DNA of 64,000 nt. Origin: Piscirickettsiaceae bacterium. Lineage in GTDB: Bacteria > Pseudomonadota > Gammaproteobacteria > Nitrosococcales > Methylophagaceae. The notes beneath the pieces are model-generated. The model worked only from the letters and a program-made list of their open reading frames with translations, had not been told where the DNA came from and searched no databases. Position 1 is the stretch's first letter; every line of letters begins with the position of its first letter. Of the stretch, positions 1 through 64,000 are shown in pieces. The stretch covers positions 186,001-250,000 of the forward strand of contig JABSQM010000005.1 in NCBI GenBank assembly GCA_013215805.1, written 5' to 3'. Both the position numbers and the translations under genes were made by a program.

Positions 1-92
1 TAATATAAAATAGTAGTTATTATTCGTACATCAAAGCCTAATTCTGGTTTAGATGAAACCCTAAAGTTTTAAAATGTTATAAGGTTTATTTC

Positions 93-515
93 ATGGATCT
101 AAAACAACCTAATACTAAATTCAAACCCTATATTAAGAAAAATGGGGAAGAATACATGAATGAAAATCAGACTATCCATTTCCGCGATATTTTAGAAAAT
201 TGGCAAACTCAATTAATGGTAGAAGTAGATAGAACCGTTCACTATATGAAGGATGATGCGGCTAATTTTCCAGATCCAAATGATCGCGCTACTCAAGAGG
301 AAGAATTTACTATTGAACTACGCACTCGTGATCGTGAGCGTAAACTCATTAGAAAGATAGCAGAATCACTGATTGACCTAGAGAAAGGTTACTATGGATT
401 CTGCGAATCATGTGGTATTAACATAGGTATTCGTCGACTTGAAGCACGTCCAACTGCTACCCTATGTATAGATTGCAAAACATTGTCTGAAATTAGAGAA
501 AAAAATAAAATATGA
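93..515 (+). CDS. dksA: RNA polymerase-binding transcription factor DksA
   Basis: DksA enters the RNA polymerase secondary channel and works with ppGpp to adjust rRNA and amino-acid promoters. The 140-residue protein has the coiled-coil tip motif DPNDRA (D61, D64, A66), followed by a conserved helix, and a C4 zinc finger made of C104/C107 and C125/C128. The length is slightly below the E. coli 151 residues, the shortening being at the N-terminus. A second in-frame ATG at 156 has a GAAG sequence before it, but the residues before it still align with the family, so the first ATG is preferred. The gene converges on the peroxiredoxin gene with a 30-base gap. Confidence 0.96.
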
Positions 516-545
516 TTAAATCATATCTCAAATTTACGAAATTAC

Positions 546-1148
546 CTATAATTTATTTGCATGTTTAGCTAAATAACTGGCAACTCCAGTCGAATCGGGT
601 CTAATTCCCTCATCACCCTTTTGCCAACCAGCCGGGCATACTTCTCCATGTTCCTCAGTAAATTGTAGTGCATCAACCAGGCGTAATATCTCATCTACCT
701 CACGACCTAATGGTAAGTCATTAACGACCTGATGACGGATAATGCCTTCTTTATCAATCAAGAAAGAACCTCGCAAAGAGATAGCATCAGATGGATGCTG
801 TACGCCATAGGCCTTAACGATTTGATGTCTAATGTCCGCAACTAATGGAAAATCAATTTGTCCAATACCACCATTTTCAGGTGCTGTATTACGCCATGCT
901 AAATGAGTGAATTGTGAGTCAATAGATACGCCAATTACCTCAACACCGCGTTTTGCAAATTCTGGAATTCTGTGATGATGGGCGATTATTTCAGATGGAC
1001 AAACGAAAGTGAAGTCTAGTGGATAAAAAAATAAAACTACGTATTTACCCTTAAAATTAGATAAAGAGAAATTTTCATTTATACTGTTATCAGGCATTAC
1101 AGCAGTTGCAACAAAATCTGGTGCTGGACTAGTAACTAAAACACTCAT
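546..1148 (-). CDS. 2-Cys peroxiredoxin (AhpC/Prx1 type)
   Basis: Thiol peroxidase that reduces hydrogen peroxide and organic peroxides in the cytoplasm. The peroxidatic cysteine C50 lies in FTFVCP and the resolving cysteine C171 in EVCPAGW, so it is a typical 2-Cys enzyme of 200 residues. A GGIGQ segment near residue 93 resembles the GGLG motif of hyperoxidation-sensitive peroxiredoxins, but the C-terminal YF partner motif is absent. No AhpF or OxyR gene is adjacent. The reductant cannot be told from the sequence. Confidence 0.93.
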   Translation of the reverse strand: MSVLVTSPAPDFVATAVMPDNSINENFSLSNFKGKYVVLFFYPLDFTFVCPSEIIAHHHRIPEFAKRGVEVIGVSIDSQFTHLAWRNTAPENGGIGQIDFPLVADIRHQIVKAYGVQHPSDAISLRGSFLIDKEGIIRHQVVNDLPLGREVDEILRLVDALQFTEEHGEVCPAGWQKGDEGIRPDSTGVASYLAKHANKL

Positions 1149-1334
1149 GCTCTAAAATCCTCAATATTTAAGAAAAATTATTATGGAAAATAACCTAAGT
1201 AATTAACCAGTTAAAAATAATAATATATGGCTACAGACTACCGAACATCACAGCAATATTAAATCACAATACACCTATTTTAACTTGAAGGAACTAGGCA
1301 AAGGCCTTGGAAAAATACGACTATCATAAATTAT

Positions 1335-2006
1335 TTAATCATCACCACTGAAAAAGGCACCAATTAAATGTAATAAACTTAAAAATAAGTTATAAATACT
1401 AATGTATAGGGTAACTGTAGCCATAATATAGTTAGTCTCACCACCATGGATAATCTGGCTTGTTTCATATAAAATCAAACCCGACATCAATAACACAAAC
1501 ATGGCTGACACAGCTAACGATAATCCTGGAACATCAAAGATATATGCACTAAGACCAGCCAAAAAGGCAACTAGAATACCAACGAATAGAAACCCCCCCA
1601 TAAAGCTAAAGTCTTTCCTACTATGAACTACATAAGCAGATAAGGCGAAAAAAATAATGCCAGTACCTCCCAACGCCTGCATCACCATCTCACTCCCATT
1701 AGGTAGGCTCAAATAAGAATTGATAATAGGTCCCAATGTCAACCCCATAAAACCAGTTAAGGTAAATACAGAAGCCAATCCCCAAGAACTGTTACGCAAT
1801 TTGGTGGTCAAAAACAATAATCCAAAATACCCGACAAGAGTAAAAAGACCAAGATGAGGGAAGCTAATAGCTATTGATATGCCAGCAGTTAAAGCACTAA
1901 ATAATAAAGTCATAGCTAATAGGCTGTAAGTATTACGCAATAGCCTGCTTGTTATAAGCATAGAATTCTGCGATTGAGCAACAATTTTTTGAGCATCATA
2001 ATTCAT
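1335..2006 (-). CDS. Bax inhibitor-1 (BI-1/YccA) family inner-membrane protein
   Basis: This 223-residue protein is almost entirely hydrophobic, with about seven membrane-spanning segments, and matches the BI-1/YccA/YbhL family in length and in its final segment (ISIYNLFLSLLHLIGAF). In E. coli the relative YccA modulates the FtsH membrane protease. Other members act as pH-sensitive calcium leak channels. Which role applies here is unknown. A run of seven C bases at 1593-1599 (Gly-Gly codons on the coding strand) is an unusual GC homopolymer in an AT-rich gene, but the frame is intact. It stands alone, upstream of and divergent from tRNA-Ser. Confidence 0.88.
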   Translation of the reverse strand: MNYDAQKIVAQSQNSMLITSRLLRNTYSLLAMTLLFSALTAGISIAISFPHLGLFTLVGYFGLLFLTTKLRNSSWGLASVFTLTGFMGLTLGPIINSYLSLPNGSEMVMQALGGTGIIFFALSAYVVHSRKDFSFMGGFLFVGILVAFLAGLSAYIFDVPGLSLAVSAMFVLLMSGLILYETSQIIHGGETNYIMATVTLYISIYNLFLSLLHLIGAFFSGDD

Positions 2007-2124
2007 CAGAAAAGCTCCAAATTTTTTTGTATCTGCAAATTTACAATTTATATAGTGATATGATACCTAATAAGTTAAAAAGTGCAAGTGTTATCGCATG
2101 AAATTAGGTATATGTACATTTTTG

Positions 2125-2153
2125 TTGTTTTACAACGTAAATGTAAGTATTAT
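2125..2153 (+). promoter_or_regulatory. Candidate sigma-70 promoter for tRNA-Ser
   Basis: TTGTTT at 2125-2130 and TATTAT at 2148-2153 are separated by 17 bases. Transcription would start about 2160, next to the tRNA 5' end at 2162. The -10 matches consensus in five of six positions and the -35 only in its first three. Confidence 0.4.
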
Positions 2154-2161
2154 TTTTAATG

Positions 2162-2251
2162 GGAGAGTTGACAGAGTGGTTGAATGTACTGGTCTTGAAA
2201 ACCAGCGTAGGTTTACCCCTATCCAGGGTTCGAATCCCTGACTCTCCGCCA
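2162..2251 (+). tRNA. tRNA-Ser(UGA)
   Basis: A 90-base cloverleaf. The acceptor arms GGAGAGT and ACTCTCC pair perfectly, the anticodon stem CTGGT/ACCAG encloses the loop CTTGAAA with anticodon TGA at 2196-2198, a long variable arm of class II type follows, and the T-loop is GGTTCGAATCC. The discriminator G and the CCA end are encoded. This tRNA reads UCA and related serine codons. Confidence 0.97.
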
Positions 2252-2718
2252 TCACATACATTTATATCTTGATTATAATGTGAGACGATATTTTTAATTT
2301 CACTATGAAAATTATGAAATTTAATTTAAACAAACTTAAATATCATTTTTTAAACAGCTATAGCTTAAAAATATAATTGGCAATTAACATAATTGCACTA
2401 AAATTCCGCCCCACCATCCATATAATTCCCTTCTATAACCTGTGAATGAATCGATAACTTTGAAATATATGAAATCATAGGCACGTTTAATTTGTATTAG
2501 GTTTCCCGGAGATTGATGCGCCCTCCATAATAAATGGATCAAATAAAATATAATTTATAGTTGCGCTATAAGCCCATATTTATTAGCGCATAATTTAATG
2601 ATATATATTTTCTACTTAAATAAAACCACAAACTAATCAAGTAACATATCTTGTATTAGCTAGTTATCATGATGATGGAGCATCTATATATTCGACACTG
2701 ATATAGCCTTATTTATAA
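2252..2718. other. Non-coding gap with one possible decayed coding stretch
   Basis: No intact gene is visible between tRNA-Ser and tatD. On the minus strand, 2394-2546 stays open for about 50 codons. It is locally GC-richer than the surroundings and encodes segments such as ELYGWWGGILVQLC. It has no start codon or recognised family and is probably a fragment of a lost gene downstream of tatD. Confidence 0.4.
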
Positions 2719-3487
2719 TTATGATATGGAAAATAATTTCTTGAAATTATATGATGTTTCTATCGCAATATTTTCAATGGTCTCACCGCGCAGCTCAGCT
2801 ATAAATTTAGCGATATATTTCACAAAGGCGGGTCTATTTATTTTTCCTCGATATGGCACCGGAGCTAAATATGGTGCATCAGTTTCAATAAGCATCCGGT
2901 CTAAGGGCAATTTCTTTACTATATTTTGTAATGCCATAGCATTTTTAAATGTCACTATGCCAGATAGAGAAATATGAAAACCTATATCTAAGGCACGTTT
3001 AGCTGTTTCCCAGTCCTCAGTAAAACAATGAATAATTCCACCTACCTTCTTTGCATCCTCTTGCTCTAGAATATCCATAGTGTCGCTGCATGCTGCTCGT
3101 GTATGCACTATTAAAGGTTTTTTAAATTGTTTTGCAACCTCTATATGTGTTCGAAAACTTTCACGTTGCCACTCTGATTTTACTGCATTAAGAAAATAGT
3201 CTAATCCAGTTTCACCAATGGCAATTACTTTATCATGAGATGCTAAATTTATAAGTTCCTCTATAGTAATAATTTCTGTTCTATCAACGTTAGGATGAAT
3301 TCCCACACTTGCCGTAATATTGGGGGTACCTATTCGCAATAGAGATCGTTTCATGGGCACTTTTAATATCAATTGCAATACTAAGAATGTGCTCTACATC
3401 ACTTTCTTTGGATTGTAGAATAACGGCATCAAGCCCTCCTTCTTCCTGAGCTAATAAATTAAGGTGGCAATGTGAATCAATAAACAT
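2719..3487 (-). pseudogene. tatD: TatD family metal-dependent deoxyribonuclease, one-base frameshift
   Basis: TatD enzymes are TIM-barrel metal-dependent nucleases. Two overlapping frames together make a 255-residue protein of normal length. The first (from 3487) has the metal-binding DSHCHL. The second carries IGETGLDY, the histidine motifs VHTRA and HCF, and ETDAPYLAP. The break is in a run of five G (coding-strand C) at 3322-3326: removing one base joins NRYPNITASVGIHPN in one frame. All catalytic residues and the C-terminus are intact, so this may be a recent mutation, a slippage-rescued gene or a sequencing error. The gene order tatD-holB-tmk-mltG is the usual one except that pilZ is not seen. 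Confidence 0.85.
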
Positions 3488-3632
3488 CTAATTATTTATA
3501 TCTCTGCTATATCCCGCGAGCAACAAAATTTTCCTAGATTTTATCTTTAATTTTTAAAATGACATCTAAAGTATATTATTATTTAATAATACTGTAAGTA
3601 TTAGATATATCATTTACTATGTGTGAGTTTTA

Positions 3633-4613
3633 TTACATGACTGTAAGCTCATTTTTATGTATTAAATTTGTAATATTTACGATGAAACCTTCTATTAGCA
3701 TAGTCTTGTTAAGATTGTTTTGAGATAATAATAGTTTTTTTGTATGAATAGTAAAATCTACAATCTTCCAGTAAATAGTGATCTTTGTATTTAATGCCGG
3801 ATCATGGCTTACACCTGTTTGGGCAATAACAACACGATTGATTATATTGTATTGTAATTGATTAATGATCTGTATTAAATCAAAATGCAGCCATTTTGCC
3901 GTCAAAGTTATTGGGTTTGCATCTCCAGATAATATATTATCAAAATCCTGGTCTACCTGTCGATAGTACTCAGCACCATTTTCATTAAGTATATCAATAG
4001 CGGCTAAGGGTGCACCTTTAGCAAGTTGCAAAATTCCTTTGGTAGTCTCATTTATTTGATGATTAGAATGCTGGACTATCCAGTCCATTGATTCATTAAA
4101 GTCGGGTATAGGCATATGTAAATTTTGACAGCGACTTCTGATGGTTATGGGAATTTTGTTTGGCTGAGATGTTACCAAGATGATAAGTGTATTCTTTTGT
4201 GGTTCTTCCAATAATTTTAGTAGGCTATTATTTGTATTCATATTCATGCTGTGGGCGGTTGAAATTACTATCGTTTTCCATAATGATACTGTTGATGTTA
4301 ATTTTTGCTTACGCATAAGGGGATGAATTTGTTTGATTTTAATTTGCATGCCACATTTTTCTTGGCAAACTTCTATGTGATCGGGGTGATTGCCAGCTAC
4401 AAATATTTGACAACTATGGCATTCCTCACAAGATTCTTCCGACTCTCTTGGAGAAAGGCACAAAATACTTTTGATGAGGTTGTCTGCGAAATATTTTTTA
4501 CCTAACCCACGTACACCCGTAACTAATATGGCATGGGGGAGACGATGTTGTTTTTTAAGGCTAACAAATTTTTGCCATAGATTGATCTGCCAGGGATATA
4601 GATTATTTATCAA
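3633..4613 (-). CDS. holB: DNA polymerase III subunit delta'
   Basis: Clamp-loader subunit of the replicative polymerase. It has 326 residues and an AAA+ fold. The P-loop-like GVRGLGKK (33-40) lacks the final Ser/Thr, as expected for delta', which does not hydrolyse ATP. A zinc module is formed by C52, C62, C65 and C68, and the SRC motif (IRSRCQN) supplies the residue acting on the neighbouring ATPase subunit. The start overlaps the stop of tmk by four bases, indicating translational coupling in a tmk-holB pair. Confidence 0.93.
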   Translation of the reverse strand: MINNLYPWQINLWQKFVSLKKQHRLPHAILVTGVRGLGKKYFADNLIKSILCLSPRESEESCEECHSCQIFVAGNHPDHIEVCQEKCGMQIKIKQIHPLMRKQKLTSTVSLWKTIVISTAHSMNMNTNNSLLKLLEEPQKNTLIILVTSQPNKIPITIRSRCQNLHMPIPDFNESMDWIVQHSNHQINETTKGILQLAKGAPLAAIDILNENGAEYYRQVDQDFDNILSGDANPITLTAKWLHFDLIQIINQLQYNIINRVVIAQTGVSHDPALNTKITIYWKIVDFTIHTKKLLLSQNNLNKTMLIEGFIVNITNLIHKNELTVM

Positions 4614-5236
4614 TTTAAGATCAAATGCGATAAGTGTGATATTAATTGTTTTTGGATATCATTTATTATATTACTTGCATCAATAACCCTAATCCTATCC
4701 GGCTCTTGCCTAGAACGCTGCAAATAACAACTTCTTGTATTTCTAAAAAAATCTGTTTTTTCTCGCTCAAATCTATCAATATTATTATCCCGATCTATGA
4801 CACGTCGTTGACTATGATTGACAGGTAAGTCTAATAAAAAAGTCATATCTGGTTTGAAGCCATTCAATGTCCAATCAGAAATTTGTTGAATACGATCGGT
4901 TGATATTCCCCTACCTCCACCTTGATAAGCAAAGGTAGCATCAAAAAAACGATCTGAAACTACCCAATCTCCACGATGAATGGCAGGTTTTATAACTTGC
5001 ACTATATGTTCAACACGAGCTGCAAATATTAATAATAATTCTGTATCTACCGCAATATCATCTTCTCTCTGCATTATTAATAATTCACGTATCTCTTCCC
5101 CCATTCTAGTACCTCCAGGCTCACGGGTAATAATGACCTTCTTGCCTTGTTGCTTAAGATACCTTTCAATAAAAACAAGTTGCGTCGATTTGCCCACTCC
5201 TTCTATACCTTCTATGCTGATAAATTTTCCGTTCAT
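4610..5236 (-). CDS. tmk: Thymidylate kinase
   Basis: Phosphorylates dTMP to dTDP for DNA synthesis. The protein is 208 residues, a normal length. The P-loop GIEGVGKST lies at residues 10-18. The DR motif is in SDRFFDATFAYQGGGRG and an arginine-containing lid segment follows. Four-base overlaps at both ends, with mltG upstream and holB downstream, make mltG-tmk-holB a tightly coupled operon. Confidence 0.96.
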   Translation of the reverse strand: MNGKFISIEGIEGVGKSTQLVFIERYLKQQGKKVIITREPGGTRMGEEIRELLIMQREDDIAVDTELLLIFAARVEHIVQVIKPAIHRGDWVVSDRFFDATFAYQGGGRGISTDRIQQISDWTLNGFKPDMTFLLDLPVNHSQRRVIDRDNNIDRFEREKTDFFRNTRSCYLQRSRQEPDRIRVIDASNIINDIQKQLISHLSHLILN

Positions 5237-6207
5237 TGATAATTTTTTTGATAGCGCCTTACCGCGTTATTATGATCTTTTAGACTAGAGGAAAATATAT
5301 GGCGACCATCTTGTCCTGTAGCAACAAAATATAAGTTTTTGCTATTTGCAGGATGCAAAGCAGCTTCTAATGATTCAATACTAGCTGATGAGATAGGTGT
5401 AGGTGGTAAACCAGGACGCATATAGGTATTATAAAGTGTATCCAATTCTAAGTCTTCACGTCGTAAATCACCATCAAATTTATTTCCTAAGCCATAAATT
5501 ACTGTGGGATCAGTTTGTAAGAGCATGCCTTTTTTTAGCCTTCTTACAAATACACCAGCTATTTGTGATCTTTCTTCAGGGATACCAGTCTCTTTTTCAA
5601 TAATTGAAGACATAATTAGAGCCTCATAAGAATCTTTATAAGGTAAATCTTCAGCTTTTTCATCCCACAGGGCATTTAATATGCTAACCATACGCTGATG
5701 AGAACGTCGTAAAATATTCAAATCTGTTGTGCCTCTGGAAAAATAATATGTTTCTGGATAGAACCATCCTTCAGAATTTAATTTGTGCTCTCCTAAATTT
5801 GTCATTGTCATCAATACATTCATATTGATTAATGTATGCGTAATATGAGGATGGTCAGCAATTACCTCTATTATTTTTTGTATGGTCATGCCCTCAATGA
5901 AGGTAATTGCATACTGAATAACCCCTCCAGAAATTATCTGATCTAATAGTTGTGGAAATGTCTCACCATATTTTATATGATAATTGCCCATTTTTATCGA
6001 ATAGCGGCGCTTTTCAATGCAACCGTAAATATCTATATAAATGGTAGGATATTTTATTAAACTGAGCAAAAAAAAGTCTTTGTTCACTCTCCCCAAATTT
6101 GTCCCAGCGTTGACACTATAGTTATAGCCATCTTTATCAATATTTAATGGTGTGATAATTAAAAGTTGATATTTCATCCATAAGGAAATTGCGATGGATA
6201 TCATCAA
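5233..6207 (-). CDS. mltG: Endolytic murein transglycosylase MltG (YceG)
   Basis: Inner-membrane lytic transglycosylase that terminates nascent peptidoglycan glycan strands. The YceG signature is complete: SSIIEKETGIPEERSQIAGVF carries the catalytic Glu, followed by LQTDPTVIYG. The C-terminus (HNNAVRRYQKN) matches the family. The first ATG at 6207 cuts into the hydrophobic N-terminal anchor. The same frame extends upstream without a stop through Phe/Ile codons and a TTG at 6210, so a non-ATG start a few codons upstream is likely. The adjacent pabC, normally between fabF and mltG, is dead. Confidence 0.92.
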   Translation of the reverse strand: MMISIAISLWMKYQLLIITPLNIDKDGYNYSVNAGTNLGRVNKDFFLLSLIKYPTIYIDIYGCIEKRRYSIKMGNYHIKYGETFPQLLDQIISGGVIQYAITFIEGMTIQKIIEVIADHPHITHTLINMNVLMTMTNLGEHKLNSEGWFYPETYYFSRGTTDLNILRRSHQRMVSILNALWDEKAEDLPYKDSYEALIMSSIIEKETGIPEERSQIAGVFVRRLKKGMLLQTDPTVIYGLGNKFDGDLRREDLELDTLYNTYMRPGLPPTPISSASIESLEAALHPANSKNLYFVATGQDGRHIFSSSLKDHNNAVRRYQKNYQ

Positions 6208-6266
6208 AATTATAAAAAAAAATATCTGAAAAATGAAAATGACTTCATTGTTATCTTATTAGGCCA

Positions 6267-6686
6267 TTAACAAAAGTTTGTAATTTTATAATGACATTTA
6301 TATATTGCAATGCCAAGGATCTTAATTATTGGCCGAATATCAATTATAATGTTAGTTACAAACATCTCTTCGGCATTTAAGAAAGATGATTTAGATAGCA
6401 TGGCTTAATTACCCCCTATATTAGCCTGTGGATCACAGTTAATAATTTGTTATCGCATAATGGCACATACACCCGGACAAAATTGTTCAGATATTAAAGT
6501 TTTATTATTAATAGCAATGAAAACATTACTAATTGTGCTTTCAATGAATTGTCATTAAGTATTGAACATAAAAATTTCAGATAAATATTTCTTATGTCAT
6601 TCGCAACAAGCTGAAACTCGTTCTAAGCGGTTAAGGTGTTTAATACCTGCTAAATTGAAATTTTCCGAAAGTTTTTGTCGGCACAA
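6267..6686 (-). pseudogene. pabC: Aminodeoxychorismate lyase (PabC) pseudogene
   Basis: PabC makes p-aminobenzoate for folate. The minus-strand frame beginning at 6686 encodes recognisable PabC blocks in order: LCRQKLSENFNLAGIKHLNRLE, then ISNVF and CPGVCAIMR, then LNAEEMFVTN before the end at 6267. All blocks are in one frame, broken by five stops (TGA 6597-6599, TAA 6555-6557, TGA 6552-6554, TAA 6450-6452, TAA 6405-6407) and no frameshift. The N-terminal half is deleted up to fabF. Its place between fabF and mltG is the ancestral one. PabC identity rests on motif recognition and synteny. Confidence 0.8.
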
Positions 6687-6758
6687 TCAAAAATCTCGGA
6701 CTAATATATCAAGTCCATGCTCGGATTGTATATTAATCAAGATCATTTAATTAAAAAT

Positions 6759-8003
6759 TCAATTTAATTTTTTAAAAATAAGTGTACCGTTAGTGCCACC
6801 AAAACCGAATGAATTGGACATAGCTACTTTTATATTCATATCACGAGCAGTATGTGGTATATAGTCTAAGTCACATTCAGGATCTGGGTTGTCAAGATTA
6901 ATGGTGGGTGGAGCAACTTGATCACGAATGGCCAGCATACAAAAAACCGCTTCAACGCTACCTGCAGCACCTAGTAAATGACCTATCATTGATTTAGTTG
7001 AACTTATTGATGTTTTGGTAACATCTGCCCCCAACGCTAATTTAATTGCCTGAGTCTCAGCAACATCACCTGCTGGTGTTGACGTACCATGAGCATTGAT
7101 ATAATCAACATTATTACTAGCAATTTTAGCATCCGCCATTGCGTTTTTCATACATCTGGCTGCACCTTCACCATCTTTTTGAGGCATAGTCATATGATAA
7201 GCATCAGAGCTCATGCCTGAACCAATAAGCTCAGCATAAATAACTGCTCCGCGTTTAGCTGCATGCTCATATTCCTCGAGAACAACTATGCCTGCGCCAT
7301 CACCCAATACAAAACCATCGCGATCCACATCCCATGGACGACTAGCCGCTGTAGGATCGTCATTTCTAGTAGATAGAGCACGTACTGCTGCAAAACCACC
7401 CAGACCAGTTTTTGATGTTGACATTTCGGATCCACCGGCAATCATTACATCAGCATCACCATATTGAATCATTCGCCCAGCCGAACCGATATTGTGAGTA
7501 CCGCTCGAGCACGCAGTTACAATTGCTGTGTTTGGACCCTTCATACCGTACATGATAGATAAATTACCTGCGATCATATTTATGATATTGCTAGGTATGA
7601 AAAATGGAGAGATCTTCTTAGGCCCTCCCTTTAAGTAAGAATCATATCCAGCCTCTATTCCCTGCAAACCACCAATGCCAGCACCAATAGATACACCAAT
7701 GCGCTCTGAATTTTTTTCCGTCACTTCTATGCCAGAATCTTCAATTGCCTCTTTTGCTGCAGCAATACCATAATGAATAAAGGTATTCATCTTTTTTGCA
7801 TCCTTGCGCGGAATAATAGTGGTGATATCAAAATTTTTGATACTCGCACCAAACCGTACGGAAAAATCGGATACATCAAAATGTAACAATGGACCAACAC
7901 CACTTTTACCCGACAGAATATTCATCCAGGTATCCTTAACGGACAGACCTACTGGTGTTATCACACCAAGGCCAGTTATCACAACCCGTCGATTAGACAT
8001 CAC
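6759..8003 (-). CDS. fabF: 3-oxoacyl-[acyl-carrier-protein] synthase II
   Basis: Elongating condensing enzyme of type II fatty-acid synthesis. It has 414 residues with the complete Cys-His-His triad: C165 in [10 protein letters not shown]305 in [11 protein letters not shown] and H342 in [10 protein letters not shown]. The ORF begins Met-Met and either may be used. It is the last gene of the minus-strand cluster plsX-fabH-fabD-fabG-acpP-fabF. Confidence 0.97.
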
Positions 8004-8110
8004 TCATCTCCTTCGAATTTAGCAATTCTTAAGACAGCACAACCGCTAAAAGTACTAGGCATGTAGCATACTAAACGGCCATTATAAAGATATAAAACAT
8101 CTTGTAATAT

Positions 8111-8347
8111 TTAAGACTGAACAGAGTTAATATACAATACCGCTTCTTTGACTGTAGTTATTTTTTCAGCTTCTTCGTCTGGAATTTCACATTCAAATGC
8201 TTCTTCTAATGCCATAACAAGTTCAACTGTATCAAGAGAGTCAGCGCCTAAATCGTCAATAAATGATGCATCAATAGTTACTTCGTCGGCATTAACACCC
8301 AATTGTTCCACCACAATTTCTTTTACGCGAGTTTCGGTATCACTCAT
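8111..8347 (-). CDS. acpP: Acyl carrier protein
   Basis: Carries growing acyl chains on a phosphopantetheine arm. The protein has 78 acidic residues with the attachment serine S37 in [10 protein letters not shown]. It lies between fabG and fabF, its standard position, with about 107 bases to fabF and 137 to fabG. Confidence 0.98.
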
Positions 8348-8484
8348 GACTTATGTTCCCTCTGATAGTTGAATATACTAATTGTGAAGGCATTTTATAG
8401 TGCAAGCACATGAGAGACAAGCCTAATCATTTAACACAGGTTAATTTTATCCCGAAAAATATGATGATTGATAAAATTAGGCAA

Positions 8485-9228
8485 TTAATTCATATACATG
8501 CCACCATTTACATTAAGTGTTTCACCACTAATGTAACCTGCGCTTCGTCCTGCTAAAAACGTAACTGCGGCGGCAATTTCTTCTGGTTTTCCTAATCGTT
8601 TAACCGGAACTCGTTCTAATAGAAATTCTTTATCAGTCTTAGATAAAAGATTTGTCATTTCAGTATTAATAAATCCCGGCGCAACAGCATTTACAGTAAT
8701 ACCTCTAGAGGCAACCTCACGAGCCAAGGATTTGCTAAAGCCTATAATTCCTGCTTTTGCAGCAGAATAATTAGTTTGTCCTGCATTTCCCATTATACCT
8801 ACTACCGAAGTAATATTAATGATGCGCCCCCAACGAGCTCTGGTCATTCCCTGAAGACATCTCTTACTTATTCTATAAATTGGAGTTAGGTTAGTATCAA
8901 TAATCTCATCCCACTCATAATCTTTCATACGTATTAATAAATTATCGCGAGTAATTCCTGCATTATTAACCAAAATTAATGGAGCGCCAAAATTAGATTT
9001 AATGGCTGTAACAACAGATGCAATAGACTTGGAATCTGTGACATTCAATACCATTCCTGTACCTTTGATTCCAATATTATCTAGAAATGAACCAATAGTC
9101 TTCGCACCATATTCTGATGTAGCTGTGCCGATAACAATGGCACCTTGCTCGCCCAAACTTAAGGCGATCGCGCGACCAATGCCACGGGTAGCTCCAGTAA
9201 CCAAAGCCACTGTACCTTTTAAACTCAT
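8485..9228 (-). CDS. fabG: 3-oxoacyl-[acyl-carrier-protein] reductase
   Basis: NADPH-dependent reductase of fatty-acid elongation. It is a 247-residue short-chain dehydrogenase with the nucleotide motif TGATRGIG (11-18), the NNAG motif, and catalytic S141, Y154 and K158. The C-terminus (SGETLNVNGGMYM) is typical of FabG. It starts two bases after the fabD stop. Confidence 0.97.
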   Translation of the reverse strand: MSLKGTVALVTGATRGIGRAIALSLGEQGAIVIGTATSEYGAKTIGSFLDNIGIKGTGMVLNVTDSKSIASVVTAIKSNFGAPLILVNNAGITRDNLLIRMKDYEWDEIIDTNLTPIYRISKRCLQGMTRARWGRIINITSVVGIMGNAGQTNYSAAKAGIIGFSKSLAREVASRGITVNAVAPGFINTEMTNLLSKTDKEFLLERVPVKRLGKPEEIAAAVTFLAGRSAGYISGETLNVNGGMYMN

Positions 9229-9230
9229 TA

Positions 9231-10166
9231 TTATTCTCCCAAGGACGTAATAGCTTTTACCAATGTTGCCTGATTAAAGACTGGCAGAGATATAAGTGAT
9301 TTATCAATACATTTATTCAGACCTGTAAGTACCTTACCAGGACCACACTCAATAATTGCCATGACATGTTGTTGCACAAGCCATTGGACGGTTTCAACCC
9401 AACGAACGGGACGGTAAATATGCTTTACTAATATGCTCTTAATTTCATCAATATCCGTTGATATCTTTACATTAGTATTATGAATAACCGGAGTTTTAGG
9501 ATATTGCATTTCAATATCCATTAAAGCTAAATTTAAATCATCCGCTGCTGGTCTCATCAATGCACAATGAGATGGGACACTGACTGGTAATAATAAAGTG
9601 CGCCTTGCACCTTTTTCCCTTGCCATTCTAATTGTTTGATTAACTGCATGAATTGTACCGGCTATTACCACTTGACCAGGAGAATTAAAGTTAGCGGCTT
9701 CAACTATGTCTACCGATGAAACTTTATCGAACAATTCTGTAACGACATCATTATCTAAACCTAAAATAACAGCCATTGCACCTTTGCCCTGAGGAACTGC
9801 TTGCTGCATGAATTGTCCTCGTTTCTTGACAAGTTTAATTGCATCTCTAAAATTTAAGGCGCCAGATGCGACTAAGGCTGTATATTCACCAAGACTATGC
9901 CCTGCAAAATATTTAGGTTGAATTTCCGTTTCTGACTGCCAACATTGCCAGACAGCTATACCTGCAGCTAACATTGCGGGCTGAGTATGTTCAGTCTCAT
10001 TCAAAACATCTGTAGGACCATTGGCTACTAATTGCCACAGGTCATAACCTAATTCCATGGACGCTTCCATAAAAATTTTTTCCACTTGTGAGAAACTAGA
10101 TGCTAGATCTTTTAACATTCCTACATATTGTGAACCTTGTCCGGGAAAAACACAGGCTAAATTCAT
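9231..10166 (-). CDS. fabD: Malonyl CoA-acyl carrier protein transacylase
   Basis: Loads malonyl groups onto ACP. The start is set at 10166, giving MNLACVFPGQGSQ and a 311-residue protein of standard length. A longer in-frame ORF reaching 10286 would run into fabH and adds unrelated residues. The nucleophile S91 sits in GHSLGEY, R116 binds the malonyl carboxylate, and H200 is in SVPSHCALM. It begins 16 bases after fabH and ends two bases before fabG. Confidence 0.95.
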   Translation of the reverse strand: MNLACVFPGQGSQYVGMLKDLASSFSQVEKIFMEASMELGYDLWQLVANGPTDVLNETEHTQPAMLAAGIAVWQCWQSETEIQPKYFAGHSLGEYTALVASGALNFRDAIKLVKKRGQFMQQAVPQGKGAMAVILGLDNDVVTELFDKVSSVDIVEAANFNSPGQVVIAGTIHAVNQTIRMAREKGARRTLLLPVSVPSHCALMRPAADDLNLALMDIEMQYPKTPVIHNTNVKISTDIDEIKSILVKHIYRPVRWVETVQWLVQQHVMAIIECGPGKVLTGLNKCIDKSLISLPVFNQATLVKAITSLGE

Positions 10167-10182
10167 AATTGGAACCTCAAAA

Positions 10183-11142
10183 TTAATATCTGAGTAGTAT
10201 AGACCCCCAGGTAAATCCTCCACCGAAGGCTTCAAGTAATAAAGTTTCTCCACGTTTGACTCGTCCATCCCGAATAGATGTATCAATTGCTAACGGGATG
10301 GATGCTGCAGAGGTGTTGCCATGTTTATCAACAGTTACTACGACGCGATCCATTGACATACCTAATTTTTTAGCCGTAGCTGTAATGATGCGAATATTTG
10401 CCTGATGTGGAATTAACCAATTGATATCTTCCTTAGTTATATTATTGGCTGCTAATGTTTCATCTACGATACTACTCAGAGTTTTAACTGCTACTTTAAA
10501 GACATCGTGACCTTTCATTTTTATAAATTTAGATATTTCGCTTTTTATAGAGCCTGGTCCAGTTGGCACCGTCAATAGATCGTTGTATCTTCCATCACAA
10601 TGAATATGTGTCGATAAAATCCCTGATTTATCTGAGGCTTGCAATATTACTGCACCTGCACCATCACCAAATAATACACAGGTATTTCGATCTGTCCAAT
10701 CTACGATGCGAGATAAACTCTCAGCTCCAATGACAAGTGCATTCTTTACATTACCTGATTTAATGAATTTATCAGCAATGGTGAGAGCATAAATAAATCC
10801 AGTGCACACCGCCTGTATATCAAAAGCTGGGCAGTTATTAATATTAAGCTTTCTTTGCACTAAAGAGGCTGTACTAGGAAATATTAGGGTAGGAGTTGTA
10901 GTTGCAACAATAATTAAATTGATATCTTCCTTATTAATATTAGCAGCTTTTATTGCTTCCTCAGCCGCTAAAAAGGCTAAATCTGTAGTTGTTTGATCAT
11001 CACTAATTATGTGCCTTTTTTTAATACCTGTACGATCTGTAATCCATTGATCACTAGTTTCTACAATGCCTTCTAGTTCCTTGTTGCTAAGTACCTTCTC
11101 TGGCAAATAACTACCAGTACCTGATATTTTGGAATAAATCAC
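10183..11142 (-). CDS. fabH: 3-oxoacyl-[acyl-carrier-protein] synthase III
   Basis: Initiates fatty-acid synthesis by condensing acetyl-CoA with malonyl-ACP. It has 319 residues with the triad C113 (AVCTGF), H246 (IPHQANIRI) and N276 (GNTSAASIP). The start overlaps the end of plsX by four bases. Confidence 0.97.
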
Positions 11143-12158
11143 AAAATTTGACTTTTAAGTGAAGAATTTAAGTGTTTACTGATACTCTCAATCATGTTTT
11201 TTCTTGCCTCAACAATTGCAATGTGAATAGCATTAGCGAAAGCAAATTCATCAGCTCCACCATGACTTTTAATTACAATACCTTGCAAGCCAATAAAATT
11301 GGCACCATTATAGGCACGAGGATCAAGTTTATTTCGAAAATTCCTCAATATAGGTGACGCGATCAAACTGGCAATTCTTGTAAAAATATTACGATCACAA
11401 GATTGACGTAAGAAATGACGGAGCATATATATAACTCCTTCGCTAGCTTTTAAGGCAACATTACCAACAAAGCCATCGCAAACAACCACATCAACAGCAC
11501 CCTCATATAATTCGTCACCCTCAACAAAACCGTAATAATTAATATTAGTTTTACCTAATATCCGGGCAGCTTTCTTGACGCGTTCATTACCTTTGATTTC
11601 CTCCGATCCAATATTAAGTAAGCCAACAGTTGGATTGTTCGTACCATCAATGGATTCTGCAAGTGCGGAACCCATCACGGCAAATTGAACTAAGTGCTCC
11701 GCACTTGAATCTACATTTGCACCCAAGTCAAGAACATAAGTGTGGCCTTTAATTGTAGGCAATGCCGAAACAATAGCTGGTCTCTCAATACCAGGTAATG
11801 TTTTCAGAACAAATTTAGATATGGCCATTAAAGCTCCAGTGTTTCCAGCACTTACACAAGCCGCAGCTGTTCCTTCTTTGACAAGATCAATAATAACGCG
11901 CATTGATGAATCCTTCTTGCCTCTCAAAGCAATAGCAGGCGAATCATCCATGGCAACTTGTTGTGATGCATGCTTAATAATAATACGCTTATTATTTATC
12001 ACGTTATTATTCTTTAAATGTGCTTTTATTGCGTGTTCATCACCAACCAAAATAAGATTCACCTTAGGGTGAGATTCTATGGCTGAAATAGCGGCGGGGA
12101 TCACAATCTTAGGTCCATAATCTCCGCCCATAGCATCAACAGATATTGTTAGACTCAA
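11139..12158 (-). CDS. plsX: Phosphate acyltransferase PlsX
   Basis: Converts acyl-ACP to acyl-phosphate, the donor for PlsY in phospholipid synthesis. The 339-residue protein begins [12 protein letters not shown] and contains [10 protein letters not shown] and [11 protein letters not shown], all PlsX signatures. It lies between rpmF, 11 bases upstream, and fabH, with a four-base overlap, in the usual yceD-rpmF-plsX-fabH order. Confidence 0.97.
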
Positions 12159-12169
12159 TCTATTTTGCC

Positions 12170-12352
12170 TTATTTGCTAATATCAAAAACAGCTACCTTG
12201 CGGCCACGGTAATAACCATTAGCAGAAATATGATGACGACGATGCAACTCACCTGAAGTCGCATCTATTGATAATGTTGCCATACTTAATGCATCATGTG
12301 AGCGGCGCATGCCACGACGTGATGTACTTTTTTTACTTTTTTGTACAGCCAT
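12170..12352 (-). CDS. rpmF: 50S ribosomal protein L32
   Basis: A 60-residue basic protein beginning [20 protein letters not shown], which is diagnostic of bL32. Zinc-binding cysteines are absent, as is usual in proteobacteria. It follows yceD by 35 bases and precedes plsX. Confidence 0.98.
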
Positions 12353-12387
12353 TTAATTTAACTCCAAAACTGAAATAAATATATGAT

Positions 12388-12912
12388 TTAATCTTTTAAC
12401 TTTAATGCTGATAACACTGCAAACGGTGATGTGACATTCATTGTTCTCTTAGTTTCCCCAGCTTCTGAATGCCATGCATCCATGGATAAACAATTGAAAT
12501 CATGCTTTGGTACTGACGGTAGTGCCAATATCAATTCATCCTCAACTATGGAATTAAGTTGAATGGGCTCATTACTATTGATAAGCCATGGCTCATATTG
12601 TTCGGATAAAGCCTTAATTTTATGTTCATTTTGAATCAGCGCCAATAAACACTCCGCTGTTATGGTTAAAGACATTACATGCATACATCGCTCACAAATG
12701 AACGTAAGCAACGAGGTAAATTTACCTTGTAAATATGGTATATTATCTTTATCCACATCAAAAATCATATCTACACTTGCTGTGGAACCCTTCATGTTAT
12801 GAAGAGCGTCGCCTAAACGCAACATATGATGAGTTTGTAAATTCCCTACCAACTTTACACCATCTTGGGCATGTCTCAATGGATGAATTTTTTCTGGCAA
12901 TTTTTGATGCAT
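12388..12912 (-). CDS. yceD: YceD/DUF177 family protein
   Basis: YceD is required for normal 23S rRNA levels in plants and bacteria and is almost always encoded just before rpmF, as here. The 174-residue protein has the family's cysteine pair in CERCMHVM and the C-terminal ending FAVLSALKLK. The maf gene that usually precedes it lies about 11 kb away in this genome. Confidence 0.88.
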   Translation of the reverse strand: MHQKLPEKIHPLRHAQDGVKLVGNLQTHHMLRLGDALHNMKGSTASVDMIFDVDKDNIPYLQGKFTSLLTFICERCMHVMSLTITAECLLALIQNEHKIKALSEQYEPWLINSNEPIQLNSIVEDELILALPSVPKHDFNCLSMDAWHSEAGETKRTMNVTSPFAVLSALKLKD

Positions 12913-13104
12913 AATCTTTATTATTATATAGGGAATACAACTAAATCACAATATAAAGCTAATGACCTTTAGTCACGGACCTGGAAATCTAAATTTAATA
13001 AATAACAAAATTAAAAGCATGACAATGAAAATGCAAACCTAAAAATCTGACGACTTATAAATTAGGAGCAACAGCTTCTCTGTTATCATAAAGTGAAATT
13101 TAAA

Positions 13105-14610
13105 TCAATTATTATGAAGTTCTATCACCGCATTATCATCTTTCTCACCTTGTTCCCATTCATCGTTTCTCAAGCTGTCAATATATGTCAAATAAGATGC
13201 GTCAATATCTCCGGTAATATATTTACCATCAAAACAAGAAGTATCAAAATGTTCTATATCGGTAGTTTCACGCATGGCATCTAATAAATCTTCAAGATCC
13301 TGATAAATTAATTTATCAACTCCTAATGCATCAGCTATTTCATCTATACTACGATTATGAGCTACAAATTCATGTACCGATGGCATATTAATACCATATA
13401 CATTAGGATATCTGACTGGCGGTGCAGCCGAGGCAAAATAGACTTTATTAGCGCCAGCTTCACGTGCCATCTGTACGATTTGTTGGGATGTTGTGCCACG
13501 CACAATAGAGTCATCCACTAACAGTACATTCTTACCCCTGAATTCCATATCAATTGCGTTTAGCTTATGGCGAACAGATTTTTTACGTTGAATTTGACCC
13601 GGCATAATAAATGTTCTGCCTATGTATCTATTTTTAATAAATCCTTCTTGGTACTCAATTCCAAGCTCATAAGATAGTTGTAGAGCAGCACTTCGGCTTG
13701 TATCAGGAATAGGAATGACAACATCAATATCATTATTAGGAAAATCACGCATAACTTTACGCGCCAATTTTACTCCCATTCGCATACGACATTTATGTAC
13801 AGAAATACCATCAATAATTGAATCTGGACGAGCAAAATAAACATATTCAAATATACAGGGGGATTGTATTGGATTATCGGAACATTGTTCGGCATGTATA
13901 GTACCATCCATCTCAATAAAGATACATTCTCCTGGATTTAAGTCACGTTCCATACGATAGCCCAATGAATCAATAGCGACACTTTCTGATGCAACCATAT
14001 ATTCACTGCCCTTGTCCACTTCACGCTTACCTATCACTATAGGTCGAATACCATTAGGATCACGAAAGGATATAACTCCAATGCCGGCTATCATTGCCAC
14101 AACTGCATATGCACCTTTGCAACGACGATACAATTTTCTTACTGCAGTAAAAATATCATTTGGCAGCAGTGCTAATTGACCGCTGTTCTGCAATCCATGA
14201 GCTAATACATTAAGTAATACCTCAGAATCGGAATCTGTATTTAAATGACGATGATCATTTTGAAATAACTCCTCTCTTAAGGCCTTTGTATTAGTTAAAT
14301 TTCCATTATGTGCTAATGAAATTCCAAAAGGTGAATTAACATAAAATGGTTGCGCCTCTGCGGAAGTTAAGTGTCCTGAGGTTGGATAGCGGATATGACC
14401 TATTCCCATATTGCCTGCAAGCTGTAACATATGATGTGTGCAGAACACATCCTTAACTAATCCATTAGCTTTTCTTAGAAAGTATTGTCCTTCATTATCG
14501 CAGGTCATGATGCCAGCCGCATCCTGTCCACGATGTTGCAAGACTATCAATCCATCATATAGCGCCTTATTAACCTCCGACTTACCAACAATAGCAATTA
14601 TTCCACACAT
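13105..14610 (-). CDS. purF: Amidophosphoribosyltransferase
   Basis: First committed step of purine synthesis: PRPP plus glutamine gives phosphoribosylamine. The mature nucleophile C2 follows the start (MCGIIAIVG), and glutaminase motifs such as RGQDAAG and HNGNL follow. The PRPP-binding loop is LLVDDSIVRGTTS. It has 501 residues, full length. It follows cvpA by 32 bases, the normal cvpA-purF order. Confidence 0.97.
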   Translation of the reverse strand: MCGIIAIVGKSEVNKALYDGLIVLQHRGQDAAGIMTCDNEGQYFLRKANGLVKDVFCTHHMLQLAGNMGIGHIRYPTSGHLTSAEAQPFYVNSPFGISLAHNGNLTNTKALREELFQNDHRHLNTDSDSEVLLNVLAHGLQNSGQLALLPNDIFTAVRKLYRRCKGAYAVVAMIAGIGVISFRDPNGIRPIVIGKREVDKGSEYMVASESVAIDSLGYRMERDLNPGECIFIEMDGTIHAEQCSDNPIQSPCIFEYVYFARPDSIIDGISVHKCRMRMGVKLARKVMRDFPNNDIDVVIPIPDTSRSAALQLSYELGIEYQEGFIKNRYIGRTFIMPGQIQRKKSVRHKLNAIDMEFRGKNVLLVDDSIVRGTTSQQIVQMAREAGANKVYFASAAPPVRYPNVYGINMPSVHEFVAHNRSIDEIADALGVDKLIYQDLEDLLDAMRETTDIEHFDTSCFDGKYITGDIDASYLTYIDSLRNDEWEQGEKDDNAVIELHNN

Positions 14611-14642
14611 ATATTTGCCTTAATATAGTAATTAATCAAAAT

Positions 14643-15125
14643 TTACATATTTGGCAATATACTTAGGAAAAAACTTTTTGACCAAATTGCCATGTGCTCA
14701 AAATACCTGATTAATAATGAGTTTTGCCACCAACTTTCTAAAGGAATAGCCGTAATACCAGCAAGAAATACCAATACTATGACAATTCCTATGCCACGCA
14801 GCAAACCAAAAATTACGCCCAATGATTTATCTATTTCCGTTAAGAAAGTATCTTTAACTAATCTGGAGATCAGGTTATTAGCCGATGCTCCCAAAATTAA
14901 TATCACCATGAATAAGATAAAAAATGACGTAAATAGCCGTATGGATCGAGTCGTAACATAATCAATTAACAATATCTCAAGGTTAGTATGGAACACTAAC
15001 GCTACCCAAATAGATATTACCCAATTAATTAATGAAAGAGAGTCTTTAATAAACCCACGCATGACACCTGCGCCAGATGAGAATAAAATAACTCCAGTAA
15101 TTACATAATCCACCCAATTCATCAC
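14643..15125 (-). CDS. cvpA: CvpA family membrane protein
   Basis: A 160-residue inner-membrane protein with four predicted spans and the N-terminal MNWVDYVITGVILFSS of the family. CvpA is linked to colicin V production, bile and envelope stress, and adjacency to purF. Its molecular activity is not settled. A GGAGAA ribosome-binding site lies just before the ATG. Confidence 0.9.
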   Translation of the reverse strand: MMNWVDYVITGVILFSSGAGVMRGFIKDSLSLINWVISIWVALVFHTNLEILLIDYVTTRSIRLFTSFFILFMVILILGASANNLISRLVKDTFLTEIDKSLGVIFGLLRGIGIVIVLVFLAGITAIPLESWWQNSLLIRYFEHMAIWSKSFFLSILPNM

Positions 15126-15164
15126 TTCTCCAATTAATACGAAACTAGGATATATGGATGGATC

Positions 15165-15260
15165 TTAGAGAACGACTCGAACAAACATAATATTATTAGA
15201 AGCCTAAAGAGCATTCTAAATGTTTTCTGACCTTGACTTTGATAATCCTTTCTTTTTTCA
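15165..15260 (-). pseudogene. Possible DedD (SPOR-domain) C-terminal remnant
   Basis: Minus-strand sequence ending at a TAA at 15165-15167, 40 bases before cvpA, reads as a broken SPOR-like tail: RIIKVKV in one frame, then KSRSENI-NAL-ASNNIMFVRVVL in another, with stops at the dashes. Betaproteobacteria normally carry dedD immediately before cvpA. Call rests on weak similarity plus position. Confidence 0.3.
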
Positions 15261-15581
15261 GTACATTGCTCATCGTGAAAGAGTTAAATTAATTATTTAT
15301 GATACAGCGTATCATCATATAGGAAAATCATAATATTATAACTGGATAACATTTGATCAATCAAGCGCTTAATTAGAAAATAACAGTCTAACTCCAAATT
15401 CAAATAACTCAAAAAAAAAGTTAATGATGACATCAGCAGTCATATACTGAGATATATCCGTCGCAACTTTATATACGAAGACATCACAACCGCAATACCT
15501 TTGAATTATGCCTATGATATTATGGATATAATATCTAATATAGACATCTCATTAACATTAACATTGACATAGGATTCCACA
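15261..15581. other. Non-coding gap between cvpA/dedD remnant and lon
   Basis: No gene is visible. TTGATCAATCAA at 15353-15364 is palindromic but has a two-base spacer and does not fit an FNR box. Confidence 0.5.
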
Positions 15582-17999
15582 TCAATGTCTATTTTGAGTA
15601 GTAGTCTCATGATAATTTGTTTGATCAGTACTAATGATATTCTTATTATTATCAAATGTAGGAATTGAAGTCAAGGCAACCTCTAATACTTCTGTTATCC
15701 AACGAACTGAGATGATTCGTAAACCTTGCTTAACATCTTTCGGAATTTCTTTTAAGTCCCTTATATTTTCTCTAGGTATTAGCACGGTATCTATTCCTCC
15801 TCTATGTGCGGCTAATAATTTCTCTTTTAAACCTCCAATGGCCAATATCTCTCCACGAAGGGTAATTTCACCAGTCATTGCAACATTGGCTTTAACAGCA
15901 ATACCTGTAATTGCTGAGACCAATGCAATGCACATACCCACACCAGCACTCGGTCCATCCTTGGGTGTCGAACCTTCCGGTACATGAATATGTACATCAT
16001 GATTTTGTATGAAATTATGTGGTATACCCCAATCAGATGAACGCGATCTAACAACAGTTGTTGCAGCTTTAATAGACTCTTGCATCACATTACCTAATTT
16101 ACCCGTATAATTAGACTTCCCTTTTCCCGGCATTATTACAGCTTCTATGGTAAGAAGCTCCCCGCCTACCTCTGTCCAAGCAAGACCAGTGACCTGTCCT
16201 ACTTGATCATGCTCTTCCTTTACACCATATTGGTATTGATAAACGCCAAGATAATCTTCAATATTTTTATCCGATACAACCAATTTATCAATCGGATTTT
16301 GTTTAATAATCTGAGTGATCAATTTGCGGCATATTTTAGAGATCTCACGCTGTAAATTACGCACTCCCGTCTCACGGGTATAACGACGAACTATCTCTAA
16401 TATTGCAGTTGGCTCGATTATTACCTCACTACTTTTGAGGCCATTATCTTCGATAGCTCTAGGTAATAAATATTGTTCAGTAATATTAAGTTTCTCACTT
16501 TCTGTGTATCCTGATAAACGCATAATCTCCATGCGATCACGTAACGCATCTGGTATATTTAATGTATTGGCGGTACAAATAAACATCACATCAGATAAGT
16601 CATATTCTACCTCCAAGTAATGATCCGAGAATGTCGAATTTTGCTCTGGATCTAATACTTCAAGCAGTGCTGCAGCAGGATCACCTCTAAAATTTTGCGC
16701 CATCTTATCAATCTCATCTAGCAAAAATAGTGGATTTCGTACTCCTACTTTTATTAAATTCCCAATAATCCTGCCAGGCATAGAACCAATGTAGGTACGG
16801 CGATGCCCTCTAATTTCGGCCTCATCGTGAACACCACCAAGCGCCATGCGAGTATATTTTCTATTAGTAGCTCGAGCAATGGACTGTGCAACAGAAGTTT
16901 TACCAACACCAGGTGGACCCACTAAACATAAAATTGGACCTTTTATCTTTTTAACTCGTTTCTGTACAGCTAAATATTCAACAACACGTTCTTTTATCTT
17001 TTCTAGTCCAAAATGATCTTGATCCAATATTTTTAGTGCATAGCTTAGATCAATTGTAATACGTGAACGTTTCTTCCAAGGTACCTCCAATAAAGCCTCG
17101 ATATAATTTCTCACGACCGTTGCTTCTGCTGACATCATAGGGATCGTCCTTAATTTTCTTAATTCAGAGTTAGCTTTATTATTCGCCTCAAACGACATAC
17201 GTGCCCTCAGGATCCTTTCACTCAATTCATCTATCTCATTCGCTGAATCATCAAGTTCACCTAATTCTTTCTGAACTGCTTTTATTTGCTCGTTTAAATA
17301 ATATTCTCGTTGACTTTTTTCCATTTGTCTTTTTACACGGCCACGTATACGTTTTTCAATTTTTTGAATGTCGATTTCAGCTTCAAGAAATATCATTAAT
17401 TTTTCGATACGATCATTTATACTATTCATTTCGAGCAATGACTGTTTATCTTCTAATTTTAAAATAAGATGGGCAGCCACAGTATCAGCCATACGCGTAA
17501 TACTATCAACACCAGATAACGAGACAATCACCTCAGGAGGAATTTTTCTGCTCAATTTAACATATTTTTCAAACTGTTCTAGTAAAGTTCGCATTAACAC
17601 ATCTGATTCACGAGCATTAGGCAAATGTTCGGTGCATACATTTACTTCTGCCATAAAATAGTTTTTATCAGTATCAAAATAATCAATCTTCGCTCTATAT
17701 TTACCCTCGACTAATACCTTCACAGTACCATCTGGTAATTTCAATAATTGTAGGATATTGGATAAAGTTCCAATTTTGTATAGGGAACTTGGAGTAGGAT
17801 TATCATCCTTTGAATTTTTCTGCGCTATTAATAGAATTTCCTTATTTTCGTCAGTGGCTACCTCTAATGCCTTAATAGATTTTTCACGACCGACGAAAAG
17901 AGGAATTACCATATGAGGATATATAACCACATCCCGCAAAGGTAAAATTGGAACCATTTTTAATTTTTGAGCATTAATAATTTTTACATCATTTTCCAT
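15582..17999 (-). CDS. lon: Lon ATP-dependent protease
   Basis: Homo-hexameric AAA+ protease that degrades misfolded and regulatory proteins. The 805-residue protein has an N-terminal substrate domain, a coiled coil near 200-260, Walker A GPPGVGKTS, and the proteolytic Ser-Lys dyad S684 (KDGPSAG) and K727 (GGLKEKL). A polar tail of about 25 residues extends the C-terminus. It follows clpX in the conserved tig-clpP-clpX-lon order, separated by 110 bases. Confidence 0.97.
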   Translation of the reverse strand: MENDVKIINAQKLKMVPILPLRDVVIYPHMVIPLFVGREKSIKALEVATDENKEILLIAQKNSKDDNPTPSSLYKIGTLSNILQLLKLPDGTVKVLVEGKYRAKIDYFDTDKNYFMAEVNVCTEHLPNARESDVLMRTLLEQFEKYVKLSRKIPPEVIVSLSGVDSITRMADTVAAHLILKLEDKQSLLEMNSINDRIEKLMIFLEAEIDIQKIEKRIRGRVKRQMEKSQREYYLNEQIKAVQKELGELDDSANEIDELSERILRARMSFEANNKANSELRKLRTIPMMSAEATVVRNYIEALLEVPWKKRSRITIDLSYALKILDQDHFGLEKIKERVVEYLAVQKRVKKIKGPILCLVGPPGVGKTSVAQSIARATNRKYTRMALGGVHDEAEIRGHRRTYIGSMPGRIIGNLIKVGVRNPLFLLDEIDKMAQNFRGDPAAALLEVLDPEQNSTFSDHYLEVEYDLSDVMFICTANTLNIPDALRDRMEIMRLSGYTESEKLNITEQYLLPRAIEDNGLKSSEVIIEPTAILEIVRRYTRETGVRNLQREISKICRKLITQIIKQNPIDKLVVSDKNIEDYLGVYQYQYGVKEEHDQVGQVTGLAWTEVGGELLTIEAVIMPGKGKSNYTGKLGNVMQESIKAATTVVRSRSSDWGIPHNFIQNHDVHIHVPEGSTPKDGPSAGVGMCIALVSAITGIAVKANVAMTGEITLRGEILAIGGLKEKLLAAHRGGIDTVLIPRENIRDLKEIPKDVKQGLRIISVRWITEVLEVALTSIPTFDNNKNIISTDQTNYHETTTQNRH

Positions 18000-18109
18000 T
18001 TGGTAACCTTAAGAAACATAGAATAAATTTATACTATGGATATAATATGTGAAATGTATAACACCAAAAAAATTCCGATTAATAGCCTCTAGATTTAACA
18101 TTATTAATA

Positions 18110-19408
18110 TTATTCACCAGAGGGAAAGTCTTTTTTTTGTTTTCGATAAACTATAGTAGGAGTATTTTTACCATTGACAACATCTTCATCAATGATCACT
18201 TTCAATACATTTTGAGTTGATGGTAAATCGAACATAATATCAAGAAGGACATTTTCTATTATTGATCGTAGTCCGCGGGCTCCTGTTCCCCGTTTTTTAG
18301 TTATATGTGCTATAGCTTTTAAAGCATCATCTCTAAACTCAATACTGGCTCCTTCCATCTCAAATAACTTTTGATATTGTTTTGAAAGAGAGTTCCTAGG
18401 TTCAGTTAAAATTTTAACTAAGGTTTCTTCATCGAGTTCGTCTAGAATTGCAACTACGGGTAATCGACCTACGAATTCTGGAATTAAGCCATATTGGATT
18501 AGATCTTCAGGCTCGACTGTCTTCATAATATCCGTTAAGATGCTATTATCATCCTTACTGTGCACCTCGGCGGAAAAGCCGATACCTCCTTTATGAGATC
18601 TGTTGTGAATTATTCTATCTAATCCAGCAAAGGCACCTCCGCATATGAATAATATTTTTCTTGTATCTATTTGTAAAAATTCCTGATGAGGGTGCTTCCT
18701 ACCACCTTGGAGTGGTACAGATGCTATAGTACCTTCTATTAATTTGAGTAAAGCCTGCTGCACACATTCACCCGAAACATCGCGGGTTATAGATGGATTG
18801 TCAGATTTCCGTGTAATTTTATCAATTTCATCAATGCATATGATACCAGTTTCAGCTTGCTCTACATTATAATCACATTTTTGTAACAACTGTTGAATAA
18901 TACTTTCAACATCTTCACCCACATAACCTGCTTCAGTTAATGTAGTAGCGTCAGCAAGTGTAAATGGGACATTTAATTGACGTGCTAGTGTCTCGGCCAG
19001 CAGTGTTTTGCCACTACCTGTTGGTCCAATAAGTAGAATATTACTCTTTGATAACTCAACATCATTTCGATTATTGGAGAAACGTAAACGCTTGTAGTGA
19101 TTATATACAGCAACTGATAGGACACGTTTAGCCCTATCTTGACCAATTACATAACCATTTAGGGCTTTGTTGATATCACGTGGTGTTGGCAATTCATTAG
19201 CTGTGTCATTGGGCCCTGCTTCTTGCATCTCTTCGATGATAATATCATTACATAAATCTACACATTCGTCGCACACAAAGACAGACGGTCCGGCAATTAA
19301 TTTTATGGCTTCATGCTGATTTTTACCACAAAATGAACAATAAAGAAGTTCATCGTCGTTGTTTTTATCGTCGTTGTTTTTATCGTCGTTGTTTTTATCG
19401 TCGCTCAT
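18110..19408 (-). CDS. clpX: ATP-dependent protease ATP-binding subunit ClpX
   Basis: AAA+ unfoldase that feeds substrates to ClpP. The 432-residue protein has a C4 zinc-binding domain (C24, C27, C46, C49), Walker A GPTGSGKT, and the [10 protein letters not shown] sensor-2 region. The N-terminus is unusual: before the zinc domain it carries DDKNN repeated three times, encoded by a perfect 15-base tandem repeat. Normal ClpX begins only a few residues before the zinc finger. The lengthening is in frame. Confidence 0.97.
19352..19403 (-). repeat. 15-base tandem repeat in the clpX N-terminus
   Basis: Three identical copies of ATCGTCGTTGTTTTT at 19352-19366, 19367-19381 and 19382-19396, plus seven bases of a fourth. 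Each unit is five codons, so copy-number changes would not break the frame. Confidence 0.95.
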
Positions 19409-19456
19409 TATTATAACTCTAATTGGTTCTCTGTCCTGAATGTCAATATCGGATCA

Positions 19457-20083
19457 CTAGGACTTTTTGGAAGATCGTGCACATAATACAGAATCAATTA
19501 AACCATATTCTACTGCTTGTCCACCATCCATAAAATTATCACGATCTGTATCTTTTTTGATTTTCTTAATATTTTTACCAGTATGTTTTGATAGTATATT
19601 ATTCAAACTATTACGTATTGATAAAATCTCACGCGCATGAATATCAATGTCAGACGCTTGGCCTTGGAAACTTCCTAAAGGCTGATGCACCATAATTCTA
19701 GAATTAGGCAGGCAATAGCGTTTATTTTTTGCTCCTCCAGTTAACAATATCGCTCCCATACTAATAGCTTGTCCAATGCATAAAGTACTGACATCAGGCT
19801 TAATAAATTGCATCGTATCATAAATGGCCAAACCAGATGTAACTACACCTCCAGGAGAGTTAATATATAAATATATATCTTTATTAGGATCTTCCGATTC
19901 TAAAAACAGCATCTGTGCCACAACTAAGTTAGCTGTTTCATCTTCCACTGCCCCCACTAAAAAAATTACTCTTTCCTTTAATAAACGCGAGTAAATATCA
20001 TAAGAACGTTCACTACGTGCAGTTTTCTCAACCACCATAGGTATTAAAGCGTTGCTAATACTAGTAATAAATTGGCTCTTCAT
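19457..20083 (-). CDS. clpP: ATP-dependent Clp protease proteolytic subunit
   Basis: Tetradecameric serine protease working with ClpX. It has 208 residues with the catalytic triad S108 (GQAISMGA), H133 (MVHQPLG) and D182. A short N-terminal propeptide precedes ALIPMVVE, where mature ClpP begins. It lies between tig and clpX. Confidence 0.97.
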
Positions 20084-20116
20084 AAGAATCTCATTTCAAT
20101 AATCATAAATAAAATG

Positions 20117-20162
20117 GCCCGTGCTCAATAAATATGGGCTCGGGCTGGACTGCAGTGACTGC
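20117..20162 (-). promoter_or_regulatory. GC-rich hairpin and palindrome between tig and clpP
   Basis: GCCCGTGC (20117-20124) and GCTCGGGC (20138-20145) form an eight-base stem with one mismatch. Next to it GCAGTGACTGC (20152-20162) is a perfect palindrome. Both lie in the 88-base tig-clpP gap and are far richer in GC than other gaps. No U-run follows the stem, so it is more likely a processing or attenuation element than a simple terminator. Confidence 0.45.
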
Positions 20163-20171
20163 TGGATACTA

Positions 20172-21497
20172 TTAGGTGTTGGTATGATTAGGTTGTAATG
20201 CCAATTGAAAGCTCATTGCATCTGAGAATGTTAAGGAAATTGTTTCCACTTTGGCATGTTTATAGATCAATTCAACAACTTGCTCTTCAATAACCATCAT
20301 TTCGATATTTAATAAATTTTCTTCACTCTTCATACATAGACTAACTATGTCCTCCGGATTTTTATATTTTGCGGCAATACTATCAATTTTTAACTTTACT
20401 CTATCTCTATCAGGCCTGATTTTATTGTCATGGACAATTTTATTAATTAATAAACTTAGAGATACACGTTCCTTAGCTAAATTTTTAAAATTGTCAATAT
20501 CAAATGAAACTTTATCTGCATTAATACCCTGTTTAATAAGGTTATGATTTTCTTGTTCCATTAGATGTCGAGCCTCATGATCTATAAATATTTCTGGCAA
20601 AGTTAACTCATTACTCACAGTTAACATCTCCATAATCTTTTTCTTATTTTTAATATTCAATGCCACAGTAAGTTCACTCTCCATATTGCTCACAACCTCC
20701 TTTTTAAGTTCAGCAACCCCCCCACTGTAACCACATAAAACCGCAAAACCATCATCTAATGTAGGTGATTTTCTTTCGGCAACAGATTGAACCGTTACCT
20801 CAAAATTAACATCTTGTCCTTGCAACGACTTATCATGACAATTATCAGGAAATATCATATGAATAAATGTTTTATCACCCGCCTTTTTACCTACCAATTG
20901 TTGTTCAAATTTAGGCGGCATACTGCCACTGCCAATAACCACAAGAACATCACATCCATCACTACAATCAAATTTTTTGCCATCAATACTACCGTAATAA
21001 TCAATTTTTACAACATTTTTTATTTTTGCCGCAAGTTTCAATGGTTCCCATGAGCTATGTTGCTCACGCAATTCATTCAACATGGTTAATACGTCTGTCT
21101 CCTGAACTGAAGAGACTATTTTATCAACATGTAGATTACCAATTTTAACCTCCTGCACATCAGGAAAAACTTCATAAATTATTGTATAAATAACATCTTG
21201 GTCATCTTCCTTTATTGTTTCAATGCGAGGTTCACCAGCAATATTTATCTTATTATGGGTAACAATTTCACGCATACTATCTTTAATGAAGCTATTGATA
21301 ATCTTAAAGCGTGTGCTTTCGCCATAAACATTTTTTACCATTCTTAATGGCACCTTACCTTGTCGAAATCCTGATATTTTCACTGTAGGCAGCATACCGC
21401 TCAATTCATTTTGTAAGTCTCGCTCTATGTTCGCAACCTTAACAGTTACCGTCATACGATGACTAAACTCATTCATGCTTTCTACAGTAACCTGCAT
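20172..21497 (-). CDS. tig: Trigger factor
   Basis: Ribosome-associated chaperone and peptidyl-prolyl isomerase. The start is placed at 21497 (MQVTVESMNEF), giving 441 residues. The ribosome-binding signature SGFRQGKVP is near residue 37, a central FKBP domain and a helical C-terminal domain follow. An in-frame ATG at 21518 would run through a nine-G tract and add Gly residues not typical of the family. A run of seven C at 20717-20723 lies inside the gene without breaking it. tRNA-Leu is immediately upstream. Confidence 0.94.
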   Translation of the reverse strand: MQVTVESMNEFSHRMTVTVKVANIERDLQNELSGMLPTVKISGFRQGKVPLRMVKNVYGESTRFKIINSFIKDSMREIVTHNKINIAGEPRIETIKEDDQDVIYTIIYEVFPDVQEVKIGNLHVDKIVSSVQETDVLTMLNELREQHSSWEPLKLAAKIKNVVKIDYYGSIDGKKFDCSDGCDVLVVIGSGSMPPKFEQQLVGKKAGDKTFIHMIFPDNCHDKSLQGQDVNFEVTVQSVAERKSPTLDDGFAVLCGYSGGVAELKKEVVSNMESELTVALNIKNKKKIMEMLTVSNELTLPEIFIDHEARHLMEQENHNLIKQGINADKVSFDIDNFKNLAKERVSLSLLINKIVHDNKIRPDRDRVKLKIDSIAAKYKNPEDIVSLCMKSEENLLNIEMMVIEEQVVELIYKHAKVETISLTFSDAMSFQLALQPNHTNT

Positions 21498-21503
21498 TAT
21501 CTG

Positions 21504-21512
21504 CCCCCCCCC
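21504..21512 (-). repeat. Nine-G homopolymer at the tig ribosome-binding site
   Basis: On the coding strand nine G bases lie six bases before the tig ATG, where the Shine-Dalgarno sequence belongs. Such a tract is prone to slippage and could alter spacing or strength of initiation. Confidence 0.8.
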
Positions 21513-21535
21513 AAACATGAGAAATCATGAATATA

Positions 21536-21621
<86 letters not shown>

Positions 21622-23606
21622 AAAATTATTTGCTTAGATAACGATGCTTTGAAAATTGTTATTATAAACAGGTATTTTTAAGAACACTAGCTTTACATGA
21701 TTAATTAAAGTCAAACAGATATAACCAGTTAAAAACCATAAAAAATATACTGCATAATTAAATAACTGATTGTCGGCCAGTTAAATAACCATAATTTATA
21801 GTTGCTTCCTTATTTTTCATTGTATGATGTTGAAGTATATACCCAATATTTAAATTGGCTACCATTAAATGGTTCCGTATAACCAATTGAAATATTTAAA
21901 AAAATTAGAATTCATTTCTCTTTTGCGTCAAAAATAAAAATTAATATTTCAGCTCTATTTTTATTATACAACTGTAACATTAAGATAGTAGAGTGTTCTA
22001 TATAGAGTACATTACTATTTAAAAAATATCTATCCTTACATAAAAATATATTTTTAAGGCTATAAATATAACTAGAGCGACTTAGATATATAGTTAACTT
22101 TCAAAAACGTACTGACATCCTCAGAATTTGCAGATAATAATAGGCCACAATAAAAAGGGTAGTGATATAGCAGCAAGGACCACTATCCGTAGCAAATATC
22201 ACTAGTATTGTATTAAATTTATGCAATCTCATATTCACTCTACTACGAAACGACAGAATGATTATAATATTTGTATATTTCTTATTTAGGACTAATAATT
22301 TTAAATTCAGGGATATGCGGCACCAGCTTGTAAGTACTACATTTTAATTTTCTATTTAATAGATACAATCATCCTATTTGTCTGCTTATTAAATATTTTA
22401 CGAACTGCATCCAAATTAGATAATTCCTGTGATGATATTGAAATCAATAAAATATATTTTTCAGAATTAATTACTTTTTAATTAATTGACAGTAATCAAA
22501 TGTTCGTAACTATTAATCATTGGCAAAGCCATCTTAAAATAGAACGTAATTCTTGAAAAATAATTGTAATTTAAGTTATTGCCTCACTAATGCATAGCCA
22601 TACCTATCTATTATCATCAAATAGTTGTATTAAATTTAAAAATAGTACATCTAGTGCACCTGTTCATTGAGTTATTTGTATGGTCAGTATGTATACTTAA
22701 TGAATTAGATAAAAATGATTAACAGCTCATCATAAATTTAATTTTTAGGATGACGTTTTAATCATTTGATAATAACATAATCAGATATTTGGATGATTAT
22801 CATGATATGTTATTTCAATTATAGCGGAAGATGCACATTATTATTTAAGTAATTGACCTTAACGATAACATTTTAATAGAAAAGAGATACGTCTGGAAAA
22901 TACCCAAATACATATAATCAACCCTATCTCGCTGGAAATATCAATCAATAAAATAGCAATATAACCAACTTAATAAGAAATTAATAGTAAAGTTTCAAGC
23001 TATCATCTTTTGAATCACAAGGCAATTCTGTCGAACCAGGTTACATTTATTGCTGCATAATAAATTTATTTTTGCAAGAACTCGCTTACTATATGTAATA
23101 TGATTAAATTATTTTTCAATAATTTGGCATTTAATATAACGATAACAGCACTTTTAGATAGGCAAGATAGAGCATTGAGGTAATAATTAATTGATATTTG
23201 TTAGAATATCTAATTTTATTTTATGGCTACTAATGTTTAAAGGTTAGATAATTACCTATTGGGGCTTAACTTCTAATTTTATTATTTTGGATATCTTGAT
23301 CATCTAAAAATGTTACCATTAAAGAAGAGCATAAGTTGTAATATTTAGCCAAATATATATTTGGTGCAAATATTATCTCAACCTAACAGAATTATCTAAT
23401 AAATCCTAACAGTGATATCCCTAATAATGGCTGTGATTACACTTAAGTACATGTTCTAAAAATAAAAGCTAATTCATGCTTAATTTTATTTGGGCACTAC
23501 AAATTGTTGGTTGGCCTTATTTTTATTTATAATCCTACATAAACCATATATACACAGCATACAGCACAACCTACCATTGACACCTAATTAAAGGTACATT
23601 GTTAAC
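21622..23606. other. Two-kilobase non-coding region
   Basis: Very AT-rich, with stops in all frames. No gene, tRNA or known structured RNA is recognised. A short minus-strand open stretch around 22085-22270 encodes hydrophobic residues but has no recognisable family. A strong inverted repeat lies at 21845-21896. The stretch is probably the decayed remains of genes between tig/tRNA-Leu and maf. Confidence 0.6.
21845..21896. repeat. Nested inverted repeat
   Basis: AATATTTAAATTGG (21845-21858) pairs with CCAATTGAAATATT (21883-21896) in 13 of 14 positions. The loop holds a second perfect hairpin, ACCAT-TAA-ATGGT (21861-21873). No T-run follows on the plus strand. Function unknown. Confidence 0.7.
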
Positions 23607-24191
23607 ATGCAACAAATTATTTTGGGATCCAGCTCCCCATATCGGGCTGAATTGTTATTGAAGCTTGGTTTGCCATTTATTACTGTATCACCAGACATTG
23701 ATGAAAGACCTATGTATAATGAAACTGCGGAACAGCTGGTATTAAGATTGTCCGAACAAAAAGCTCAAACTATTGCAATTAGTCATCCAAATTCACTCAT
23801 TATAAGCTCAGACCAGGTAGCTGTGCTCAAAAACCAAATTTTAGGAAAGCCTAACAATCATGAACATGCTGTTAGGCAATTAACAGCCTCCTCTGGAAAA
23901 ACTGTTAGAATTTTAACTGGTTTAGCTGTGTATAATAGTCAAACTTTTAATATGCAATCTACAATTGAAGAATTTCAAGTTAATTTCAAATCACTTTCTA
24001 CGGAACAAATAGAATTTTATCTACATAAAGAGCAACCCTACCATGGCGCAGGAAGTTTTAAATCAGAGGGTTTAGGAATTAGCTTATTTTCTAAGCTCAA
24101 AGGAGATGATCCTAATAGTTTGATTGGCTTGCCTCTGATAAAATTAATCAAATTACTTGCATCCGAGGGTATAGATGTATTACAACCATAA
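23607..24191 (+). CDS. Maf/YceF family nucleoside triphosphate pyrophosphatase
   Basis: House-cleaning enzyme that hydrolyses modified nucleotides such as 7-methyl-GTP. The 194-residue protein has the Maf motifs LGSSSPYRAELL, DERP, SSDQVAV and KP. The SPYR variant of the first motif and overall fit suggest the YceF branch. In relatives it lies beside yceD, but here it is isolated and convergent with argF with a 22-base gap. Confidence 0.92.
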   Translation: MQQIILGSSSPYRAELLLKLGLPFITVSPDIDERPMYNETAEQLVLRLSEQKAQTIAISHPNSLIISSDQVAVLKNQILGKPNNHEHAVRQLTASSGKTVRILTGLAVYNSQTFNMQSTIEEFQVNFKSLSTEQIEFYLHKEQPYHGAGSFKSEGLGISLFSKLKGDDPNSLIGLPLIKLIKLLASEGIDVLQP

Positions 24192-24213
24192 CAGATATCG
24201 TCAGAAGCCTCGA

Positions 24214-25116
24214 TCAATAATTTTGAAATAAGAATTCTAAAAGTGCTTTCTGCGTATGGAGCCTGTTTTCGGCTTCATCCCAAACTACACTTTGCTGCCC
24301 ATCAATGACTCTATCAATGACCTCTTCATTCCTATGTGCCGGCAAACAATGCATAAATAACGCATCGTCATTAGCTAATGACATGACTTCATGATTAACC
24401 TGAAAGTCAGCAAATATCCTTTTACGTTTGTTCTGTTCCTTTTCCTGACCCATACTTGCCCAGACATCGGTCACAACAAGAGCAACATTTTTAACTGCAC
24501 TAGCGGTATCTGAAAATAATGTTATATGAGCTTTTGAACTTTTTACGATACTTTGATTAGGCTCATATCCTGTTGGTGTTGCAATATTTAGATTAAATCC
24601 GAATTGTTCCGCCGCATTAATATAAGAGTGACACATATTATTACCATCACCGATCCACGTCACCATCTTACCTTTAATTGATCCACGATGTTCGACGTAA
24701 GTTTGCATGTCAGCTAATAATTGACAAGGGTGATAATCGTCAGTTAAGGCATTAATAACGGGAACAGAAGAATATCGAGCGAAGGTTTCAATTTTCGAAT
24801 GTTCAAAGGTACGAATCATTACTGCATCCACCATACTCGAAATAACTCGAGCCGAATCCTCTATAGTTTCACCACGACCTAGTTGTGTATCATTTGATGA
24901 AAGAAAAATAGCTCCTCCTCCAAATTGAATCATGGCAGATTCAAAGGATACACGAGTTCGTGTTGATGATTTCTCAAATATCATACCTAAAACCTTATTT
25001 TTTAATGGCTCGTATATCTCTCCATATTTATGCATACGTTTAAGATCAATGGCACGATTGATAATACATCCTAGCTCTTCTGGACTTAAATTCTTTAATG
25101 TTAAAAAATGTTTCAT
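24214..25116 (-). CDS. argF: Ornithine carbamoyltransferase
   Basis: Makes citrulline from ornithine and carbamoyl phosphate in arginine synthesis. The start is set at 25116 ([11 protein letters not shown]), giving 300 residues. An upstream ATG would lie inside argD. The carbamoyl-phosphate site KSSTRTR, the HPCQ motif and the ornithine-loop HCLPAHR are all present. It begins immediately after argD ends. Confidence 0.96.
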
Positions 25117-25117
25117 A

Positions 25118-26317
25118 TCAGGCGAAAATCCCCGTTTTTTGACTAGCAAGAAGATCAATTATCAATTTTACAACAAGATCTACCATTTCATCAGCTTCAT
25201 TTGAATTCAAGACTAATGGAGGAAGTAGACGAATGACGTTGTCTGTAGTCACATTAATTAAAATGCGTTTATCTAAAGCCTTAGCAACCAATTCCTTACA
25301 TGGTATTGTAAGTTCAATGCCAAACATAAAACCCATAGATCTAATTTCTTCTACACCTTCCATATTGCCAAGTTGTAGTTTAAACGAATCTATAATTTGC
25401 TTATTTAATATCTTGACATTAGAGAGTAATGTTTGTGCTTCTATGGTTTCTAATACCGTCAATGCAACACGACAAGATAAAGGATTTCCTCCAAAAGTTG
25501 AAGCATGACTTCCTGCTTGTAGCACATTTATAGCTTTTCCAGCAGCAAGACAAGCACCTATAGGTATTCCATTTCCCAAGCCTTTAGCTAACATCATGAC
25601 ATCTGGTAATAATTTTTCAGTATGTTGAAAAGCGAACCACTCTCCTGTGCGACCGATACCAGTTTGAACTTCATCTACCATCATTAATAAATCAAGTTGA
25701 GTACACAAACCTCTAACGGCCACTAAATATTTTGCATCAGGTATTATTATACCACCTTCGCCTTGAACTGGCTCTAACATGACGGCTATAGCGTCAGAAT
25801 GACAACTAACTGCCATTTTTAATGCATTCAGGTTATTATATGGAACACGAACAAACCCAGGTACCAATGGTTCGAATTCTGATTGTAGCTTGAAGTTACC
25901 TGTAGCAGTCAATGTGGCCATTGTTCTACCATGAAAACTGCCATCCATGACTATAATTACTGGCTTATCTATTCCTTTGCTATGGCCGTATTTGCGTGCA
26001 ATTTTTATAGCAGTCTCATTCGCTTCAGCACCGGAATTACAAAAAAATACTTGATCCATCCCCGATAACTGAGTTAATTTGTCAGCTAATTGTTGCTGTA
26101 ACGGAATGTTATAAATATTAGATGTATGAATCAAATTACTTGCTTGATCTGCAATTGCATTAGTTATAGCCGGATGAGAATGACCTAAATTGCATACAGC
26201 TATACCACTCAAGGCATCAAGATATTGATCCCCATTTGTGCTCGTTAGCCATGCACCCTTACCTTTCATAAAGGCAATATTAAGGCGATCATATGTTGGC
26301 ATTACTGTATTGGTCAT
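25118..26317 (-). CDS. argD: Acetylornithine aminotransferase
   Basis: PLP-dependent class III aminotransferase of arginine synthesis, possibly also serving as succinyldiaminopimelate aminotransferase. The 399-residue protein has [13 protein letters not shown], the cofactor-binding DEVQTG and PLP lysine K245 (AKGLGNG). It forms an operon with argF. Confidence 0.95.
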
Positions 26318-26732
26318 AGTGCTTTACTCCGAATTTCCAAAAAATTGAAATTTCAAAGCTGCAAATATTTAGAATTTAAACATCAGTTATATTTAATATA
26401 ATAACTCAGCTTTCTCTGTAACCGTCATCAGTTACTTTTGTATTTTACGATATCATGCTCATATATGCAAATTTGCTCTGAAAATTAATTACTTCATAGT
26501 CAATAACCATTGGCGTATAATAGTACGTCCAGCACATTTTTAATTGAACGTTCCGGCTTCACACAGACATTCAAATAAATATAATAAATGCACAAAATAA
26601 TTACGTCATTAGATGATCTCTAATGTCATTCCATAAGTCGAAATACTCAAATATTATAGTGTGAATATAAATCATCTTCAAAATAATTTACACTCCCATA
26701 AGAATTAATTAAATATTTTTTCGATAACAATA
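26318..26732. other. Non-coding gap between argD and the HolD-like gene
   Basis: AT-rich sequence with no gene, repeat or RNA that can be supported. It must include the argD promoter. Confidence 0.5.
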
Positions 26733-27269
26733 TTAATGCCCCGCCATTGAATTGCTCTTACTTATATCTCCATTGGAACAGACTTTATTATACGTTTGTA
26801 GCGCAAGTTTTAATATTTGCCATGCATCAAACTTTTTATCCGGATAATGTAATAAATCTGATAAATCATATGTAGTAAAAATATTCAATTCTGTCTTTTT
26901 TGGCACATGCAACTTAGACATAAAAATATTTAAGTTTGACTTCTCGGGAGGAAATTTTAGCCGTAACTGCCTCCCAAGCACCAATAAAATTTTATTAGTT
27001 AGGATCTGAAAAGTTAAATCCTGTAATTGGTCCGAATCTATTATAGTAACGTTCATTATATCTACACCTATTGCAAACAACATCATTGTTAACAGTTCTT
27101 GTTTTTGTTTAGTGTAATGATCCTCGGCATGAATGATAAGCCAATCAGCTTGCAATTGTTGCTCATCCAATAATACTGCTGATTGTATAGCAATATTTGT
27201 ACTACGTAATTCCCAAATGGGAATCCCTATTTCCTCTAATGTGAATAACTGTATACCGTCTAATTTCAT
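26733..27269 (-). CDS. HolD-like protein (uracil-DNA-glycosylase fold, catalytic motif lost)
   Basis: The 178-residue protein resembles betaproteobacterial HolD/UDG-related proteins: an N-terminal LEEIGIPIWELR like the start of DNA polymerase III psi, a central LLTMMLFAIGVD and KILLVLGR, and a C-terminal TTYDLSDLLHYPDKKFDAW corresponding to the TyHPayLL motif of family 4/5 uracil-DNA glycosylases. The catalytic His-Pro is replaced by Tyr-Asp and no iron-sulfur cysteine cluster is present, so glycosylase activity is unlikely. A clamp-loader psi role is possible. Its ATG overlaps the leuA stop by one base. Confidence 0.5.
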   Translation of the reverse strand: MKLDGIQLFTLEEIGIPIWELRSTNIAIQSAVLLDEQQLQADWLIIHAEDHYTKQKQELLTMMLFAIGVDIMNVTIIDSDQLQDLTFQILTNKILLVLGRQLRLKFPPEKSNLNIFMSKLHVPKKTELNIFTTYDLSDLLHYPDKKFDAWQILKLALQTYNKVCSNGDISKSNSMAGH

Positions 27270-28801
27270 TACACTGGAGAGGACGCGTAATCAACAGATG
27301 CTAAAATTTTATTTAGTGCATTGATATAAGCTTTTGCTGATGCTATAACAATATCAGTATCAACGCCTTGACCACTTACAACTAATCCACTTTTTTCCAA
27401 ATGAACATTCACTCTACCCTGAGAATCGGTACCACTGGTGATGTTATTGACTGAATATAATCTAAGTTCTACATCATTTTTAACAATTTTTTTAATCGCC
27501 TTATAAGTAGCATCTACCGGTCCACTGCCACTCATTTGCATGTGTCTCTCTTCATGATCTATTAATAAGGTTATAATAGCCATTGAATCTTTCCCGATTT
27601 CACTGCATACTTTAAGTGAAATCAGGCGTACACGTTCATTATCTAATTGCGCAGTATCATTCACTAATGCTTGCAAATCTACATCAAAAATTTCATGTTT
27701 TTTATCAGCTAGTTCTTTAAAACGTGTAAAGGCCACATTTAATTGAGCATCTGAATCGAACTCAATATTTAAATCTTTTAATCGAGTTCTAAAAGCGTTA
27801 CGACCAGAATGTTTACCCATAACGATACGGTTTTTATTCCAACCAACATCTTCGGCGCGCATGATTTCATAAGTTTCACGATTTTTTAATACACCATCCT
27901 GGTGTATCCCTGATTCGTGCGCAAAAGCATTCACACCCACTATCGCCTTATTTGGCTGTACCGCAAAGCCAGTAATACAAGAAACCAATCGTGAAGCAGC
28001 CAGGATCTGTGTGGTATCTAAGTTGGTATCACAGCTAAAAATATCCTGACGCGTACGTACTGCCATTACGATTTCTTCTAATGAGGCATTACCTGCTCGT
28101 TCTCCCAAGCCATTAATAGTACATTCTACCTGGCGAGCTCCATTCAATACTGCTGACAAAGAATTAGCTACTGCCAAACCTAGATCATTATGGCAATGTA
28201 CTGAGAAAATAGCCTTATCTGAGTTGGGAATGCGTTCACGCAATGCATGAATTAAGCTGCCAAATTCGTGAGGTAGGTTGTAGCCAACGGTATCAGGAAT
28301 ATTCAGGGTACTTGCACCTGCATTAATGACTGCTTCAAGAATTTCACACAAAAATTCTTGGTTACTACGGCCAGCATCTTCGGGTGAAAATTCCACATCA
28401 TCAGTATAACTACGAGCTCGTTTCACTGCACGAATTGCATTACTTATCACCTGATCTGGTTCCATGCGAAGCTTCATCTTCATATGTATAGGTGATGTGG
28501 CAATGAAGGTATGTATACGAGAGGCATTTGCATATTTTAATGCTTCACCTACACGATCAATATCATCATCTAGTGCCCTTGCTAATCCGCAGACACGGCT
28601 ATGCTTCACAGCATGAGCGACCGCTTGAACAGATTCAAAGTCACCAATACTAGCAATTGGGAATCCTGCTTCTATTACATCAACGTGCATTCTCTCCAGT
28701 GATTTAGCAATTTGCACCTTATTATCCCTGGTCATTGATGCTCCAGGGCTTTGTTCGCCATCCCTTAGGGTTGTATCAAAAATTATTAATTGCTCACTCA
28801 T
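27269..28801 (-). CDS. leuA: 2-isopropylmalate synthase
   Basis: First step of leucine synthesis, condensing acetyl-CoA and 2-oxoisovalerate. The start is set at 28801 ([17 protein letters not shown]), giving 510 residues. The metal and substrate motifs [12 protein letters not shown] and [11 protein letters not shown] are present, and a full C-terminal leucine-binding regulatory domain with a GGxGPVDA-like segment (GSGPVDA) suggests feedback inhibition. Confidence 0.96.
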
Positions 28802-29037
28802 TTTTCCTATTCCAAGCATTTCTCAACAAATATCTGCTGATTAAAATTTAGTAGTATATCATGTGTACTTGCTCTTCACATATGATTATTTTGGCAAATT
28901 AAAAAAGGATAAACATCATATAGTAACAAAATACCACCGTATAAATTTTTAAAAAAACCTTTATGGTCAGTTTGGTTTATTTAAATATTCATAAATAGAC
29001 AATTTAGGTTAACATTTCACCCAGTTTTGACTGACTA

Positions 29038-29778
29038 TCACTTAATACGTTGCCGTTCCGCACGATGTCGTCTTATCTTAATTAGGGTGAAAACCGGGCC
29101 TGATAGCGTGTAGATAAAAAAGCTACTAAATAAAATAATAGGAGGAGCATTAGCAATCAAAGCAATAATTAGAATAATGATAAGCAACATCACGAATGGT
29201 ACCTTTCCCCGTAAATTTAGCTCCTTTAAACTATAATAACGAACCGTACTTACCATCAAAATTCCACATGAAAAAGTCAGCACCAAGGCAACACCTCTAA
29301 TTAGAGATACATCAATACTATTGGTTGTTCCTAGCCATACCCAGCAAGCAAGACACGCAGCTGCAGCAGGACTAGGTAGCCCTTGGAAATAATGTTTATC
29401 TGCAATACCAATTTGAGTATTAAATCGTGCTAAACGTAAGGCAGTACAGGCTGTATAGATAAATGAGATCATCCATCCTAACTTGCCCATATCTAATAAT
29501 GACCATTGAAAAATTACTAACGCTGGTGCTAAGCCAAATGATACCATATCAGATAAGCTATCATACTCCGCACCAAAATTACTCTGTGTATTAGTCATTC
29601 TGGCAATGCTACCGTCTAGGACATCCATGACCATAGCCATAAATATTGCTATAGCTGATGACTCAAAATCACCTCGCATCGCAGCTATAATTGCATAAAA
29701 ACCAGCAAATAATCCTGCTGTAGTGAATAAATTTGGCAATAAATAAATGCCACGACTTTTGTATTTATCACTCTCCAT
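29038..29778 (-). CDS. pssA: CDP-diacylglycerol-serine O-phosphatidyltransferase
   Basis: Membrane enzyme making phosphatidylserine. It has the CDP-alcohol phosphatidyltransferase motif: DGSIAR, then eight residues, then GAEYDSLSD, and about seven hydrophobic spans. The start is placed at 29778 because the following SRGIYLLPNLFTT is the normal N-terminus. The frame is open to 29865. psd, often between ilvC and pssA in relatives, is absent here. Confidence 0.88.
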   Translation of the reverse strand: MESDKYKSRGIYLLPNLFTTAGLFAGFYAIIAAMRGDFESSAIAIFMAMVMDVLDGSIARMTNTQSNFGAEYDSLSDMVSFGLAPALVIFQWSLLDMGKLGWMISFIYTACTALRLARFNTQIGIADKHYFQGLPSPAAAACLACWVWLGTTNSIDVSLIRGVALVLTFSCGILMVSTVRYYSLKELNLRGKVPFVMLLIIILIIALIANAPPIILFSSFFIYTLSGPVFTLIKIRRHRAERQRIK

Positions 29779-29888
29779 CTTTAACAATAGATTCCATTGC
29801 TCCATAAATTTATGCATATAAATTGTCATAAAAATTATAGATTGATATATTTTAACCAACCCCAAATTTAATTTTAAAATAAATTATT

Positions 29889-30905
29889 CTAGTTCTTAGA
29901 TTTATTGACAATTTTTTGGATCCAAGGCATCATTTCACGTAATTTAGCACCTATGATCTCAATGGGATGCTCCGCATTAAGATGGCGCATAGATGTCATT
30001 TCTGGGTAGCCGCATTGTCCTTCCGAGATAAATTGTTTTGCATATTTACCCTCCTTAATATTTTTCAAAGCTTTACGCATAGCAATGCGGCTTTCTTCAT
30101 TAATAATTTGTGGGCCAGTGACATATTCGCCATATTCCGCATTATTAGAAATGGAGTAATTCATATTGGATATACCTCCTTCATACATTAGATCTACGAT
30201 TAATTTCAGCTCATGCAAACATTCAAAATAAGCCATTTCTGGTGCATAACCAGCCTGAGTCAAAGTTTCAAAACCGGCTTTAACCAATTCCACTACACCG
30301 CCACATAACACTGCTTGTTCGCCAAATAAATCAGTTTCAGTTTCATCAAGAAATGTAGTTTCAATGATACCCGCACGTCCTCCACCAATACCAGAAGCAT
30401 ATGATAATGCAATGTCCTTTGCTATACCTGAAGGATTTTGTGCAATCGCAATCAAATTAGGAACACCGCCACCACGCATAAATTCACTACGTAACATATG
30501 GCCTGGCGCTTTCGGTGCGATCATAATCACGTCTAGGTCTTTACGAGGGATCACCTGATTATAAATGATGGAAAAACCATGTGCAAAGGCTAGCACCGCC
30601 CCTTCCTTTATATTTGGCTCAATTTCTTTCTTGTAAAGTTCCGATTGAAATTCATCTGGTGTCAAAATCATGACTAAGTCAGCAGAAGATACGGCAGTAT
30701 CTGTACCTTCCACTCTCAAATCTTGAGTTTCTGCTTTAGCTATAGAAGATGAACCTGCACGTAGAGCAACTGTGACATCAATACCTCGATCCTTTAAATT
30801 ACAAGCGTGAGCATGACCCTGTGAACCGTAACCAACTATTGTCACTTTCATATCCCTAATGATAGACAAATCACAATTTTTATCATAATAAATGTTTAAA
30901 CTCAT
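29889..30905 (-). CDS. ilvC: Ketol-acid reductoisomerase (NADP+)
   Basis: Second common step of isoleucine and valine synthesis. Start at 30905 ([13 protein letters not shown]) gives 338 residues, the class I length. An earlier ATG at 30977 would overlap ilvH. The dinucleotide motif [10 protein letters not shown] and the metal-binding acidic residues in DLFGEQ and the C-terminal domain are present. Confidence 0.96.
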
Positions 30906-30949
30906 AATTTCATCCCTAATAAATGCCTTAAAATATTTTGAAATATTAT

Positions 30950-31447
30950 TTATATGTGCAAACTTGTTTCGCCACATGCTATTCCAGATATACCGGAACG
31001 TGCTATTTCTAAAATGTTATGTTTAGCCAATGACTTAATAAATGCATCCAACCTATCACCTGAACTAGTCAACTCAATCGTGATTGTTGTTGATGTCACA
31101 TCAATGATATTTCCAGAATAAATATTAGTTAGAAGTTTTACATCATTAAGTTGAGCAATAGTTTCAAACTTGACTTTAATAAGTCTCATTTCACGTTCGA
31201 TATGAGGCTCATTTGTAAGTTCGAGCAATGTAACAACGTCAATTAGCTTGTTTAGTTGCTTACTCATCTTCTCCATAATATAATCTGTACATGTTGTTAC
31301 AATAGTCATCCTGGACAACGATGGATCTTCAGTTGGTGCCACTGTTAATGATTCAATATTATATGCTCGGGCAGAGAATAAACCTGAAACATAAGATAAA
31401 GCACCCGCTTCATTTTCGATCAACAAAAGAATTATATGCCGCTTCAT
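30950..31447 (-). CDS. ilvH: Acetolactate synthase small (regulatory) subunit
   Basis: Regulatory subunit that stimulates the catalytic subunit and gives valine feedback inhibition. Start at 31447 ([18 protein letters not shown]) gives 165 residues, the family length. The N-terminal ACT domain with [19 protein letters not shown] is clear. It begins seven bases after ilvI. Confidence 0.95.
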
Positions 31448-31454
31448 CGTAAGT

Positions 31455-33191
31455 TTACCTCCCCTCCCAGGCTTGAGATAACTCACAATGAGGCGACATA
31501 TGCATTTCGTTATGACCCTTTCCATTAGAAATCATTGGATATACGTTCTCAGTTTGTTCGGTAACGATATCCATAAAAACCAAACGATTTTTCATCGCAA
31601 AAGCCCTTTCCATCATCGGCTTTAAGTCTAATGGATCTGTAATATGCATGCCAACATGACCATAACTTTCAGTTAACTTAACAAAATCAGGTAGTGATTC
31701 CATATATGAATGTGAATAGCGATTGCCATAAAAAAATTCCTGCCATTGACGAACCATTCCTAAATAATGATTATTTAAAGTGATAACCTTTATTGGCAGT
31801 CCATATTGCAAACAGGTCGACAACTCTTGAATGCACATTTGGATGCTCCCTTCACCCGTCACACAAACTACAGTTTCATCAGGGTATGCTAACTGCACCC
31901 CCATCGCCGCCGGTAGACCAAACCCCATCGTACCAAGACCGCCAGAATTAATCCAACGGTTAGGCTTGTCAAATCCATAATATTGGGCTGCCCACATTTG
32001 ATGCTGCCCTACATCAGATGTAACGTAAGCATCGCCAACGGTGATATGATGCAAAAGTTCAATCACAGCTTGTGGCTTGATCGAATCACCTCGTTTATCA
32101 TAAGACATACATTTTTGTGAACGCCAACCATCAATAGTTATCCACCACTCTTTCAACATATTAATGTCTGGTCGTGCCACAGAAACATCTAATGCTTGAT
32201 TCATCTCCTTCAGCACTACGGATACGTCACCTACAATAGGAACATCTACAGTAACATTCTTTGAAATAGATGAAGGATCAATATCAACATGAATAATCTT
32301 TGCATATGGACAAAAATAAATTAGTTCCCCAGTTACACGATCATCAAAACGAGCGCCAATCGCAATCAATACATCACATTCATGCATAGCCATGTTAGCC
32401 TCATAGTTACCATGCATACCTAACATGCCAAGAAATTGATCATTACTAGCTGGAAATGCACCCAAGCCCATAAGAGTACTTGTTATCGGATATCCAAGTC
32501 CATATACAAATTTACGTAATTCTTCTGATGCATTTCCTAATATAACCCCACCACCAGTATATATCATAGGTCTGTTAGCATTTAATAACATCTGTACCGC
32601 TAGTTTTATCTGAGCTGGATGACCATTGACTACAGGTCTATATGAACGTATTTTGATGGTATCAGGGTAATGATAAGATATCTTGATATCAGGATTTGTA
32701 ATATCCTTAGGAACATCAATTACAACTGGTCCAGGACGCCCAGTTATTGCAATATGAAATGCCTTTTTAATTGTTTCAGCCAATTTAAATAGATCGTTAA
32801 TAAGAAAATTATGCTTTACACATGAACGTGTAATACCTATTGCATCTACTTCCTGGAAGGCATCGCTACCAATCATTGCTGAGGATACCTGACCAGTAAT
32901 AACCACCATCGGAATGGAATCCATGTACGCTGTAGCGATACCAGTAATTGCATTGGTAACCCCCGGACCAGAAGTTACCAGTACGATACCAGGTTTACCA
33001 GTTGCGCGGGCATACCCGTCAGCAGCATGAGTTGCAGCTTGTTCGTGGCGTACCATAATATGTTTAATATCATCTTGTTGATATAATGCATCATAAATAT
33101 TAAGAACCGCACCTCCAGGATAACCAAACAAATATTCAACGCCCTCATCTTTCAAACAGCGAATTAGAATCTCCGCACCGCTTAACTTCAC
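31455..33191 (-). CDS. ilvI: Acetolactate synthase large (catalytic) subunit
   Basis: Thiamine-diphosphate enzyme forming acetolactate or acetohydroxybutyrate. The 578-residue protein has the catalytic Glu segment (VRHEQAATHAADGYAR), the FAD-site region, and the ThDP motif GEGSIQM-NNHYLGM. It heads the ilvI-ilvH-ilvC-pssA run. No attenuator peptide could be recognised in the 150-base gap to pyrC. Confidence 0.95.
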   Translation of the reverse strand: MKLSGAEILIRCLKDEGVEYLFGYPGGAVLNIYDALYQQDDIKHIMVRHEQAATHAADGYARATGKPGIVLVTSGPGVTNAITGIATAYMDSIPMVVITGQVSSAMIGSDAFQEVDAIGITRSCVKHNFLINDLFKLAETIKKAFHIAITGRPGPVVIDVPKDITNPDIKISYHYPDTIKIRSYRPVVNGHPAQIKLAVQMLLNANRPMIYTGGGVILGNASEELRKFVYGLGYPITSTLMGLGAFPASNDQFLGMLGMHGNYEANMAMHECDVLIAIGARFDDRVTGELIYFCPYAKIIHVDIDPSSISKNVTVDVPIVGDVSVVLKEMNQALDVSVARPDINMLKEWWITIDGWRSQKCMSYDKRGDSIKPQAVIELLHHITVGDAYVTSDVGQHQMWAAQYYGFDKPNRWINSGGLGTMGFGLPAAMGVQLAYPDETVVCVTGEGSIQMCIQELSTCLQYGLPIKVITLNNHYLGMVRQWQEFFYGNRYSHSYMESLPDFVKLTESYGHVGMHITDPLDLKPMMERAFAMKNRLVFMDIVTEQTENVYPMISNGKGHNEMHMSPHCELSQAWEGR

Positions 33192-33342
33192 TTAATATTT
33201 CCTCATCAAAAATTCTACAGAAATGATTAAATCATACTAACATATCTTATTAGGTCAACAAAATTCAATTACAGCCATTTTTCCAATTTTTGATTCTGTG
33301 ATAATGGCCAAATTTATTTCGATGATGCAATAATGAAATTTT

Positions 33343-34389
33343 ATGACAAAAAACAATACTAAATTGACGATCACACAACCTGATGATTGGCATTTACATT
33401 TGCGAGACAAATCAGCTCTCAAGAGAACAGTAATGGACGCTTCCCGTTACTTTGGACGAGCCGTCATCATGCCCAATTTACTGCCACCTGTAATTAACAT
33501 CACAATGGCAATGGCATATCGAGATCGTATATTACAAGCCTGTCCAAAAGACAATAATTTCGAACCTTTAATGACTTTGTATCTAAGAGATAATACTACA
33601 GCAATGGACATTCAACGTGCCTATGATAGTGGCATAATTCATGCCATTAAACTCTATCCTGCAGGAGCAACTAATAATTCAAATTCAGGTGTAACCAATT
33701 TAAAATTATGCCACTCAGCATTAAAGAAAATGCAACAAATAGGTGTTCCGTTATTAGTACATGGCGAAGTCACTTTAGATGTGGTAGATGTATTCGATCG
33801 TGAAAAAATATTCATAGAACAAGTTTTGAAGCCTTTACTAAAATATTTGCCAGAAATGAGGGTAGTATTTGAGCATATCACTACTGCTGATGCTGTTAAT
33901 TTTATATTGGATAAAGGTCCAAATATTGCCGCTACGATTACCCCACATCACTTATTGCTTAATCGCAACGATTTATTGGTTGGTGGTATTAATCCCCATC
34001 ATTACTGCCTGCCGGTATTAAAACGCAATACCCATCAACAAGCTTTGATTGAAGCCGCCACAAGTGGATATACCCAGTTTTTTTTGGGTACGGATAGTGC
34101 TCCTCATGTACGGGCTGAAAAAGAAACTTATTGTGGCTGCGCTGGAATCTATAATTCACATGCTGCAATTGAACTATATGCCGAAGTCTTTGAAGCAGCC
34201 GGAGCATTAGATAAACTTGAAGGCTTTGCCAGTCATTTTGGCGCAGATTTTTATCAGCTGCCTCGTAATAAGAGCTTTATTAAACTGATAAAACAATCAT
34301 GGAACGTTCCCAAAACCTATTTATTTAATAAGCAATCCCTTGTGCCAATGAGAGCTGGCAGATCTGTAGGTTGGAAAGTATTAAATTAA
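33343..34389 (+). CDS. pyrC: Dihydroorotase (type II)
   Basis: Cyclises carbamoyl aspartate in pyrimidine synthesis. The 348-residue protein is full length with zinc ligands H17 and H19 (DWHLHLRD), the carboxylated lysine K103 (AIKLYPAGAT), and the catalytic GTDSAPH. It is divergent from ilvI. Confidence 0.96.
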   Translation: MTKNNTKLTITQPDDWHLHLRDKSALKRTVMDASRYFGRAVIMPNLLPPVINITMAMAYRDRILQACPKDNNFEPLMTLYLRDNTTAMDIQRAYDSGIIHAIKLYPAGATNNSNSGVTNLKLCHSALKKMQQIGVPLLVHGEVTLDVVDVFDREKIFIEQVLKPLLKYLPEMRVVFEHITTADAVNFILDKGPNIAATITPHHLLLNRNDLLVGGINPHHYCLPVLKRNTHQQALIEAATSGYTQFFLGTDSAPHVRAEKETYCGCAGIYNSHAAIELYAEVFEAAGALDKLEGFASHFGADFYQLPRNKSFIKLIKQSWNVPKTYLFNKQSLVPMRAGRSVGWKVLN

Positions 34390-34998
34390 TATCCCATATC
34401 TTATTTTTTAGAACTATTAATTCTATAAAAAATCATTTTAAGATAAAATGCAATCATCAAAGGTAGATTATCTACTAAGGGTGATAATGGCAGATACACC
34501 ATGGTTAATTCTGATGTATTATTAAAATAAAAATTTTCTAAAAGCAAATAAAACCTATTTGTTAGCTAGAAAATATATACATGTATAACTCCACAATGAT
34601 AAGAGCATAGGTAATACTAATTAGAACCATGATTCAAGTAGAGTCACACCCTTAAAATCAGGTGCCAAGAGATAAGTTACATAAGCTTTATGCTTATCAA
34701 CTATTTAATAGTTCATCAATATGTTTTTCATTAATCTCTTAAGTTATGGAGTCGATATACTACTGCATCATGATTATTTCTATCTATTATTAAGAACTGA
34801 ATTATTATACTGTTTTTTAGATAAAGGGATATATATTAGTGTACTCAAGAGCAATATATCCCTCTACTATTTATCATAAATATTGGCTAAATATTAATAT
34901 TAATCCCTAATTACTAAGAGGGGGTTTAATTTTTAGCCAATTATGTTGCTTTTACCTGAGGTATAGTTTGGGGTATTATATACCGCTCGTATAACATT
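34390..34998. other. Non-coding gap with inverted repeats between pyrC and purC
   Basis: No gene is visible. Just after pyrC an AT-only hairpin (about 34403-34432) precedes CATTTT-AAGAT-AAAATG, which may end pyrC transcription. AGGGATATAT (34825-34834) and ATATATCCCT (34854-34863) form a perfect ten-base stem with a 19-base loop. Confidence 0.5.
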
Positions 34999-35709
34999 TT
35001 ACAATGGCACACCTATACGACGCGCCACCTCTTTATAGGACTTAATGACACCACCCAAACCTTGACGAAAACGATCCTTATCAAATTTCTTATGTGTGTT
35101 TTTATCCCATAAGCGGCAACTATCTGGACTAAACTCATCACCTAAGAACACCTTGCCCTTGAATAAACCAAATTCAAGTTTATAATCAACTAAAATTATA
35201 CCAGCATCCGCAAATAGTGTGTTTAATAATTCATTAACTCTGAATGTTAGCTCTTTCATTTTATCTACATGTTCAGCCTCAGCCCAACCAAAAGTCTTAA
35301 TGTGATATTCATTAATTATTGGATCGTGTAAAGAATCATTTTTTAAAAAAAATTCAAAAATAGGTGGGCTTAATGTTACACCATCTTCGATACCTAAGCG
35401 TTGACATAGACTGCCAGATACAATATTACGCATGACACACTCAATTGGCATCATTTTCATGTGCTTAACTAATGATTCATTGGCATTGAGTATCCTCTCG
35501 AAATGTGTTGGAATTCCCTCATTTTCTAAAAAATTCATGATAAATGCACTAAATTTATTATTTATTTTTCCCTTGCAATTTATTTGTTCTACCTTTTTAC
35601 CATCAAATGCAGATATATCATCACGAAATCTTAAGATAACGAAATCTTCATTGTTCGTTAAATAAACACTTTTTGCTTTACCTATATATAGGCCGGTTTT
35701 TATCTTCAT
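34999..35709 (-). CDS. purC: Phosphoribosylaminoimidazole-succinocarboxamide synthase
   Basis: SAICAR synthetase of purine synthesis. The 236-residue protein contains the family features [20 protein letters not shown], and [14 protein letters not shown]. It stands alone. In some proteobacteria it follows dapA-bamC, and here dapA and a bamC stub lie on the same strand 3.8 kb upstream. Confidence 0.96.
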
Positions 35710-38700
35710 ACTATCAATTTACAAACAATTATTCAATATTTAATAAACGCGTCTTACAATTCTCCATTGTATACCACAAATACAAAAATACCAGTTTTCA
35801 ATAATTGATATTCGTAATATCGATCTCACGTCCATAACCGTAAGCAGTAACACTAGCAAGATGTTTTTAAATATACATTCACAATTTACCTCCTTGTCCT
35901 TCTTAAGAATTCCTATATATTAAATTTCTCAAAATAACACTATTTAAATTATGTGTAATGGAGTGCTATTGAGAACCTACATTACCGCCTGAATTGGTGA
36001 AAATAAATCAAAATAAAGCACTAAAATTAAAAATATATAAGATATGGCAATTCTCATAATATTGTGAAATAAACGACCCAAATACCAGCTTACCCGAGAC
36101 GGTTGTTGTATTAACTTGGCCTAATGACTTTACCTTTAAAATCGTTATTCCCACCACCCCCAATGAACAATAGACCATATTCATCGAGTACATTAATCCC
36201 TTCGCCTACCAAATATACCTTTGTTATGATTAATATGATTATTGCAGAATTATCATAAAAACCAAAATTACTGCCTGATATGTGAAGATGATTGTATGGA
36301 AATTTTGGGATACTAAATGTATTTTACAGACAATAGGATAAAAAATAGTACTGTAATATGGCTAATCATATACACTTGACAGACACGAATGTGCAACTGA
36401 TAAAAATCAGTAAAAAGAAATTACATATTGATTCCAAAAGTGGATATATTCACTGAATGGTTAATATTATTTGTTTTTTATAACTGCCAATATTTCTACA
36501 TTTTGATCTAAATAATATATTATTTTGTCATATAAATCTTAAAGTATATATCCCAATTATTTATCGAATAATATCTGTAAATTTTGCTGGCCAGTACATT
36601 ATCACGTCACAATATATACCGATTTGAATATTAGCACAATTAATTAATACTTATCACAAACATCTATCTCAAATGTGACACCAACTATTGTCCAAGAAAT
36701 AGACAGCCTTCAATACAATATCGGTCCCAGTACCTGGTAAAATAATAGTAGCTATTTTTAAATTATGGAAAGCACCTAATCTCAAAAATAATTACATCAA
36801 TTAATAAAGATCTAGATTAACCTTTGAATTGCACTAATATGAATCCCATTGGCAACCTATCAATACTAGCTTCCAATGATTGATTCTACCAATGACTATA
36901 TATCTACTATAACGTCAGAGACATAAATAATTTTAGAGAGAACAGGAGTTAGTATTTAATACTGGAAGAATGAAAAGTACTGTTAAATTACCTGGTAAAA
37001 TACACACACAGGATAGATCATTAAAACACAAGCTGTAAATAAGTTTATAAATACAAGTACAATAAATTATAAGTTATAAGAAGCCATCAATTTAAGATGA
37101 TAAATGCAACACATTTCTTCTTAAAAGAATTTCTAAGGTCCATAAATGACTTTCACATCCTCATGATGAATGGAAAGTGTGGATATAATAAGCTCCTGTA
37201 AATTCGCCACATTAAGATTTACGAAAATATTTCTCTAAGTTTATTTATAATTACTATTTCAGATCCAGACAAATACAACTACTTCTATGATTTATTAACT
37301 TCCAAGAAGTGAGCATTACAATTACTTTGGAATATGATTTTAAACCAAAATATTGACAAAAAGTACACACATAAAATTTCCTATAAAAAAACATCCAGTA
37401 AACATTTAAATGGGTAAATTCGCACTTAAGATTATGATTGCACCAAAGTATCAATAAAACTGAAAGGAAAATTTGAATTTAGATATCTAAATCCGAGGCA
37501 ATAATTAAAATTTTAAATTTAAATGGGTTGACAAATCTTAAATCTTAAAAGCAATGAGAATCTCAACAAACAATAATCAACATGATCATATCGTTTATCC
37601 GCATTTTAAACCACTAAAAAGGTCGCCAGGCGGGTCAAATCAACTCTTCACTTTATACGGTACAGCAGAATAATTTTAATCCGGAAAATTTCTGCAAAAA
37701 GCTCTTCTAAGTTACTATTATCACCTAAAAATACAAGCTAAGCCATAGTTACTATAAGTTCAAGTATACATAATTATTTATAATCAATATACTATAATAC
37801 ATCTTATTATTTTGTAATTATTTGCGATATAATTTAGCACTAAGGCTGTAATTCCTAGTATCATTACTTGCTATTTAACAAAATATAATTTCTATCAGAC
37901 TATAGTCACAGAATTTCAAAGAACTTCTATATTTGAGACAATGGTCTGTTGCCAGACTTACTAACCCCGCTAATGTTAAAGGCTGCTATCAGCAAGTGAT
38001 CAATATAAATATAAAAGTTATTTATTATATACCAAGAATGACACTGTACGTCATCTATGGACTATTGAAAAATAGCACTAGCCAAAAATATGAAATCTAC
38101 GACACCGATACCCACAATTACACCAATATTATTTTTGTACCGTACTATTTATTAAGATAATATTACATTGCTCAGATCCTTGATCTCAAAAATTAATGAC
38201 CATATCTAGTCTCATTCAATTCAATTGCAGTGTATTTGACTTTATCGAGATATATCAAAATCTTGATAATACTATTAAAGAATAGTAAAAATTATAAATA
38301 ATTGACGTCTCTACGTCGATGAAAAACACATTAACCCAGTGGATGTGATCGCGAATAATTTGACAAGTGAATTCGTCTCTACACGTTTTCTAAAACACTT
38401 TCATTACCAATAAAATCATCAAAAATTGAATATATCTTTCAATATATCACTGACAAAAATTTGAGTTGCACAATACATCCTCAGTCAAAATAGAACTAAC
38501 GCCCAAAAAATACGATACCTAAATATAATTTTAAATTTAAAAAGGTTTTAATATTAATGACTCCCTTAAGATTGTGAACAAGGCAAATACATTAATTTTG
38601 ACATATAAAATATCATTTGTACCAGGACAACAATTCCAAAATAAACCACATAAAAATAATTGATTAATTTATAAGATAAGACAAAACAACGTAGGTCGAT

Positions 38701-39482
38701 TATCTGACCTAAATATTCTTACCGCCTCACCAACACATATTTCTTATTGCAAATATTTCATCTAAAAGGTAAGTAAAAAGAGATAAGTTCATCTTGGCAT
38801 ATTGTGATATCTATGCACTGAAAATCTCACTATAAATTTGCAAAGGCTATTATAAGCAAAAATTTATATTTTCATATATATTTACGTAGACTGAAACAGC
38901 AAGTTTTTATTCAATCCCTTCGATAACGTCGCATCCCCACCTAATAGTTCTTCATATTCAAACTGTAAAGATCACTAACATCAGGAAATATAAATTATAA
39001 CAATACACCCTTATGTGTATGATCATATATCAATCAATAAATATTTCTTTTAAATTTTAATCCATAGTAATTTAGTGGGCTTTATGTAAATATACGTACT
39101 GTTTAACAACTATAAAAAAGATCATTAATATATTTAGATGTATGAATATAATTGAACTAATTTTAATAATTAATAAATATGATCTTCATAAAAATGAAAA
39201 ATATGATATATCTAATGATATTTATTTCTATAAATTTAGAATATATTTTAATCATATTTCTATGAATATGTAAGAGATTGTCAAATAATTACCATTTACT
39301 ATAGACCTCAAAATCAATTCAATAATGCCGTCTTAGAAAATAATCTTTAATTCAATGCAATTGCATATTAGATATCTAAAGTATTTAATAAATCAACTAG
39401 TAAGTTACCTATAAAATACAAAACTGCATTCAAATAAATTTTATTAACTGCGGTTCCATCTCTGATATATGGGGGATCCAAG
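35710..39482. other. 3.8-kb non-coding region, probable gene graveyard
   Basis: No intact gene, tRNA or known RNA is visible. Short minus-strand stretches look formerly coding: around 36080-36200 (VLDEYGLLFIGGGGNNDFKG) and around 37600-37740 (LEELFAEIFRIKIILLYRIK, then RVDLTRLATFLVV after a stop). Neither could be assigned. About 39100-39260 is extremely AT-rich. The stretch separates purC from the bamC stub on the same strand, suggesting a decayed operon. Confidence 0.55.
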
Positions 39483-39674
39483 TCAAGAGGGAGCCATCAA
39501 AGGTTTCATTGCTGTTGTTTTCCTATACTCCGTAACATCATCACGTATAACTGTATCTAAAGATGATGAAGGCACTATATCTAAAACTGATGAAGGAACT
39601 ATACAACCACTAACGATAGTGGTTAATAGCAAAAACGAGAACAGGGACAGGGATGTAAGATAATTAGTATCCAT
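39483..39674 (-). pseudogene. bamC: BamC lipoprotein N-terminal remnant
   Basis: BamC is a lipoprotein of the outer-membrane beta-barrel assembly complex. A 63-codon stub starts four bases after dapA. It has a signal sequence, a lipobox ending VSGC, and a segment TEYRKTTAMKPLMAPS resembling the DYK...LEVPPDL start of mature BamC, then TGA. A one-base shift at the stop would continue as DLDPP. The stub also holds two near-identical 24-base units (39554-39577, 39578-39601). Position after dapA is ancestral. Family call rests on short similarity plus synteny. Confidence 0.55.
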
Positions 39675-39678
39675 TATT

Positions 39679-40563
39679 TTAGATTAATACTCCAGCGGCA
39701 ATTAAGGCTTCACGTACTGGCTGATGATATCGTTCTGATAATACTGTCATTGGCAAACGTATACCTTGAGAAATCAAATGCATTTGAGTCAAAGCCCATT
39801 TAACAGGAATTGGATTAGACTCTAAAAATAAATTTTTATGAAGCAATATCAAATTTTCATTTATTTGATGTGCTTTCTTACCATCATTGACAAGCGCTGC
39901 AACACACATATTGTGCAGAGCGGCCGGAACAACATTTGCAGTGACAGAAATTATGCCAACACCTCCTGCTAAAATAAAATTTACAGTATTAATATCTTCG
40001 CCTGTATAAAGTTCAATTTTATCACCACAGAGCGCCTTAATTTTTTTAACTCTACTCAGATCCCCTGTTGCCTCTTTTATGCCTACAATATTACTTATAT
40101 CAGCAAGCTGTGATATTGTTTCCGGCAATATATCACAGGCCGTACGTCCAGGAACATTATATAAAATTTGAGGAATATCAACAGCTTCTGCTATAGCTTT
40201 ATAGTGAAGATATAAACCTAGTTGAGTCGGCTTATTGTAATATGGTGCCACCAACAAAACCCCGTCTACACCTAAATCTTTAGCATATCTAGTAAGCTCA
40301 ATTGCTTCGCTGGTTGAATTAGAACCTGTACCAGCAATGACAGGAATGCGACCATTTACCTGCTTGATTACGTGACCGATAACCTCGCAATGCTCTTCTA
40401 TTGACAAGGTTGCAGACTCACCTGTTGTGCCAACAGCGACAATGGCATTTGTTCCTTCAGATAGATGGAATTCAACCAAATTTTTCAGACAGTCACTATC
40501 CAATGAACCATCTGCCTGCATTGGTGTTACTAGCGCTACCATACTGCCACTGAACATCATCAA
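39679..40563 (-). CDS. dapA: 4-hydroxy-tetrahydrodipicolinate synthase
   Basis: First enzyme of the diaminopimelate/lysine branch. It has 294 residues with GTTGES, the Tyr of YNVPGRTA and the Schiff-base lysine K162 (GIKEATGD). Two ATG codons open the gene and the second gives the more usual MFSGSMVALVTP. The enzyme uses aspartate semialdehyde made by asd in this window. Confidence 0.96.
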   Translation of the reverse strand: MMMFSGSMVALVTPMQADGSLDSDCLKNLVEFHLSEGTNAIVAVGTTGESATLSIEEHCEVIGHVIKQVNGRIPVIAGTGSNSTSEAIELTRYAKDLGVDGVLLVAPYYNKPTQLGLYLHYKAIAEAVDIPQILYNVPGRTACDILPETISQLADISNIVGIKEATGDLSRVKKIKALCGDKIELYTGEDINTVNFILAGGVGIISVTANVVPAALHNMCVAALVNDGKKAHQINENLILLHKNLFLESNPIPVKWALTQMHLISQGIRLPMTVLSERYHQPVREALIAAGVLI

Positions 40564-40652
40564 AAACCCCTAAACCTATAAGCTATTTTAAATAAACTAT
40601 CTTATTACACCATACTACCTAAAATTTAAGATAACAAATTTAGCCACTTTTA

Positions 40653-40666
40653 TGTTATAATATAAC
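40653..40666 (+). promoter_or_regulatory. Extended -10 promoter of bcp
   Basis: TGTTATAAT (40653-40661) is a perfect extended -10 element, about 28-40 bases before the bcp ATG. It lies within the palindrome GTTAT-AAT-ATAAC (40654-40666). No good -35 is seen. AGGA precedes the ATG. Confidence 0.5.
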
Positions 40667-40695
40667 GATTATCTTAAGTAATCACAGGATAACCC

Positions 40696-41164
40696 ATGGG
40701 CAAAGTTCAGCTTAATAAAGTAATACCAGATTTCGAACTTCCAAGAACCGGCAATAAAACATTCCGCTTATCTGAAAATTTAGGTAAAAATATCATTCTT
40801 TATTTTTACCCTAAGGATAACAGCCCGGGATGCACATTAGAGGGACAAAATTTTAGAGATCGCATTGCAATATTCAATGAACATAGGACTATTATAGTGG
40901 GTGTTTCACGCGATAGCATTCAAGTTCATGAAGAATTTAAAAAAAAAACAAGACTTTCCCTTTGAGCTTCTATCAGATGAGGAGGAATATGCCTGTAATC
41001 TCTTCGATGTTTTACATCTCAAGCGTAATTATGGGAAAGAATATGTAGAAATCATACGCAGTACCTTTTTAATAGACGATAAAGGCGTATTAATCAGAGA
41101 ATGGAGAGAAGTTAAAGTGAAGGAACACATAGAGCAAGTAATAAAAGTGATTACTAACTTGTAA
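40696..41164 (+). pseudogene. bcp: Thioredoxin-dependent peroxiredoxin Bcp, frameshifted in an A10 tract
   Basis: Bcp (PrxQ) reduces peroxides using thioredoxin. The first frame ends after residue 89. The second frame holds the rest, including RSTFLIDDKGV. The break is a run of ten A at 40939-40948. With nine A the sequence reads EEFKKKQDFPFELLSDEEE and gives a 155-residue Bcp of normal length. C46 in SPGCTLEG is the peroxidatic cysteine. No second cysteine follows five residues later, as in 1-Cys forms. Everything outside the tract is intact, and slippage at A-tracts could yield some full protein. Confidence 0.85.
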
Positions 41165-41190
41165 ATACCTCTAAGAAAACAATATTTACC

Positions 41191-41219
41191 TTATTTTAAG
41201 ATTATTAAAGAGCTATAAT
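41191..41219 (+). promoter_or_regulatory. Candidate promoter of nrdA
   Basis: TTATTT (41191-41196) and a perfect TATAAT (41214-41219) are 17 bases apart, with transcription starting about 41226. The -10 lies in the inverted repeat AGCTA-TAA-TAGCT (41211-41223). No NrdR box was recognised. Confidence 0.45.
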
Positions 41220-41269
41220 AGCTTTACAGTTTTCGGGTCGTACCTAATTTTACATGAGATAAAATCATT

Positions 41270-44056
41270 ATGATAAGTGAGACAACGGAAGAATTTTCTC
41301 TAGATTCCTCCACACAAAGTCAATATCAGGTTATTCATCGCAATGGAGAAGTAACCAGTTTCGATAGAGATAAAATTATCATTGCAATCACCAAGGCCTT
41401 TCTTGCTGTTGAAGGAGATAATGCAAAGGATAGTGGTAGAATCCATGAAGTTGTTGGGAAAATTACTCAAAAGATTGCTAACAATTTAATGCGTCGATTT
41501 GAGGATAGCTGTACTATTCATATTGAGGACATTCAAGATCAAGTTGAATTAGCATTAATGCGAGATGGTCAACATAAGGTAGTACGGGCATATGTTTTAT
41601 ATCGAGAATCTCAAGCACAGAAGCGAGTTAAAAGGGAAAAGTTACAATCCACACTGTGTGTTAAATCAATGGATGGCACGAAAAGTCCATTAAATATTGA
41701 ACGACTGAAAAGATTAATTACTGAGGCTTGTGAAGGAATTAATGAGGTAAATGGCGACGCCATCTTAAAAGATACCTTGCATAACTTATTCGATGGTATA
41801 TCTGAAAAAGATGTCGAGAAGGTGATAGTAATGTCAGCACGAACCTTTATAGAAAAAGATCCAGCATATAGTACTGTTACTGCCCGGCTTTTAATGGATA
41901 ATATACGACGAGAAGCCCTAACATACGTATATGATGCGCCGCGCAATCACTCCCAATCAGAAATGGATGTAATTTATCCTAAATATTTTGCCCATTATAT
42001 AGAATGTGCAATTAACCACGAATTATTAGCACCAGAGCTCAATGAATACGACCTTGATGAATTAGGCAAAGCACTGAAACCAGAAAATGACCTTAAATTC
42101 ACCTACCTTGGCCTACAAATTTTATATGATCGCTACCTTATAAATTTCAATGGCTCTCGCTTCGAATTGCCGCAGGCATTTTATATGCGCATAGCAATGG
42201 GTCTGGCTATTGATGAAGATAATCGAGAGAAGCATGCCATTGAATTTTACAACTTGCTATCGTCATTTCACTTTATGAGTAGCACCCCCACACTATTTAA
42301 TTCAGGTACATTACGCCCACAACTATCATCTTGCTACCTTACAACTATCCCTGATGACCTAAGTAGCATATATAAAGCCATTCATGATAATGCCTTATTA
42401 TCTAAATATGCTGGAGGCATAGGTAATGATTGGACTTATGTGCGTGGTCTAGGATCTCACATTAAGGGTACCAATGGCAAATCACAAGGTGTTGTACCTT
42501 TCTTGAAAGTAGCGAATGATACTGCCGTAGCTGTTAATCAAGGTGGGAAACGCAAAGGTGCTGTGTGCGCTTATCTAGAAACATGGCATATTGACATAGA
42601 AGAATTTCTAGACTTACGAAAAAATACCGGTGACGATCGTCGCCGTACTCATGATATGAATACAGCCAATTGGATTCCAGATTTGTTCATGAAGCGTGTG
42701 ACCAGAAATGAAAATTGGACCCTATTCTCTCCAGAGGAAGTATCCAATCTTCATGATCTAACCGGGATTAAATTTGAAGAAGCCTTCATACAATATGAAG
42801 AAAAAGCTGCACGTGGAGAAATTAGTAATTTCAAGATATTGCCCGCAAATAATCTGTGGCGCAAAATGTTGGGCATGCTGTTTGAAACGGGTCACCCATG
42901 GATAACATTTAAGGATCCATGTATTCTACGAAGCCCACAACAACATGTTGGTGTCGTACATAGCTCTAACTTATGTACTGAAATCACACTAAATACATCG
43001 AGTGATGAAATAGCAGTGTGCAATCTAGGCAGCGTAAACCTACCACAACATATCAACGAAAATGGTCTTGATCTACCCAAGCTAAAACGTACTATTATCA
43101 CAGCCATGCGTATGTTAGATAACGTGATTGAATATAATTATTATAGCGTGCCACAAGCGCGCAAATCAAATTTAAAACATCGACCTGTTGGTCTCGGTAT
43201 TATGGGTTTTCAAGATGCACTTTACAAAATGCGCATTCCTTATAATTCGGAAAAAGCTATCAACTTTGCAGATACTTCTATGGAAGCTGTTAGCTATTAC
43301 GCTATAGAAGCGTCCTCAAATTTGGCAAAAGAACGTGGTATCTATAATTCCTACGAGGGCAGCTTATGGAGCAAGGGCATTTTACCGATCGATTCCATTA
43401 AGATTTTAAAAAAATCACGTGATAATTATTTGCAACAAGATGATGCCACAACCTTGGACTGGAATACTTTACGTAATAAAATAAGGAAACAAGGTATGCG
43501 CAATTCCAATACGATGGCTATCGCACCTACAGCAACCATTTCCAATATTTGTGGTGTAAGCCAATCCATTGAACCCACCTATCAAAATATATTTGTTAAA
43601 TCCAACTTATCGGGAGAATTCACTGCTATCAACTCTTATATGGTTAAAGATTTGAAGAAATATAACCTATGGGATGATGTCATGATTAACGATCTAAAAT
43701 ACTATGATGGTAGCTTACAAAACATTGACCGTATTCCAAAAGAGCTAAAAGAATTGTATGCTACTGCCTTCGAGATTGATTCTCGCTGGTTAATTGAAGC
43801 AGCTTCTCGTCGTCAGAAATGGCTAGATCAATCACAAAGCTTGAATTTATATATGTCCGAGCCGTCGGGTAAAGCAATGGATAATCTATATAAATTAGCC
43901 TGGATTCGTGGCCTTAAGACGACTTATTATCTACGAGCCATAGCCGCAACCTCTGTAGAAAAAACTAGTAGCGAAAAGCCACCTCCATCTCCGAAAACCG
44001 TTAGAAAAGTAACAGCAAACTCGATACCTGAACCGAACTGCGAGGTCTGTCAATAA
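41270..44056 (+). CDS. nrdA: Ribonucleoside-diphosphate reductase class Ia, alpha subunit
   Basis: Reduces ribonucleotides for DNA synthesis under aerobic conditions. The 928-residue protein appears to have two N-terminal ATP-cone regions (about 17-115 and 125-215), as in the Pseudomonas-type enzyme. Active-site residues are seen in SSCYLTT, in the N-x-C-x-E motif of SSNLCTEI, and in AVCNLGSVNL. The C-terminal CEVC pair receives electrons from thioredoxin. It overlaps nrdB by one base (TAATG). Confidence 0.95.
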   Translation: MISETTEEFSLDSSTQSQYQVIHRNGEVTSFDRDKIIIAITKAFLAVEGDNAKDSGRIHEVVGKITQKIANNLMRRFEDSCTIHIEDIQDQVELALMRDGQHKVVRAYVLYRESQAQKRVKREKLQSTLCVKSMDGTKSPLNIERLKRLITEACEGINEVNGDAILKDTLHNLFDGISEKDVEKVIVMSARTFIEKDPAYSTVTARLLMDNIRREALTYVYDAPRNHSQSEMDVIYPKYFAHYIECAINHELLAPELNEYDLDELGKALKPENDLKFTYLGLQILYDRYLINFNGSRFELPQAFYMRIAMGLAIDEDNREKHAIEFYNLLSSFHFMSSTPTLFNSGTLRPQLSSCYLTTIPDDLSSIYKAIHDNALLSKYAGGIGNDWTYVRGLGSHIKGTNGKSQGVVPFLKVANDTAVAVNQGGKRKGAVCAYLETWHIDIEEFLDLRKNTGDDRRRTHDMNTANWIPDLFMKRVTRNENWTLFSPEEVSNLHDLTGIKFEEAFIQYEEKAARGEISNFKILPANNLWRKMLGMLFETGHPWITFKDPCILRSPQQHVGVVHSSNLCTEITLNTSSDEIAVCNLGSVNLPQHINENGLDLPKLKRTIITAMRMLDNVIEYNYYSVPQARKSNLKHRPVGLGIMGFQDALYKMRIPYNSEKAINFADTSMEAVSYYAIEASSNLAKERGIYNSYEGSLWSKGILPIDSIKILKKSRDNYLQQDDATTLDWNTLRNKIRKQGMRNSNTMAIAPTATISNICGVSQSIEPTYQNIFVKSNLSGEFTAINSYMVKDLKKYNLWDDVMINDLKYYDGSLQNIDRIPKELKELYATAFEIDSRWLIEAASRRQKWLDQSQSLNLYMSEPSGKAMDNLYKLAWIRGLKTTYYLRAIAATSVEKTSSEKPPPSPKTVRKVTANSIPEPNCEVCQ

Positions 44057-45156
44057 TGTTAAATTGGGACGATCCACTATCAGAAAAAACTTCAATCACC
44101 ATATCTTCACCAGTAGTTAAACCAAAATCAAATATAAATAAATCTACAGATATTGCTCCAATAAACGCAAATGACAAACGAGTCATTAATGGAATGACAG
44201 ATATCAACCAATTGGCACCATTCAAATACCCATGGGCATGGAAATATTTCCTAAATGCCAACAAAAATCACTGGACACCACTGGATATTAATATGGCACA
44301 AGACGTTCATGATTACCGTCATAATTTAACAACAGAAGAACGCCACGTCTATGAAAACGTATTGTCATATTTAACAACATCCGATATCTTGGCTATGCGC
44401 AACATAGGATTAGCCGTGATGGAAAAAATGAGTGCCCCTGAATTACAAATTTATCAAGCTCGACAAGTGTATGAGGAAGCCTTACATACATGGACATACC
44501 AACATTGTATTGAAACCATTGGTCTTGACCAAGGTGAAATCTATAACCGTTATCGCATCGTACCTGAAATCAATCAAAAGATTAAAATGGCCAATAATCG
44601 CCTAGACTCCGTCTTACGTAGAGATGTTGATTTACATAATCGTGATGAATTAGAAAATTTTGTCATGGCCTATGCTTTTTTTAGCGGCATCTTTGAAGGT
44701 TGCTGGTTCTATAATGGCTTCACTCCAATTTTTGCATTACAACGACGTGGATTAATGAAGGGTACATCCGAACAATTTCAATATATTATGCGCGACGAAG
44801 TACTGCATGCTTCATTTGGTATTAGAGTGGTCAGACAAATTATAAAGGAAGAGAATGTACATTTAGATCCAATACAAGTACAACAAATGTGGGAGGAAGC
44901 CGATGCTGCTGAAGATATTTATGCCGGCTATATTTTACGAGACCCTATCTTAGGTTATTCAAAGGAGGCACATATCGGCCAATTCCGTTTTATTGCAAAC
45001 CGCCGAGCTAGGCAACTGGGATTTGCAGAACCATTCCCAGGTGCTACAGCCACTTTATCTTGGCTTGATGAACAAGCTAATATGAAGAAAGAGAAAAATT
45101 TTTTCGAGACTAGAGTTACTGAATACCAGACAGGCAGCGCCCTTAAATGGAATTAA
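44056..45156 (+). CDS. nrdB: Ribonucleoside-diphosphate reductase class Ia, beta subunit
   Basis: Carries the diferric-tyrosyl radical cofactor. The 366-residue protein has the pattern E141-x2-H144-x3-Y148 in EEALHTWTYQH, which supplies iron ligands and the probable radical tyrosine, and the second ligand set in GIFEGCWFY and DEVLHASFG. Its one-base overlap with nrdA implies coupled translation. Confidence 0.95.
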   Translation: MLNWDDPLSEKTSITISSPVVKPKSNINKSTDIAPINANDKRVINGMTDINQLAPFKYPWAWKYFLNANKNHWTPLDINMAQDVHDYRHNLTTEERHVYENVLSYLTTSDILAMRNIGLAVMEKMSAPELQIYQARQVYEEALHTWTYQHCIETIGLDQGEIYNRYRIVPEINQKIKMANNRLDSVLRRDVDLHNRDELENFVMAYAFFSGIFEGCWFYNGFTPIFALQRRGLMKGTSEQFQYIMRDEVLHASFGIRVVRQIIKEENVHLDPIQVQQMWEEADAAEDIYAGYILRDPILGYSKEAHIGQFRFIANRRARQLGFAEPFPGATATLSWLDEQANMKKEKNFFETRVTEYQTGSALKWN

Positions 45157-45180
45157 GTAGATATAATCTTTAGATCACAA

Positions 45181-45492
45181 TTGATTAATAATTTAAATAC
45201 AACAATCACACCCCATTTCGACATAGAAATCGATACATCGGGGCTCAATTGTCCTCTCCCCTTGTTAAGAACAAAAAGAGCACTTTCAAAAATGAAGGCG
45301 GGTGAGAGACTGCGTGTTATCGCCACTGATATCGGCGCATTTATAGACATCCCAGTTTATTGTTCAATATCCCAAAATATATTGATTCATACAACAGAGA
45401 CAGAAGATAATTTGATCTTTATTATTAAAAAGAATGGACATCCATCCTCTAATATCTTGGATAATAGAAAAGTACCTGCAATTAAACAATGA
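45181..45492 (+). CDS. TusA/SirA-like sulfurtransferase
   Basis: Small sulfur-carrier protein of the TusA family, which relays persulfide sulfur to tRNA thiolation or other acceptors. The hallmark Cys-Pro motif is present (C24 in GLNCPLPLLRTKRAL), and the rest fits the two-layer alpha/beta fold. No ATG precedes the motif, so it appears to start at TTG 45181. It is 24 bases after nrdB and probably in the same transcript. A specific role is not shown. Confidence 0.8.
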   Translation: MINNLNTTITPHFDIEIDTSGLNCPLPLLRTKRALSKMKAGERLRVIATDIGAFIDIPVYCSISQNILIHTTETEDNLIFIIKKNGHPSSNILDNRKVPAIKQ

Positions 45493-45670
45493 TTTGCTAA
45501 ATTACATTTCCTCAAGATTAAAAATAAAACATTAATTATTGCCCCATTGTTATGAATCAATATATTTATTGGTTTAGAGTTTTGAAAACTCTACTCTATT
45601 ATATATAAATATCATGCTAATTTATTATCCAGGTTACATTACTGCTGAAAAATATTATTGATAAATTAAT

Positions 45671-45731
45671 CATCTTTTGTAGATAAAAGATGCTCATAGA
45701 GAGAGAAGGTTATTTTAAAAGCCTTCTCTCT
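45671..45731. terminator. Two adjacent hairpins between convergent tusA-like gene and nirK
   Basis: CATCTTTT-GTAGAT-AAAAGATG (45671-45692) has a perfect eight-base stem. AGAGAGAAGG (45700-45709) pairs with CCTTCTCTCT (45722-45731) in a perfect ten-base stem. They lie in the gap between two convergent genes, as a bidirectional terminator would, although no long T-run follows either stem. Confidence 0.5.
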
Positions 45732-45759
45732 ACTACAAATTCATAACAATCCAGAGTTC

Positions 45760-46893
45760 CTAATTAATAGGACTTGGCTTAGAAACTTGTTCCATTAAGT
45801 CATTGTTCCATGCGCCTTCAACTGAAACATGTGCAGCAGCACCAAGCATAATAGATTCAATCAAATTATGATTTACATATGCATATATACCTGGTTGTTG
45901 AAAAGTATATAATGCAGCAACAGCTTCACCGCCCACCACAGACCAACTCTGAAGGTTGGTAGCTGGTGCATCATTAAACGAACCACCACGCCATACTAAG
46001 TCACCGTGACCGCCGATTAAATGTACACGTGAATCACGATTAGCTTGTGAATGGATAAATAAAACAGTTTCACCAACCTTAGCCTTCATAGCATGTTTGC
46101 CGGTGATAGCACCAACTTTACCATTGAAAGTAAGATGTGTCGGTATTAAGGTTTTCATTACCTCAAATGTATCACCCATAGCTTCTGCAGGCGAAGAATA
46201 ACGTTTGAATTCACCCTCTTCATCTTGAGGAACATACCAATCTTGTTCTCCGATGTAATAACCTTTGTCATAAGAAACACTATTGCCTGTCTTATCTGTG
46301 AGGCCATTACGTGGCAATACCATAATCACGCCATTCATACCTGATACCACATGGAAAGGTATCATTACACCACCAGGTGCGCAATGATAAACAAATACGC
46401 CAGATTTAGTAGCTTTAAATCGTAGAACAGCCTCTTCACCAGGAGCCACCTCTGTCATTTGAGCGCCACCTAAGGCACCTGTAGCTGAATGAAGATCAAT
46501 ATTGTGGACCATACTATTAGTTGCAGGATTCTGTAAGGTTAACTCAACGTAATCATTCTTGTGAACGATAATTATTGGACCCGGATTTGAGCCTTCAAAC
46601 GTCATTGCTTGAACGAATACGTCCTCCGCAATTTCCATCTCTTTTTCAACGATCTTCATTGTCATGGCAATAATTTTAGGAGCGCCTATGGCAACTTGCT
46701 CATGTGCAGGTAAGAAGGGCGGTGCCACCAAAGTCTGAGTAACGCGTTTTAGACCCGAGATATCAGATTCTACTCCAATTTTGCCCACTTCTATCGATTC
46801 GCCAGCCACTATCGTGGTAGATAAAAAAGGGACAAATAACAAAGAGGATGAGAGAATGACACTTCTTCCCCACTTTTTGTACAACGATTTCAT
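45760..46893 (-). CDS. nirK: Copper-containing nitrite reductase (NirK/AniA)
   Basis: Reduces nitrite to nitric oxide in the periplasm. The 377-residue protein has an N-terminal signal sequence (cleavage near residue 30) and two cupredoxin domains. Type 1 copper ligands H130, C171, H181 and M186 and type 2 ligands H135, H170 and H342 are all present, as are catalytic D133 and H291. GGAG lies just before the ATG. A perfect FNR-type box is 85-98 bases upstream of the start codon. ccoG is the next gene upstream on the same strand. No NO reductase gene is in the window. Confidence 0.96.
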
Positions 46894-46949
46894 AAATATT
46901 ACTCCAAAATTCCATTAAAAATTTATTGTTTTCAACAATGTTCGACTAT

Positions 46950-46991
46950 ATTATGCGCTATAAACATACATAAAGTATTGATATATGTCAA
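46950..46991 (-). promoter_or_regulatory. FNR-type box and -10 of the nirK promoter
   Basis: On the minus strand TTGACATATATCAA (46991-46978) fits TTGAY-N4-RTCAA perfectly. A -10 hexamer CATAAT (46955-46950, five of six) places transcription at about 46943. The box centre is then at -41.5, the class II FNR position. The implied leader is 50 bases. Confidence 0.75.
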
Positions 46992-47095
46992 TTAGAGTAA
47001 CCTAAAATTCCTTAATCAAAAATAGATATAGAATTGCCCCAGATACGAACATTACACATCAACAAAATATTTTCAGAGAAACATAAAACTATTAA

Positions 47096-48520
47096 TTAAT
47101 TGCGTGTGGGTGCAATAAACATACTTTCATACCGTGCCGTAATCATTGGCTCAGATATTGCAGTAGCCTTAAATATAATAGGAACAAGATCTGATGTAAG
47201 GTTTGCTTCTGCCACCTTCACGAGAGCTGTAATCGGAACTATTTTACCAGGTTTCACCGTAAAAATATTTTTCACACCATGCAAGGAGGCACCTTTTAGA
47301 CCTTCGATATGATATTCAATGTCAATATTTTCCTTAGTTTTGTTGAATAATTTTAATGTATATTTATTCTGTATTGAACCATCACTGAGCCTTACGAATA
47401 AAGGCTGACGCTCATGAATTACCTTAAACTCTGTTGGTGACAAATGCATAAATCCATATACCACACTCAACAATGAGCCTAATAGTATTAAAGTATAAAT
47501 AAACACCCTGGGGCGTTTTATCAGTGATATAGATTGTTCATTATGGTGTAATTCTTTATAAGAAGCATATCGGATCAAACCACGGGGCTGATTTGTTTTG
47601 TCCATAATACTATCGCAAGCATCGATACAAACGCCACAGGTAATACAGCCCTCCTGTTGACCTTTTCTGATATCGATGCCAGTTGGACATACAGCAACGC
47701 ATACTTTACAATCAATACAACTTCCATTGGAAATATCCATTCCATCTTTTTTCAACTTTCCTCTAGGCTCACCGCGTTCAAAATCATAAGCTGGCAGTAA
47801 CGTATCTTGGTCATACATTACACCCTGTAGCCTCGCATAGGGACATAACCAAAAACAAACCTGCTCACGCATGAAACCAGCAAAGCCATAGGTAAATACG
47901 GCAAATGTTGCAAGAATTAACCAAGCGGCCATTGGCGCTTGCAGAGTAAAATAATCCCCCCAAAGCTGAAAGACATCAGTAAACCATGCCACAAATGACA
48001 ACCCTGTTAATAACGCAATCATCAACCAAAGAGTGTGTTTTGATAAAACACGCATGGTTTTATTAAACGTCCACTGTGCATTTCTAAATTTTTGTGCTTT
48101 TGAGGGAGTATTGCCTTCAAGTTTAGTTTCAATAAATGAATACACGTCAGTCCAAACTGTCTGAAAACAAAAATAGCCACAAAACACCCGCCCAGCAATA
48201 CTGGTCACTGCAGCTAACAAGATAGCAAAAAATAGTAGGGTAAACGACAACATCCATATATCTTGAGGAAATATGGTTATGGAAAAGAAAGTAAAATGTT
48301 GATTAGGAATATCAAATAGGATCGCCTGCAATCCATTCCAACGAATATATGGGCCTAAAAAAAAGATCAGCCAGACGGACATACCTAGCCATTTTAAATT
48401 CCTAAACTTACCCTTCATTCGTTTAGCAACAATTTTAAGGCCTCCATCATTAATGTCCCACTCCGTAATGTCCTTATAGATGCCTACATTAACAGCAGAT
48501 TCTGCTTGATCATTATTCAT
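47096..48520 (-). CDS. ccoG: Cytochrome c oxidase (cbb3) accessory protein CcoG
   Basis: Membrane iron-sulfur protein required for copper delivery to cbb3-type oxidase. The 474-residue protein has about five membrane spans, the motifs GRVFCGYFCFQTVW and CFWLCPYARLQGV, and two 4Fe-4S motifs (CIDCKVCVAVCP and CITCGVCIDAC), followed by a periplasmic Ig-like domain. ccoNOQP are not in the window, so the oxidase genes must be elsewhere if present. No good FNR box precedes it. Confidence 0.94.
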   Translation of the reverse strand: MNNDQAESAVNVGIYKDITEWDINDGGLKIVAKRMKGKFRNLKWLGMSVWLIFFLGPYIRWNGLQAILFDIPNQHFTFFSITIFPQDIWMLSFTLLFFAILLAAVTSIAGRVFCGYFCFQTVWTDVYSFIETKLEGNTPSKAQKFRNAQWTFNKTMRVLSKHTLWLMIALLTGLSFVAWFTDVFQLWGDYFTLQAPMAAWLILATFAVFTYGFAGFMREQVCFWLCPYARLQGVMYDQDTLLPAYDFERGEPRGKLKKDGMDISNGSCIDCKVCVAVCPTGIDIRKGQQEGCITCGVCIDACDSIMDKTNQPRGLIRYASYKELHHNEQSISLIKRPRVFIYTLILLGSLLSVVYGFMHLSPTEFKVIHERQPLFVRLSDGSIQNKYTLKLFNKTKENIDIEYHIEGLKGASLHGVKNIFTVKPGKIVPITALVKVAEANLTSDLVPIIFKATAISEPMITARYESMFIAPTRN

Positions 48521-50374
48521 TATTTATACTCTTTAGAATTATTAATTTGTTACTTTAAGTAAGTAAAATGAAATTTCATAAGTATTTGATTTACAAAAAA
48601 CATCCTTGCAACCAATAATAATTGCGACATAAATATCGCCAATAGACTCAAGAGCATTAAATAAAAATTATGCGAAAACTATATGTGCCACTATAAATTA
48701 AATTATTATAAATCATCCATTTAACAGCAATTATAACAGATGTTGAAATTTAATATTTATCTATAATGGTAATACACCATCTTTAAATATTTGCAAACAT
48801 TCCATTCTCCCAACAAATAATATTCTAGCATTTATATGATCGTACGATCTCCTCCATGCCACCATATTTTCATACTTACAATTTAGCGAATGACATAACA
48901 TCAAACCAAAAATATCATTAAATAAAAGGCTTTGGATCGCTATCGCTTATCCAGGTTATAGAAGGTTGTTCGTATATATTTATACAGTCAATAACTATGC
49001 GAATTAGACGTCAACTTAAAATTTTAAATATAGTTTTCGCGTCAATATAAGAATCATCCTGGACATATGCTCATATGGATGTATAACTAAATTTACTGAG
49101 GGGGGGTATAGATAATAAATTTACTCCATTTAAAATGACCATGATCGGACATTGTATTTCGGATATTTACTAAAACAGGCGCTGTAGTCGATCTTCAATT
49201 TTAATATAAACATTGAATGGCGACCCAAGATGTAACATTTTAACTTAAAAAATAATATCATTTCATTTTTATAAAGGACAACGATCAATGGATCCTAAAT
49301 ATGTAAAGCTATATATTATTACAATAATAGACATAAAATTATTCTAAAAACACCAATATATTGACCGATCGGACAACCCCAAAAGTATTTTTCCATTTTC
49401 TAGATAAATTTACTATTATTTTCTTACGAGCCACTAAGGAACCCTCACCCCCTCTTACCTTCAATCTCAGAATAAAGTTTTCTATATGTATCCTACATCT
49501 ATCCTGTTATTTCCACTAGTAAATATAGAAAGTACGAAATAACGTCGGTACCAACACCATCTTTATTTTTCACATTTCTGTACCCCAACAAGGATATATT
49601 TAGGATAAAATCAATCCAGGATAATCTGCAACATTGAGAAAAATATTTACGGAAATAAATTTCATCTTCGCGAGACCTCAAACTTATTCGTATATCAACA
49701 TGAACGATCATAAGCTTGATTAAATATATAAACTCCTTGCAATATAAAATATATTGATAATGCCAAAACAGTTTTAATGATACGATGAAATATTTTTCAA
49801 TTTAAATTTAAGGTACATTCAAATTATAAATACTTAGATACATATTATAGCTCAACAATAATCCATCAATATAGTTAAATTTATCTTAAAATAATTATAA
49901 TGAGATATTATTTAACTAACGCTCGGATCAACTAAATTTTTTAAGCATAATATGCAAAATGTTGTATAATTTCATCCTAAAATGAAGTGACCTTGTCACA
50001 TTTAATTTAGGCAATGCAATTTTTACTAATGATCGGTAGACCTCTAGTCTCAAATAAATTATACTTACCAATAAGTAGACCATGATAAAATTAGGAACAT
50101 GTATTGTGAAATTACATACAAGAAAATAATACATCTAACATAACTATCTGTACATATGGAAAGTCAAAGCTATATCATAAATATACCACCCACTATCTAG
50201 ATTTCTTATATTAATTGACAACGTATATTTTTGATAAATAATTAATATTTAAAAGTCATATCTCTTATTATCTCAAGGTATTTTTTTAACACATCATGTT
50301 AGAGTGGTAGATATTATATATTTTAAAAAATATCGGCCTTAAACTCATTTTTCATAGTTATTAAAGATAAATTA
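48521..50374. other. 1.85-kb non-coding region
   Basis: AT-rich with stops in all frames. No gene or RNA is recognised, and no cytochrome motif was found where cco genes might be expected. A run of seven G lies at 49100-49106. A minus-strand open stretch at 49928-50134 is hydrophobic but unlike known proteins. Confidence 0.6.
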
Positions 50375-50815
50375 ATGACAACCATTACTCGTAGATTATT
50401 AGTTCTATACACACCAGAACAAATGTATAATCTAGTCAACGATGTTGAAGCCTATCCATTATTTTTGCCATGGTGCAATAACAGCACAATTATCAGTAAA
50501 TCTGAAGATGTTATTGCCGCTTCTCTCGATCTAACCAAAGGTGGTATCTGCCGTACCTTTTCTACTCGTAATACATTAATTGAGGATGAATCAATTACTA
50601 TTGAGATGATTGATGGTCCATTTAGACATTTGGAGGGCTGTTGGCAATTTGAGCCATTTAAATATGGCACTGGCTGTCAAATACAATTACATATAAATTT
50701 TGATTTTTCTAATCGCATAATTAAAATAGCATTAGAGCCAATATTTACCCAAATTTTGGGTTCGTTAGTAAATGCATTTTATAAGCGTGCGCAAGATATC
50801 TATGGAAATAATTAA
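50375..50815 (+). CDS. ratA: RatA family START-domain protein
   Basis: A 146-residue SRPBCC/START-like protein of the RatA/Coq10 group. Members bind hydrophobic ligands such as ubiquinone, and E. coli RatA was reported to block 70S assembly. Signatures include MYNLVNDVEAYPLFLPWC and LVNAFYKRAQDIY. It overlaps rnfH by 14 bases, the usual ratA-rnfH pair. Confidence 0.92.
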   Translation: MTTITRRLLVLYTPEQMYNLVNDVEAYPLFLPWCNNSTIISKSEDVIAASLDLTKGGICRTFSTRNTLIEDESITIEMIDGPFRHLEGCWQFEPFKYGTGCQIQLHINFDFSNRIIKIALEPIFTQILGSLVNAFYKRAQDIYGNN

Positions 50816-51113
50816 TTTTATTACGGTCGAAGTCTCATATGCCATTCCTAGCGAACAACTTATTTTATCTTTGAAAATCCCCGAACATTATACAGTTGAG
50901 AAAGCTATTAAAAACTCTGGCATCTTAAAACACTTTCCGCAAATTAATATCACCGCCGATAAATGCGGTATATTCGGCAAAATATGCACACTAAAAACCT
51001 CCTTACGTCACAAAGATCGTATTGAGATTTACCGTAAATTAATTACCGATCCCAAGAAGTCACGCCGTAAACAAGCAGAACAACAAAAACAGAAGATGGC
51101 CAAATTAAAATAG
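50802..51113 (+). CDS. rnfH: RnfH family (UPF0125) ubiquitin-like protein
   Basis: A 103-residue beta-grasp protein of unknown function. The start at 50802 (MEIINFITVEVSY) is chosen over an ATG at 50772 because the family begins here. IGxFG-like CGIFGK, LRHKDRIEIYR and a Lys/Arg-rich tail are typical. Confidence 0.9.
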   Translation: MEIINFITVEVSYAIPSEQLILSLKIPEHYTVEKAIKNSGILKHFPQINITADKCGIFGKICTLKTSLRHKDRIEIYRKLITDPKKSRRKQAEQQKQKMAKLK

Positions 51114-51299
51114 AACTAGAGGTAAAGACGGCATTAATATAAATAGTAGGTACCAAATCAATGCTTAAATTAATTAATATATCTAAATATACTTAAAATT
51201 ATGCCAATATTGAAGATATAAAACATCATAAATAAATTTGATTGTTCGACTACATACAGCACAGACTTCAGATCTATAAAGCACATCTAGAATATATTG

Positions 51300-52177
51300 T
51301 TATATATTAGACAGATTTATCAGCCAAGATATTAGGATGACCTGAGGAATAGTAACTAGCAGTAAAAATAAAGCCACTTTCCACGATCTAGTTGTTTCTC
51401 GTAGAGACATGATTTCAGTGTAATCGGTATAGACTCCCGTTATTAAAAATGCAAAGCTATTTCTTGGAGCATTGGCATGTGTCAATACATCGGAAGCAAT
51501 AGGAGTAGATCCTTCTGAACAAATTTCTAAAATAGTAGCTACAATTAACGTTATTCCTAAGACGGATGATGTAGCACCAAAATAGGTTTGGAAATTATCT
51601 ATTGGCATTAATGTCCGAATAGCTGCTGCTATCAATACCCCTGATAATAACCAACGTACAATCATAATAGAATCCTTGATACCCTTACAAAGCATGGTTA
51701 TCCACCAATCTAGATCGCAATTAGTTGCTCGAAGACGTTTTTTTGCCTCAGACCAAAGTTCGAAATTATTAAATTATATTTGATTTGGATTGGAAGGCAA
51801 AGACTTAATTTTCACCAACTAATTAAATATTAATCCACTAATAATTCCTATAATCATGGAGGGCATTATAAGCAATAATGTCCATGACCATTCTATAACG
51901 AGATCAATATCACAGTTAATGATAATGAATTACAAGGACTTGCGATCAAAAAAGCCATAACTTGACCTAGGCTAGCCCCTCTTCAATATAAACGCATTGC
52001 TATCAATAAAATTCCATGGCTACATAAATCTAAAAATAATCCCATAATGGTTGCTCGTAATATACCGCTACAACTTTCTCCTCTGCCTAATGTTGATGAT
52101 ACAAATTCACGGGGTATACGTCCCAACATACCAACCAATAACATCCCAACAGCTAACCCCATCCACATACTATCCAT
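51300..52177 (-). pseudogene. Permease (YraQ/DUF318 family) pseudogene
   Basis: Two ORFs and the sequence between them make one broken gene. The N-terminal part (51986-52177) has DLCSHGILLIAMRLY, then TGA at 51983-51985. The frame goes on with RGASLGQVMAFLIASPCNSLSL, is shifted near 51898, and later reads FELWSEAKKRLRATNCDLDW into the C-terminal ORF (51300-51695), which carries ILEICSEGSTPIASDVL. Family members are predicted multi-span permeases with paired Cys-Ser motifs. At least one nonsense change and one frameshift make function unlikely. Confidence 0.8.
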
Positions 52178-52267
52178 TAAAAAAACATATAAATCCTAAC
52201 ATTTGAGCCAATTTAGAAAATATTTTAACGACATTATTTTAAAAAAAACATATCTAAGATATATCCT

Positions 52268-52390
52268 ATGACTACCAATGATAGAGCTGACCAAAACAAA
52301 ATATCCGATCGAGATTCTTTATCAACACAATCATTGCAACAGGAAGTACTATTGGATGAATATAAATTTTTACTGCGCAATGGCATATGA
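52268..52390 (+). CDS. Small ORF of unknown function
   Basis: Forty codons from ATG to TGA between the dead permease and trmB, encoding a polar peptide ending LLDEYKFLLRNGI. No ribosome-binding site is evident and no family is recognised. It could be chance or the remnant of a lost gene. Confidence 0.2.
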   Translation: MTTNDRADQNKISDRDSLSTQSLQQEVLLDEYKFLLRNGI

Positions 52391-52471
52391 ATTCCTATAA
52401 TTTTTTATTATTAAGATATTTTACGATTTCATAACATAAATGAGAACTTTTTTTCAAAAAAGATTTAATAA

Positions 52472-53158
52472 ATGATAGAAGACAAACCTCTGCGAACAGT
52501 ACGTAGTTTTGTACGTCGCGAAAGAAAATTGACACCAGGACAACGGCGTGCTTTAAATGATTTATGGTCACAACTAGGAATAGATAATAGTAATAAACTG
52601 CTTAATCTTGACGAATTATTTAATCGTAATGCGCCTAAGGTATTAGAAATTGGTTTTGGTAACGGTAAATCTCTAGCAAAAATGGCTGCGGAACAACCAG
52701 ATCAAGATTTTATTGGCGTTGAAGTATATCGACCTGGAATCGGACAATTACTTAATATGACCAGCAACCTTGGACTTAATAATCTAAAAATAGCCTATAA
52801 CGATGCGTTAGAACTACTCAATCATCAAATTATGAATAACAGTTTGGATCGGGTTCAAATATATTTTCCCGATCCATGGCATAAGAAACGTCATCACAAA
52901 CGCCGCATTATTCAAGACCAGTTTATCGAAGTCTTAGCCAATAAGATTAGATCTGGTGGTTATCTCCATATGGCAACTGACTTGCAAAATTATGCTAATC
53001 AAATGTTGGATTATGTGTCAAATAATAATAATTTTATTAATCTTGGTGATGGAATTGGCTGTATAGATAATCCATATTCTCGCCCAATGACTAAGTTTGA
53101 GCACCGTGGACTACGCCTAGGTCATACAATCTGGGATTTATTATTCAAGCGTATATAA
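52472..53158 (+). CDS. trmB: tRNA (guanine-N7-)-methyltransferase
   Basis: Methylates G46 in tRNA variable loops. The 228-residue protein has the SAM motif LEIGFGNGKSLAKMA and the diagnostic IYFPDPWHKKRHHKRR. Length and C-terminus (FEHRGLRLGHTIWDL) are normal. It converges on folC with a 98-base gap. Confidence 0.96.
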   Translation: MIEDKPLRTVRSFVRRERKLTPGQRRALNDLWSQLGIDNSNKLLNLDELFNRNAPKVLEIGFGNGKSLAKMAAEQPDQDFIGVEVYRPGIGQLLNMTSNLGLNNLKIAYNDALELLNHQIMNNSLDRVQIYFPDPWHKKRHHKRRIIQDQFIEVLANKIRSGGYLHMATDLQNYANQMLDYVSNNNNFINLGDGIGCIDNPYSRPMTKFEHRGLRLGHTIWDLLFKRI

Positions 53159-53256
53159 AGCTAAAAATAGAGAGACCATAATAAAGAAATTATTATATAT
53201 TTATAGATATGAACAGGTACTGATTCATGAACAGATCAATTTTTAAAAAATGAAGA

Positions 53257-54525
53257 TTAAAAAATTAATTTCATAACTGCCTCTACAGTATAGAATGATC
53301 CAAATATTAAAACACGGTCATTGTATTTAGCCTGAATCATAGCTTCTTTATAAGCCTCTACAACTGACTTATATGCAACAATATCATTCCCTCCCACGAT
53401 AGCCCTAATCTTATCGGCAATAATTGTATTATTCATACTTCGACTACAGTTAAGACTAGCAACTAACCAATAATCAATAACTCCTTTTAATGGCTCAATC
53501 ACCGCATTTATATCCTTATCTTTTAGCATGGATAAAACAGCATAAGTTCGCCCTTTAGTCTTTCTCTCCATTAACAATCTAGCAAGATTACATGCACCTT
53601 GATGATTATGGGTGACATCAAATATACGTTCAACATCACCTATTATCACTTGGAAGCGACCTAAAAGTTCAATATTTCTCAAACCAACTTTTATAGATGA
53701 GACATGGATACATAAACCCAATTGATTTAATAAGATAATTACCTGTAAAACAGCAGCAGCATTTTGCACTTGATAACTACCAAGAAGTGATGGTAGCGGT
53801 AATAATGGCCAGTCAATATGCGTATTATACCAATTCCAAGATTTATCATTTTCCTCAGCAAAGAAATCCTTTTCAGCTATATAACATATGGCGTCGAGTG
53901 ATTTTGAATATTCTAAGATACTTGTAGCTGGCAATTGTTCGGAAAAAACTACTGATTTATTCGATCTGATAATTCCGGCTTTCTCCATAGCAATATTTTC
54001 TCTATCATTGCCCAACCACATAGTGTGATCTAATGAAATGGATGTAATCAAAGCAATGTCCGCATCAAATAAATTTACCGCGTCTAAACGACCCCCCATA
54101 CCAACTTCCAAAATGACTATATCTGGATGATTCCGACAGAAAATATCCATTGCTGCCAAAGTGGCAAATTCAAAATAGGTTAGCGAAGAATCATTACGAG
54201 CACCATCAATTCTTTCAAATGATTGACATATCTCCTTGTCATTACAGGGCTTACAGTTAATGCGGATACGCTCATTATAACGCAATAGATGAGGCGAGGT
54301 ATATACACCAGTTCGATATCCTGATGCTCGCAAAATAGATTCAAGCATAGAAACTGATGAGCCTTTGCCATTAGTCCCAGCAACAGTTATTATGGTGAAT
54401 GGAAACTTACCTGTACCGCCGAGTTGCTTCCAAACTCGACTTATTCGCTCTAGTCCTAGATCCACCTCAGTAAAATGTAAATTTTCCTGCCACTGTAGCC
54501 ATTTCGATAAATTAGTAAATTTCAT
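53257..54525 (-). CDS. folC: Folylpolyglutamate/dihydrofolate synthase
   Basis: Adds glutamate to dihydropteroate and folates. The 422-residue protein has the Mur-ligase-type P-loop VAGTNGKGSSV, the SLDH motif, and THNHQGA. It is intact even though pabC in this window is dead. It is 15 bases after accD. Ancestrally dedD-cvpA-purF would follow, but they are 38 kb away. Confidence 0.95.
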   Translation of the reverse strand: MKFTNLSKWLQWQENLHFTEVDLGLERISRVWKQLGGTGKFPFTIITVAGTNGKGSSVSMLESILRASGYRTGVYTSPHLLRYNERIRINCKPCNDKEICQSFERIDGARNDSSLTYFEFATLAAMDIFCRNHPDIVILEVGMGGRLDAVNLFDADIALITSISLDHTMWLGNDRENIAMEKAGIIRSNKSVVFSEQLPATSILEYSKSLDAICYIAEKDFFAEENDKSWNWYNTHIDWPLLPLPSLLGSYQVQNAAAVLQVIILLNQLGLCIHVSSIKVGLRNIELLGRFQVIIGDVERIFDVTHNHQGACNLARLLMERKTKGRTYAVLSMLKDKDINAVIEPLKGVIDYWLVASLNCSRSMNNTIIADKIRAIVGGNDIVAYKSVVEAYKEAMIQAKYNDRVLIFGSFYTVEAVMKLIF

Positions 54526-54540
54526 AATATGACTATAAAC

Positions 54541-55398
54541 TTATACTGCTTCACGTTTTTGTAGAATAGTCAATAAATTAGTTAAAATATTACGCAATTT
54601 ACGGCGATCAACAATCATATCAATTGCTCCATGTTTTAATAAAAACTCGCTACGTTGAAAACTTTTTGGCAAAGTTTCACGTACCGTTTGTTCGATTACA
54701 CGAGGACCAGCAAACCCTATTAATGCTTTAGGTTCAGCAATATTTATATCACCCAACATACCTAAGCTTGCAGAAACACCACCCATAGTTGGATCTGTTA
54801 AAACGGAAATAAATGGAATTCCAGCCTTACTTAGCTGCGCCAATATTGCACTAGTTTTAGCCATTTGCATTAAGGATAGTAGGCCTTCTTGCATCCGAGC
54901 ACCGCCACTTGCAGTAAAACAGATCAATGGTATACGTTTTTTAAATGACAATTGAGCTGCACGAACAAATTTCTCTCCTACCACAGATCCCATTGACCCA
55001 CCCATAAAATTAAAGTCGAATGCAACAACAATAACTGGAAGATTATTGAGAGTTCCCTCTATCGCTAAAAGCGCATCATTCTCACCCGTATTTTTTTGAG
55101 CCTGGCTAATACGGTCTTTATATTTCTTGCTGTCTTTAAATTTTAAGGTATCAATAGGCTTGATATTGGCAGCAATTTCAACACATCCATCTTGATCAAG
55201 AAAACTCCCTAGACGTATTCTGGCATTAATACGCTGATGATACCCACATTTAGGACATACATATAAATTGCGTTCTAATTCGGCACGATATAAAATATTT
55301 TCACATGCTGAACATTTGCACCAAACACCCTCCGGGATGGAACGACTACGAGCCGTAGTACGAATCTTTGCAGGGATTAATTTCTCAAACCAACTCAT
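54541..55398 (-). CDS. accD: Acetyl-CoA carboxylase carboxyltransferase subunit beta
   Basis: Forms malonyl-CoA with AccA. It has 285 residues, with an N-terminal zinc ribbon (C29, C32, C48, C51) and the crotonase-type core with [10 protein letters not shown] and PTMGGVSAS. It lies between trpA and folC, as usual in betaproteobacteria. Confidence 0.96.
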
Positions 55399-55428
55399 TT
55401 TATCACCTTATTGGTATTTCACAGCAGT

Positions 55429-56247
55429 TCACTTAAATATATTACGTGCATCAATTGCATAGCGCATTTTTGCCAGTAGACACACAGCAGAAATGACCAA
55501 ATTCTCTGGTCCATCCAAATTCTCCGCAATACACCGCACTAAAGCACTGCCCACTACCACAGCATCCGCAACCTCCGAGATCTTAGCTGCCGATTGGGCA
55601 TCGCTAATACCAAAACCTACGCTTACCGGTAAATTAGTGCAATTACGTAATTTTCTCAATTGATTCCTAACGCTATCCATATCCAATGCCGATACTCCGG
55701 TTACACCTTTAATAGCAACATAATAAATGAAGCCTCTAGTATATTGAGCTATTATCATCATACGTTCCTTCGAGGTAGTTGGGGATACGAGAAAAATAGT
55801 ATCAATATTATTTTCTTTCATCATGGATACATATTCATCCGATTCCTCCGGTGGCAGATCAATAATTAAGATTCCATCAACTCCAACTTGCATCGCATTT
55901 TTCGCGAATAATTCAAAACCCATGGCTTCAATAGGATTTAAGTACCCCATTAACACTACAGGTGTATATGCATTATTTTTTCTAAAATTTTTAATTATTT
56001 TAAATACATGAGCAAGATTTACATCATTTTTTAAAGCTCGTTCGCAAGCTTTCTGTATAACCGGACCATCAGATATTGGATCTGAAAAAGGAATTCCTAT
56101 CTCTAATATATCCGCTCCAGCTCCTACCAGGGCATGCATTAATGGCAAAGTCATACATGATACTGGATCGCCTGCTGTTATATAGGGAATCAGAGCTGTT
56201 TGATTATCTGCCCTTAAACCTTTAAAACATCGACTAATACGACTCAT
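55429..56247 (-). CDS. trpA: Tryptophan synthase alpha chain
   Basis: Cleaves indole-glycerol phosphate to indole. The 272-residue TIM barrel has catalytic E49 (LEIGIPFSDP) and D60 (SDGPVIQ), and the phosphate-binding GFGIS. It starts nine bases after trpB. Confidence 0.96.
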   Translation of the reverse strand: MSRISRCFKGLRADNQTALIPYITAGDPVSCMTLPLMHALVGAGADILEIGIPFSDPISDGPVIQKACERALKNDVNLAHVFKIIKNFRKNNAYTPVVLMGYLNPIEAMGFELFAKNAMQVGVDGILIIDLPPEESDEYVSMMKENNIDTIFLVSPTTSKERMMIIAQYTRGFIYYVAIKGVTGVSALDMDSVRNQLRKLRNCTNLPVSVGFGISDAQSAAKISEVADAVVVGSALVRCIAENLDGPENLVISAVCLLAKMRYAIDARNIFK

Positions 56248-56256
56248 AGTTTATCT

Positions 56257-57477
56257 TCATAATTTTACGTCAGATAATGTAGCGACAGTATGTATATCCT
56301 TATCACCACGACCTGATAAATTTACTAATAAAATTTTATCTGACGACATTGTTGGTGCTAATTTACTTGCATAAGCAAGCGCATGACTTGATTCTAGGGC
56401 CGGAATAATACCTTCCATACGTGTCAAATCATGAAATGCTTGCAATGCCTCATCATCTGTAACAACAACATAATTTACTCTGCCAATATCTTTAAGAAAA
56501 GCATGCTCCGGCCCTACTCCAGGATAGTCTAAGCCTGCTGAAATTGAATGAGTTTCAATAATCTGACCATTATCATCCTGCATCAGATAAGTACGATTAC
56601 CATGTAACACTCCCGGTCTTCCGGCGTATAATGGCGCTGCATGTTTACCAGTTTCAATTCCATAACCAGCACTTTCAACACCATACATCTCTACTTTTTC
56701 ATCTTCTATAAATGGGTGAAATAGACCTATCGCGTTTGAACCGCCACCAATACAGGCTATTAATGCATCGGGCAATCTATCAGTAGCCTCCAAAATTTGA
56801 TTACGTGCTTCGCGACCAATAATGGTCTGAAAATCACGTACTATAACTGGATATGGGTGAGGACCAGATGCTGTGCCAATAATATAAAAAGTATTGTCCA
56901 CATTAGTGGACCAATCACGTAAAGCTTCATTTAATGCATCCTTTAAAGTACTAGAACCAGATTCAACTGAAATAACCTTAGCACCTAATAATTTCATTTG
57001 GTGAACATTCCGTACTTGACGTTTTATGTCTTTCGCACCCATATAAATGATACATTTTATGCCAAGACGGGCAGCAACAGTTGCCGTTGCGACACCATGT
57101 TGGCCAGCCCCTGTTTCGGCAATAATACGTGTCTTTCCCATACGTTTAGCCAATAAAGCTTGGCCTATAGTGTTATTAACTTTATGAGAACCAGTATGAT
57201 TTAAATCTTCTCGTTTGAGATAAATTTTAGCCCCACCTATTTTTTTCATCCAATTTTGAACTAAATATATCGGAGATGGGCGACCAACAAAATTTGCTAG
57301 ATCTTTATCCATATCCGCTCGAAATTCAGTGTTATTTTGATAAAAAGTATATGCTTCTTCTAATGAGTAAATAGCTTCTATCAATGTCTCACCTACAAAT
57401 CGACCACCATAAGGACCAAAGTGCCCTTTGTGATCTGGGTATATATCATAATATTTAGTATTGACCCTGCTATCCAT
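56257..57477 (-). CDS. trpB: Tryptophan synthase beta chain
   Basis: PLP enzyme condensing indole with serine. The 406-residue protein has PLP lysine K99 in [17 protein letters not shown], and GGGSNAIG. It overlaps trpF by eight bases. Confidence 0.97.
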
Positions 57478-58084
57478 CAGCCACCTCTTTCATAAAATAT
57501 CTTATCTTTTGATGATCTTTTATCCCTTTGAACCGTTCTATACCTCCACTCACATCCACAGCATAGGGTTGAACCCGTTCGATAGCCATTGCTACATTAT
57601 CGATATTTAAACCTCCAGCCAGTATAATTGGTTTATTAATCTCTTCGATTAAAGACCAGTCGAATATTTGACCTGTACCTCCTGGGACACCTAGTTGATA
57701 ACTATCCAATAGAAACGCTGATGCCGATGCATAGATATTAGTTGCCGATATCAAATCAACATTTTTACGCATCTTTATTACTTTTAAATATTTTTTGCCA
57801 AATTGCTCACAATAATCAACAGATTCATTACCATGAAATTGTAGTATATCAATTGATAACGCTTCCAGACAGGAATAGACCTGCATAGCATCTGCATCCA
57901 CAAATAAGGCTACTATATTAGTGAAGGGAGACAGGTTATGTATGATCTTTTTTGCCTGAGAAACCGTAACAAATCTAGGACTTGCTGAATGAAACACTAA
58001 ACCTAATGCATCGACACCATTATCAATTGCACATTTAGCATCTTCATAATTAGTAATGCCACAAATTTTTACACGAGTCCTCAT
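57470..58084 (-). CDS. trpF: Phosphoribosylanthranilate isomerase
   Basis: Third tryptophan step after anthranilate. The 204-residue TIM barrel has the catalytic cysteine C8 (KICGIT) and the aspartate-containing QFHGNE and DVSGGIE. trpE, trpG, trpD and trpC are not in the window, which is usual because they lie in a separate cluster in these bacteria. Confidence 0.95.
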
Positions 58085-58117
58085 TTAATATATAAAAGTT
58101 GTATTTAATCAAATACC

Positions 58118-58897
58118 TTAGCAAGGTACAGGAAAGTTCGACACTGTAGGTAATGAATATCGTATATGATACTCTACATTTATAAGGTACAATCCTTGTG
58201 GCGGTGATGTTATCCCAGCCTTCCCCCTGTCCTTACTTGCCAAAATTTGTTTTGCCCATTCCACCGGCATCTTTCCTTGACCAATTAATACTAACGTACC
58301 GACAATATTCCTAACCATGTGATGTAAAAATGATTGAGCAACAATATCAACGGCAATAAGATTCCCCCGACGAATAACCCTAGCAAGCTCCATAGTCTTC
58401 ATGGTATTTGTCGCCTGACAATCTTTAGCTCTAAATGCAGAAAAATCATGATAACCAATTAGTAAATTAGCAGCCTTTTGCATAAGATCTTCATCAAGTG
58501 GCTTAAAAACCCACCACATTCGATCAGCGTATATCCCAGAACGACTGGTGCGATTAATAAGTAAATAACGGTAACTTCGTCTAATCGCAGAAAATCTAGC
58601 ACTAAAATTATCATCAACATTCCTAGCCCAAATGATATTAATATCACACGGCAAATTAGTATTTAGCCCTAATATCCAGTCTCGCTCCGATCGAAATGAT
58701 GACGTGTCAAAATGAATAACCTGGCTGAGTGCATGCACTCCGCTATCAGTTCTACCCGCAACCACCATTTTAGTAGCATGCTTATCAACCTTGCTTAGAG
58801 ATTCTTGTAGACAACCCTGCACTGTCCTTTGATGAGGTTGAATTTGCCAACCTGCAAATCTAGTACCATCATACTCAATCCCTAAAGCTATTCGCAC
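58118..58897 (-). CDS. truA: tRNA pseudouridine(38-40) synthase
   Basis: Makes pseudouridine at tRNA positions 38-40. The 259-residue protein has the catalytic aspartate D51 in GRTDSGVHAL, FSARFSAIRRSYRY, and FLHHMVRNIVG. It lies upstream of trpF. Confidence 0.96.
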   Translation of the reverse strand: MRIALGIEYDGTRFAGWQIQPHQRTVQGCLQESLSKVDKHATKMVVAGRTDSGVHALSQVIHFDTSSFRSERDWILGLNTNLPCDINIIWARNVDDNFSARFSAIRRSYRYLLINRTSRSGIYADRMWWVFKPLDEDLMQKAANLLIGYHDFSAFRAKDCQATNTMKTMELARVIRRGNLIAVDIVAQSFLHHMVRNIVGTLVLIGQGKMPVEWAKQILASKDRGKAGITSPPQGLYLINVEYHIRYSLPTVSNFPVPC

Positions 58898-58912
58898 CTG
58901 CCATCCCCAGAT

Positions 58913-59065
58913 TTATAATATCCATAATATTTTAAAGCATGATTTATAATCGCGATCACCCTCAAATATAATATAACATCTATGATCCCTCGAAAAGGCA
59001 TATAACTATCATGTAATGTAATATTGATTATAAAATGAGGATTAGATCATATCTAATTGAGACTT
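58913..59065 (-). pseudogene. Probable FimV C-terminal remnant
   Basis: FimV, a peptidoglycan-binding pilus-assembly protein, lies between asd and truA in betaproteobacteria. Here the minus strand reads SQLDMI, then HDSYMPFRGIIDVI, then FEGDRDYKSCFKIL before a TAA at 58913-58915, across shifted frames. This resembles the conserved tail KLDLA-AYI-MGD-GAR-ILEEV-EGD-Q-A--LL. The rest of the gene is gone. The call depends on position and short similarity. Confidence 0.35.
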
Positions 59066-59665
59066 GATCGATTTAATCAACGTTAAAACTGATACATTTC
59101 TCCAAATGACTCGCATGACCTATTAAGGCGTAGAAACTATTCTTCTCACAACACTCATGATGAATAATCTGCATTTGTCACAAGATAAGGTCAAGCATAT
59201 ATATTTACTGCTTTCATCACATCCTTGATTTTAACTTAAAACCATTTTCATATCAGTCGATATATGCCTTAGTATCCACTAATATCTGAATTATATTTGA
59301 GATCTACAGACAATAATATTACTATTATTTGAAAACTAATAATGATAATTTATATATAATCCTTTGATAAATTTAATTAATTTCTTTCATGGCACCTTCT
59401 ACAATACATTAAAAAGCCATTATCTTAAGCAAGGATTGATTACCATAATCATTACAATTAATTTTACAAAAATATAGTACACAATAATTTATGATAAATA
59501 TATTATCAATACAATTACTACCGTCCGTTTAACATCACGTGATTATATATAAAATTAAGAAGAATTTCAATCCACAACGACTAAATCTGCCTCTATAATT
59601 TTTTCTTCATACTAACTGCTCAGCACAATGTTAGTTTGTAGGTATCATATATTGCCCATCAAGGT
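59066..59665. other. Non-coding gap between the fimV remnant and asd
   Basis: No gene, repeat or RNA can be supported. It probably held the rest of fimV. Confidence 0.45.
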
Positions 59666-60688
59666 TCACAGGTACTCTTTGACTAAAATTTCTGCTATTT
59701 GAACACTATTCAATGCTGCTCCTTTACGCAAATTATCTGCGACAATCCATAAATTCAAGCCATTTGAGTAAGATACGTCCTCTCTAATTCGCCCCACATA
59801 AACGAAATCACTACCAGAGGCCTCGGATACAGCTGTAGGATAACCACTATCACTATGTTCATCCAATACAAGAACACCTTGAGATTTTGATAGCAATTTA
59901 CGTGCATCAACGGCCATTAACTTACGCTTAGTTTCTATATGAAGTGCTTCTGAATGGCCATAAAATACTGGAACTCGTACTGCTGTAGGGTTAATTAGGA
60001 TAGTATCATCGCCCATAATTTTTTGGGTTTCCCATACCATTTTCATCTCTTCACTAGTATAGCCATTTTCTTCAAAAAAGCCAATATGAGGCAATACATT
60101 AAATGCAATTTGTTTGGGGAAAACAGCCCTCTCTACCGGACGTCCATTTAACAATGATGCGGATTGCTTAGCTAACTCATTCATTGCCCGTTTACCAGCC
60201 CCAGATACGGCTTGATAAGTACATACATTTACCCGAGTAATGCCAACAGCATCATAAATTGGCTTTAATACTAACATCATTTGTATAGTTGAACAATTGG
60301 GATTAGCAATGATTCCGTGATTTTTATAATCTGAAATAGCACTACCATTTACTTCTGGTACAACCAGAGGTATCTCATCGTCGCAACGAAATTGTGAGGT
60401 ATTATCAATGACAATACAACCAGCAGCAGCAGCTTTGGGGGCATATTCTTCCGATACCTTAGAGCCAGGCGAAAATAATCCCACCTGTACTTTAGAGAAG
60501 TCAAATTTTGCCAAATCCTCAACGTCAAGTATTTTATTGCCAAATTTAGCACCAATACCCACTGAACGTTCACTTGCTAACGCATATATTTTACCTACTG
60601 GAAATTTTCTCTTATGCAAAATATCCAACATTGTTTCACCAACTGCCCCAGTTGCTCCCACCACAGCAATGTCAACTTTTTTACTCAC
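59666..60688 (-). CDS. asd: Aspartate-semialdehyde dehydrogenase
   Basis: Makes aspartate semialdehyde for lysine, diaminopimelate, threonine and methionine. The 340-residue protein has VGATGAVGE at the NADP site and the catalytic cysteine C132 in NPNCSTIQ. It supplies the substrate for DapA and follows leuB by 36 bases. Confidence 0.96.
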   Translation of the reverse strand: MSKKVDIAVVGATGAVGETMLDILHKRKFPVGKIYALASERSVGIGAKFGNKILDVEDLAKFDFSKVQVGLFSPGSKVSEEYAPKAAAAGCIVIDNTSQFRCDDEIPLVVPEVNGSAISDYKNHGIIANPNCSTIQMMLVLKPIYDAVGITRVNVCTYQAVSGAGKRAMNELAKQSASLLNGRPVERAVFPKQIAFNVLPHIGFFEENGYTSEEMKMVWETQKIMGDDTILINPTAVRVPVFYGHSEALHIETKRKLMAVDARKLLSKSQGVLVLDEHSDSGYPTAVSEASGSDFVYVGRIREDVSYSNGLNLWIVADNLRKGAALNSVQIAEILVKEYL

Positions 60689-60724
60689 TATTTTATCCGA
60701 TATTTAAATATATTTATTATTATT

Positions 60725-61795
60725 TCATAACGCTGCAACAACGGCATCACCCATTTCATGGGTGCTGACCTTAGTCATACCTTCTGAATATATATCCACC
60801 GTACGAAAACCCTCATCCAATACTACATTTACTGCCTTTTCAATTAGATCAGCCATTTGTGGATGACCTAGGGTGTAACGCAACATCATTGCTACAGATA
60901 GGATCGCAGCTAAAGGATTAGCTACATTCCGACCAGCAATGTCGGGTGCCGAGCCATGGATTGGTTCATACATACCTTTGCCATTATTATCCAATGATGC
61001 AGACGGTAACATACCGATTGACCCAGTTAAAGTTGCAGCACAATCTGACAAAATATCACCAAACATATTAGTGGTTACAATAACATCAAATTGTTTTGGT
61101 GCACAAATGAGCTGCATTGCTGCATTATCGACATACATGTGATTTAACCTCACATTCACATAATTTTTAGATAATTTTGTCATAGTGTCACGCCATAACT
61201 TTGTACATTCTAATACATTAGCTTTATCAACCGAACATACATGACCTCGACGTTTTTGAGCAATATTAAATGCAACTTTACCGATACGAATAATCTCACT
61301 TTCTTTATATACTAATGTATTAAATCCCTCCTTTTCACCATTACTCAAAATACGAATACCCCTTGGCTCACCAAAATAGATACCTCCAGTCAATTCTCGT
61401 ACAATCATTAAATCAAGACCACGAACAAATTCTGGTTTTAGGGATGATGCATTCTCCAATTGAGGGTACAAAATAGCTGGGCGCAAATTGGCAAACAAAT
61501 CTAAGAACGAACGTATACCTAGCAAACCTCTTTCAGGACGCATATTAATATCTAAGCCATCCCATTTATATCCACCAACAGCACCCAATAATATGCCATC
61601 AGCTTCTTGAGAAATTGCTAAGGTCTCATCTGGCAAAGGCGTACCAGTTTCATCATAGGCCGCGCCACCTATCAAAGAATGATTTAGCTCAATATCCAGG
61701 CCATATAATTGCAACCTCTCAAGAACCTTTATTGCTTCCGCAATTATTTCAGGACCAATTCCATCCCCAGATAGTATTGCTATCCGTTTTGTCAT
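60725..61795 (-). CDS. leuB: 3-isopropylmalate dehydrogenase
   Basis: Oxidative decarboxylation step of leucine synthesis. The 356-residue protein begins with [10 protein letters not shown] and has [12 protein letters not shown] and the metal and NAD motifs [13 protein letters not shown] and HGSAPDIAG. It is 44 bases after leuD. Confidence 0.96.
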
Positions 61796-61839
61796 TAATA
61801 TCTCAATATAATTTTAAACTTTAAGAAAAAGTATGTAGT

Positions 61840-62478
61840 TCATAAGAATAACCATGGAGTTTCTTGCTTACGATGTCTTTCATAATCCATAATATCATTA
61901 GCATGTCGTAAAATTAGATCAATATCATCAAGTCCATTTAATAAGCTATTTTTTTTGAATTCATCTATATCAAACGATATTTTTTCATGATTAGGAAGCA
62001 CAAGTACCTGATTTTTTAAATTAATAGTAAGTTGATAGCCATGCGTCAGTTTAACATCCACAAATAATTTATTTACTACACCTTCGGCTAACGTAATGGC
62101 TAGGATACCGTTCTTAACAGTGTTATTAAAAAAGATATCTGCGAAACTTGGAGCAATTACAACTTTAATGCCAAAATCATTCAACGCCCAAACAGCATGC
62201 TCACGACTTGAACCACACCCAAAATTTTCTCTGGCTAACAAAATAGTGCCACCACGATAACGAGATTTATTTAATATGAATTCTGGGTTTAAAGGTCTAT
62301 TTGAGCAATCCTTACCAGGTTCACCATGGTCAAGATAACGCCATGCGTCAAATAAATTAGGCCCCAAGCCATTGCGTGTAACTGATTTGAGAAACTGCTT
62401 AGGAATGATAGAATCGGTATCCACATTCAGTCTATCCAATGGAATAACGATGCCCATTTCCAATATGAATGTTTGCAT
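61840..62478 (-). CDS. leuD: 3-isopropylmalate dehydratase small subunit
   Basis: Small subunit of isopropylmalate isomerase. The 212-residue protein has the swivel-domain motifs IPKQFLK and [12 protein letters not shown]. Its partner leuC normally lies directly upstream but is not recognisable in the 1.4 kb before it. Confidence 0.95.
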
Positions 62479-63847
62479 TACGTGTAATTTTACCCTTATT
62501 TAATTTTAATAAACTTTGAATATTATAGTAAATTAAAATATTAAGAGCAAATCAACAGCCAACATAGGCTATTTATAATAGCTCAAAATATATTTCTTTT
62601 TAATGAAGCAAGTCATTAATCATGCTTGTGCATCCTACATATTAAACTTAGATAGATTACACACACTAAAGTCAATTAAATACTTAAGGTAATGACTAAC
62701 ATCTGCTGTAAATTTAAAACCCTAACTTGATATAAAATATTTATCATCATAAATGATGACCTATAGCTACTTCAGAGGGGGGGGGCAACAAAACCTAGAG
62801 ATTCTACTATTTCCTTTAACCTACTTTAGTTGGTTTAATCCTGACAATCATTATTAAATAATAAAAGTGGTTCCAGAATACACAAAGATATCCGATCAAT
62901 TTAGTCTACAACTAGAATATCCAAATCTTTATAATATTATATTCACACTACTCATTATTTTTCCCCAAATATAAAATGCGCTCATATACCTTATTTTTAC
63001 CAATGGAAATCTACACCGCATTAAATCAGCAAATTGACCTACACATCTTATGTAAAAATATCATTTAGCACTAAGATATATAATACAACAAATATATAGA
63101 AAGAGTAGTAAATTTTATTCCTTAAAACATGATTGATTTCCACTGCTTTACTATTTATATTATTATCGATTAGAAGTAAGAAGGCTAATTTAGCATTGAT
63201 ACAAAAATAGCAAATTTATTCTATCAGCTATCAGTCAAAAACCAGTCCTTTATTCATAATACATTATTCAACCAAAAATAATCTCGTAAGAACTTATAGG
63301 AAATTATATTAATTAAGGTCATATTTCCCATTTTATAAAATCATAGAAAATTATTTCGATAACATTATTATAGACACTATAATTATTTAGCAAATAATCA
63401 AGATTACTGATATAGTGTACGCTATGTAATATTAAGACTTATATTGCTGGTCTCTTTTTTGTTACATTGATAGTGAATAACTGTATGAAATGCCGGACAA
63501 TCAATATAAATATTGAGATATATATCCTTACTATCACATGTCGTGAGATAATTTATTGACTAGATATCCATCTACAATATTACTATTACCACCTATATTT
63601 ATCACGCTATTGCTTAAAACCAGATAGCATATTCACGAATTAATTTTTGCAAATATAATACATACGAATTCACCGAAAATATAATGTACATCCAATACCT
63701 AATTAACAATTAAGACATTGAGAATGTGAATAGTTAACTGAGATAAGTTATTAATATAGGTATACGTCCATAATTAATGACCCTTCCAATGTTAACTGAA
63801 ATCAGGTATCTTGCTATTATTAAAATTATTTTTTTATGGAGATATTA
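62479..63847. other. 1.37-kb non-coding region with a nine-G tract
   Basis: No gene is visible where leuC would be expected. Nine G bases lie at 62777-62785 in otherwise very AT-rich sequence. The right end holds the fabI promoter. Confidence 0.6.
63792..63820 (+). promoter_or_regulatory. Candidate fabI promoter
   Basis: TTAACT (63792-63797) and TATTAT (63815-63820) are 17 bases apart. The -10 is preceded by TGC, giving an extended -10. Transcription would start near 63827, about 20 bases before the ATG, and GGAG (63838-63841) supplies the ribosome-binding site. Confidence 0.55.
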
Positions 63848-64000
63848 ATGGGTTTCTTACAAAATAAACGTGTTTTAATTGTTGGTGTTGCTAGCTCTCG
63901 TTCTATTGCTGCAGGCATCGCCTCATCAATGGCACGCGAAGGCGCTAAAATTGCATTTACTTACCAAACAGAAAAATTAAAATCTCGCGTAGAAAAAATT
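63848..64000 (+). CDS. fabI: Enoyl-[acyl-carrier-protein] reductase (NADH) FabI, partial
   Basis: Last reductive step of fatty-acid elongation. Only the first 51 codons are in the window. The start [20 protein letters not shown] and FTYQTEKLK match FabI, an SDR-type enzyme. With fabF, fabG, fabD, fabH and acpP it completes most of the type II system, apart from a dehydratase not seen here. Confidence 0.93.

Follow-up and report, generated by a model that had tools for sequence, protein, structure and literature searches.

The FNR box of Neisseria aniA, a nirK gene, is positioned around -41.5. This box lies directly upstream of the gene, and denitrifiers possess DNR boxes (CTTGATnnnnATCAAG) at nirK, nirS, norB and nosZ (PMC1274295). 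Among the systems closest to the locus described here is Methylophaga nitratireducenticrescens GP59, in which potential FNR and NarL sites are described upstream of nirK, the nirK transcript rises anoxically, early in nitrate reduction, and FNR-linked control of the gene has been proposed (PMC11526790). Members of the Methylophagaceae also occur as symbionts in bathymodioline mussels, and the described genome of the Idas symbiont comprises 2.17 Mb (PMC10199937).

The window under study, a stretch of 64,000 nucleotides from a Methylophagaceae genome, contains on its minus strand an intact nirK gene (45760..46893) for a copper nitrite reductase of 377 aa. Its product matches the family model TIGR02376 with 478 bits (curated cut-off 296) and retains the copper-ligand motifs in the NirK alignment. 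With a dN of about 0.16 and saturated dS against several relatives, nirK is under purifying selection. In the NirK tree the protein is found beside the Methylophagaceae group, on a long branch and with moderate support (92/88).

Upstream of nirK, the 14-mer TTGACATATATCAA (46978..46991, minus strand) fits the FNR consensus TTGAY-N4-RTCAA at all ten defined positions, with zero mismatches. A gap of 22 nt, the class II spacing, separates this box from a -10 hexamer CATAAT (46950..46955, minus strand), and a further 56 nt lead from the hexamer to the nirK ATG at 46893. When CATAAT is set at -12 to -7, the predicted start (+1) falls on 46943 and the box is centred at -41.5. The sequence therefore agrees with the earlier note as far as the perfect FNR-type box, the CATAAT hexamer and the -41.5 centre are concerned.

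Homologous perfect boxes are present 62-146 nt before the start codon in the majority of the nirK genes most closely related to this one, namely those of Methylophaga NORP33, NORP65, NORP93 and 355-202, of the Methylophagaceae DT_62, UBA652 and C14-03, and also of Colwellia and Psychrosphaera. CATAAT or a -10-like hexamer is located mostly 22 nt past the box in these promoters, and both hexamer and spacing are repeated in several relatives. Because the layout of box, 22 nt and -10 recurs before most Methylophagaceae nirK genes, the nirK box is ancestral and no chance match, and box and spacing together have the architecture of a conserved class II FNR-type promoter. Of the features by which a class II FNR-dependent promoter is recognised, the consensus box, the centre about 41.5 nt from the predicted start set by the -10, and the conservation across orthologous promoters are present; a working regulator of the FNR family to go with them was not found in this genome.

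The assembly comprises 27 contigs with 1.15 Mb (1,149,260 bases) and 34% G+C, and is rated 100% complete; the genomes of two congeners reach 2.1 and 2.4 Mb. ORFs of at least 100 aa span about 67% of the genome, which looks like a reduced and decaying one of the presumably host-associated kind. In the window, a 131-aa ORF (51300-51695, minus strand) matches the ArsP_1 permease profile only from position 13 to 132 of 294, under half its length, and may be a gene remnant.

The PF00027 (cNMP_binding) domain belongs to the CRP/FNR/DNR proteins. A PF00027 profile search of the assembly gave no match, whereas 10 of 14 control genomes match. The FNR model NF008365 detects one locus only (C6:289745-290347), which scores 70 bits, where intact family members reach about 270, and contains 11 in-frame stops (4 TGA, 2 TAG and 5 TAA). 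Compared with the FNR of relatives G001 and G002, stops are scattered throughout, a cluster cysteine is lost (CQDC to YQEC) and the DNA-binding motif SMSRGDIANHLGLAVET is interrupted by a stop (SIS*GDIAHYIGLAVET); the nucleotide alignment contains several frame-breaking gap runs. This sole FNR-family remnant of the genome lies on the minus strand (L096:1431-2200, corresponding to G000:C6, about 289660-290430) between ompW and hisB, and G001, G002 and other family members, including two congeners, possess an intact fnr at exactly this position of the ompW-fnr-hisB synteny. In the present genome fnr is a pseudogene, and sequencing error is an implausible source of its stops because the neighbouring hisB and ompW are intact. 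The FNR/DNR homologue that the earlier note had predicted elsewhere in the genome, and whose absence it had named as refuting its reading, is not confirmed: the only homologue is this pseudogene, and searches of the genome turned up no regulator of the FNR family that could still work. The remaining, weak HTH_Crp_2 matches were considered as hidden FNR/CRP homologues, but their sequences read as those of Fur, of a penicillin-binding protein and, on a small contig, of a replication-initiator-like protein.

Perfect boxes are no rarity in this A+T-rich genome: 20 are observed in the 1,149,260 bases, against 12.6-16.1 expected under Markov models of order 1-5, and many of them fall within genes. 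The further TTGAY-N4-RTCAA sites that the earlier note proposed to look for thus occur near chance level, and a genome-wide surplus is rejected as a sign of an active regulon. For a single nirK intergenic region of approximately 200 nt, by our own arithmetic, about 0.003 perfect boxes are expected; it is place and ancestry that make the nirK box real. The identical 14-mer occurs in a second copy (G000:C6:194043-194056) within a lengthy tract of decayed DNA, the next gene being about 630 nt away; on these grounds it is dismissed as a second target and is probably due to chance. Another perfect FNR box (G000:C6:162604-162617) precedes a porin-like gene by about 100 nt; as this gene has no orthologue in the six relatives searched, it is rejected as an ancestral target.

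Two other boxes can be followed through the relatives. The ompW box reads TTGATCTGGATCAT in G002 and TTGATTTAGATCAT in G001, each with one mismatch to the consensus, and TTGATCTGGATTAC here; the ccoN box reads TTGATCCAGATCAA in G002 and TTGATCTATAAATCTAA here, at nearly equal distance from the gene. By this comparison both ancestral boxes have decayed in the present genome. A functional FNR or DNR that binds the nirK box and induces the gene at low oxygen would accord with the perfect box, its exact class II spacing and its conservation in relatives, as well as with the FNR-linked control of nirK proposed for GP59 (PMC11526790), but the only FNR homologue is a pseudogene, no PF00027 protein is present, the other ancestral boxes are decayed and there is no genome-wide excess of boxes, all of which leaves such a promoter very little probability.

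Neutral rates of decay were taken as per-base substitution in the dead fnr, counted at those first and second codon positions where four intact copies of the gene from other genomes do not vary. At these rates the chance of an untouched box is 0.13, and that of box and -10 together 0.03, both of which are probably underestimates, since the rates include changes that predate the death of fnr and thereby tend to overstate decay. One intact box out of three (nirK kept, ompW and ccoN broken) is unremarkable given this value. Since neutral survival amounts to about 13%, the retention of the box is unreadable as selection for oxygen control and offers no proof of it; the earlier claim that the kept promoter reflects selection for regulated nitrite respiration loses its basis, also in view of the decayed ccoN and ompW boxes. 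What stands of the earlier reading is the class II FNR architecture, as an inheritance; the working, selected oxygen switch does not stand, given the fnr pseudogene, the lack of a PF00027 protein and the neutral survival just mentioned.

We conclude, with a probability of roughly 0.8, that the nirK site is a class II FNR promoter which was inherited and has outlived its regulator, most likely a leftover and no working oxygen switch. In the ancestor, to judge from the FNR family, oxygen-sensitive FNR would have occupied the -41.5 box at low oxygen and brought RNA polymerase to CATAAT. In the present reduced-genome Methylophagaceae bacterium fnr has decayed into a pseudogene, molybdopterin nitrate reductases and norB are lost, and nirK is held by purifying selection. 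As fnr is a pseudogene while nirK is conserved, nirK would now be transcribed without FNR, constitutively or in response to another signal; candidate routes, put forward tentatively, are the surviving CATAAT -10 alone or a sigma-70 promoter TTGACA-17 nt-TATGTT. Against a leftover speak the perfect match of the box at all ten defined positions, which is not required of a relic, and the neutral survival of only about 13%; furthermore, the assembly, being in 27 contigs, could conceivably hide another FNR-like gene between them.

The sigma-70 route deserves separate mention. The first half of the box, TTGACA (46986..46991, minus strand), is a candidate -35 with 6/6 matches and is seen in no compared relative. 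A mechanical scan pairs it at 17 nt with a possible alternative -10, TATGTT (46963..46968, minus strand; 4/6 matches, predicted start near 46956), and the resulting 10/12 matches give the top score among the compared nirK promoters. After the death of fnr, TTGACA might accordingly have been kept, or have arisen, to serve together with TATGTT as a constitutive sigma-70 promoter, part of the box now being selected for this new role. This co-option is possible but doubtful: shuffled sequence yields such pairs just as often (2.6 expected against 2 found), the second half-site ATCAA is left without a role, and the pattern was spotted after the fact. It is rather unlikely that the FNR half-site TTGACA was indeed selected as a -35 once FNR had died, which would have made nirK constitutive and NO-producing in a cell with no NorB-type NO reductase.

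Regulators of other families were also considered in place of FNR, the leftover box aside. NsrR-, NarL- and NorR-type regulators and a sigma-54 activator were not found in searches of the genome. Its single Rrf2 protein (L249:1429-1974) adjoins sufB, possesses one cysteine and fits the SUF regulator best, below the cut-off of that family, with a poor NsrR fit of 22 bits; because of the sub-threshold score and the single cysteine, its Fe-S cluster may have been lost. The single response regulator, accompanied by its kinase, is of the OmpR/PhoB type, and the sigma-54-activator match is ClpX. Control of nirK by NsrR, NarL or NorR is rejected on these grounds. That the suf-linked Rrf2 protein, the OmpR/PhoB-type regulator or Fur took over nirK could be argued from their place among the few regulators detected and from the control of nirK by the Rrf2 protein NsrR in other bacteria (PMC1274295). 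Such a takeover is nevertheless improbable, as none of these families is known to bind TTGAT-N4-ATCAA, and the Rrf2 protein has the scores and the lone cysteine given above.

The genomic surroundings of nirK are altered as well. Upstream of it lies ccoG (47096..48520, minus strand; TIGR02745, 441 bits), a cbb3 oxidase accessory gene, whereas in relatives G018 and G004 nirK follows the nor gene cluster. Neither norB nor a NarG/NapA-type protein was found in the genome, in which the sole COX1-fold protein is CcoN and the sole molybdopterin protein reads as NuoG. The relatives' NorB, NorC and most other nor-cluster members (gene names read from sequence) have no orthologue here. The nitrate reductase and nitric oxide reductase of a denitrification pathway are absent alongside NirK, which appears to be an orphan, with nitrite to NO as the sole denitrification step. 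Near a contig end (G000:C13, L203:10560-13803), an ATPase of the CbbQ/NorQ type is encoded next to a CbbO/NorD-like protein with a VWA domain; the pair is diverged from the relatives' proteins (52% and 33%) and may represent CbbQ/CbbO, involved in RuBisCO activation rather than in NO reduction. An intact 400-aa protein (G000:C1:56554-57756) shares 61% identity with a 403-aa protein encoded near nirK in UBA652; it is probably the NO-stress protein NnrS, and it is retained though the nor genes are gone.

The locus is a natural experiment in which a target gene outlives its regulator: a single genome still shows what is left of fnr, along with an intact box and a pair of decayed sister boxes. It also advises caution in inferring regulation from sites alone, as a perfect and phylogenetically conserved box is located in a genome unable to use it. 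The orphan NirK, producing NO from nitrite where no NorB-type reductase was found, raises the question of NO removal. The library searched yielded no paper dealing with this lineage or with orphaned FNR boxes, and nothing pertinent on binding sites that symbionts retain after losing a regulator.

Among the systems compared, the nirK promoters of the free-living Methylophagaceae NORP33 and UBA652 share with the present one a perfect FNR box, set 22 nt ahead of a -10 that resembles CATAAT. The compared family members mostly have an intact fnr; the present genome has the pseudogene instead, lacks the nor cluster and the nar genes, and carries TTGACA as the first half of its box. Neisseria has a functioning regulator and, in addition, NsrR and NarP sites at nirK; no counterpart of any of these was found here. 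DNR boxes of denitrifiers share the core box with the present site, in which the outer C and G are replaced (A before, T after); in contrast to those denitrifiers, no DNR-type gene was found in this genome. In genome reduction, symbionts lose transcription factors and keep target enzymes. The loss of the regulator and the retention of its target enzyme are common to such reduced symbiont genomes and the present one, but in the present one the fnr pseudogene can still be seen alongside two boxes that have decayed and one that has not.
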